Below, in pieces: positions 1 through 41,765 of a stretch of DNA of 41,765 nt. Every line of letters begins with the position of its first letter. The stretch's first letter is position 1. The DNA is from a bacterium. Lineage in GTDB: Bacteria > Bacteroidota > Ignavibacteria > Kapaibacteriales > Kapaibacteriaceae. The stretch lies in assembly GCA_024711065.1 (NCBI GenBank), contig JANJTN010000083.1, forward strand, positions 1 to 41,765. The letters run 5' to 3'. A model generated the notes under the pieces. That model searched no databases and had not been told where the DNA came from. It was given only the letters and a program-made list of their open reading frames with translations. Made by a program: the position numbers and the translations under genes.

Positions 1-561
1 CCAGAACTCGAAGGTATGGGGCTTGAGCACGTAGCCACCCCAGGTGTCGGGACGCGGCACGTCCTTGCCCTCGTACTCTTGGAGGAGCCGCTGGTAGCGT
101 TCTTCGAGTTCGTCGCGAGAGGTTAGAACACTGCTCTGGGCCGAGGCAATGGCACCGACGCGGCTTTCGAAGGGACGCGACTGGAAGTAGGCGTCGGACT
201 CTTCGGCACTGACCTTGCTGACCACACCGGCGATGCGCACCTGCCGCTCCAGCTCGGGCCAGAAGAACAGCAGCGACGCTCGTGGATTGGCCGCCAGGTC
301 GTGGGCTTTGGCGCTGCCGTAGTTGGTGTAGAACACCAACCCCTCTGCCACAAGCCCCTTTAACAACACGATCCGTGCCGATGGATGTCCGTCTGCCGAC
401 GCCGTGGCCAGAGTCATGGCCGATGGCTCCATCACTTGGGCACCCATGGCTTCGTCGAACCACATGGAGAACTGCTCCAACGGATCGTCTTGCACGGACC
501 GTCGGGTGAGCTCTTCGCGGGCGTATTCGCGCCGCAACGCAGCGATGTCTCGAGTGTTCAT
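1..561 (-). CDS. pdxH: pyridoxamine 5'-phosphate oxidase (3' end outside the window)
   Basis: This is an FMN-dependent oxidase that converts pyridoxamine or pyridoxine 5'-phosphate to pyridoxal 5'-phosphate in the cytosol. From the ATG at 561 the frame is open for 187 codons to the window edge. It shows the family's N-terminal order: a DPLEQF-type substrate-channel segment, then MTLATAS.DG.PSARIVLLKG (an FMN-binding strand), FYTNYGSAKAHDL and ANPRASLLFFWPELERQVRI, then the 'SRPFESRVGA' and 'RPDTWGGY' segments typical of PdxH. The extreme C terminus (the usual R.R motif) lies beyond base 1. It starts 2 bp after the stop of the M1 aminopeptidase gene, so it is probably the last gene seen of a four-gene operon. 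Identification is firm; only completeness is unknown. Confidence 0.93.
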   Translation of the reverse strand, partial: MNTRDIAALRREYAREELTRRSVQDDPLEQFSMWFDEAMGAQVMEPSAMTLATASADGHPSARIVLLKGLVAEGLVFYTNYGSAKAHDLAANPRASLLFFWPELERQVRIAGVVSKVSAEESDAYFQSRPFESRVGAIASAQSSVLTSRDELEERYQRLLQEYEGKDVPRPDTWGGYVLKPHTFEFW

Positions 562-563
562 GC

Positions 564-2639
564 TTAATCGATGATGGGAAGCGTAAAGGTCCGGACCTGT
601 CCGTGGTGTTCCACGGCCAGCGCCACAATGCCGAGCGGCCACGAAGCGCTGGACAATGCCACAAGTCCATTAGACTCGGTCACATCCGCCAGCGTGCGTC
701 CGTCCATGGTTACCACTCGCACGCGGCTGCCGGGCTGCACACTCGCCGTTACCAGAGTGCCGCGCACGGTTGGGACGGCACTGGTGATGGTGGCAAGGGG
801 CTGGTCGGCTTCGTCGCTCACGGAGGTGACCACGGTTGAGGATGTTTCGCAGAGGATGTCCATGTTGGGGTCGATCTCCAACGTGTCAGGCTGGAACGGC
901 GCATAGATCTGGATCTGTTGTACGCGTTGCTGCATCAGTAGCGTGACGTCCATACTCTGGTCTCCACTTCGCAGGCGGAGCGTGACAGGCGTTTCAAAGA
1001 CATCCGGGACGCCTTCCTTGCTCTGCACCTGCCGAATGGTCACATATGTCAGATACTGGCCGTCCTCCGGGATCGTGTTCATGCGGGCGATGCCAACATA
1101 TTGCGGGTGACCGGCCTGGTAGAGCCACTGGTCAAAGAACGTGTCCCACGGCACCATCGGTGTGGGGATCTCTCGCTGCATCACCTCCATCAAGTCTACC
1201 GTCTGTGCCGCCCCGAACGAATACTGCCGTACGTAGGTCTGCAAGGACGCAAAGAAGGCACTGTCGCCCACCATGCGGCGCATCATATGATACACCCAGG
1301 CACTCTTGGAATACGTGGTGGCTTCGTTGAAGATGAAACCGATCGGAATGTCGTACACCGGCGGCTCGTCCAGCCCACGCCGCAGGTACCGCGAGCGCCG
1401 GCTGAGCATCACGGCATCATAGCCCTCTTGTCCGAGCAGATGTTCCCACCACAGGGCCTCGCCGAACGACGCGCCCCCTTCATTCAACCAGATGTCGGCC
1501 CAGGTGGCACACGTAACCTCGTCTCCCAGCCACTGATGCGCCAGCTCGTGGGCATAGCCCAGCTCCACGTCGCCTCGCAGCCAGCGGCGGTTGATGGTGG
1601 ACATCGTCTGATGCTCCATCCCACCGAACTGGATCGGCGCAACCGTCATGTGTCCGTAGGTGGCTAGCGGATAGGGCCCGAACGCCCGCTCGAACGGCAC
1701 GAACATTTCCGGGATGTTGGCAAGGGCTCGCACGGCGCTATACTGTTCACCATCGTGGTCGGCCAACCAGTGATAGTTCAGGATCGGGATCGTAGTGCCG
1801 TTCTGCAGTGTGGCTTCCTGATCGTAGCGATGATAGCGCGAAGCGCTCACGGCAAAGAGATACGTGGGCATGATGCTGGGCTCGTGCCAGGTTTGCCAGG
1901 ACGTGGTGTCGGAGTCGGCCGTACTGTCTGTCCGTGTGCCGTTGCTTACGGCTGTGAATCCCTGTGGGACGCGGACGTGGGCCGTGAAGACGGCTTTGTC
2001 ATGGGGCTTGTCGTTACACGGGAACCATCGGCGGGCATCTTCCGGCTGCGAGAACGTAAAGGCGATCGGCTCCAACAGTCCCAGCGTATCGGCCTCGAAC
2101 GGTGAGAACGCGTTGAATCCTCGCGTGTCTCTGCCGATCGCATAGAAGATCTCCAGTGTGAACGTCTCTCCCGGTGCCACGGGAGCCGGCAGCGTGATCA
2201 CGAGTGTGGAGGTTAGTTGCTGCATGTCGGCGGTGACGCCATTCACTTTCACGGAGTCGGTGAGCAGGGAGACCGCATCCAGGGTGATCGTCGAGACCGG
2301 GACGGCTGCAACACTGGAGATCCGTACGTCGGCCAGCAAGCGGGCTTCGACCTTGCGCGGACCACGATCGGACCGTTTGATCGTCAGGGCGTCTACCCAG
2401 TCCATCCATAGCTCGTAGGACAACACGTCCAGCGTTGAATCAATGTCCTTGCGTGGGAAGCCCCCTTCCATCACCAGGGGCGCATGACGTGGCTGCATCG
2501 CTTCTCGGAGCGTTGGATCCAGGTAGAACGCGTCCACGAACGCCTGCTTGGTCTCGGGGACCTGTGCGAACAACGTCAGGGTGGAGAGGGTGCAAAGGGT
2601 GAGAAGGGTAAGGAAGGTGTGTCGCCGTTTACGCGCCAT
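564..2639 (-). CDS. secreted M1-family zinc aminopeptidase
   Basis: A 691-residue metallopeptidase predicted to remove N-terminal residues from peptides outside the cytoplasm. The start at 2639 gives a clear signal peptide (MARKRRH, hydrophobic stretch, LFAQ); in-frame ATGs at 2672 and further upstream would only add non-signal sequence inside the preceding gene. The family signatures are GGMEH (about residues 339-343), HELAHQW (364-370) and the distal zinc Glu in LNEGGA (about 387), after an N-terminal beta-saddle domain. The last 70 or so residues (from about VRGTLVTASV) look like a degenerate type IX sorting domain with an MDGRTL turn, suggesting export to the surface. The gene overlaps the upstream hydrolase gene by 11 bp and ends 2 bp before pdxH. 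Catalytic residues are intact, so activity is expected; substrate range cannot be judged. Confidence 0.9.
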   Translation of the reverse strand: MARKRRHTFLTLLTLCTLSTLTLFAQVPETKQAFVDAFYLDPTLREAMQPRHAPLVMEGGFPRKDIDSTLDVLSYELWMDWVDALTIKRSDRGPRKVEARLLADVRISSVAAVPVSTITLDAVSLLTDSVKVNGVTADMQQLTSTLVITLPAPVAPGETFTLEIFYAIGRDTRGFNAFSPFEADTLGLLEPIAFTFSQPEDARRWFPCNDKPHDKAVFTAHVRVPQGFTAVSNGTRTDSTADSDTTSWQTWHEPSIMPTYLFAVSASRYHRYDQEATLQNGTTIPILNYHWLADHDGEQYSAVRALANIPEMFVPFERAFGPYPLATYGHMTVAPIQFGGMEHQTMSTINRRWLRGDVELGYAHELAHQWLGDEVTCATWADIWLNEGGASFGEALWWEHLLGQEGYDAVMLSRRSRYLRRGLDEPPVYDIPIGFIFNEATTYSKSAWVYHMMRRMVGDSAFFASLQTYVRQYSFGAAQTVDLMEVMQREIPTPMVPWDTFFDQWLYQAGHPQYVGIARMNTIPEDGQYLTYVTIRQVQSKEGVPDVFETPVTLRLRSGDQSMDVTLLMQQRVQQIQIYAPFQPDTLEIDPNMDILCETSSTVVTSVSDEADQPLATITSAVPTVRGTLVTASVQPGSRVRVVTMDGRTLADVTESNGLVALSSASWPLGIVALAVEHHGQVRTFTLPIID

Positions 2640-3525
2640 GAGGGCCTGTTCGAGGAAGTGGAGAGCGTTCATTAACATAATGGTCCATCCACCAACGGAT
2701 GTCGGCATTGGATTCGTTCCGGCGTCCGGCCAGCACGTGGTCGGCGTGATCGTACATCACCAGTTTGTATGGATGCTGCAGTGCTTGAAGTCGAAGCCCC
2801 AACTGGAGCGCATGCTCGGCCGGAACGCGACGGTCTCCGGTGCCGTGTAGCAGCAGTAGCGGGGTGGTCCGGCACAGGGTCTCGGCCCAATTGAGCACGC
2901 TCCGTCTGGCCGCTTCTACGTGCTCGACTGCGTTCGGTGGAAGATGTTTCTGCATGGTGCGCCGGATATAGGCTGATTCGGCTTCGCGATCGATCATGGT
3001 TGGCGCGCCGAATGTTGCGGCGGCGCGGAACCGATCGGTGCGAGCCAGCATCTGAAAGGCCATCATTCCACCGCGGCTGCCGCCGATCAGGCCGATCCGA
3101 TCCGGGTCCACATAACCGAACCCGTCAAGCAGTGGCAGTAGAGCCATGGCATCATCCACGTCGCCGGCTCCCCATTCCTCCACATCACCTTCGCTGCCGC
3201 CCACACCACGATAGTTGGAGGCCACAACCACAAAACCCCAGGCGGCATAGGTGCCGATGATCTGCATGGCCGCTTCAGACGTTAGCGCGCCTCGTGGACC
3301 GCTGCCACCGCGGTTGAAGATGATGGCCGGATAGGTGCCGGTCCGCGCCGGTGGAAGGGCCAACCAACCCTGGATGCGGCGACCGTTGCTGGCATAGGTG
3401 ATCTGGTGCAGCGTCACGGCCTCGAAGCGCTGCAGATCTTGTCCCGCGAGCGCTCGGCGGGCCATGGAAAGGGCGGTAGACGGTGTGGGGACCTCCGTCG
3501 ATGCCAGCAGGGTCCCGTCCTGCAT
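2629..3525 (-). CDS. alpha/beta hydrolase, prolyl-oligopeptidase (S9)-like
   Basis: A 298-residue serine hydrolase with the S9/dienelactone-type fold and no N-terminal beta-propeller. The nucleophile motif is GGSRGG (Ser about 150), the acid is in LLHGTGDRRVP (Asp about 231), and the His is in YDHADHVL (about 263). An FNRGGSG oxyanion-hole segment lies near residue 71, and NYRGVGGSEG is the usual loop before the catalytic helix. No signal peptide is visible, so it is probably cytosolic. The ATG at 3525 overlaps the upstream TGA by one base (TGATG); a GTG at 3528 would give a 4 bp overlap. Translational coupling to the amidohydrolase-like gene and to the M1 peptidase suggests a peptide-degradation role, but an esterase function is equally possible. 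Confidence 0.8.
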   Translation of the reverse strand: MQDGTLLASTEVPTPSTALSMARRALAGQDLQRFEAVTLHQITYASNGRRIQGWLALPPARTGTYPAIIFNRGGSGPRGALTSEAAMQIIGTYAAWGFVVVASNYRGVGGSEGDVEEWGAGDVDDAMALLPLLDGFGYVDPDRIGLIGGSRGGMMAFQMLARTDRFRAAATFGAPTMIDREAESAYIRRTMQKHLPPNAVEHVEAARRSVLNWAETLCRTTPLLLLHGTGDRRVPAEHALQLGLRLQALQHPYKLVMYDHADHVLAGRRNESNADIRWWMDHYVNERSPLPRTGPHGA

Positions 3526-4823
3526 CACCGCTTGGCCCGTTCGCGATACTTCGTACTCAGACGCTTGTGCCGGTTGGACAGGTCCACCTCGCGTCCATCG
3601 ATCCAGGCACGTTCTACGATGTTGGAGCGGACGTCGAGGGCATCACCGGCCGACAGAAACAGCGTAGCGCTCTTGCCCTGTTCGATCGATCCGTAGCGAT
3701 CGTCGACCCCAAAGATGCGCGCCGCCGAAAGCGAGATCGCTCGCACGGCCGCTTCAGGTTCCAGACCGAACGCTACGGCCGTGCCCGCTTCGAAGGGCAT
3801 GTCGCGCTGACGCCAGGCACCGGGTCCTTCCAAACAGAATTCCACCCCCGCTTCGGCCAGTTGTGCCGGCAGCGTGAACGACTCGTCGTAGGCACCATCT
3901 TCACGCATCGGCAGCGAGTTCACGCGCTGGACAATCACCGGCACGTGCTGCTTCTGGAGTCGGTCCGCCACACTCATGGCTTCGGCACCACCGCGCAGGA
4001 TCATCCGCACGTTATACCGTTCGGCCAGGTTCAGTGCGGCTTCGATCTGCAATTGCGTATTGGCTTCGACGATCATGGGCAGCGACCCATCGAACACAGC
4101 TCGCATGGCTTCGAACCGGATATCCTTTTGCGTGGTATCCAGTCCGACGTCTGCAGCACGGTCGTAGGCTGCGGCCTCCCGAAAGAACTGCTCGATGCCG
4201 GCAATTGCCGACTGTTGTTGCTTCTGCCACTCATCGTCGGTGATCTCCATCCACCACGGCTTCTGCGTACCCATCGGGGGCCAGTGCACGATCATGGCCG
4301 AGCGCATCTGAACAGCGAGATCTTCCTTCGTCCATCCATCCAGGCGCATCAGCGAACTCATCCCGCTCACGTTCCCGCCGGTCGGCGTGCTGTTGGCCAG
4401 CAGGACCCCGTTGCTGCGGATGGTGGGGATCAGTTCGGAGTCCGGATCGTAGGCCGTTGCGGCCGTAACGTTGGGGTTGTACGGACCAACCTCGTTCATG
4501 TCCTGCGTGGAACGCACCGCATCGATCTCGACCAGTCCGAGCGTGGTTGCCGGAGCAATGAAACCGGGATAGACATGTTTGCCGGAGGCGTCGATCACCT
4601 CTGCGCCTTGCGGCGCGGTCACGGAGGTACCGATCGCCGTGATCACACCGTTATCGAACACCACCGAAGCCCCCTTCAGCACTTCTCCGGTGCCAAGGTG
4701 GACCGTGGCATTGCTGATCACGATCGGTTGACGCTGTGGCGCACCTGGGATCTCTTCCCCGGCGCGGACCGGGATCGCTGCCGCCAGGAGCGCAGCGATC
4801 ATCACGATGACGTTCAGTTTCAT
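3525..4823 (-). CDS. amidohydrolase-superfamily protein lacking metal ligands (probable pseudoenzyme)
   Basis: A 432-residue exported protein. The start at 4823 gives a signal peptide (MKLNVIVMIAALLAAAIPVRA). The overall plan is that of imidazolonepropionase-like amidohydrolases: an N-terminal beta-sandwich (VISNATVHLGTGEVL...DGVITAIG), the YPGFI strand, a TIM barrel, and a C-terminal GSIEQGKSATL composite domain. The metal ligands are missing: PGFI is followed by APATTLGL instead of D.H.H, the later His positions read IVEAN and ILRGGAEA, and the usual final Asp region reads LEGPGA. Similar HxH-less homologues are, to my knowledge, common in Bacteroidota, often beside a normal amidohydrolase; none is visible here. 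It is the first gene of the operon with the S9-like hydrolase, M1 peptidase and pdxH. A TAGTTTTG box ends 5 bp before the ATG, so the transcript may be leaderless. Confidence 0.82.
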   Translation of the reverse strand: MKLNVIVMIAALLAAAIPVRAGEEIPGAPQRQPIVISNATVHLGTGEVLKGASVVFDNGVITAIGTSVTAPQGAEVIDASGKHVYPGFIAPATTLGLVEIDAVRSTQDMNEVGPYNPNVTAATAYDPDSELIPTIRSNGVLLANSTPTGGNVSGMSSLMRLDGWTKEDLAVQMRSAMIVHWPPMGTQKPWWMEITDDEWQKQQQSAIAGIEQFFREAAAYDRAADVGLDTTQKDIRFEAMRAVFDGSLPMIVEANTQLQIEAALNLAERYNVRMILRGGAEAMSVADRLQKQHVPVIVQRVNSLPMREDGAYDESFTLPAQLAEAGVEFCLEGPGAWRQRDMPFEAGTAVAFGLEPEAAVRAISLSAARIFGVDDRYGSIEQGKSATLFLSAGDALDVRSNIVERAWIDGREVDLSNRHKRLSTKYRERAKR

Positions 4824-4828
4824 GGGCG

Positions 4829-4836
4829 CAAAACTA
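4829..4836 (-). promoter_or_regulatory. candidate -7 box (TAGTTTTG) for the amidohydrolase operon
   Basis: Read on the minus strand, TAGTTTTG fits the Bacteroidota TAnnTTTG element. It ends only 5 bp before the ATG at 4823, which would place the transcription start at or next to the start codon. No clear TTG -33 element is visible at the expected distance, so the call is tentative. Confidence 0.4.
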
Positions 4837-4872
4837 CGAGTCTTCCGCTTGAAGGGGGCTGGATATGAGATA

Positions 4873-4955
4873 CCCCCGGATGTCACCACTCATCCGGGGG
4901 CACTCCCCTTCTCACCTTTCACCACCACATCGAAGGGTAAGAAGGTCCTTCGATG
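4873..4955. other. two perfect inverted repeats between the amidohydrolase gene and tRNA-Pro
   Basis: Arms CCCCCGGATG and CATCCGGGGG (4873-4882 and 4891-4900) form a 10 bp stem with an 8-base loop. Arms CATCGAAGG and CCTTCGATG (4928-4936 and 4947-4955) form a 9 bp stem with a 10-base loop. Neither is followed by a T run on either strand, so they are not standard intrinsic terminators. They lie upstream of the candidate promoter of the minus-strand operon. Operator sites, a small RNA or a mobile repeat are all possible. The rest of the 4824-5085 gap shows only the tRNA promoter and one dispersed AAGGGGGCT copy (4852-4860). Confidence 0.5.
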
Positions 4956-5044
4956 CGTGTTACGTTACCGTAACGCCGGAAAATTAGGGAACCCGTGCAC
5001 TGAACGCCAGAAAAATGTGCCCCCCGGCTCGACTGTAATACACC

Positions 5045-5075
5045 TTGGCAGAGGGCTGGAACTTTCCGATCTTTG
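5045..5075 (+). promoter_or_regulatory. candidate promoter of tRNA-Pro
   Basis: TTG at 5045-5047, 20 bp, then GATCTTTG at 5068-5075, ending 10 bp before the tRNA. The arrangement matches the Bacteroidota TTG-N17-23-TAnnTTTG promoter with one mismatch (G for T). The spacing to the tRNA equals that of the tRNA-Val promoter at 15289-15318. Confidence 0.5.
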
Positions 5076-5085
5076 TGGCTTCGTT

Positions 5086-5160
5086 CGGGGTGTAGCGTAG
5101 CCCGGTTAGCGCGTCTGCTTTGGGAGCAGAAGGTCGCAGGTTCGAATCCTGCCACCCCGA
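5086..5160 (+). tRNA. tRNA-Pro (anticodon TGG)
   Basis: The acceptor arms CGGGGTG (5086-5092) and CACCCCG (5153-5159) pair fully. The anticodon stem TCTGC/GCAGA encloses the loop TTTGGGA, giving anticodon TGG, which reads CCA and, with wobble, other proline codons. The T arm contains the GGTTCGAATCC motif. The length to the discriminator base A is 75 nt. CCA is not encoded (the sequence continues CAA). The gene is directly followed by the heptamer repeat array. Confidence 0.95.
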
Positions 5161-5163
5161 CAA

Positions 5164-5312
5164 CGGAAAGCGGAAAGCGGAAAACGGAAAGCGAGTAGTA
5201 CCGCTTTCCGTTTTCCGTTTTCCGTTTTCCGCTTTCCGCTTTCAGCTTTCCGCTTTCCGTTTTCCGCTTTCTGCTTTCCGCTTTCCGTTTTCCGCTTTCC
5301 GCTTTCCGCTTT
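5164..5312. repeat. heptamer tandem array with an inverted 5' arm
   Basis: Bases 5201-5312 are sixteen consecutive 7 bp units, mostly CCGCTTT or CCGTTTT (single variants CAGCTTT and CTGCTTT). Bases 5164-5191 are four units of the reverse complement (CGGAAAG or CGGAAAA). The two blocks can fold into a roughly 30 bp hairpin with a short loop near 5193-5201, tolerating G-T pairs. The array fills the whole gap between the convergent tRNA-Pro and lipoprotein genes, and its last unit is shared with the lipoprotein's TAA. It may serve as a bidirectional terminator or transcript-end stabiliser; this is inference. Confidence 0.92.
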
Positions 5313-5946
5313 ACATCGCCGCGAGCTTGTCTAGTTTCATCGACGAGGCGACGCTCTTGACAAAGTTGGTCGACTCCTGCTTGGTTGCGCGGATGGAAAC
5401 CAGGAAGCGTCCTCCAACGCCGTAGGTGACCGTGGCGTCCTTGTTCACCTTGTCGAATTCTTCATAGCCGTTCACGAACTCGTTGTCGGTATTGAACGTG
5501 GCTGACATCGACTGGTCGTTATCCACCTTCATCTGTACGGCGAACATCGCTGCGGCTCCCATGTAGCCCATGGCTGAAGCGTTGTAATCGGTGATCGACA
5601 CATTCACACGTGAGCCATCGGGCTTGGTGAACTCCTTCTTGACCACGGTCATGCTCATACCCGGCGTGTTCACGGTCTCATACGATGGTTCCTTGGCTTC
5701 GTAGCTGCTGATCGAAACCGGCAAGTAGCCTTTCAACGCTTCAGGATCCATGGCCAGGGTGTCGCCTTTGGCAACGCGTTCCTGACGCCGCGCTTCCATC
5801 TTGTCCATTGTCTTGGCGGCGTCATCTGCAGAGGCCGCGATCGACTGTACATTCTTCATCGCTTCAGCGGCTTCGTTCAGCTCGCCACCGCAGGCAACCA
5901 GCATCAAACTGGCCGCGAACGATCCGATCATAACGATGTGTTTCAT
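5311..5946 (-). CDS. small predicted lipoprotein, function unknown
   Basis: A 211-residue protein starting at the ATG at 5946. [19 protein letters not shown] is a lipoprotein signal with the lipid-attachment Cys at 19, followed by GGE. After it comes a helical, charged stretch (about 25-60: [32 protein letters not shown], possibly a coiled coil), then a globular alpha/beta domain with the segments [16 protein letters not shown] and [10 protein letters not shown] do not recognise a catalytic motif or a named family. The upstream extension (MYHDVRSRT) would mask the lipobox and is rejected. The stop codon is embedded in the heptamer repeat. It is divergent from the large thioredoxin/NHL gene at 6141. 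Confidence 0.8.
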
Positions 5947-6140
5947 GGTTCGGCTCCGTACATCGTGATACAAACTCGGTACACCTGAAAGCCGTGATCG
6001 TGTCCCGGCATGTCCGAGGCGTCCAATTTAGCTGATTCAAGATTCCGTAACTTTTTGATATACTATGTGGTTGCACACATTCCCGGCAGGAGCGCCCTGT
6101 CAAGCAACACCCACCACACCATTCGAGACGGCACCCTACG

Positions 6141-9044
6141 ATGCGAACTCTGTCCCTGATCTCTCTTGTCTGCGCCACGTTGTTCACCGGATCGGCCGTT
6201 GGCATTGCCGACGACGACCACGGTAGCGCTTTTTGGCCATCGGCGTTCGAAGTGGGAAGCCCCCTTCCACCGGCAACGCTGCAGGTGGGTTCCGAGGTGA
6301 TCCGACTGGATACCCTTGGAACCGCTGCGCCCGTGATCCTGGTGCGATACCTGGGTTTTGGCTGCACCCACTGCGTTCAACAGTTAACGTACCTGAACGA
6401 TCACGCTACGGCACTGCGCCGACTGGGGATCCGCGTGGTGGCGTTTTCGGAAGATGATGAGCGGACGTCCGAACGCATGATCGAGCGCCTGCATTACGAT
6501 CGCTCGGTGATCACCGTTGCGAGCGACCCGGAGAATCAGACCGCATTGCGCGCGCTGCGCGCGATCCGAACCACGGCAGAGGACGTCACGGATCTGCATG
6601 TGGCCATGGTGGTGTATCGCGGAACGGTCCGGTTCAGCCGGTACTCCGAACAACCGTATCTGGATGTGGAGCAGCTCGTAGCGGCGGCCGCCTCTCAGGC
6701 ATCCCCCACTGAACCTGCCGCTGGATTCGCTCCACGGGCCAGTATCCTGGATCGGTATCTGGACGGCACACCGAATGTGGTAACCATCGCCGGTCCGGCC
6801 GACGGGATCGTAGCACCACTGGACCTGGACTTCAACCGAAGCCCCCTTCACCCCGAAGACCTGTGGGTGGTAACCACGGATTCGCGAGGACATGCCATCG
6901 CCATTGTTCATCACGCCACCAGTGATGATCGCACCGTGCGGCTGAAGAAGGATTCGCGAGCGTCGCACTTTATGTGGCGCACCCAGGCGATCGCCATGGG
7001 CAGCAATGGCACGTTTGCCACGATGCAGAGCGGGCAGAACGGCAACATGGATCCGTTCTATCAGTTCATGGGACCAACCTTGTGGAGCAGCGACACGGCT
7101 GTCTTTGCGTCTCGGTATCAGACGGACAATCGCGTGCTGGCCTCCCACCTGGACATGCTGCACCAGAGTCCGATGGGTCTGGGGATCGCGCACGATCACG
7201 ACAATGTGTATTGGGTCAGCGACGGCTATTACAACACGATTCACCGCTACGACTTTGCCGACCCGCACGAAGTGGGCGGCACCGATCACCGCGACGGGCG
7301 GATCCGGCGCTACACCGATGCCTCCATTACCTTGGGTGAAAGGGGCCGGCCGGGGCACCTCGCTCTGGACGATGCCAAGCAGTGGTTGTACATCGTGGAT
7401 CCCGGCGGGAACCGCGTGCTGCGGATGGACGTGACCACGGGGGCTCGGCAGCGTAATCTGGTTCCGCCCGACGAGAGCGGCGAGAACCTCGCAGAGTTCA
7501 CGGAATGGTCCGGTGCAACCGTCGAGGTCCTGATCGCCGACGGTATCGGCGAGCCCGTCGGTATCGAAGTGCATGGAAACCGCTTACTGGTCGGAGATCG
7601 CCTCTCGGGTATCATCCATGTCTACGACATCACGGCGGACGGCATTGAACGCCTCGGGCAGATCGCCACACAGGCCCAGGAACTCCTGGGGATCTGCGTT
7701 GGACCCGACCAGCGCATCTGGTTCGTGGATCGCGGTGCCGGCACGGTGAATCGACTCGATACGGAGGTAGAGCATACCCTTCGCGCAACGATCGACGCGG
7801 ATGTGGTGGATCTTGCCGACACGATTCTGTTCATGGCCAGCAATCCAGGCACGTTGCCGTGGACCTTTACACCTCAGGTGATCATGGCCGCCACCACGGC
7901 CGACGGTACCGGCCTGCCAGATACCGTAGCCACGCTGGAGGCAATGACGATCGAACCGGGTTCGGTGCTCGAGATCGCTGTCCCCGTGACCCTTGCCGAC
8001 ACGCTGATGGCGTGGACGCTGACAGTGGTGGACGCCGACGGCACCAGCACCGGCGGTGTGCGTGCGGCTACCACCTTGGTACACCGCGGCGTACGCAAGG
8101 TGATCGCCGACGATGCCTTGATGGAGACCTTCCGGATCACCGAAGCGGTTGCGCAGACCGACCGCGAACAGTACGTGTCGTTGCGCTCTGATGTGTTCGT
8201 GCGCGTGGCCGATCGGTTGGCCAACCTGCAGATCGTTCTCTGGAACGGTGGTTCGGCCGGCGAGATCAGCGTGACCGATGATGCCGTGCTGCGTTCCTTG
8301 ATCGATCGCGAGATCGAGGTGTTTCTGATCGCCGACGATCCCCTCTTGCTGCGTGCCGATCTGCCGGGAACCGTGGAATTCTTCCGTTCACTCGGTGCCT
8401 CGGTTCGAGGTGCGGACCTGACGCCGGCCACAAGTGGACAGCGGATCTTTACCGGCGTTGCCGGAGATCCGGTCTCCGGTGGTCTGGCGTTGGTCGACTG
8501 TCAGCTTCCGCGTCTGGACCACCACCGCGGTGGCGACTATATCCCGAACGTGCTGTTCCGTACCACAACCAACGGCGAAGCCATCCTCGCTCGGCAAAAC
8601 ACCGAGAACTACGGTGCTGTCCGCTACGAGCGCGAATACCGTCGGAGTGTTCTGCTCGGCATCAATGCTGCGCGTTTTCTTGACGGCAGCCAGCGCACAC
8701 AGCTGCTGGACCAGGGTCTGGCGTGGCTGGAAGGCGCAGCCGTCCGTGAACCGGTAGACACAACGGTATCCGTCAGTGAGGAGCCGTTGGCGACTTCGGA
8801 GTTCGCCATGCGGCTGCTCGGTACCAGCGGTACCGCCGCCACCGTAGAGCTGGTCGGAACGGCGGCCGATGTGCATGTTGCCGTCTACACCGTAGGTGGT
8901 CAGCAGATCGCCGACCTGTACCATGGTCCCCTTCATGGCCTGATGACCATTCCCGTGGAATTGAAGGGGGCTGCCTCCGGAACGCTCTTCATCATTGCTC
9001 GCACGGCCACCTCCATCACCCATCGAACGTTGGTTCGACACTGA
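6141..9044 (+). CDS. secreted thioredoxin-like/NHL beta-propeller protein (NHLRC2-like architecture)
   Basis: A 967-residue exported protein. An N-terminal signal (MRTLSLISLVCATLFTGSAVG) is followed by a redoxin domain (about 35-185) with a C-x-x-C pair (Cys75 and Cys78, GCTHC). Next comes a beta-propeller region (about 190-570) with NHL-type segments such as GRPGHLALDDAKQWLYIVD, GEPVGIEVHGNRLLVGD and LLGICVGPDQRIWFVDRG. A region around 680-870 includes a flavodoxin/CARF-like alternation (QIVLWNGG, LIADDPLLL) that I cannot name. The last 75 residues resemble a type IX sorting domain (YTVGGQQIADL). Thioredoxin plus NHL repeats is the plan of NHLRC2, but the C-terminal half differs. The stop lies 3 bp before the RelA/SpoT start, so the two may be co-transcribed. 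Function unknown; extracytoplasmic thiol redox is a possibility. Confidence 0.82.
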   Translation: MRTLSLISLVCATLFTGSAVGIADDDHGSAFWPSAFEVGSPLPPATLQVGSEVIRLDTLGTAAPVILVRYLGFGCTHCVQQLTYLNDHATALRRLGIRVVAFSEDDERTSERMIERLHYDRSVITVASDPENQTALRALRAIRTTAEDVTDLHVAMVVYRGTVRFSRYSEQPYLDVEQLVAAAASQASPTEPAAGFAPRASILDRYLDGTPNVVTIAGPADGIVAPLDLDFNRSPLHPEDLWVVTTDSRGHAIAIVHHATSDDRTVRLKKDSRASHFMWRTQAIAMGSNGTFATMQSGQNGNMDPFYQFMGPTLWSSDTAVFASRYQTDNRVLASHLDMLHQSPMGLGIAHDHDNVYWVSDGYYNTIHRYDFADPHEVGGTDHRDGRIRRYTDASITLGERGRPGHLALDDAKQWLYIVDPGGNRVLRMDVTTGARQRNLVPPDESGENLAEFTEWSGATVEVLIADGIGEPVGIEVHGNRLLVGDRLSGIIHVYDITADGIERLGQIATQAQELLGICVGPDQRIWFVDRGAGTVNRLDTEVEHTLRATIDADVVDLADTILFMASNPGTLPWTFTPQVIMAATTADGTGLPDTVATLEAMTIEPGSVLEIAVPVTLADTLMAWTLTVVDADGTSTGGVRAATTLVHRGVRKVIADDALMETFRITEAVAQTDREQYVSLRSDVFVRVADRLANLQIVLWNGGSAGEISVTDDAVLRSLIDREIEVFLIADDPLLLRADLPGTVEFFRSLGASVRGADLTPATSGQRIFTGVAGDPVSGGLALVDCQLPRLDHHRGGDYIPNVLFRTTTNGEAILARQNTENYGAVRYEREYRRSVLLGINAARFLDGSQRTQLLDQGLAWLEGAAVREPVDTTVSVSEEPLATSEFAMRLLGTSGTAATVELVGTAADVHVAVYTVGGQQIADLYHGPLHGLMTIPVELKGAASGTLFIIARTATSITHRTLVRH

Positions 9045-9047
9045 TCC

Positions 9048-11300
9048 ATGCCCAAGACCGCCCTCTCATCGCAGGAACCGGATCTGTCGAAACATCCCTT
9101 TGGTGTGGATGTGGACGCCGATCTGAAGCTGCTGCTCTCCGAAGGCAAACGCCTGCTGCCGCGGTTCGATGAGGACCAGGTACGGCGGGCCTTCCAGTTC
9201 TGTGTGGATGCGCACAAGAATGATGTGCGGGCTACGGGCGAGCCCTACTACACGCATCCGTTGCAGGTGGCATTGATCGTGATCCGCGAGATCCCGCTGG
9301 ACGACATTTCCGTGATGGCAGCGCTGCTGCATGATGTGGTCGAAGACACGTCCTACTCGCTGAAGGACATCGCCAGCGAGTTCGGACAGGAAGTGGCCGC
9401 CATCGTGGACGGTGCCACGAAGATCGACGACGTGTTCAAATCGCGCGAGATCACTCAGGCCGAGAACTATCGCAAGCTGCTGCTTTCGCTGGTGAACGAC
9501 GTGCGTGTGATCCTGATCAAGTTCGCCGACCGTCTGCACAACATGCGTACCATCGATGCCCTGTCTCGCGCGCGTCAGGAGCGCCTGGCCCATGAGACCA
9601 TGGAGTTGTACGCCCCCTTCGCGCATCGCTTTGGCCTTGGCAACATCAAGTGGGAGTTGGAAGACCTGTCGTTCAAGGTGCTGAATCACGAGGCGTACGA
9701 CGACATCAAGCGTCAGCTGAACACCACACGGGAAGAGCGCACTCGCTTTATCGAAGCCTTCGCCAGACCGATCGCCGATCGACTGACGGCACAGGGGCTG
9801 AAGTTCGAGATCAGTGGACGCCCGAAGCACCTCTACTCCATCTACAAGAAGATGGTGACCCAGGGCAAGACCCTGGACGAGTTGTACGACCTGTTCGCGG
9901 TCCGGATCATTCTGGAGACCGAGGACAACAACGACTGTTTTCTGGCCTATGGTATCGCCAGCGAGATCTATCGTCCGGTCCCCGAACGATTCAAGAACTA
10001 CATCTCGATGCCCAAGAAGAACGGCTACCAGTCGCTGCACACCACGGTGATCTCCAACGACGGCAAGCGCGTCGAAGTGCAGATCCGCACGCGCGACATG
10101 CACGAGCGTGCTGAGAGCGGTGTGGCCGCCCACTTCCGCTACAAGGCCGAGAATGGATCCACGGCCTCCTGGGTTGGCAGCGCCGACCTGGAGGAATGGG
10201 CCGACTGGGTGCGCGACGTGTTCGAGCATGCCGGCGAGGAAGCAGCCGAACAGCTCCTGGAGAGCTTCAAGCTGAACCTGTATCAGGACGAGATCTATGT
10301 GTTCACACCCAAGGGTGATCTTCGGATCCTACCCAAGGGTGCCACGCCGATCGACTTTGCCTTCGACATTCACTCGCAAGTGGGTGCGTCGTGCATCGGC
10401 GCCAAGGTGAACGGCCGCATCGTGCCGCTGGATCATAAACTGATGACCGGCGACCAGGTGGAGATCCTGACCTCGCGCAATCAATCGCCGCACCGCGACT
10501 GGATCCGGATCGCCGTTACGCACAAGGCCCGCACGCACATCCGGCGCATCCTGAACGAAGAGCGTCGGTCCCTGATGCTGGAGGGCCGCGAGATCTGGGA
10601 GAAGAAAGCCCGCAAGATCGATCTGACGATCAACGACGACGACCTGGAACGCGCCGTGATCAAATTGAAATTCGATCACCGGAACGACTTCTTTGTGGCC
10701 CTGGCCACCGGATCGATCGACGTGGACGAAGCTGCCGAACGCATCCTGAAAGTGACCACGCCTCACTTGCAGGATCAGGCGACCGACTCGGATTCTACGC
10801 TCACCTTCACCGAGTACACCGCCGCCGCTCGGGGCGACGGTGGGGGCGTACACATCGTGGGAGACGAGACGCCGAATGCACGGGTGATGTTCTCCTATGC
10901 CCGGTGCTGCAATCCTGTTCCTGGAGACGACATTATCGGCATTGTGACCATTGGTTCGGGCATCAAGGTGCACAGGAGCAGCTGCCACAACGTGCGCGAG
11001 CTGCAGGACAAGCTCAAGCCGCGTCTGGTGGACCTGACGTGGAGCGCTCGCGCCAGCGGCAACTTTCTGGCTGCCGTCAAGATCACCGGCGACGATCGGG
11101 CTGGTATGCTTAACGAGATCACCAGCGCCGTTTTGAGTGTAGCCAACACCAATATCCGGGGCGTGAACATCGATGCCTTCGACTCCCTGTTCGAGGGGAT
11201 CCTGACCGTGTATGTCCGCGACACGGCGCACCTGGAGCAGATCTTCCAGAAGCTGCGCGGCATCAAGGGCGTCCGCACCGTAGAGCGATTCGAAGCGTAG
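9048..11300 (+). CDS. rel: bifunctional RelA/SpoT-type (p)ppGpp synthetase/hydrolase
   Basis: A 750-residue long RSH enzyme that makes and degrades the alarmone (p)ppGpp in the cytosol. The HD hydrolase domain is intact (H70 in YYTHP, H95-D96 in LLHDVVEDT, and KFADRLHNMRT), so hydrolysis is expected. The synthetase domain (about 230-375) has GRPKHLYSIYKKM, the ELYDLFAVRII strand and NYISMPKKNGYQSLHTTV. A TGS domain (about 405-465, VFTPKGDLRILPKGATPIDFAF), a conserved-cysteine region (YARCCNPVPGD...I.VHRSSC) and a C-terminal ACT domain (about 670-750) follow. The ATG at 9048 lies 3 bp after the previous stop. Length and domain order are normal for a single Rel protein. Confidence 0.96.
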   Translation: MPKTALSSQEPDLSKHPFGVDVDADLKLLLSEGKRLLPRFDEDQVRRAFQFCVDAHKNDVRATGEPYYTHPLQVALIVIREIPLDDISVMAALLHDVVEDTSYSLKDIASEFGQEVAAIVDGATKIDDVFKSREITQAENYRKLLLSLVNDVRVILIKFADRLHNMRTIDALSRARQERLAHETMELYAPFAHRFGLGNIKWELEDLSFKVLNHEAYDDIKRQLNTTREERTRFIEAFARPIADRLTAQGLKFEISGRPKHLYSIYKKMVTQGKTLDELYDLFAVRIILETEDNNDCFLAYGIASEIYRPVPERFKNYISMPKKNGYQSLHTTVISNDGKRVEVQIRTRDMHERAESGVAAHFRYKAENGSTASWVGSADLEEWADWVRDVFEHAGEEAAEQLLESFKLNLYQDEIYVFTPKGDLRILPKGATPIDFAFDIHSQVGASCIGAKVNGRIVPLDHKLMTGDQVEILTSRNQSPHRDWIRIAVTHKARTHIRRILNEERRSLMLEGREIWEKKARKIDLTINDDDLERAVIKLKFDHRNDFFVALATGSIDVDEAAERILKVTTPHLQDQATDSDSTLTFTEYTAAARGDGGGVHIVGDETPNARVMFSYARCCNPVPGDDIIGIVTIGSGIKVHRSSCHNVRELQDKLKPRLVDLTWSARASGNFLAAVKITGDDRAGMLNEITSAVLSVANTNIRGVNIDAFDSLFEGILTVYVRDTAHLEQIFQKLRGIKGVRTVERFEA

Positions 11301-11323
11301 CGCGGAACAAGCCCCCTATCCGC

Positions 11324-11331
11324 TATATTTG
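11324..11331 (+). promoter_or_regulatory. candidate -7 box (TATATTTG) for the nuoJK operon
   Basis: TATATTTG is a full match to TAnnTTTG, 35 bp before the TTG start of nuoJ. No good TTG -33 element is seen. An AAGCCCCC sequence (11309-11316) lies 7 bp upstream, an arrangement similar to the atpD promoter region. Confidence 0.5.
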
Positions 11332-11353
11332 CTGGACTTTGCCCACCCACCTC

Positions 11354-11360
11354 AAAGGGA
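11354..11360 (+). promoter_or_regulatory. ribosome binding site that supports the TTG start of nuoJ
   Basis: AAAGGGA lies 6 bp before TTG at 11367. The NuoJ-type N terminus begins exactly there and no ATG is better placed, so the site decides the unusual start. Confidence 0.6.
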
Positions 11361-11366
11361 TCCAAC

Positions 11367-11888
11367 TTGAGTCTGCAGGTGTTGCTCTTCGCGGTCTTCG
11401 CGATCGGAGCCGTTACATCGGCCTTGCTCACGATCACGCGCCGTAATCCGGTGGCGTCGGCCATGAGCCTGGTGGCGCATTTCTTCATGTTATCCGGCCT
11501 GTATCTGACCCTGGAGGCGCAATTCGTTGCGGCTGTGCAGGTGTTGGTCTACGCCGGTGCGATCATGGTGCTGGTGGTCTTCGTGATCATGCTGCTGAAC
11601 CTTGGTCGAGAACAGCAGCTGGCCGAGCGTGGTAACGCGATCCGCGTAACCCTGGGCACGGCCGTGGCCGGGATCTTTGCCGTGATGATGGCCCTGGCTG
11701 TGATCGGACGGGAAAGCGGTGCCTCGGCCCTGCATCCGCAGGCCGTGACGATCGGCACCACCGAATCGATCGGACAAAGCCTGTTCACCCAGTATCTCTT
11801 CCCGTTCGAGGCCGTGTCGCTGCTCTTGCTGGCCGCCTTGATCGGTGCCGTGATCCTGGCCAAACGCCATGTGAAGGAGGAAGCCTGA
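11367..11888 (+). CDS. nuoJ: NADH-quinone oxidoreductase subunit J
   Basis: A 173-residue membrane subunit of respiratory complex I, part of the proton-pumping arm. The TTG start is supported by AAAGGGA 6 bp upstream. Five hydrophobic helices are visible (about 3-22, 28-45, 50-75, 90-110, 140-162). The conserved NuoJ segment [29 protein letters not shown] is present in pieces from about 51 to 80. The stop is one base from the ATG of nuoK, the normal J-K order. No other nuo genes follow; nuoA and nuoB are 15 kb away. Confidence 0.95.
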
Positions 11889-11889
11889 G

Positions 11890-12204
11890 ATGATCCCAAC
11901 CTCGATCCCGTTGGATTACTATCTGATCCTTTCAGCCATTCTGTTCGTCACGGGCGTGATCGGTGTGATCACTCGGCGCAACGCGATCATCATCTTCATG
12001 TCCATCGAACTGATGCTGAACGCCGTGAACCTGACGATGGTGGCGTTCTCGGCCTACTCTGGGGATGTGGCCGGACAGATGTTCGTGTTCTTTATCATGG
12101 CCGTTGCCGCAGCAGAAGCCGCGGTTGGCCTGGCCATCGTGCTGGCACTGTTCCGGAACCGGCAAACGGTGTATGTTGATGAAGTCAATCTGATGAAGTG
12201 GTAA
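11890..12204 (+). CDS. nuoK: NADH-quinone oxidoreductase subunit K
   Basis: A 104-residue antiporter-like membrane subunit of complex I. It has three transmembrane helices: about 6-25, 28-52 (with the conserved Glu in [12 protein letters not shown]) and 60-88 (the second conserved Glu in [12 protein letters not shown]). Both glutamates used for proton translocation are present. The length matches the family (about 100). It starts one base after nuoJ and ends 5 bp before the start of a lipoprotein gene. Confidence 0.96.
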
Positions 12205-12209
12205 CCTTT

Positions 12210-12701
12210 ATGATCCGCATCCTAGCCCTCCTGTCCCTGGTGTTCATCGCTGCCGCCTGTTCGTCTACCGAGCCGGACACGGCACAGGCCCAGCAACTTT
12301 CCCTGCAGGAGCTTACCGAAGCGCCAGGGTACGCCTGGTTCCCGGCCGAAATGCAATCGTACACACCGCGTGATCAGTACGTGCAGCAGATCACCACCAA
12401 CTTCAACGCCGACCAGAAAGTGTGCGTATTCGTACGCCCGTCGTGCTCCTGCACGGGTACGCAGAAGCTGTTCCCGCAGATCATCAAGACGCTCACAGCG
12501 TCGGGTGTAGACATGTCGAAGGTCGAGATCTGGTCCATGCGTTCCGAGTCGGATCGTCACCCCTATTCGTCCAGCGTCACCATCACGGACCTGCCCACGA
12601 TCTGGGTGCTCAGCAATGGCAATCCCCTGCACGAGATCATCGAAACGCAGTACAATCTGTCCAACGCCGACTCACTGATCGCTGCGGCCCTGGTGCCGTA
12701 A
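12210..12701 (+). CDS. thioredoxin-fold lipoprotein
   Basis: A 163-residue predicted lipoprotein. MIRILALLSLVFIAAAC gives a lipobox with Cys17. The mature part has a thioredoxin-like pattern: beta strand VCVFV, then RPSCSCTGTQK with Cys79 and Cys81 (C-x-C, plus Cys72 before the strand), a helix, and a LPTIWV segment (Pro129) that matches the cis-proline loop. C-x-C rather than C-x-x-C is unusual and may mean a disulfide isomerase/reductase variant or a metal-binding site. The start at 12210 follows the nuoK stop by 5 bp; an in-frame GTG at 12198 would spoil the signal. Co-transcription with nuoJK suggests a link to respiratory assembly, which is only inference. Confidence 0.7.
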   Translation: MIRILALLSLVFIAAACSSTEPDTAQAQQLSLQELTEAPGYAWFPAEMQSYTPRDQYVQQITTNFNADQKVCVFVRPSCSCTGTQKLFPQIIKTLTASGVDMSKVEIWSMRSESDRHPYSSSVTITDLPTIWVLSNGNPLHEIIETQYNLSNADSLIAAALVP

Positions 12702-12732
12702 CGCCCAACGCCACTTCATTCCGGGGGGAATC

Positions 12733-13149
12733 ATGCTCAACAAGATCAACGCATCCGAAGGGGAACCGCTGCGCCTGTTCCTGGGAACCGCCCCGTGCGG
12801 TCTCTCGCCCAATGTGAGCGAGGATGAGGGCACCGAACTGAACTTTGCCCGTTACTGGGTGCCGAATCCCAAGGATTCCTACTCGGTGATCGCTACAGGC
12901 GACAGTATGGAAGGGGCTCGCATCTTTGCTGGCGACATGCTGGTGATCGATGCCGGCATGGAAACCCGCGAAGGCCACATCGTGGTGGCGTGGCTGAATG
13001 GCGAACTCACGGTCAAGCGCCTGCATCGCCGGGACGACGGAACCGTGGTGCTGATGCCCGAGAACGACAAGTACGCCCCGATCGTGGTTGGCGACCACGA
13101 CGAGATGCGGATCCTTGGTGTGGTAACCAGCGTACACCGCAAACTGTAG
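12733..13149 (+). CDS. umuD: UmuD-type S24 self-cleaving peptidase
   Basis: A 138-residue protein of the LexA/UmuD S24 family without a DNA-binding domain. Ser58 (GDSM) and Lys95 (LTVKRL) form the catalytic dyad, 37 residues apart as in E. coli UmuD. A Cys22-Gly23 bond in APCGL matches the known UmuD self-cleavage site. After RecA-stimulated cleavage the product would act as an accessory subunit of a translesion polymerase. No umuC lies beside it, and I see no convincing SOS box in the 30 bp upstream; a GGGGGG stretch 6 bp before the ATG is the probable ribosome site. The next gene encodes a surface protein. Family confidence is high; partner unknown. Confidence 0.85.
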   Translation: MLNKINASEGEPLRLFLGTAPCGLSPNVSEDEGTELNFARYWVPNPKDSYSVIATGDSMEGARIFAGDMLVIDAGMETREGHIVVAWLNGELTVKRLHRRDDGTVVLMPENDKYAPIVVGDHDEMRILGVVTSVHRKL

Positions 13150-13241
13150 AACAATTCGCGAACGCCGGGAACTCCGAGGTTCGTCATGTGGTTCAGATGT
13201 GTGTTGCTACACAAATCGTCCACCTTTGACGGAGTCTCCCC

Positions 13242-14975
13242 ATGCATCTTCGTATGCTCTTCCTCTTGGTCGGGCTGTTGGCGTTCACCTCGGCCGCCAC
13301 TGCTCAGACTGCTTCGGTTCAGATCCTGCACAACTGTGCCGACCCAGGCGCGGCCACAGTCGATGTATGGGTCAACGGCGAGCGTGCGCTCGACGACGTT
13401 GCTTTTCGGACCGCAACGCCCTTCATTCCCCTCCCGGCCGGCGTTGATCTCACCGTAGCCATCACGGGTCCGGACGCCGGAAACGCCGATAACCCGGTGT
13501 TCTCTACCACTCTGAACCTGATGGCCGACGCGCGTTATGCCGTGGTGGCTTCGGGCGTGCTCAATCCTGCGAACTATGCGCCCAACGCTGATCCCAATGC
13601 GGCACCACTTGGCTTTACGCTGATCCCCGTTACTGATGTCCGTGCCGCAGCTTCGGACATGAACTCTGTGGATCTCTTCGCTTTTCACGGCGCTACGGAT
13701 GCGCCGGCCGTGGACGTGATCGCCGGCAGTTCAACGCTCATCAGTGCGCTATCCTATGGCCAGGCGTCATCATATCTGAGCGTTCCTGCCGCCTCTTACG
13801 TTCTGGAAGTGGCTCCCACCGGTGGTTCGCCGCTGGTGGCCTACACGGCCGACCTGTCGAACCTGGGCGGCAGTGCACTGATCGTGGTCGCCTCCGGCTT
13901 CCTGAGCCCGGAAGTGAACCAGAACGGTCCGGCCTTTGGGCTCTTCGCTGTGACCGCCGATGGTGGCGCCTTTATCGAACTCCCACCGGCTAGCACACAG
14001 CAGTTCGCCAAGGTCCAGATCATCCACAATGCTGCCGATCCGGCAGCCGCCGCCGTGGATGTGTACCTGAATGGCATGCCGGCTCTGACCAGCTTCGCCT
14101 TCCGCACGGCAACACCGTTCATCGACGTCCCGGCCAATACGGACATCATCGTCGGGGTTGCGCCAGCCGGCAGCACCTCAGCCGAAGACGTGATCGCTTC
14201 CTTCCCGGTGAACGTTCCGGTCGGGCGCTATGTGATCATCGCCAACGGTGTGTTGTCGCCGGACGATTTTGCCGCCAACCCGGACATGCGAGCCCCTTCC
14301 ATTGGCTTCTCCCTCTATCCGATCGCCGAGATCCGTTCGACGTCGATCAATCCGGGCGAGGTGGATGTGATCGCCTTCCATGGTGCCACAGATGCACCGG
14401 CGGTGGATCTCTGGGCCAACGGCAGCGTGGAACTGACCAAGGACCTGGTGTACGGTACGGCTACGGGCTACCTGAGCGTACCGGCAGCATCGTACACCCT
14501 GAACGTGGCCCCGGCCGGTGGCGCACCGATCGCCAACTTTACGGCCGACCTGACCACGCTTGCCGGCAACGCCCTGGTGGTAGTGGCCAGCGGGTTCCTT
14601 ACGCCGGACGCCAACCAGAATGGTGCCGCCTTTGGCCTGTGGGCTGCCACGGCCGATGGTGGAGCTCTCGTAGAACTCCCGCCGGTAACCACCAGCGTGG
14701 ATGAAGAAACGTTGGCCTCCGCTTCTCTGCTGGCCTCTCCGAACCCTGCTACCGACAACGTGCAGCTCTCGTTCTACCTGCCGACCACGGCCTCGGTGAC
14801 CCTCTCGGTGGCCAACGCCACGGGCATGGTCGTGAAGTCGGTGGATCTTGGGAACCTTTCGGCCGGGTCGCAGCGTTCAACCCTTCGTACCGATGATCTG
14901 GCTTCCGGCGTGTACTACGTTACGGTCCGAGCCGGTCGGTACACCACCATCGCTCCGGTGATCGTGGCGCACTGA
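13242..14975 (+). CDS. DUF4397-domain secreted protein with type IX sorting domain
   Basis: A 577-residue exported protein. Signal peptide MHLRMLFLLVGLLAFTSAATAQ. The mature region is a tandem duplication: residues about 25-245 and about 255-475 align closely, each beginning V.I.HN.ADP.AA.VDV..NG (the DUF4397 signature) and containing a second half with AFHGATDAPAVD and YLSVPAASY. The C-terminal 80 residues are a typical Por/T9SS sorting domain (SPNPATDNVQLSF, then NATGMVVKSVDL, ASGVYYVTVRAG). Catalytic motifs are absent, so a structural or adhesive surface role is likely. It sits alone, 93 bp after umuD, and is closed by the terminator at 15004. Confidence 0.88.
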   Translation: MHLRMLFLLVGLLAFTSAATAQTASVQILHNCADPGAATVDVWVNGERALDDVAFRTATPFIPLPAGVDLTVAITGPDAGNADNPVFSTTLNLMADARYAVVASGVLNPANYAPNADPNAAPLGFTLIPVTDVRAAASDMNSVDLFAFHGATDAPAVDVIAGSSTLISALSYGQASSYLSVPAASYVLEVAPTGGSPLVAYTADLSNLGGSALIVVASGFLSPEVNQNGPAFGLFAVTADGGAFIELPPASTQQFAKVQIIHNAADPAAAAVDVYLNGMPALTSFAFRTATPFIDVPANTDIIVGVAPAGSTSAEDVIASFPVNVPVGRYVIIANGVLSPDDFAANPDMRAPSIGFSLYPIAEIRSTSINPGEVDVIAFHGATDAPAVDLWANGSVELTKDLVYGTATGYLSVPAASYTLNVAPAGGAPIANFTADLTTLAGNALVVVASGFLTPDANQNGAAFGLWAATADGGALVELPPVTTSVDEETLASASLLASPNPATDNVQLSFYLPTTASVTLSVANATGMVVKSVDLGNLSAGSQRSTLRTDDLASGVYYVTVRAGRYTTIAPVIVAH

Positions 14976-15003
14976 TCACGCATCTCCTCTTCCCACCCTC
15001 CCT

Positions 15004-15044
15004 GCAACGGTCCGCACCCCCTCCTCGCGGACCGTTGCTTTTTT
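15004..15044 (+). terminator. intrinsic terminator after the DUF4397 gene
   Basis: GCAACGGTCCG (15004-15014) pairs perfectly with CGGACCGTTGC (15028-15038) around a C-rich loop, followed by six Ts. Confidence 0.92.
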
Positions 15045-15064
15045 GTTGGGCTGGGGCCGACAAA

Positions 15065-15100
15065 CAAAAAGCCCCATTCATCACCATGATGAACGGGGCT
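15065..15100 (-). terminator. intrinsic terminator after the tRNA-Val/tRNA-Leu operon
   Basis: On the minus strand, AGCCCC (15100-15095) and TCATC pair with GATGA and GGGGCT (15075-15070), followed by TTTTT and GTTTG. It lies 10 bp past the 3' end of tRNA-Leu. Confidence 0.88.
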
Positions 15101-15109
15101 ACGTCGGCG

Positions 15110-15194
15110 TGCAAGAGGCGGGAGTCGAACCCGCACGGGTGTTGAGCCCGCTGGATTTTGAGTCCAGTGCGTCTGCCAATTCCGCCACTCTTGC
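15110..15194 (-). tRNA. tRNA-Leu (anticodon CAA)
   Basis: GCAAGAG (15194-15188) pairs with CTCTTGC (15117-15111). The anticodon stem CTGGA/TCCAG encloses CTCAAAA, giving CAA for TTG codons. A long variable arm (GCGGGCTCAACACCCGT) marks a class II tRNA. It has 85 nt to the discriminator A; CCA is not encoded. It is 8 bp downstream of tRNA-Val. Confidence 0.95.
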
Positions 15195-15202
15195 TCTTTG
15201 GG

Positions 15203-15277
15203 TGGGCAGTGAGGGATTTGAACCCCCGACCCTCTGCTTGTAAGGCAGATGCTCTGAACCAGCTGAGCTAACTGCCC
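15203..15277 (-). tRNA. tRNA-Val (anticodon TAC)
   Basis: GGGCAGT (15277-15271) pairs with ACTGCCC (15210-15204). The anticodon stem TCTGC/GCAGA encloses CTTACAA, giving TAC for valine. The D arm (TAGCTCAGCTGG) and T arm (GGGTTCAAATCCC) are standard. It has 75 nt; CCA is not encoded. It is the first gene of a two-tRNA operon. Confidence 0.95.
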
Positions 15278-15288
15278 AAAGAGAGCCA

Positions 15289-15318
15289 CAAAGATACGGT
15301 CGAACCGTTGCTATCCAA
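15289..15318 (-). promoter_or_regulatory. Bacteroidota-type promoter of the tRNA-Val/Leu operon
   Basis: On the minus strand, TTG (15318-15316), 19 bp, then TATCTTTG (15296-15289) fit TTG-N19-TAnnTTTG exactly. The box ends 11 bp before the tRNA-Val 5' end. Confidence 0.72.
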
Positions 15319-15323
15319 GAGAA

Positions 15324-15569
15324 TTAGCGGACGGCTTCGATCCTGCGGATCTCGGGTACAGCCGCACGGAGCGACCGCTCGATCCCGGCCCGCATGGTCA
15401 TGGGCAGCATGGCACACGATGAACAGGCACCGGTGAACCGCAGCTCGGCCACACCCAGCTCGGGCTCGAACCGCACGAATTCCACATCGCCGTTGTCCAT
15501 GTTCAAATACGGCCGCACTTCCTGGAGTGCCGAGATGATGCGTTCTTCGATGGTGGGTTCGGCCGACAT
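15324..15569 (-). CDS. NifU C-terminal-domain Fe-S scaffold protein
   Basis: An 81-residue protein equal to a stand-alone NifU-C/Nfu domain, which holds a 4Fe-4S cluster between monomers and delivers it to target proteins. The signature is DGGD-like NMDNGDVEFV, then GACSSCAMLPMTM with Cys49 and Cys52 (C-x-x-C) and the helix AGIERSLRAAVPEI. The ATG at 15569 lies 5 bp after the mrp stop; a TTG at 15578 would overlap that stop by 3 bases. Pairing with Mrp, another Fe-S cluster carrier, supports a joint role in cluster assembly. Confidence 0.92.
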   Translation of the reverse strand: MSAEPTIEERIISALQEVRPYLNMDNGDVEFVRFEPELGVAELRFTGACSSCAMLPMTMRAGIERSLRAAVPEIRRIEAVR

Positions 15570-15574
15570 TGCGA

Positions 15575-16660
15575 TCAAAGTTCGATCCGGACGGTGGTAT
15601 CGGAAACGCGTTCGTTGGCCTTACGCACTTCTGCCACGATCGACGCAGCGATCTGGCGAATGGCTTCGCCCTGGCTGCCGGATTCCGGATCCAGTACAAA
15701 GGGTGTTCCACTATCGCCCCCTGCACGGATGCGCATCTCGATGGGCACTTCCCCCAGAAACGGCACCTGATACTCGTTGGAAATGGAGCGGCCGCCGCCT
15801 TCACCAAAGATGTGATATCGCTTCTCCGGAGCGTCCGGTGGAACGAAGTAGCTCATGTTCTCCACGATACCCAACACGTCCACATTCACCTTGCGGAACA
15901 TCTGGATGGAGCGTCGGACATCGGCCACAGCGATCTCCTGCGGCGTGGTGATGATCACGGCGCCGGTCAGCGGGATGCGCTGCGTCATGGTCAACTGAAT
16001 GTCGCCGGTACCCGGAGGCAGGTCAAACAGCAGAAAATCCAGATCTCCCCACACGATCTGATCCACCAATGTAGAGAAGTATCCCGCCAGCATCGGACCG
16101 CGCAAGATCGCAGCCTGGTCGCGCTCCATCACGAATCCGATGGAGGCTACCTTCACGCCGTGGCTCTCGTTCGGATGACCGATGATCTTGCCATCCTCTC
16201 CGCGCTCGGCGCGCATCTGCTGTCCGGCCAGGCCATACATCGTGGGCTGGCTCGGCCCGTACACGTCGGCATCGAGCAGTCCCACCGAAGCCCCCTGCTG
16301 AGCCAGGGCCGCAGCAATGTTGGCGGCCATGGTGCTCTTGCCTACGCCGCCCTTGCCGGAGGCGATGGCGATCAGGTTCTTCACGCCCGCAATTCCGCGA
16401 GAGCGCTGCGAGGTGGGTAGGCCCGTTTCACGGACCATGATCTCGACCTCGGCCGTGGGGAAATTGGCCGTGATCGTGGAGGTGCAGGCATGCTCCAGAC
16501 GCTTGGCGATCCAGTGGATCGGTTGCACCAGTTCCAGGTACACGCGCACGGCGGTGCCGTCGACTTCGACCCGGTGAATGGCACCGAGTTCGGAAAGGGG
16601 CTTACCCAGATCCGGGTCTACGATCGGTTCAAGAAGGGTGGTGATCTGGTCGATGGTCAT
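15575..16660 (-). CDS. mrp: Mrp/ApbC-type P-loop ATPase, Fe-S cluster carrier
   Basis: A 361-residue cytosolic protein. An N-terminal MIP18/DUF59 domain (1-80) precedes a ParA/MinD-type ATPase with the deviant Walker A GKGGVGKST (102-110), LLDADVYGPSQP and LPPGTGD. The start at 16660 matches the family N terminus (MTIDQITTLLEPIVDPDLGKPL); the frame is open 81 codons further upstream, but that part has no similarity and crosses the promoter region. The C-x-x-C pair found after NMS in many homologues is replaced here by FVPPDAPEKRYHIFG, a variant I recall from Bacteroidota. It is followed after 5 bp by the NifU-C gene. Confidence 0.92.
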   Translation of the reverse strand: MTIDQITTLLEPIVDPDLGKPLSELGAIHRVEVDGTAVRVYLELVQPIHWIAKRLEHACTSTITANFPTAEVEIMVRETGLPTSQRSRGIAGVKNLIAIASGKGGVGKSTMAANIAAALAQQGASVGLLDADVYGPSQPTMYGLAGQQMRAERGEDGKIIGHPNESHGVKVASIGFVMERDQAAILRGPMLAGYFSTLVDQIVWGDLDFLLFDLPPGTGDIQLTMTQRIPLTGAVIITTPQEIAVADVRRSIQMFRKVNVDVLGIVENMSYFVPPDAPEKRYHIFGEGGGRSISNEYQVPFLGEVPIEMRIRAGGDSGTPFVLDPESGSQGEAIRQIAASIVAEVRKANERVSDTTVRIEL

Positions 16661-16745
16661 CGAAGGGTCCTGTAACAAGGCGGTTGGCGATAGGTCAATC
16701 CGAAAACAACGAGCGACCGGCAACGGTCGTTCCGCATTAGAAGGC

Positions 16746-16753
16746 CAAAAATA
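16746..16753 (-). promoter_or_regulatory. candidate -7 box (TATTTTTG) for mrp-nifU
   Basis: A full TAnnTTTG match on the minus strand, 85 bp before the mrp ATG and back to back with the promoter of the divergent secreted-protein gene. No clear -33 TTG. Confidence 0.45.
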
Positions 16754-16764
16754 CGGTTCATGTC

Positions 16765-16793
16765 TTGCCCAGTGCCTCTGAATCGTACATTTG
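16765..16793 (+). promoter_or_regulatory. candidate promoter of the secreted protein gene at 16851
   Basis: TTG (16765-16767), 18 bp, TACATTTG (16786-16793). This is a good TTG-N-TAnnTTTG match with a leader of about 50 bases before the ATG. Confidence 0.55.
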
Positions 16794-16850
16794 TAGTCCT
16801 CGACTGTGAAGAACTCTTTACACTTTCTCATGAACCATTGGAGAGATGCG

Positions 16851-18905
16851 ATGAAGACATCGCTACTACGTATCGGGGCGGTGGCCGCCCTTGCAGCTGG
16901 CACGTTGGGAGCCCAGATTCATCCCAGCCGACTGCAGGACGAGCCGAACCGTTCCCTTTTATTCCCTGAGCGGATCCAGACGGAGATGCTGCCGAGCACC
17001 TCATCGTCCCTGTTCGCTCCGGCCAAACCGGCCTTGAAGGACGCCCCGGCTCCGCAAGCCATCAGCTGGGTGAACCTGTGGTCCACTCGCTACGGCCCGA
17101 GCTTCGAAGTGTACACCCGCTCGCCCATCCTGGACTACGACGCCGGCACCAACTCGATCAACCTGTTGCGTGCAACGGGCGACGGGTCGAATCCGGGCGA
17201 CGGTGTGATCCAGGTGGTCACGTCTACGGACGGCGGTGCCAACTGGGCAGCGACCGAGGTCTTCCGTCGTACGGGCTATCTGTTCCTGCTCCCGGGCTTC
17301 GCGATCTCCAACCCTGGCGTGACCTCGCTGGCTGATGCGTACTGGACCGTATTCGGTTTTGCCTATGAGTGGGATGGCCAAAGCTATCCGTACCAAGGCG
17401 GCGTTGGCTTGTTCAAAACGGCCGACGACCTGTTCGACTTTGACATGGCATCGGGCCCCGACCTGAACAACGCAGCCGGCTATGGCTGGGATCTTGGCGA
17501 TCTGCTCGGCGTAGATGGTGATGCGCCGGCGATCCACCATGTGAGCCGACTGAACTCACCCACCAACATCCAGTATGGCGCCTACGGCCAGTGGGGCTTC
17601 GATCCGAGCTTTGGCGACTTCACCGCTTCGTCCATCCCGACGCAGTGGGACCTGAACCAGTTTGCCAATCCAAACAACATCGAGCAAACTCTGAACAGCA
17701 GTCCATCCCTGGACGCCGACACTGAGGGCCGCCTGTACATGCTGGTCTGCAACCTCTTTGCCGACGACGACCAGAACCGCATTCCGGCTGTGTCCAAGTC
17801 CGAAGACCAGGGTGCCACGTGGACATCGTTCGAGCGTATGCCGGTGAACGTGCTCGATGCTTACCGCACACAGTATGGCTGGGCAAACTGCACCGTGTAC
17901 GGTCCGTACAACCGCGAAGCACTGGTAGTGACCGGTGTGAACAAGTTCTCGTACTTCTTCCGCGTAGCGCAGCGTGATGCCGCGAACAACAACAATGTGA
18001 TGAATCTCGACCTCGTGGAAGCGCGTTACGACAATGGCGTGTGGACGCTGACGCGTGTTGCTGAACTCAACGGTTTCCCGGTCGAGTTCGCACGTGCCAC
18101 CGAGCCGTCCGATCAGATCGGTCCGAACGCCTGGCTGCCGAGCTATGCCGGTACGCGTTTCGGTCATGAGATCCATGTTGCCAAGACGGCCGATGGTCAG
18201 TCCCTGCTGCTGCAGTGGATCGACGATGCTCCGGAACGTGGTTGGAAGACCTTCGAACCGGCCATCACGGTGTACTTCAACAACCAGGGCAACTGGGTTG
18301 ATTTCCAACTCGACTCGATCCTGACCACGGATATCTACTACTCGTATCGCAGCATCAGCGGTGGCACGTGGACCGAGAAGACCAACATCACCAATGATGA
18401 TGCGTACGACCACGGCACACGTCTGCCGCGCGTGATCCCGAACCTGACGAACGTGCCTCTGATCGGTCTACGCCCGGCTCCGTTCAGCCAATACAATCCG
18501 CAGTACGGACGTCTGCCGGCGCTTCAGGCACTGCCTGCACTGGTCTATGATGCCACGGTCGACAACGGTACGATCAGCTCGGTCCAGTTTGGCACGTACA
18601 ACGCCGCAAACCCGAACTCGGTGCAGAACGACGTTCCGGCGTATGCCTTCGATCTGAAGACGATCGCTCCGAACCCGGCACAGACCGAAGCCGAAGTGAC
18701 CTTCACGATGGATGCACCGGGCTTGGTCACGTTGGAGCTGTTCTCCTCCACCGGCGCTCGCGTGGCTTCGATCTACAACGGTCAGCTCGACGCCGGCCTG
18801 CATGGCATCACCGTGGATGCTTCTACGTATGCCAATGGTACGTACTATGTAGCTCTGTCAGTGAACGGTCAGCGGATGACGCAGCCGATCTCGATCGTGC
18901 GATAA
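16851..18905 (+). CDS. secreted protein with type IX sorting domain, BNR-like segments
   Basis: A 684-residue exported protein. The ATG at 16851 gives the signal MKTSLLRIGAVAALAAGTLGAQ and follows a GGAGAG ribosome site; the frame runs 15 codons further upstream, but that extension is not signal-like. Two sialidase-type Asp-box segments (STDGGANW and SEDQGATW) suggest a beta-propeller, but most of the 600-residue body matches no family I can name. The final 80 residues are a canonical type IX sorting domain (IAPNPAQTEAEVTF, SSTGARVASIYNG, NGTYYVALSVNG). It is transcribed alone and closed by the terminator at 18935. A surface or released protein of unknown role. Confidence 0.82.
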   Translation: MKTSLLRIGAVAALAAGTLGAQIHPSRLQDEPNRSLLFPERIQTEMLPSTSSSLFAPAKPALKDAPAPQAISWVNLWSTRYGPSFEVYTRSPILDYDAGTNSINLLRATGDGSNPGDGVIQVVTSTDGGANWAATEVFRRTGYLFLLPGFAISNPGVTSLADAYWTVFGFAYEWDGQSYPYQGGVGLFKTADDLFDFDMASGPDLNNAAGYGWDLGDLLGVDGDAPAIHHVSRLNSPTNIQYGAYGQWGFDPSFGDFTASSIPTQWDLNQFANPNNIEQTLNSSPSLDADTEGRLYMLVCNLFADDDQNRIPAVSKSEDQGATWTSFERMPVNVLDAYRTQYGWANCTVYGPYNREALVVTGVNKFSYFFRVAQRDAANNNNVMNLDLVEARYDNGVWTLTRVAELNGFPVEFARATEPSDQIGPNAWLPSYAGTRFGHEIHVAKTADGQSLLLQWIDDAPERGWKTFEPAITVYFNNQGNWVDFQLDSILTTDIYYSYRSISGGTWTEKTNITNDDAYDHGTRLPRVIPNLTNVPLIGLRPAPFSQYNPQYGRLPALQALPALVYDATVDNGTISSVQFGTYNAANPNSVQNDVPAYAFDLKTIAPNPAQTEAEVTFTMDAPGLVTLELFSSTGARVASIYNGQLDAGLHGITVDASTYANGTYYVALSVNGQRMTQPISIVR

Positions 18906-18934
18906 TGCACACCAGTCGATAGCGCGCTATTTTA

Positions 18935-18962
18935 GGGGCAACGTTCGTTGCCCCTTTTTTTT
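18935..18962 (+). terminator. intrinsic terminator
   Basis: GGGGCAAC (18935-18942) pairs perfectly with GTTGCCCC (18947-18954) around GTTC, followed by eight Ts. The next gene starts 10 bp later. Confidence 0.93.
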
Positions 18963-18972
18963 GAGGTCCGTG

Positions 18973-20337
18973 ATGCGAAGCTCCCTCCTGCTCTGTCTGG
19001 TGGTGATCACGACCACCGCGTTCGGCCAGACCTGGTCGCCCGTGCTCAGTAACCGAGCGATCTTTTCGATCGCCGCTAATCCCGCGAACGAGCAGACGCT
19101 CTTTGCCGGAAATCAGGCCAGGATCTTCTTCCGTTCGTATGACGGCGGCCTGTCCTGGGAAGAATTGTCGATCGGATCCTGGGGAGGTGCCTCACAGCTC
19201 TCCGTGATGATGGTGCATCCGCTCGATACAGCCGTGGTCCTTGCCGGTGGGATCGGACTGGATGGATTGGCGCGCAGCACGGATCATGGTGCATCCTGGT
19301 CCACCGTGCTCAAGGCGTCCGACCAGAGTCGGTTCGAACTCGGCGGTGCCGGAGCCCTCGCCATGGATCCGAGCGCACCGCGGACCATGTATGCTGTGCG
19401 CTACCAGCATGGAGAAGTGTACCGCTCTACCGATGCCGGAGCTACATGGGAACTCTGGAGTACGGTACCCGGCATTGAAGCGATCGACCACCTCCGAGCG
19501 TTGAGTGTGTCCCCGAGCGACCCCAATGTGCTGCTGGTTGCCGGCCGCCGAGCCCACATCCGCCGGTCCACCGATGGTGGCCGGTCGTGGGATTCAACGG
19601 ACATGAGTGGCATTCCTTATCGCCAGGATCAGGACGTGGCTCAGTTCGCCTGGAGTCCAACCCAAAGTGGTGTTGTCTATGCCACCGTGCAACGGAGTCT
19701 GCATCAACTCACGCTCAGCGGCGGGCTCTGGCGCTCTACGGACCATGGTCAGTCCTGGCAGCAATGGCGGTTTGTAGACACCTCGCTGTATGCCATCAAT
19801 GTTTACCCCGGCTACTATGGCGACGAACTCTGGATCGGCGGTAACCAGGTAGACTTCCCATCGGACTCCGGCATGATCAAAGGAGATTCCATCCTGCTGC
19901 GCTCCAAGGATGGTGGCACGTCGTGGACCGACGATGGCTCCATCCCGTGGATGGAAGATGAGATCGGCGACCTGGGAACGAACATCTGGGGCTTCGCACG
20001 CGTAGCACTTCCATCGATCCCCGAACAAGTGGTCTATCGACACCTGATCGCCACCGACGGTGGCATCTTTGCACGGGACATTGCCACCGGTGTGGATGAA
20101 GTCCCGTTCACATCTTCCTCTGCACCGCGTGCGGTCTGGTCCGTATCCGGACGCCTGAAACTATCCGATGGCTTTCATGGCACACACTTCCGTGTGATGG
20201 ATCTTCATGGCCAACATCTTCAGTATGGCATCGTATCGGTCTCCGGTGAGATCGATTGTTCCTTGCTCGCCCATGGTACGTATGTTGTAACGTTCGGTTC
20301 GGCCGAGCGTCCACGTTACCTGCTCCTTCAACGTTAG
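18973..20337 (+). CDS. secreted BNR/sortilin-type beta-propeller protein, copy 1
   Basis: A 454-residue exported protein. Signal MRSSLLLCLVVITTTAFGQ from the ATG at 18973 (the upstream TTG/GTG options are not signal-like). The mature part holds repeated Asp-box motifs of the VPS10/BNR type: SYDGGLSWEE, STDHGASWST, STDAGATWEL, STDGGRSWDS, STDHGQSWQQ and SKDGGTSWTD, consistent with a multi-bladed propeller. The last 70 residues (MDLHGQHLQYGIVS, LLAHGTYVVTFG) look like a short type IX sorting domain. It is followed after 6 bp by a paralogue of almost equal length. Binding of extracellular protein or glycan is plausible; sialidase activity is not supported because no catalytic motif is visible. 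Confidence 0.85.
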   Translation: MRSSLLLCLVVITTTAFGQTWSPVLSNRAIFSIAANPANEQTLFAGNQARIFFRSYDGGLSWEELSIGSWGGASQLSVMMVHPLDTAVVLAGGIGLDGLARSTDHGASWSTVLKASDQSRFELGGAGALAMDPSAPRTMYAVRYQHGEVYRSTDAGATWELWSTVPGIEAIDHLRALSVSPSDPNVLLVAGRRAHIRRSTDGGRSWDSTDMSGIPYRQDQDVAQFAWSPTQSGVVYATVQRSLHQLTLSGGLWRSTDHGQSWQQWRFVDTSLYAINVYPGYYGDELWIGGNQVDFPSDSGMIKGDSILLRSKDGGTSWTDDGSIPWMEDEIGDLGTNIWGFARVALPSIPEQVVYRHLIATDGGIFARDIATGVDEVPFTSSSAPRAVWSVSGRLKLSDGFHGTHFRVMDLHGQHLQYGIVSVSGEIDCSLLAHGTYVVTFGSAERPRYLLLQR

Positions 20338-20343
20338 GACCCT

Positions 20344-21714
20344 ATGATGGCTCTTCTGCTACGTCTCCTTGTGCTCTGTGTTGTGGCTCAACCCCTGGCT
20401 GCCCAATCGTGGCGGCTGCTGATCCCGGTCCAGGCCTACACGGTCCAGATCAATCACCTGGATCCCAACAAGCTCTACATCGGCAACTGGTCGAATCAGA
20501 TGTATCGATCTGAAGACGGCGGCAAGACGTGGGAGATCCTTGAGCTGGGGTCTACCTCCAGCGAGAGCTATGTGACCTCTCTGATCGCCAGCAAGGCCGA
20601 CACGAATGTGCTGCTGGCAGGGGGCTTTCTCTTTACGGGGATGAAGCGGTCCGTAGATGGCGGGCAGACGTGGGAGCAGACCCTGATCGATCCGGCCTTG
20701 CGGCGGATGTGGTTCGTCTCCGAGGCCATCATCGAAGATCCCCAAGAACCTTCTACGATCTACGCCGCGCGTTGCTCCATCTTCAACAGCATCTGGAAGA
20801 GTACCGACATCGGTGCCACATGGGATTCCATCGGCGTGATCGACAACAGCATCACCGGACGACTCTGTACGATCGGGATCCGGCCGGATTCCACCAACAT
20901 CCTGTTTGTGGGTGCCCAGGGCGGCGTGATCATGCGCTCAGACGATAGCGGCGTGAACTGGTACCAGGTACCCGTTCTCGACACGGCAATGTTCATTCGA
21001 GAAGACTCCGAGATCCCCAAGATCGTGTTCTCGCCGCGCGATCCGCAGGTGGGTTATGCCGTGGTGGCTATCGCCAGCGAAGTGAACATCGAGAACAACG
21101 GTGGGGTCCTCAAGACCACCAATGGAGGTGCATCGTGGTTCCGCACCGGGTTCTCCGATACCAGTTTCTGGGCCGTGGATGTTCGTTCCGCTCCCGGCGA
21201 TGGTAATGACGAGGTCTTCCTCGGCGGCTTCCGCATCTCGCGCGCTCCGGTCGATGTCAAGGGCGACAGCCTGATCTATCGGTCCATGGACGGCGGTGCG
21301 ACCTGGGAAGAGTTGATGAACATCACCTGGCAGCCCAACGAACTCGAAGACACCATTCGCAACGTGTGGGTGATCCGCTACGATCCGGTCGGCGAGAAGG
21401 TATACATGGCCACGCAGGTGGGACTGTACGTCCTCGACGAGAACACCTCGGTAACCGATACCGATCCGTTGGCGTCGGCAACGCTCAGTGTAACCTCCAC
21501 CGCCACCGCATTACACATCACGGACCACAAGCCCCTTGCCACCGATCGCCGGTGGGAGATCTATGGCATGGACGGCACGCGGATCCTGAGCGGATCGATC
21601 GGAACGCCGGGGTCGACGCAGATCGATATTGGATCCCTTTCGAGTGGACGCTACCTCCTGACCTGGGGTTCGGCACAGACGCTGCGCACGGCGCTCTTCA
21701 GCGTGATGCGCTAG
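20344..21714 (+). CDS. secreted BNR/sortilin-type beta-propeller protein, copy 2
   Basis: A 456-residue paralogue of the preceding gene product with the same plan. Signal MALLLRLLVLCVVAQPLAAQSW (ATG at 20344 or 20347); Asp boxes SEDGGKTWEI, SVDGGQTWEQ, STDIGATWDS, SDDSGVNWYQ, TTNGGASWFR and SMDGGATWEE; C-terminal MDGTRILSGSIG and SSGRYLLTWGSA, a short sorting domain. The shared ends (YLLLQR and LRTALFSVMR) and 6 bp spacing point to tandem duplication with strong divergence. The gene ends 10 bp from the stop of the convergent FAH-family gene, with no room for a separate terminator. Confidence 0.85.
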   Translation: MMALLLRLLVLCVVAQPLAAQSWRLLIPVQAYTVQINHLDPNKLYIGNWSNQMYRSEDGGKTWEILELGSTSSESYVTSLIASKADTNVLLAGGFLFTGMKRSVDGGQTWEQTLIDPALRRMWFVSEAIIEDPQEPSTIYAARCSIFNSIWKSTDIGATWDSIGVIDNSITGRLCTIGIRPDSTNILFVGAQGGVIMRSDDSGVNWYQVPVLDTAMFIREDSEIPKIVFSPRDPQVGYAVVAIASEVNIENNGGVLKTTNGGASWFRTGFSDTSFWAVDVRSAPGDGNDEVFLGGFRISRAPVDVKGDSLIYRSMDGGATWEELMNITWQPNELEDTIRNVWVIRYDPVGEKVYMATQVGLYVLDENTSVTDTDPLASATLSVTSTATALHITDHKPLATDRRWEIYGMDGTRILSGSIGTPGSTQIDIGSLSSGRYLLTWGSAQTLRTALFSVMR

Positions 21715-21724
21715 AACCGTCGGA

Positions 21725-22714
21725 TCACACCGGTTCGGCCACGACCACGTTCGTTAGGTCGCCCAAACGCTCGATGGAGCACGTAACCGTATCGCCCACC
21801 TTGAGCCACCAGGCCGGGTCGTACACCTTGCTGCCGTTGAGTTCGAGGAAGCAGCCGGTGCCCACCGTGCCGGAGCCGATCACATCGCCCGGATACAGCG
21901 TTACGCCATAGCTGGCGCGTTCGATGATCTGCGCGAACGTCCACGACATGTCCTTCATGTTCCCGCGGGACACTTCTGTGCCGTTGATCACACAGGTCAT
22001 CTCCAGGTCGTAGAGGTCGCCGTTGGGCGTCGGGATCTTTCGATCCTCGAGTTCGTCTTTGGTGACCAGCCATGGACCGATGGCCGTGGCGAAGTCCTTG
22101 CCCTTGGCCGGACCCAGGTTCAGCTTCATCTCATGCATCTGCAGTGCCCGTGCGCTCCAGTCGTTCATCACCATGTATCCGGCGATGTAGGAATCGGCTT
22201 CGCTGGCTTTGATATTGCGGCCCTGCTTGCCGATCACGATCGCTCCTTCGAGTTCGAAGTCCAGCTTGTCCAGATGCATCGGCAGCACCGGGATCGGACC
22301 AGGTCCGTACACGGCCATGTGATTGGTGAAGTAGAAGATCGGGATCTCGTCGAACTCGGGGATCATCTCCACGCCGCGGTTGCGGCGAGCCGCCTCCACG
22401 TGCTGACGGAAGGCATAGCCGTCGCGCATCGACGTCGGGCGCGGTACCGGAGCCGCCAACACGGCGTCGGCCACCGCCACAGACAGCCGGTCGGGATCGG
22501 CGGCGCTGCCGAACCATGCGGCAATGGCTCGCGCGTCGTGCATGGCCGGCTCGCCCAGTGCCAGGAAGGCCGTCATCTCCGTTGGGAGTGCACCGCAACG
22601 CAGATCCACGGCATCAAAGGCCGCAGCATGCGCGTCGTGAAGGTCCACGATCCGGTCGTGCACAAGTACTCCGGTTCGAAGGGAACCCTGGCGTTGGTAC
22701 GAGACAAGTTTCAT
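21725..22714 (-). CDS. fumarylacetoacetate hydrolase (FAH) family protein
   Basis: A 329-residue cytosolic enzyme of the FAH superfamily, which cleaves or decarboxylates beta-diketo acids with a Mg or Ca ion. Family features are LDFELEGAIVIGKQGRNI (metal-binding E-x-E), YIAGYMVMNDWSARALQ, AKGKDFATAIGPWLV and the C-terminal LYPGDVIGSGTVGTG. The N-terminal 75 residues form the usual small domain. It could be true fumarylacetoacetase of tyrosine breakdown or a related 2-keto acid hydrolase; no hmgA or hpd gene is nearby. It lies 69 bp after the GT87 gene, so it may be the tail of the minus-strand envelope cluster or separately expressed. Confidence 0.88.
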   Translation of the reverse strand: MKLVSYQRQGSLRTGVLVHDRIVDLHDAHAAAFDAVDLRCGALPTEMTAFLALGEPAMHDARAIAAWFGSAADPDRLSVAVADAVLAAPVPRPTSMRDGYAFRQHVEAARRNRGVEMIPEFDEIPIFYFTNHMAVYGPGPIPVLPMHLDKLDFELEGAIVIGKQGRNIKASEADSYIAGYMVMNDWSARALQMHEMKLNLGPAKGKDFATAIGPWLVTKDELEDRKIPTPNGDLYDLEMTCVINGTEVSRGNMKDMSWTFAQIIERASYGVTLYPGDVIGSGTVGTGCFLELNGSKVYDPAWWLKVGDTVTCSIERLGDLTNVVVAEPV

Positions 22715-22783
22715 AGGTGGATCTTGTTAGACGTGGAAGGACAGAAGAGAAATCAACGGCGTCAACATGAGGCAAGGGGCTGG

Positions 22784-24016
22784 TCACGCGCGGCGAGAGA
22801 CCACGCGCAGAGCCAGCATGAACATCAGGATGGTTGCCAGCGAGCCATAGACCGCCACCGGCAGCTCGACCCCGGCGTAGCGTAACAGCCGGTCCAGTGG
22901 CATCCCTGGTGCGACCTGCAGGCCCACGGCTGCGATCACGGCTGTGATCACCACAGAGCGTTCATTCAGTGCGATCGGGCGTGCAAATATCGTGGCTAAC
23001 GCCGGACCAGCATAGAGCAGATGATGCGACCAGGCGAACGGCAGTGCAAGGACCGCTGTGAGTGAGGCTGCGAGGTACGATCGATACGGTGCCATCTGCG
23101 TGCTGCGCAGGCGCATGGCCACCACCGCCATGACCACGACCAGGATGGATGGCCCGGCCCACCGGAAGGCGACCGCAGGTTCTGCACCCAAGCGGATCAG
23201 GAGTCCGGTCCAGCTCAGGTTGTACCCATCACCGGGATCGAAGCCCTGGAGTACCGCTCGCTCATACGACATGCTCGAAGCCCACTGAAGGAACGACCAC
23301 CAGACATCGGCGCCACCGATCACGACAGAGCCCCCTACCACCACCATCAGGGTGATCATGGCCGTACCGATGGTTCGCCAGTCGCGCCGGAGCACGAACC
23401 ACAGCAGCAGGAACACCGCCGCATGTTTGATGGCGATCACCGAACCGAGCAGGATGCCGGCTGCCACCCAGCGTCCGCGTAGCGTACACCATACCGCCAA
23501 GCCTACAAGCGGCGCGAGGAAGGCCTCTACCTGTCCGCTGACCAGCGTAAAGTGCAGTGGGAGCAGCAGGGCCAGAAGTACGGCCAGAACAGGCCTTGTG
23601 GCCGTTGTAGGAGCATCGCTGCCGGTCCATTGCCGATCCGCAGCAAAGCCGGTTAGCAACACCACGAACAACGACAAGGATGCCGTGCCGAGCACCAGCC
23701 ACCAGCGCTGGATCGAGGCAAGGGAGTGGGCACTGATCGGACGAAGCACCTGCGCCAGGATCGGCGAGTACACGTACGGCATCACGGTTGCCGCGTCTGT
23801 AGGGACGTGCGTGCGCGTAACGGCCACATCGTATGGATCCATACCACGATCCAACGCCCTCGAGGCGGCAACGAACGAAGCGATATCCGTGGCGTGTCGG
23901 ATCTCCGCGTCGGTGGCTCGCGGATCCACGCGCGTCCACACCGAAGCCAGTAGCACTGCGGCGATGGCCACAGCCACTACCCACGTGCGAACGGTGACGG
24001 TTGCGATACCCTGCAC
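22784..24016 (-). CDS. GT87 (DUF2029) polyprenyl-phosphate-sugar glycosyltransferase
   Basis: A 410-residue polytopic membrane protein with about ten hydrophobic helices. The N-terminal periplasmic loop carries the family pattern D-I-A-S-F (Asp44), DRGMDPYD (about 57-63) and YVYSP (81-85), as in mycobacterial alpha-mannosyltransferases that use polyprenyl-phosphate-mannose. It would add a sugar to a glycan on the outer face of the inner membrane. The start is GTG at 24016, 7 bp after the stop of the cellulose-synthase-like gene; no better ATG is available. Donor and acceptor cannot be deduced. Confidence 0.78.
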   Translation of the reverse strand: MQGIATVTVRTWVVAVAIAAVLLASVWTRVDPRATDAEIRHATDIASFVAASRALDRGMDPYDVAVTRTHVPTDAATVMPYVYSPILAQVLRPISAHSLASIQRWWLVLGTASLSLFVVLLTGFAADRQWTGSDAPTTATRPVLAVLLALLLPLHFTLVSGQVEAFLAPLVGLAVWCTLRGRWVAAGILLGSVIAIKHAAVFLLLWFVLRRDWRTIGTAMITLMVVVGGSVVIGGADVWWSFLQWASSMSYERAVLQGFDPGDGYNLSWTGLLIRLGAEPAVAFRWAGPSILVVVMAVVAMRLRSTQMAPYRSYLAASLTAVLALPFAWSHHLLYAGPALATIFARPIALNERSVVITAVIAAVGLQVAPGMPLDRLLRYAGVELPVAVYGSLATILMFMLALRVVSRRA

Positions 24017-24023
24017 TCGCCGA

Positions 24024-25481
24024 TCAACGCCCCAGGGCGTGACGCAGCGACAAGGTTCCGACCGTACCGAAGCCCATCAGGAACATCAACTGGAACGGGA
24101 TCGCGGCGATCTCGAGGTAGCTGATGGACGTAGCGATGCCAACAAGGAAGTAGACGGCCAGCGCTAGTTCGACCAGCACGATCCAACCGATGCGCTTCTG
24201 CACATACCGCTTCTGCTTCCAGTCGTCGTTGGCCTGTTCGATACGGTACTTCGGCGTACGCTTGAACTCCGTTTTCTTGCCGATGATGGCCTCGAACACC
24301 GCCTTGGTATTATTCACCGCCAGACCCATCGAACCAGCCATGAAGACCGGGAAGAGCAGGAGTCGGCGATGCCAGTCCAGGTGGATGGCGCGTTGAGCGT
24401 ACAGGTAGAACAGGAACGTGGAGATGCTGGCCAGCACGAACACGCTCATCAGGCTGAAGTAGGTATCAAAGCCGCCCACCTCGTTCTTGATGATCACCAG
24501 TGGCACGTTCAGGAACGCCACCAGAATGATGAACGGGAACACGATGTTGCTGGTGAGGTGAACCGTGGACTCCAGCTTGGTCTTCAGGGGCAGATGACTC
24601 TTCCACACCTTGGGCAGCAGCTTCTTGGCCGTCTCCACAGCCCCTTTCGTCCAACGGAATTGCTGGGTCTTGAGCGAGTTGATGTCTGCCGGAAGTTCTG
24701 CCGGCGACGTCACGTCGTTCAAGAACACGAAACGCCATCCGTTGAGCTGGGCGCGATAGGACAGGTCGAGATCTTCAGCCAGCGTATCGGCATGCCAGTT
24801 GCCCGCGTCTTCGATGGTGGACTTGCGCCACACGCCGGCCGTGCCATTGAAGTTGATGAAGAATCCGGCGCGATGGCGGATCTGTTGTTCCACCACGAAG
24901 TGGCCATCGAGTGCCAGTGCCTGAGCACGGGTCAGGAAGGAGTACTCTTCGTTCAGGTGCTCCCAACGGGTCTGCACCATACCGACCTTGGCGTCCGTGA
25001 AGTACGGTACGGTCTTCTTGAGGAATTCCTTCTTGGGCACAAAGTCGGCGTCGAAGATGGCAATGAACTCCCCACGTGCCACTTCCAGACCTTCTTTTAG
25101 CGCTCCGGCTTTGAAGCCCGTGCGGATGGTGCGGTGGATGTGCTTGATGTCGAAGCCCTTCTCCGAATACTCGGCTACCAGGCGCTGGGCCAACTCTACC
25201 GTTTCATCGGTGGAGTCGTCGAGCAGCTGGATCTCCAGGCGGTCCTTGGGATAATCGATGTCACACACGGCCTTTACCAGGCGATCCACCACGTACAGCT
25301 CGTTGTAGAACGGCAGCTGCACGGTTACCACCGGCAGGTCATCGTCGTGCAGATCCGCAGCCGGCACGTGGGCGATCTTCTGGGTCTTATGCCAGTAGTA
25401 GATCATCACCAGGCCGTGCAGACCAAACCCGAAGAGCACGCACAACGCAAGGAAGTACGTAATGAGAAGCACATTCTCCAT
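24024..25481 (-). CDS. cellulose-synthase-like GT2 membrane glycosyltransferase
   Basis: A 485-residue processive-type glycosyltransferase. One N-terminal helix (about 5-30) precedes a cytosolic GT2 domain with all four catalytic signatures: DDS (88-90), DAD (144-146), AEDLD (235-239) and QQFRW (273-277). Four or more C-terminal helices (about 310-470) form the translocation pore. There is no PilZ domain, so it is not a c-di-GMP-regulated BcsA. This short form resembles the uncharacterised cellulose-synthase-like enzymes common in Bacteroidota. It is flanked by an LptE-like gene upstream and GT87 downstream on the same strand, suggesting a common surface glycan or glycolipid. Confidence 0.88.
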   Translation of the reverse strand: MENVLLITYFLALCVLFGFGLHGLVMIYYWHKTQKIAHVPAADLHDDDLPVVTVQLPFYNELYVVDRLVKAVCDIDYPKDRLEIQLLDDSTDETVELAQRLVAEYSEKGFDIKHIHRTIRTGFKAGALKEGLEVARGEFIAIFDADFVPKKEFLKKTVPYFTDAKVGMVQTRWEHLNEEYSFLTRAQALALDGHFVVEQQIRHRAGFFINFNGTAGVWRKSTIEDAGNWHADTLAEDLDLSYRAQLNGWRFVFLNDVTSPAELPADINSLKTQQFRWTKGAVETAKKLLPKVWKSHLPLKTKLESTVHLTSNIVFPFIILVAFLNVPLVIIKNEVGGFDTYFSLMSVFVLASISTFLFYLYAQRAIHLDWHRRLLLFPVFMAGSMGLAVNNTKAVFEAIIGKKTEFKRTPKYRIEQANDDWKQKRYVQKRIGWIVLVELALAVYFLVGIATSISYLEIAAIPFQLMFLMGFGTVGTLSLRHALGR

Positions 25482-25533
25482 GTGGCGTCGATCCCCCCAG
25501 AAGGACGTTAACGATCAAACGGTGATGCGCTGA

Positions 25534-26064
25534 CTACCAGTCCGACACAACGGCAAGCAGGACGTCGTCCACGATGCGGTTGATGGCCTCTCGAGCGGCT
25601 CGCTGTCGGTCCTCCGTTGCATCGGCAACATCGTAGACATCGAAGTTCTCGAACGTCCTCTTCCACACCACCCTGCTCTTGACCGCGTCGACGTATTCGA
25701 CCTCGACCGCAACGACCATGCGTCGTTGGTTCTCGAGATCGCCCGACTGGACGTTGATGATCTGATCCTGTATGCGAACCAGCACAGGGGTCAGACGCGC
25801 GTCGCCATCGTTGTCAACTAGTTGCAGCGAGTTATCGCTTCGGAATCGGGTCAACAGTGTCTCGGTACAGTACTCGCGAAGCGAGGCATCCCCGAATCCG
25901 CTGTTGTCGGTCACGGAGGCGATCGAGATCGTTGTCAGGTGATCCGGTACAGACCCCCCGCGGAACGAGTAACAACCACCCATGGCCACCGACGCCAAGG
26001 CGATGAACAAACATATCGGGAGGACGTTGTGGACTCTATGAAGGATCAATGAAAAGACATTCAT
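25534..26064 (-). CDS. LptE-like lipopolysaccharide-assembly lipoprotein
   Basis: A 176-residue lipoprotein with lipobox MGGC (Cys31). YSFRGGSVPDHLTTISIASVTDNS matches the LptE pattern of Bacteroidota and Chlorobiota; it is followed by a YCTETLLTRFRSDNSLQLV helix-strand unit and AARE.INRIVDDVL at the end. LptE plugs the LptD barrel and helps place LPS in the outer membrane. The ATG overlaps the TGA of the upstream MBL-fold gene (ATGA), so the two are translationally coupled. It lies 52 bp upstream of the GT2 gene, in keeping with an envelope cluster. No lptD is in the window. Confidence 0.82.
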   Translation of the reverse strand: MNVFSLILHRVHNVLPICLFIALASVAMGGCYSFRGGSVPDHLTTISIASVTDNSGFGDASLREYCTETLLTRFRSDNSLQLVDNDGDARLTPVLVRIQDQIINVQSGDLENQRRMVVAVEVEYVDAVKSRVVWKRTFENFDVYDVADATEDRQRAAREAINRIVDDVLLAVVSDW

Positions 26065-26705
26065 TCGGCGCTCTCTCCCACGAAAGGGTTATGGCGGCGC
26101 TCGTCGCCGATGGTGGTTCTCGGGCCGTGGCCGGGGTAGACCAGATAGTCGTCCGGCAGCGCATACAGCCGGGTCCGGATGGACTCGATCAGTTGATCCA
26201 TGTCTCCTCCGGGGAGATCGGTGCGCCCAACCGAGCCGCGGAACAGGGTATCGCCAACGAACACCTGACGGTGCTCGTGATCCACGAAACAGATACCGCC
26301 TTCGGTATGGCCAGGCGTATGCAGGACTTCGAGGTTGATCTCCAGGGCGCGCAGGGTTTGGCCCCCTTCCAGAAAGCGGTCGGCAACCACCGGTTCGATC
26401 GTAAAGGGCAGAGGCCATACGGTGTGGCGCATCGGATCGATCAGCCGATAGGCGTCCAGGGCATGCACGGATACAGACGCTCCGGTAGCCCGCACGATGT
26501 CTGCACAATCCGCCGTGTGATCCCAGTGGGTGTGCGTGAGCAGGACCTGGGTGATGGCACAGTCCCTCGATCGAGCGCCCAGGAGCAGTCGCTCGGCCGA
26601 GTCGGGGGGTGTGTCGATCACCACAGCCTCACGGGTACGGGGGTTGGACAGCACATAGGCGTTGGTGGCCACAGGCCCGCATTCGTAGACGTCAACCAGG
26701 ATCAT
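26061..26705 (-). CDS. glyoxalase-II-like metallo-beta-lactamase-fold hydrolase
   Basis: A 214-residue MBL-fold enzyme with a complete binuclear metal site: THTHWDH (His58, His60, Asp62, His63), TPGHT (His133), GDTLF (Asp152) and PGHG (His193). Such proteins hydrolyse thioesters such as S-lactoylglutathione, but many have other substrates. The ATG at 26705 gives the usual N terminus (VYECGPVATNAYVL). It is the first gene of the minus-strand LptE/glycosyltransferase cluster and divergent from nuoA, whose start is 68 bp away. Confidence 0.9.
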   Translation of the reverse strand: MILVDVYECGPVATNAYVLSNPRTREAVVIDTPPDSAERLLLGARSRDCAITQVLLTHTHWDHTADCADIVRATGASVSVHALDAYRLIDPMRHTVWPLPFTIEPVVADRFLEGGQTLRALEINLEVLHTPGHTEGGICFVDHEHRQVFVGDTLFRGSVGRTDLPGGDMDQLIESIRTRLYALPDDYLVYPGHGPRTTIGDERRHNPFVGESAE

Positions 26706-26739
26706 GTGCGAAGATACCTCTGGCTACCAGTCTGTTTTC

Positions 26740-26747
26740 TATTTTCG
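26740..26747 (+). promoter_or_regulatory. candidate -7 box (TATTTTCG) for the nuoA operon
   Basis: One mismatch from TAnnTTTG, 26 bp before the nuoA ATG. The same TATTTTCG variant occurs upstream of the thiolase gene. No clear -33 element. Confidence 0.35.
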
Positions 26748-26773
26748 CAGACATCACTCTGGATGCAGACACC

Positions 26774-27130
26774 ATGCTGGACACCTATCTCCCGCTCATG
26801 ATCATGATCCTCGTTGGGGTCATCTTCGGCGTGAGCAACATCTTCCTGGCAGAGTGGCTCGGTCCGCGCCGAACCACCAAGGCCAAGCTCTCGACCTACG
26901 AATCCGGGATGGAGCCGGTGAAATCGGCCCGTGAACGCTTCACGGTCAAGTTCTACCTGGTGGCCATGATGTTCATCCTCTTCGACATCGAAGTGGTGTT
27001 CATGTATCCGTGGGCAGTGCAGTTCAAGGAACTGGGCATGTACGGATTCGTGGCGATGATCCTGTTCATGGTACTGCTCTTCAGCGGTTATCTCTACGTG
27101 CTCAAGAAAGGGGCTCTCAAATGGGATTGA
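26774..27130 (+). CDS. nuoA: NADH-quinone oxidoreductase subunit A
   Basis: A 118-residue membrane subunit of complex I. Three helices (about 5-27, 58-78, 85-108) and the conserved loop [11 protein letters not shown] and [27 protein letters not shown] are diagnostic. The ATG at 26774 matches the family N terminus; the frame is open upstream but has no similarity there. The stop overlaps the first codons of nuoB by 10 bp. Confidence 0.95.
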
Positions 27131-27648
27131 ACGACCAATTGCAGCGTGACGGCTTTGTGACCACCACCGTCGAGTCGCTGATCACGTGGGCGCAACGCAA
27201 TTCGCTGTGGCCGATGCCGATGGGCATCAGCTGCTGCGCCATCGAGATGATGGCCTTTGGTGGACCGCGTTCGGACGCCGCACGGTTCGGTAGCGAGCGC
27301 TTCTCGTTCTCTCCTCGCCAGGCCGACCTGATGATCGTGGCCGGAACGGTGACGTACAAGATGTCGTGGGTGGTCAAGAAGATCTGGGATCAAATGCCCG
27401 ATCCCAAGTGGTGCATCGCCATGGGCGTGTGTACATCCACCGGGGGCATGTTCCGTTCCTATCCTGTGGTGCAGGGCATTGATCAGTTCCTGCCGGTGGA
27501 CGCCTATATCTCCGGCTGCCCGCCGCGTCCGGAAGCGCTGATCAAGGCGCTGATGACGATCCAGGAGCAGGTAAAGGAATCCCGTCCCACCCTGGCCAAC
27601 TTTGGCAAGGAGACGCCCCGCAAAGAACCACTGATCGTAACGCCGTGA
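27121..27648 (+). CDS. nuoB: NADH-quinone oxidoreductase subunit B
   Basis: A 175-residue cytosolic subunit carrying cluster N2, the last Fe-S centre before quinone. The four ligands are present: the Cys38-Cys39 pair in [11 protein letters not shown], Cys104 in GVCTSTGGM and Cys133 in SGCPPRPE. The rest follows the family closely ([23 protein letters not shown] in pieces). nuoC, D, E and so on do not follow; instead the stop overlaps the GTG of anmK by 4 bp. Confidence 0.97.
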
Positions 27649-28760
27649 TCGTTGCCGGCATCATGACCGGCACATCGCTCGATGCGATCGATGTAGCCCT
27701 CTGTGAGATCCAACCGAAGGGTGACCGTCAAACGGTCACCCTTCGCTCGTTCTCATCAGCCCCCTACCCCCCTGAACTTGCCTACCTGATCCGACGCGCG
27801 CTGGACGGTGCGGCATCGATGGAAGACCTGTCGGATCTGCCCTTCCTGTTGGCCCGTGCCTATGCCGAGGCCTGGCGAGCGGTTGATCCGAATGGTACCG
27901 CCGAAGCGATCAGTGTACATGGGCAAACCCTGTGGCACCATCCGCCGGAGTCCACCTGGCAAGCTGTGTCCGGACCCGCCCTGGCAGCACTCACAGAGCG
28001 CACGGTGATCCACGATTTCCGCTCCGCCGATGTGGCGCTGGGTGGTCAGGGGGCTCCGCTGGTGCCGCTCTTCGACCACGCCATGCTGGGGTCGGCTACC
28101 GAAGACTGCGTGGCCGTGAACATCGGAGGCATGGCGAACGTGACTCTGCTGCCGGCCGGCGGATCGATCGACCTGCTCCAGGCCTTTGATACCGGACCCG
28201 GCAACGTGCTGATCAATGCGATCTGTGAACGCACCTTCGGCAAGCGCTTCGATGCGAAAGGGGCTCTGGCACGCGCCGGCAATGTGATCCCGCAGGCCCT
28301 CGAGGAATTACAGACGCATCCGTTCTTTGCGCAAGAGCCGCCAAAGAGCACCGGACGCGAGGTGTTCAACGAAGTGCTGGTAGACCACTTATACCGCCGA
28401 TACGCCCATCCGTCCATACCGTCCGAAGACCTGGTGTCGACCCTTACCGAGCTCACGGCCTGGTCCATTGCCGACCACATCCACCGGTATCAGCCATCCA
28501 CCTCCGGCGTGTTCGTGGGCGGCGGCGGCGTGCACAACCACTTTCTGATGGAGCGACTGGCCCACTACCTGCCGGACGCCGTGGTACGAAGCTGCGCTGA
28601 TGTCGGCATCGACCCAGACGCCAAGGAAGCCATGTGCTTTGCCTGGCTTGGATGGCGCACACAGCAGGGTCTGGTGGGTAATGTTCCCAGCGTTACGGGA
28701 GCCCGGTCGGCCGTGGTCCTGGGCAGCGTCTGCCGCACCGCCGGCACCGACGGTGGCTGA
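27645..28760 (+). CDS. anmK: anhydro-N-acetylmuramic acid kinase
   Basis: A 371-residue cytosolic sugar kinase that opens and phosphorylates 1,6-anhydroMurNAc to MurNAc-6-phosphate during peptidoglycan recycling. Motifs: [15 protein letters not shown] at the N terminus, [53 protein letters not shown] and [15 protein letters not shown], in the expected order and length. The start is GTG at 27645, overlapping the nuoB TGA (GTGA). Its C terminus overlaps the next gene by 8 bp. The pairing with complex I genes is unusual. Confidence 0.95.
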
Positions 28761-30360
28761 TCGTCGGTCATCGGCTCTCGTCCACGCCGTGGCCGTGACC
28801 CTCGCGGCAACCACCCTGCGTGTGCTGGCTACCGGACGCGTGGCCATGTTCGGCATCGATGATGCCAACATCTACTTCACCTACGTCAAGCACGCACTGC
28901 TAGGCTACGGGATCGCCTTTGCTCCGGATGGTGCCCCGGTAGAGGGTTTCACCTCGTTGGCCTGGTGGGCGTTACTCACTGGCTTGCAGGCCGTTTCGCC
29001 ATTCGACCTGGACGTGACCAGCCTGATCCTGTCCACCACGGTCATGGTGGCGTTGCTCACGCTGGTCCATCGCACGGTGTCGCGCACGGACCCATCCCTT
29101 GCGCTACCCGTGATCCTGGTGATCGCCGCCATGCCGGGCATGGTGGACTGGCTGTGTCTGTCGCGAATGGAAACGGGGTTATGGACACTAGCCGTACTCG
29201 GAGCAACGGTCTCCGTTACGCTTACGACACCACTCCGCACGACCTCGGCCATCGCCTGGCTTGCCATGCTCCCGTTGATCCGCCCAGAAGGGTATGTTCT
29301 GGCCCCGTTGCTGTCTCTGGTCGGAGGCTTACGGCTGGCATCGATGCAGGGGGCTCCGTGGAGCGTCCACACAGTGCTGCGTCGCACTTTCTCGCTCAGC
29401 GCCCTACCACTGTTGGTGATCGCCGCCGTGATCGTCTGGCGGTGGCACACGTTTGGCGTGCTGTTTCCAATGACCTACTACGCCAAGGTGAGCGCTAGTC
29501 TGTGGGACAACATGGCCGACGGGTGGACGTATCTCCTTCGCAGTCTCGCCTCCGGCGGATGGGTTCCCCTGCTCGCCCTTGGGGCATCCGCCCTGTGGCG
29601 GCGGCCGGCGGAAACACTGCGGTGGCCGCTGATGATCCTGGCTTGGCTCGTACTCCAGCCTGTCCTGAGTGGAGGCGACCACTTCAGCTACGGACGGTTT
29701 CTGGTGCCGGCCTGTCTGCTTAGCTGGTTGCTCCTGGCTCTGCATGCACCAACCATGCCTGTGATACCCGTCCGCCGCTGGGCTGTGGTAGGCGCACTCA
29801 TTGCCGTGCAGATGCTGGCCGTGACCACACCACCGTGGCGGAATGCTCTGCGACACGAGTATGCCATCGCCCGAGACGGGCGTGTGGAAGCCGCGCTGAT
29901 CGAGGCTGTCCATACAACAGGTCCACTACCGGTGTGGGGCGTAACGTCGGCCGGCGGAACATCGTACGCCTATAGCGGCACCTGCCTGGATCTCTTGGGT
30001 CTGAACAATCCCAGCATGGCGCTGGCCACGCCGTACAAACACGGAACGATACGCAACCATGCTTCGTTCTCTGCCGACGTGTTCTTCGATCAGTTGCCGG
30101 ATCTGCTGTGGGTCTTTGGTGCACCTTCGCACGAAGCCGCGGTCTCGCTGGCACACACCGAGTGGCGGCCCGATGGCGCACAACGGCGCATGCTTCGAGG
30201 TCTGATCGAGGATCCGCGCTTCAGCCAGCGCTATGCCTTTGGCAGGGTCAGCGGCAATGGTGCTGCGTATTACGGGATCGTGCGCCGGAGCTGGATGGAC
30301 TCCCTACCCGCAGGAAGCGTGCGTTTTGAGCCGCTGCAAACCCGTACCTTTGTGTTCTGA
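28753..30360 (+). CDS. GT-C membrane glycosyltransferase (AftB/ArnT-like)
   Basis: A 535-residue polytopic protein with about nine to eleven hydrophobic helices. The first periplasmic loop reads GIDDANIYFTYVKHALLGYG (Asp36-Asp37 being the catalytic acid pair) and is followed by APVEGFTSLAWWALL, as in arabinofuranosyltransferase AftB and related enzymes using polyprenyl-phosphate sugars. MTYYAKV near residue 240 is also usual. I chose the GTG at 28753, which overlaps anmK by 8 bp; the open frame upstream lies wholly inside anmK. A role in building a surface glycan is likely; the sugar is unknown. Confidence 0.75.
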   Translation: MADRRSSALVHAVAVTLAATTLRVLATGRVAMFGIDDANIYFTYVKHALLGYGIAFAPDGAPVEGFTSLAWWALLTGLQAVSPFDLDVTSLILSTTVMVALLTLVHRTVSRTDPSLALPVILVIAAMPGMVDWLCLSRMETGLWTLAVLGATVSVTLTTPLRTTSAIAWLAMLPLIRPEGYVLAPLLSLVGGLRLASMQGAPWSVHTVLRRTFSLSALPLLVIAAVIVWRWHTFGVLFPMTYYAKVSASLWDNMADGWTYLLRSLASGGWVPLLALGASALWRRPAETLRWPLMILAWLVLQPVLSGGDHFSYGRFLVPACLLSWLLLALHAPTMPVIPVRRWAVVGALIAVQMLAVTTPPWRNALRHEYAIARDGRVEAALIEAVHTTGPLPVWGVTSAGGTSYAYSGTCLDLLGLNNPSMALATPYKHGTIRNHASFSADVFFDQLPDLLWVFGAPSHEAAVSLAHTEWRPDGAQRRMLRGLIEDPRFSQRYAFGRVSGNGAAYYGIVRRSWMDSLPAGSVRFEPLQTRTFVF

Positions 30361-30396
30361 ATCAGCCAACCATCGTTATTACAAGGACTCAGCCCC

Positions 30397-31551
30397 ATGT
30401 TCTCGCTCGAACTCTCTGAAATGCACGAGATGATCCGTCAAACGGCTCGTGACTTTGCCCAGAACGATGTTGCGCCGAGCTCGGTGGAACGAGACAAGGA
30501 AGGCATCTTCCCCACCGAGATCGTGAAGAAGTTGGGTGAGCTGGGTTTCCTTGGCATGATGGTCGAACCCGAGTGGGGTGGCGCCGGTATGGACGCCCTG
30601 AGCTATGTGATCGCCATGGAAGAGATCTCCGCCGTGGATGCCTCCGTTGGTGTGGTGATGTCCGTGAACAACTCCCTGGTGAACTGGGGACTGCAGACGT
30701 ATGGCACCGACGCCCAGAAGGAACGTTGGCTCAAGCCCCTTGCCGCCGGCGAGATCCATGGCGCCTTTTGCTTGTCCGAACCGGAAGCCGGATCGGATGC
30801 CACGCAACAGCACACCACCGCTGAACGGGGTGAAGGGGGCTGGATCCTGAATGGCACCAAGAACTGGATCACCAACGGCACCACGGCCAGTACCTATCTG
30901 GTAATGGCACAGACCGATCGCGATCTGAAGCACAAAGGCATTACCTGCTTCATTATCCCGCGCGACACGCCGGGATTCGAGCCGGGACTCAAGGAAGACA
31001 AACTCGGGATCCGTTCCAGCGACACGTGCTCGATCGGTCTGACGAATGTGTTCGTGCCGGACGATCAGGTGCTGGGCCAGGTGGGACAGGGCTTCAAGAT
31101 CGCCATGGAGTCTCTTAACGGTGGACGTATCGGCATTGCCGCGCAGGCACTCGGCATTGCGAAGGGTGCGTTCGAGGCGGCTCTGCGGTACTCAACCGAA
31201 CGCACGGCGTTCGGCAAGCCGATCAGCAACCTGCAAGCCATTCAGATGAAGCTGGCCGATATGGCCACGCGCCTCGAAGCCGCCCGTATGCTGGTGTACC
31301 GCGCTGCCTGGATGAAGGATCAACATCAGAACTACATCAAGGCCGCTGCCCAGGCAAAGCTGATGGCTTCGCAAGCAGCCGTACACATCGCCCTCGAAGC
31401 CATTCAAGTACACGGCGGTTATGGCTACGTGCGCGAGTACCTGGTGGAGCGCTACCTGCGCGATGCCAAGATCACGGAGATCTACGAAGGCACCAGCGAG
31501 ATCCAGCACATTGTGATCGCCCGCGAGCTGCTGAAAGAGATCGGAGCGTGA
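30397..31551 (+). CDS. acyl-CoA dehydrogenase
   Basis: A 384-residue FAD flavoenzyme that introduces the alpha-beta double bond in acyl-CoA. Signatures: FCLSEPEAGSDA (FAD/substrate site), NWITNG, DKLGIRSSDTCSI, GGRIGIAAQALGIA, and IYEGTSEIQ with Glu364, the catalytic base position of short- and medium-chain enzymes. The length is standard. It is preceded by its own 36 bp gap after the GT-C gene and directly followed by the octamer repeat array. Butyryl-CoA-type substrate is a fair guess; thiolase lies 6 kb away on the other strand. Confidence 0.94.
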   Translation: MFSLELSEMHEMIRQTARDFAQNDVAPSSVERDKEGIFPTEIVKKLGELGFLGMMVEPEWGGAGMDALSYVIAMEEISAVDASVGVVMSVNNSLVNWGLQTYGTDAQKERWLKPLAAGEIHGAFCLSEPEAGSDATQQHTTAERGEGGWILNGTKNWITNGTTASTYLVMAQTDRDLKHKGITCFIIPRDTPGFEPGLKEDKLGIRSSDTCSIGLTNVFVPDDQVLGQVGQGFKIAMESLNGGRIGIAAQALGIAKGAFEAALRYSTERTAFGKPISNLQAIQMKLADMATRLEAARMLVYRAAWMKDQHQNYIKAAAQAKLMASQAAVHIALEAIQVHGGYGYVREYLVERYLRDAKITEIYEGTSEIQHIVIARELLKEIGA

Positions 31552-31556
31552 GAGAG

Positions 31557-31636
31557 TGCTTGAGTGCTTGAGTGCTTGAGCGCTTGAGCGCTTGAGGGCT
31601 TGAGCGCTTGAGTGCTTGAACGCTTGAACGTTTGAA
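31557..31636. repeat. octamer tandem array downstream of acyl-CoA dehydrogenase
   Basis: Ten consecutive 8 bp units of the form [T/C/G]GCTTGA[G/A] (the tenth is CGTTTGAA) begin 5 bp after the TGA at 31549-31551, and an eleventh decayed unit follows. Units drift from TGCTTGAG at the left to CGCTTGAA at the right, as expected for tandem expansion. The array lies between convergent genes and is followed by a hairpin. Confidence 0.92.
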
Positions 31637-31643
31637 GGTTCTG

Positions 31644-31672
31644 AGCCCTCTTTCGGTCGACGAAAGGGGGCT
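31644..31672. terminator. hairpin between convergent genes, possible bidirectional terminator
   Basis: AGCCCTCTTTCG (31644-31655) pairs with CGAAAGGGGGCT (31661-31672) over 12 bp with one G-T pair and a 5-base loop. The T content after it is weak (TTGTTCGTT), so termination is uncertain. The right arm contains a copy of the dispersed AAGGGGGCT motif. Confidence 0.55.
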
Positions 31673-31678
31673 TGTTCG

Positions 31679-34600
31679 TTACGGTAGTCTGGCGCCGAGT
31701 TTGATCTCCCACAGGCGCGTCTGGCGCGTGATGTTGCCGGAGTTGTTCACGGTGCTGGAGAAGTCTGCACGCAGGTAGCGCAGGGCTTCTTCATCAGCCA
31801 GGACGCTCAGTGGCATGGAGATCGTAAAGGTGCTGTTGCCGGAGAAGTCCGAGATCTGGCCGGAGACGCGGTACGTCACGTCGCCGAACAACTGACCGCT
31901 AAGCGTAAGGCGCGATTGTGATACGTCCGAGCCTACGTCCAGCTGAGCGTTCTGGATGATGCCGATATCACCCACAAGATCCGACAACGCGCCGGTAGCC
32001 ACGGCGGAGAAGGCCGAGTTCACCTGACCAACGAAGTCGCCTTGGCCTTCCTGGAACAATTCATCCTGAGTGCGGCCCACCAGAATCAGCATCAATGCGT
32101 CGCCGGCCACCTTGGCGCTATCGCCTACCACTTCGCGCCCTTTGCGCCACACGCGGTAGTTGATCTTCGGCTTGGCCTTGGTTCCGGTGATGGCTAGTTC
32201 GACCTTGTACTCTTCGGTCTTGTCGTTCACCACGCGGCGGTCTTCGTACACGGCCTTTAGATTCAGGGTGGGGTTGGTCAGTCCGCCGGCACTGAAGTTG
32301 AGCTCGCCACTGGTTCGGAAGGGCTTGTAGAACTTATACGTCGAAGCGCCTTCCTTGAGCCGGACCGTGCCGCGGAGATTGGTGGAGTTGTCGCCGAAGC
32401 GTCCGCTGAAGTGCAGCGGCAGTGTTCGGTCTACCTGCTCCAGATCGGCCGTTAGGATCTCCCACATGCCAAAGACCATCGTCAGCAGCGTGCGACCTTC
32501 GAGATAGATGTTCAGGTCAAAGTCGAGCAGGTCCACGAAATCTTCGGCGTTCGACTCGGCAATGGCCTTCAGGGCACTGACCACGAACTGCTCGGCATTC
32601 AGGGGGCTTGCCGCCGAGGTATCCGGAGTGGTGGTGGAAGCCGTGGACCCCTCGCGGACGTAGTCCATGATGCTCTTCTGTCCGTACACGCGCTCGTCCT
32701 GCTGTACGTACAGGAAGGATGTGCGCTTGGCTTTGGTAGAGGAGCGTTCTTCCGGGAAGACGATATCGGAATACCGTACCACCATATCGCCGCTCAGTTT
32801 TGGAGCATCCAGTTTGCCATACAGGCGAATGGGGCGAACGCCCGTCCGCACAACGAGGTCGCCGTAGATCTCCGGGCTGCGCGCTTGGGAAGCCTTGCCC
32901 ATGATCTTCACACCGGTCTTGCCGGTGGAGACCACGGAAAAATCGATGCTATCGGCAGCGAGTCCATCAAAGACCACCACGCCGCGTGCAACGGCCGAGC
33001 CCCCTTTCAGATCACGGTCCAGATTGCGGATCTGTACCGAGTCGATCACCAGGTTGTTGTCGTCCAGATGGATCGCTCCTTCGGCCTGATAGACCAGATT
33101 GGTGGACGAGGCCAGGAAGCGCCCGTTCTTGAACGTGGCCGTACCGGCAAGGCTGATGTCGTCTGCCGTTCCCGTTACGGCGATCTTGCCATTGGCCGTG
33201 CCTCGCACGCTCTCCACCGCAGGAAGGAACGGCTCTATTGCAGCCAATGCCAGGTGGCGGGCCTGAGCTTCCATGTCGATCGGCGCAGTAGGATCCAGAC
33301 GGGTTGCAACGGCGGCAAATCCCAGGTCGAGAGGCAGCGAGCGCACCACCACGTCGAGCGTGTTCTCGGCATCCGGCGATCGGGGATCCGAGATCGACGC
33401 CGTAGCGGTGACCGTACGCTTCTCGTGATGGACGTGGGTCTGCAGCGTACCGATCAACGCGCGGTTGTAGCTCACGCTTTCCGCCTGCAGGTCCAGATCG
33501 ATCACCGGATCTCGCCACGAACCGTTCACCGTAATGTTGGCGGTGGTGACCATGCCGTTCAGGAGACGGATCGGGTCATCTTCACCGAGTGGTGCAAAGA
33601 GAGGGATATCCCGCAGAGGGAACTCCTCCAAACGCACGTTGGCGTTGGTGAATCGTTCGTCAGAGAACTGTCCATTCAGGGTGATCCGCTCTCCATTGGT
33701 TCGTGCGACCTGAAGATCATGGAAGGTAAAGGTGCCTTCGTACATGCCGATCGATGATGGTGCTGTTGTTCTCCAGGCCAGCCCCTTTTCAGGATCGAGT
33801 GAAAAGCTGAGTGAGTCCACATCCAGAACACTGCCCTGTGCGACGTCTCGCAGACTGACCGCAACGGCGAAGGCCATCTCGTTCACACCCGAAGAGGCAG
33901 ACAGGCGTGTAACACCGTCGGATTCGGCTAAGGTGATGCGCGGTCTGCGTAGAACGGTGGAATTGATGACCATCACCGAGTCGCACACGCCGTCGACCTC
34001 CAGCTGGGCTACGCGCGCGTCCGTAGCCAGATCCTTGATCACCAGTCGGCCGGAGGCCGTGGTAGGGTCGGCATAGAACGTCAACGAGTCGCCAGTGATC
34101 TGCAGACCGTCCAGATAGGCAGCGGGAAGGTCGATGGTAATGACGTTCGACGTGCTCGAGATGGTGGTCTGTAGGCGAGCCAATCCCGAGACATACAGAT
34201 CCAGCAGAAAGAGGTTGAGGGGGCTGGCTTCCTTCAGGTCGATGTCGATAAAGGCATCGAACGGCTCCAGGCTGGCCGCCACAGCGGAAACGGAGTCCGA
34301 GGATGGCACCAGGTTCTTGATGCGGGCAGCCACCACGTTGCTCACCGTGCTCGCCGTGGCACCGATCGCACTGATGAGCGACGATGGTTGGTACTTCCCT
34401 TCTACCAGGATCGATCCGAAGTCCGACCGCATACGCACCGATCTCTTGGCTCCGACGCTGGTGGAGAGCAGGTCCAGGTTGAACGGCATCAGACCGCGAT
34501 CCCGAAGGATCAGCATCTGCACACGGCCGTCGACACTGCCGTAGAAATCGTCGATGGTGGTTCCTCGGGCGTTCACCACAAAACCGGAAGTGAGGACGGA

Positions 34601-36328
34601 TGGAAGTGCCGGATCGGAGAACAGCCGCGCCAGATTCAGGTCTTCGGTTCGAACATCGGCGTAGTACCGCGGAAGGTCCGGATCGGTAACGTCCAGCTCG
34701 CCTTTGATGGCGATGGTCTGCCGTGGTTCCAGGGCCGACATGGCATAGATCTCGGACATTTCGTCGAGCGTATCACCCAGGAACGGCGATAGGTCGGCGA
34801 ACAGCGTGTCGATGCGGATCACGCCATGGCCATTGGCCTGGAAGATGCTGCGGAACGTCCGGACCTGGCGTCCGAACACCATCGATCGATCAAGCTCGAT
34901 CTGCGTGGTACCGAACAGCTCCTGTAGCGTAACACCACTGCCGACCATCATTACGCGGCCATTCAGATCCGTTGCCAGTGAGGAGTCGCGATTAAAGACA
35001 GACAGGTCGCCACCGCGCACCTGCATATCCACCTCGTACCCCAGAGTTGGCTTGTCCAGGAACAACGTCATTTCGCCATCGAACGTACCTGGTTGGTCGC
35101 TACCACGCACTTCGAACCATAGGCGATGTTCAGGTTCGCCTTTCATATGAAGATGTTCGATGGTGGTTTGGGTGAGGAACGGCAGCTCCGGCAAGGGAAC
35201 AAACCGCAGGCGCCGACGCACGTCGGCATAGCGAGCGCTGGACCGCGTCAGCTGGATATCGAGGGAAAGGGGCTGCTTGCCGGAGAGATGGTCCACCGTG
35301 CAGCTGCCAACGATGGAGGCGTCACCGGCTCGAAGTGTCATATTGGTCACGTCCAGTCGATCACCCGTGAACGTAACGTCGGCCTTCAACGCATAGTGAT
35401 CCAGCAGATCCACGTCCGGTACAACGTAGTGGAGGTCCGGACCATAGAAGCGCTCGGTTTCGACGCGGCCGATCAACGGATGTTCACGCAGGAGTGAATC
35501 GCTGAAGCCTTCGAACACATCCACACCTTCCATACGGGCTCGCACCCAGAGATCGGTCTGTGGCAGCTCGATGTGCATGGACTGGATATCGATGCCTGTG
35601 GGGGTGGCACGGATCACGGCGTGGAGTTTTTGCAGGTCCAGTGGCCCATTCACGTGATCCCAGCTCAGTCCATTGATCGCCACCACGGCATCGTGCGAAC
35701 GCAGACCAACCCGCGCCGACAGGCTCAGATTCAGATCTGAGAGATCGAGATGCATGGGGTCGAAGCCCGACCCGGTGCCGGGTTCGGTCGTCCGATCGTT
35801 CACACGAAGGCGAGCCCCCTGCACCCAGAAGTGTCGGACCACCACGGTTCCGTCGGGAGGCGCGGACGTGGTGGTATCGGCGGATGGCTTCACGATGTGG
35901 TTGATGTTCCATTCGCCATCGTTGGTGCGAATGATCCGGATGTCCGGGCGTTCCAGGAACACCCGGTTGATCGAGGCCACCCGCACGAACAGCGCGGCAA
36001 GGTCGTAGGACACAGCCAGGCGGTCGGCGGCCAGGACCGTGGTTCCGTGGGCGTACAGCACAGGGCGGTCGATCACAATACCGCGGAAGATGTCGATGTG
36101 AACGTCGTCGGCGGTCAACCGGCCTTCGAGCTGGTCGTTGACCAGGTCCAGGACCACGCCTTTGAACCATTGACGGAACCCGTCGGTATGGGCTACCAGG
36201 ATCAGGAGGGCACCCAGGATCGTGATCGTGCCCAGAGTGCGATACACCAGCAGTAACAACAAGGCCGCAACCCGTCTCCACAGGGGGCGACGCGATGCGG
36301 CCGTGTTCGATGATTCTGGTGTGGTCAT
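31679..36328 (-). CDS. tamB: TamB/DUF490 translocation and assembly module protein
   Basis: A 1549-residue envelope protein. An N-terminal membrane anchor (about 18-45, VAALLLLLVYRTLGTITILGALLILVAHT in pieces) is followed by an AsmA-like segment and a very long beta-rich periplasmic region of the type that forms a hydrophobic groove (TamB/YhdP/VPS13-like). The last 350 residues are the DUF490/TamB domain (GKLDAPKLSGDMVVRYSDIVFP, LRGTVRLKEGASTYKFYKPF, MLILVGRTQDELFQ). Such proteins span the periplasm and help outer-membrane protein assembly or lipid transport. The ATG at 36328 is preferred to an upstream start. It begins 38 bp after the icd stop; no tamA/bamA homologue is adjacent. Confidence 0.88.
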   Translation of the reverse strand: MTTPESSNTAASRRPLWRRVAALLLLLVYRTLGTITILGALLILVAHTDGFRQWFKGVVLDLVNDQLEGRLTADDVHIDIFRGIVIDRPVLYAHGTTVLAADRLAVSYDLAALFVRVASINRVFLERPDIRIIRTNDGEWNINHIVKPSADTTTSAPPDGTVVVRHFWVQGARLRVNDRTTEPGTGSGFDPMHLDLSDLNLSLSARVGLRSHDAVVAINGLSWDHVNGPLDLQKLHAVIRATPTGIDIQSMHIELPQTDLWVRARMEGVDVFEGFSDSLLREHPLIGRVETERFYGPDLHYVVPDVDLLDHYALKADVTFTGDRLDVTNMTLRAGDASIVGSCTVDHLSGKQPLSLDIQLTRSSARYADVRRRLRFVPLPELPFLTQTTIEHLHMKGEPEHRLWFEVRGSDQPGTFDGEMTLFLDKPTLGYEVDMQVRGGDLSVFNRDSSLATDLNGRVMMVGSGVTLQELFGTTQIELDRSMVFGRQVRTFRSIFQANGHGVIRIDTLFADLSPFLGDTLDEMSEIYAMSALEPRQTIAIKGELDVTDPDLPRYYADVRTEDLNLARLFSDPALPSVLTSGFVVNARGTTIDDFYGSVDGRVQMLILRDRGLMPFNLDLLSTSVGAKRSVRMRSDFGSILVEGKYQPSSLISAIGATASTVSNVVAARIKNLVPSSDSVSAVAASLEPFDAFIDIDLKEASPLNLFLLDLYVSGLARLQTTISSTSNVITIDLPAAYLDGLQITGDSLTFYADPTTASGRLVIKDLATDARVAQLEVDGVCDSVMVINSTVLRRPRITLAESDGVTRLSASSGVNEMAFAVAVSLRDVAQGSVLDVDSLSFSLDPEKGLAWRTTAPSSIGMYEGTFTFHDLQVARTNGERITLNGQFSDERFTNANVRLEEFPLRDIPLFAPLGEDDPIRLLNGMVTTANITVNGSWRDPVIDLDLQAESVSYNRALIGTLQTHVHHEKRTVTATASISDPRSPDAENTLDVVVRSLPLDLGFAAVATRLDPTAPIDMEAQARHLALAAIEPFLPAVESVRGTANGKIAVTGTADDISLAGTATFKNGRFLASSTNLVYQAEGAIHLDDNNLVIDSVQIRNLDRDLKGGSAVARGVVVFDGLAADSIDFSVVSTGKTGVKIMGKASQARSPEIYGDLVVRTGVRPIRLYGKLDAPKLSGDMVVRYSDIVFPEERSSTKAKRTSFLYVQQDERVYGQKSIMDYVREGSTASTTTPDTSAASPLNAEQFVVSALKAIAESNAEDFVDLLDFDLNIYLEGRTLLTMVFGMWEILTADLEQVDRTLPLHFSGRFGDNSTNLRGTVRLKEGASTYKFYKPFRTSGELNFSAGGLTNPTLNLKAVYEDRRVVNDKTEEYKVELAITGTKAKPKINYRVWRKGREVVGDSAKVAGDALMLILVGRTQDELFQEGQGDFVGQVNSAFSAVATGALSDLVGDIGIIQNAQLDVGSDVSQSRLTLSGQLFGDVTYRVSGQISDFSGNSTFTISMPLSVLADEEALRYLRADFSSTVNNSGNITRQTRLWEIKLGARLP

Positions 36329-36366
36329 TCCGATGCGGACGTACACCTACCTAGTGGTCGTGTACA

Positions 36367-37752
36367 TCACTCACCCTGTGCCTTGGAGTACCGTGGCTGA
36401 CCATTCGCCGTGTTGAGAAGTTCCACATGACACCACCGGATCCCGAGGCGTTCGACCTCGTTGAGGACCGCCAGCACATCGGCTGTGGTCACCGGTCCGT
36501 CGGAGGTGTATCGGCATCGATGATGATCCACGATCAGGATGTCCGGCTGAGGTCCGGGATAGACCTTAGTTCCGCGATTGGACATCATGGTGAGTTTAAG
36601 GGGGCCGACCTGTTCCGGCATCGGTGGAAGGCCGCCGCTCCACTCGGTAAAGACGTCGGCGCCGACCAGTGTCCACTCTTCCTTGATGTCGGCGGGAACG
36701 GGATGCGTCACGCGGACAGCCTGTTCTTCCACAGCGTTCTCGTGGCGGAGCGGATGCATGTTGGCGATGATGGCTTCCGTGAACTGTGTGGTCGACAGGT
36801 CGCCACCCAGGTCGCGCGTGCGCTGTCCACCGTTCAGGGTCTTCAACAGGGCGTCGTTGATCACATCGGCATGGTCGTACAGGCCCATGTACTGCAGCAT
36901 CTGCACGCTAGACAGCAGCAGAGCGGTCGGGTTGGCCAGGCCTTTGCCGGCGATATCCGGAGCCGATCCGTGGACCGCTTCGAACACGGCACAGTCGCGG
37001 CCTATGTTCCCGCCCGGAGCTACACCCAGGCCGCCGACGAGGCCGGCACACAGGTCGCTCACGATGTCGCCGAACAGGTTGGGTAGTACGAGCACGTCGA
37101 ACTGTTCCGGACGAGACACCAGCTGCATGCAGCAGTTGTCCACGATCACGTCGTCGGCTTCAATGTCCGTGTACTCAGCGGCCACCTGGCGGAACGACTC
37201 CAGAAACAGACCGTCCGTGATCTTGTGGATGTTGGCCTTGTGGACGCACGTAACGCGTTTGCGTCCAAGGGCGCGAGCGGTTTCGAACGCGTAGCGGGCA
37301 ATGGCCATAGACCCCTGACGTGTGATGAGCTTCAGACACTGCGCCACGTTGGGCGTCTGGAAGTGTTCGATGCCGCCGTAGGTATCCTCGATATTCTCGC
37401 GGATCACCAGCAGGTCGATGTTCTCGTAGCGCGACGGTGCGCCGGGGATCGTACGTGCCGGACGCACATTCGCATAGAGTTCGAGGGTCTTCCGGATGGT
37501 GACGTTCACGGACTTGTGTCCACCACCGACAGGTGTGGTGGTCGGGCCCTTGATGGCTACCCCATTGCGTTTGATGCTTTCGAGGGTCTCCGGCGGGACG
37601 CCGTTCCCAAACCGTTCGATGGCTTCCAGACCGGCGATGGCCTCTTCGAAGACCACCGGCACGTTGGCCGCTTCGAAAACGCGAATGAGGGATTCAGCGA
37701 TCTCCGGACCGATGCCGTCGCCTTTGATAAGGGTGACTGTATGAGTGTTCAT
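36367..37752 (-). CDS. icd: isocitrate dehydrogenase, long Thermus-like form
   Basis: A 461-residue decarboxylating dehydrogenase of the TCA cycle. Motifs: LIKGDGIGPEI, the substrate loop GGGHKSVNVTIRK (Ser81, Asn83, Arg87) with LYANVRPAR, VIRENIEDTYGGIEH, the VHKANIHK lysine, LVLPNLFGDIVSDL, and HGSAPDIAGKGLANP. After residue 340 an extra C-terminal domain of about 120 residues follows, as in the Thermus-type enzyme and unlike the 416-residue E. coli protein. NAD versus NADP use cannot be told with certainty. It lies 87 bp after the thiolase gene and before tamB on the same strand. Confidence 0.92.
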   Translation of the reverse strand: MNTHTVTLIKGDGIGPEIAESLIRVFEAANVPVVFEEAIAGLEAIERFGNGVPPETLESIKRNGVAIKGPTTTPVGGGHKSVNVTIRKTLELYANVRPARTIPGAPSRYENIDLLVIRENIEDTYGGIEHFQTPNVAQCLKLITRQGSMAIARYAFETARALGRKRVTCVHKANIHKITDGLFLESFRQVAAEYTDIEADDVIVDNCCMQLVSRPEQFDVLVLPNLFGDIVSDLCAGLVGGLGVAPGGNIGRDCAVFEAVHGSAPDIAGKGLANPTALLLSSVQMLQYMGLYDHADVINDALLKTLNGGQRTRDLGGDLSTTQFTEAIIANMHPLRHENAVEEQAVRVTHPVPADIKEEWTLVGADVFTEWSGGLPPMPEQVGPLKLTMMSNRGTKVYPGPQPDILIVDHHRCRYTSDGPVTTADVLAVLNEVERLGIRWCHVELLNTANGQPRYSKAQGE

Positions 37753-37772
37753 GTTCCTTCTGTTGCTATTTG

Positions 37773-37818
37773 GGTCACGCCACTGGCGTGACCTTTCGGT
37801 GGGCTGTTCGGTGGGCTG
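37773..37818. repeat. palindrome and direct repeat upstream of icd
   Basis: Arms GGTCACGCCA and TGGCGTGACC flank a single C (37773-37793), a perfect 10 bp inverted repeat. Next to it TTCGGTGGGCTG occurs twice in direct succession (37795-37806 and 37807-37818). There is no T run, so it is not a typical terminator for the thiolase gene; an operator or a REP-like element is possible. Confidence 0.6.
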
Positions 37819-37839
37819 ATGTTGTTGGCTGTCCCTCGG

Positions 37840-40578
<2,739 letters not shown>

Positions 40579-40579
<1 letters not shown>

Positions 40580-41004
40580 TGAGCAAGGATCACACCCTCA
40601 GCGTCAGCATCGTCACCCCCACCACCACGGCCTTCGAAGGAACGGCCCTGGCAGTGAGTGTACCGGGCACGAAGAGCCCCTTTCAGGTGCTGTATAATCA
40701 CGCTCCGATCATTTCATCGCTGGACATCGGTGTACTGAAGATCGAAGACCCGAGCAACGCTGTTACGGTGTTCGCTGCTCGCGAAGGTTTCGTAGAGGTG
40801 TTGCGCAACAACGTGAACATCGTGGTCGAAGACCTGGTGTCGGCAACGTCCATTGACGAGGCCGAGGCCGAACAGGCTGTGGCGCAGGCGCGCGTGCGGT
40901 ACAACGAGACCCACGGCCGCGATGCCAAGTCGGACGCCCTGCGAGATCTTCACTGGGCTGAAGCCTGCTGGAGAGCCGCAAAGCTTCTGCGCGAATCGCA
41001 CTAA
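40579..41004 (+). CDS. atpC: F1Fo ATP synthase subunit epsilon
   Basis: A 141-residue rotor subunit. The N-terminal ten-stranded beta-sandwich is recognisable (LSVSIVTPTTTAFEGTALAVSVPG, then VLYNHAPIISSLDIGVLKI and FVEVLRNNVNIVVEDL), followed by a C-terminal helical hairpin (DEAEAEQAVAQARVRYNE and LRDLHWAEACWRAAKLL). It is coupled to atpD by a one-base overlap and followed by a good terminator at 41027. Confidence 0.93.
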
Positions 41005-41026
41005 TGAGCACATCACGCGATCATCT

Positions 41027-41060
41027 GAACGCCATCCCAACGGATGGCGTTCTTTGCTTT
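41027..41060 (+). terminator. intrinsic terminator after atpC
   Basis: GAACGCCATCC (41027-41037) pairs perfectly with GGATGGCGTTC (41042-41052) around CAAC, followed by TTTGCTTT. Confidence 0.88.
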
Positions 41061-41096
41061 CAACCGATCCAACCCCAGTTGGCGGTTAGGGTTTCG

Positions 41097-41104
41097 TAGT
41101 TTTG
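41097..41104 (+). promoter_or_regulatory. candidate -7 box (TAGTTTTG) for guaB
   Basis: A full TAnnTTTG match 32 bp before the guaB ATG. A TTG at 41079-41081 is 15 bp upstream, slightly closer than usual. Confidence 0.45.
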
Positions 41105-41136
41105 TCGATTGCACCACCTCCCTACCTGTGAATCCC

Positions 41137-41765
41137 ATGATGGATGGCAAGATCAGAGCCGAAGGCATCACGTTTGACGATGTCCTTCTTGTGCCGCGGT
41201 ATTCCGACGTGCTGCCCCGAGACGCCGACACGTCCACGCGCCTCACCCGCAAGTTGCGCCTGCACATTCCCGTGATCAGTGCGGCCATGGATACGGTCAC
41301 CGAGTCCGGAATGGGCATTGCCATCGCTCGCGAAGGCGGCATCGGGATCATTCACAAGAACATGTCCATTGCCCGGCAGGCCGAAGAGGTGGACAAGGTG
41401 AAGCGATCCGAAAGCGGGATGATCCTCAAGCCGATCACCCTGAGCAAGACCTCCACAGTTGAACAAGCGCGCGCCTTGATGGCCAAGTACCGCGTAAGTG
41501 GCTTCCCCGTGATCGAAGAGAACGGTCGGCTGGTCGGCATCGTCACGAATCGCGACATGCGGTTCGCAACGGACCCGCGGATGTCCGTCAGCCAGATCAT
41601 GACGTCCGAAGGACTCGTGACCGGCAAGCTCGGCACCACCCTCGAAGACGCCGAACGCATCCTGCAACAACACCGCATCGAGAAGCTGCCCATCGTGAAT
41701 GACGACGGCACACTGGCCGGGTTGATGACCGTGAAGGACATTCAGAAGAAACGCAAGTATCCTCG
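41137..41765 (+). CDS. guaB: IMP dehydrogenase (5' part; runs off the window)
   Basis: The first 209 codons of the enzyme that oxidises IMP to XMP, the committed step of GMP synthesis. The N terminus ([21 protein letters not shown]), the barrel strand [32 protein letters not shown] (in pieces) and the start of the paired CBS domains ([35 protein letters not shown] and a second half [19 protein letters not shown]) are clear. The catalytic Cys loop lies beyond the window. ATGs at 41137 and 41140 are both possible; an in-frame GTG at 41128 is less likely. Confidence 0.96.

Follow-up and report, generated by a model that had tools for sequence, protein, structure and literature searches.

The gap between the convergent genes for tRNA-Pro and a lipoprotein is filled by a satellite of seven-base units, and we consider it probable that this satellite grew by slippage and took the place of a bidirectional terminator; folded as a hairpin, it may continue to define where transcripts end. 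The satellite origin of the array is well supported, whereas its role at transcript ends is inferred. A total of 20 units were observed in the 149 bp gap, which is made almost wholly of array, in two mutually inverted blocks of four and sixteen units (Table 1). The array starts three bases past the final base of tRNA-Pro, whose CCA is not encoded. Whole CGGAAAR units of the left arm span 5164-5191, with a further CG extending to 5193, while two degenerate units, CAGCTTT (5243) and CTGCTTT (5271), occur among the sixteen of the right array. The right array reads CGGAAAR on the minus strand, which is sense for the lipoprotein gene. Tandem Repeats Finder scored the left block at 53 and the right block at 175. 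In the rest of the window (the whole 41.8 kb stretch of DNA analysed), CCGYTTT-type units were observed only six times, always singly, which excludes a chance origin of the array. Such head-to-tail tandem units beyond chance are a mark of heptameric simple-sequence repeats (the LSSR/STRR class).

Table 1. Positions of the repeat blocks and neighbouring genes within the window.
Feature	Position	Strand	Remark
tRNA-Pro (TGG)	5086..5160	+	end at 5160/5161; 3' trailer enters array
Left arm, four CGGAAAR heptamers plus CG	5164..5193	+	exact reverse complement of 5279-5308
Junction AGTAGTA, seven bases, separating the two blocks	5194..5200	.	
Right array, sixteen CCGYTTT units (plus-strand reading), CGGAAAR on the minus strand	5201..5312	-	
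Distal right array, hairpin-stem half, exact 30-bp complement of left arm	5279..5308	+	
Lipoprotein gene, 211 aa	5311..5946	-	convergent with tRNA-Pro; TAA stop overlaps last repeat unit
GAGYGCTT octamer array, about 10 units, same general class	31554..31640	+	

These observations bear out the preliminary description of a heptamer array with an inverted arm filling a convergent gap directly after tRNA-Pro, and its remark that the last unit supplies the lipoprotein stop codon agrees with the overlap of the TAA with the final repeat. Its statement that the unit is not coding in any constant frame was imprecise. The CGGAAAR heptamer contains a stop codon in none of the six frames, so a 101-aa open reading frame (5120-5425, plus strand) passes uninterrupted through the whole array, which in that frame reads as a 7-residue repeat; nothing suggests that the array is translated. 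The 211-aa lipoprotein had no match in Pfam. Its homologues in relatives align up to residue 207-211 in nearly all cases, and the array therefore starts just past an unaltered C-terminus.

The orthologous gap shows what the array displaced. The convergent tRNA-Pro/lipoprotein order was found in six relatives within the family, and in all six the gap measures 48-78 bp, lacks an array and contains a compact hairpin (-25 to -38 kcal/mol) that can be read from either side. With the focal gap nearly all array, the array occupies the place of a terminator-type hairpin, and by this comparison of gap sequences it has replaced that hairpin at this locus. Three other array-bearing gaps had no consistent hairpin or terminator in the orthologous gaps of relatives, and we therefore rejected a general replacement of terminators by arrays and limit the replacement to the tRNA-Pro/lipoprotein locus. 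Genome-wide support is weaker than at this locus. With arrays masked, which shortens the sequence examined, the remaining hairpins of array-bearing convergent gaps were weaker than those of other convergent gaps (median -3.5 versus -18.8 kcal/mol), and they became about equal when the array was counted (median -21.0 kcal/mol). The fraction of convergent gaps with a hairpin outside an array was 0.33 for those with arrays versus 0.60, which is not significant (p 0.10). In a complete genome of the same genus (G004), several copies of a segment of about 220 bp holding GTTTTTATC repeats were observed (L213 11286-12866), lying about 600 bp downstream of the lipoprotein orthologue.

The folding potential of the array is strong on both strands. 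Its longest exact inverted repeat is 30 bp, pairing 5164-5193 with 5279-5308, and the two RNA strands have predicted folding energies of -64.6 and -69.9 kcal/mol compared with -35 and -42 in shuffled sequences (z -8.6 and -7.8), in agreement with the hairpin of about 30 bp proposed earlier for a transcript from either strand. Among close inverted pairs of the CGGAAAR heptamer, in the focal genome and other phyla, 10 of 11 have the purine arm first (p 0.012), an order in which, on both strands, the 5' arm is rich in purines and the 3' arm contains U, as in terminators. The array thus resembles bidirectional intrinsic terminators in its site between convergent genes, in its G+C-rich stem past the gene 3' end on both strands, and in its purine-first arm. 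It differs from them in a stem of about 30 bp made of repeats, a large loop, and the lack of a U-run. No run of five or more T was found after the stem on either strand, the longest being TTT or TT, and the array hairpin is therefore not a textbook intrinsic terminator. A known RNA family was also rejected, since only the tRNA passed the Rfam gathering score and the hairpin gave sub-threshold, microRNA-like matches that are meaningless.

The array is one of many in this genome, a draft of 2.56 Mb in 216 contigs whose genes we called with a dicodon caller. A sample of 1.07 Mb (42% of the genome, sampled by contig) was searched for arrays with periods of 5-12 bp and yielded 158, of which 101 have period 7, 28 period 8, 21 period 6 and 8 period 12, with none of period 5, 9, 10 or 11. 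By proportion, the 150 arrays of 6-8 bp units correspond to about 360 in the whole genome. The heptamer arrays fall into 20 families, the largest being AATGGGG (25), ACGCTAG (13), AGCAGCG (9), AGGGGCG (8) and AAAGCGG (8). Further arrays of the focal word, for which the preliminary description had suggested a genome search, are indeed present: at least five CGGAAAR/CCGYTTT arrays occur in the draft, two of them at contig ends. Its suggestion of a structural or variable-number element also fits, as the array is a satellite of a genome-wide class with inverted arms able to form a very stable hairpin.

Such a draft raises the question of an assembly artefact or chimaeric join, for which the enrichment of arrays at contig ends (22 of the 158 arrays lie no more than 120 bp from an end, e.g. 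L012 1-41 and L013 6619-6648, versus about 4 expected) would be a reason. We regard this as the least probable explanation: the array is bridged within a 41.8 kb contig, the tRNA-Pro/lipoprotein order is conserved in the six relatives, and similar arrays recur many times in the genome. The exact unit count of the array may nevertheless be wrong, and the excess at contig ends makes it likely that arrays are longer and more numerous than the assembly shows.

Although a fraction of 0.92 of the sampled sequence is coding, 111 of the 150 arrays with 6-8 bp periods lie outside called genes, matching the multiple, mostly intergenic loci per genome that mark the LSSR/STRR class. The intergenic arrays cluster at gene ends, with 64 of 111 flanking 3' ends within 15 nt of the array as against 28 of 87 flanking 5' ends. 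We counted 26 arrays in convergent gaps and 11 in divergent ones, despite there being twice as many of the latter. This distribution is also what a purely neutral satellite would give, with slippage arrays piling up at gene 3' ends because DNA there has no codons or promoters, and with the hairpin a functionless by-product. The existence of many families, the many arrays without an inverted partner, and the absence of a regulatory role found for comparable repeats (PMC4692102) all suit such an explanation. We rate it as possible, though below an array retained as a 3'-end structure. A process blind to structure would not be expected to place the array at a terminator's position, to put the purine arm first in 10 of 11 inverted pairs, or to favour one polarity at stop codons. 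For the last of these, among CGGAAAR arrays from many phyla with a stop codon within 25 nt, the purine-rich strand is sense in 23 of 32 and antisense in 9 (p 0.02), a count that is approximate because genes were called as long open reading frames. Each of the three effects is modest.

Several other arrays in the focal genome also lie at gene ends. The GAGYGCTT array of the window begins just past the stop codon of the upstream gene, and is followed by an ordinary terminator-like hairpin. Inverted TAGCGTC/GACGCTA arrays occupy entire convergent gaps on two contigs (C22, L175 2457-2591; C56, L229 2126-2234), where the TAG stops of both genes are repeat letters, stops on either strand being supplied by the CTAG palindrome. 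The family found most often, (GGGGAAT)n with 25 arrays in the sample (e.g. L163 4876-4929 and L242 5017-5088), has a G-quadruplex pattern as in the Nostoc and Xanthomonas repeats.

The presence of the arrays is lineage-specific. Two heptamers were searched for in relatives, and neither CCGYTTT nor CCCCATT arrays were found in any of 39, five congeners included; in 400 kb of a complete congener we observed 8 arrays, none of period 7. In one family relative (G017), an AATAGCG array of 23 units lies just past a stop codon (L304 1338-1499), and the gene is the same one that bears an ACGCTAG array in the focal genome. The presence of an unrelated array at the orthologous stop codon indicates that arrays were born there more than once, independently.

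The word itself is widespread. A scan of one genome per species for at least 3.5 perfect CGGAAAR units returned at least 120 stretches, compared with about 0.02 expected at equal base frequencies. Among the matches listed were Bacteroidales, Verrucomicrobia, Planctomycetota, Spirochaetes, Ignavibacterium and Acidobacteria, and also several proteobacterial groups, Streptomyces and a Neisseria; period 7 dominates at these loci too. A record with the title Neisseria gonorrhoeae DSM 9188 has a 27-unit CYGTTTT array beside a 984-nt open reading frame (L078 1666-1854), possibly a variable-number locus. With the same heptamer this widespread and its class already described (PMC4679880, PMC4692102), absolute rarity of the array is not supported.

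Simple slippage of random seeds does not explain why the same few heptamers recur at unrelated loci. Common words as seeds were rejected, since the main families rank only 630 and 854 among 1170 heptamer classes, and neither stop codons nor 4-base palindromes were clearly enriched as a selected property over all 1170. An alternative is that arrays were dispersed by sequence-specific copying or transfer (horizontal transfer, ectopic conversion or templated addition) and did not grow locally from seeds. The concentration of 25 of the 101 heptamer arrays in one word and 13 in another, neither of them common in the genome, together with CGGAAAR arrays in many phyla, would fit such dispersal. We think it unlikely, however, because array flanks do not resemble one another (of 160 masked flanks, 2 pairs were similar, a result that also led us to reject a mobile element with conserved flanks), an associated gene was not found, and sporadic recurrence may stem from a sequence preference of slippage.

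The array belongs to a known class of heptameric simple-sequence repeats. Cyanobacterial STRR heptanucleotides form several families of tandem arrays in the intergenic DNA of one genome. The focal genome shares that general description but has other words and belongs to another phylum. Three STRR heptamer families in Calothrix are cited in PMC4692102. As cited in PMC4679880, Mrazek et al. (2007) found heptamers to be the commonest long unit class in most genomes, scattered phylogenetically, and ascribed them to polymerase slippage. The arrays described here share the heptamer units and sporadic scatter, and differ in their 20 heptamer families per genome, in two tested families without arrays in congeners, and in the replacement of an orthologous terminator.

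Rehm et al. (2015) described G-rich heptamers, GGGAATC in Xanthomonas and GGGGA(C/T)T in Nostoc, that are intergenic, lie on the sense strand within 50 bp of stop codons and in some cases overlap the stop, shun divergent gaps, include tandemly inverted copies, and have no regulatory role found (PMC4692102). Period, intergenic location, proximity to or overlap with stops, avoidance of divergent gaps and inverted copies are all shared with the focal genome, in which the family with most arrays, AATGGGG, has the quadruplex pattern. CGGAAAR, in contrast, contains GG only and not the G-tract of at least three per unit (GGGNATC type) needed for quadruplexes, and here the inverted pair gives a long hairpin.

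MacGregor (2015) reported TAACTGA heptamers in marine Beggiatoaceae, Cyanobacteria and some Bacteroidetes, mostly ahead of start codons in the main genome, in a word that contains stop codons (PMC4679880). One word at many loci and in distant phyla, with relatives lacking the array at the same gene pair, is common to both systems. The focal arrays differ in lying mostly after stop codons, at 3' ends and not just upstream of starts, and in a different word, which has no stop codon. By analogy with TAACTGA (PMC4679880), identical words repeated near gene ends might serve as an array of binding sites for a post-transcriptional regulator, either protein or RNA. We consider this very improbable given the 3' location and the complete absence of the words from congeners, which makes a conserved regulon unlikely. 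New here are a different word that lacks a G-tract and, at the site of the array, an ancestral hairpin that is documented. A text search of the literature for the repeat strings gave only unrelated oligonucleotides among the matches listed, and we found no publication about repeats of this kind in the lineage.

Our favoured reading is that the lineage accumulated several hundred arrays of 6-8 bp units, mainly just past stop codons, and that the focal array would be one of these, grown in whole-unit steps by replication slippage inside the convergent gap. It would have taken the place of the short bidirectional terminator hairpin kept by relatives. Because the two blocks are inverted, and the purine-rich arm precedes its partner on each strand, a hairpin of roughly 30 bp would form in both transcripts. 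This hairpin may still serve tRNA-Pro and the lipoprotein mRNA as a barrier or as a signal for the 3' end; in that case selection would tolerate or favour the inverted arrangement.

The locus is a clean case of a satellite sitting on the site of an ancestral terminator, and it therefore poses directly the question of whether slippage repeats can replace regulatory RNA structure. The analysis also documents a burst of heptamer arrays peculiar to one species, and the word CGGAAAR is shared by phyla that are unrelated. We doubt the broader proposition that slippage-born inverted heptamer arrays took over as bidirectional transcription terminators in this lineage, but if true, and taken with the recurrence of the word across phyla, it would point to sequence-preferring amplification that repeatedly builds hairpin 3' ends from satellites. 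The findings bear on the dominance of seven-base units among long bacterial repeats and on the repeated appearance of certain words.
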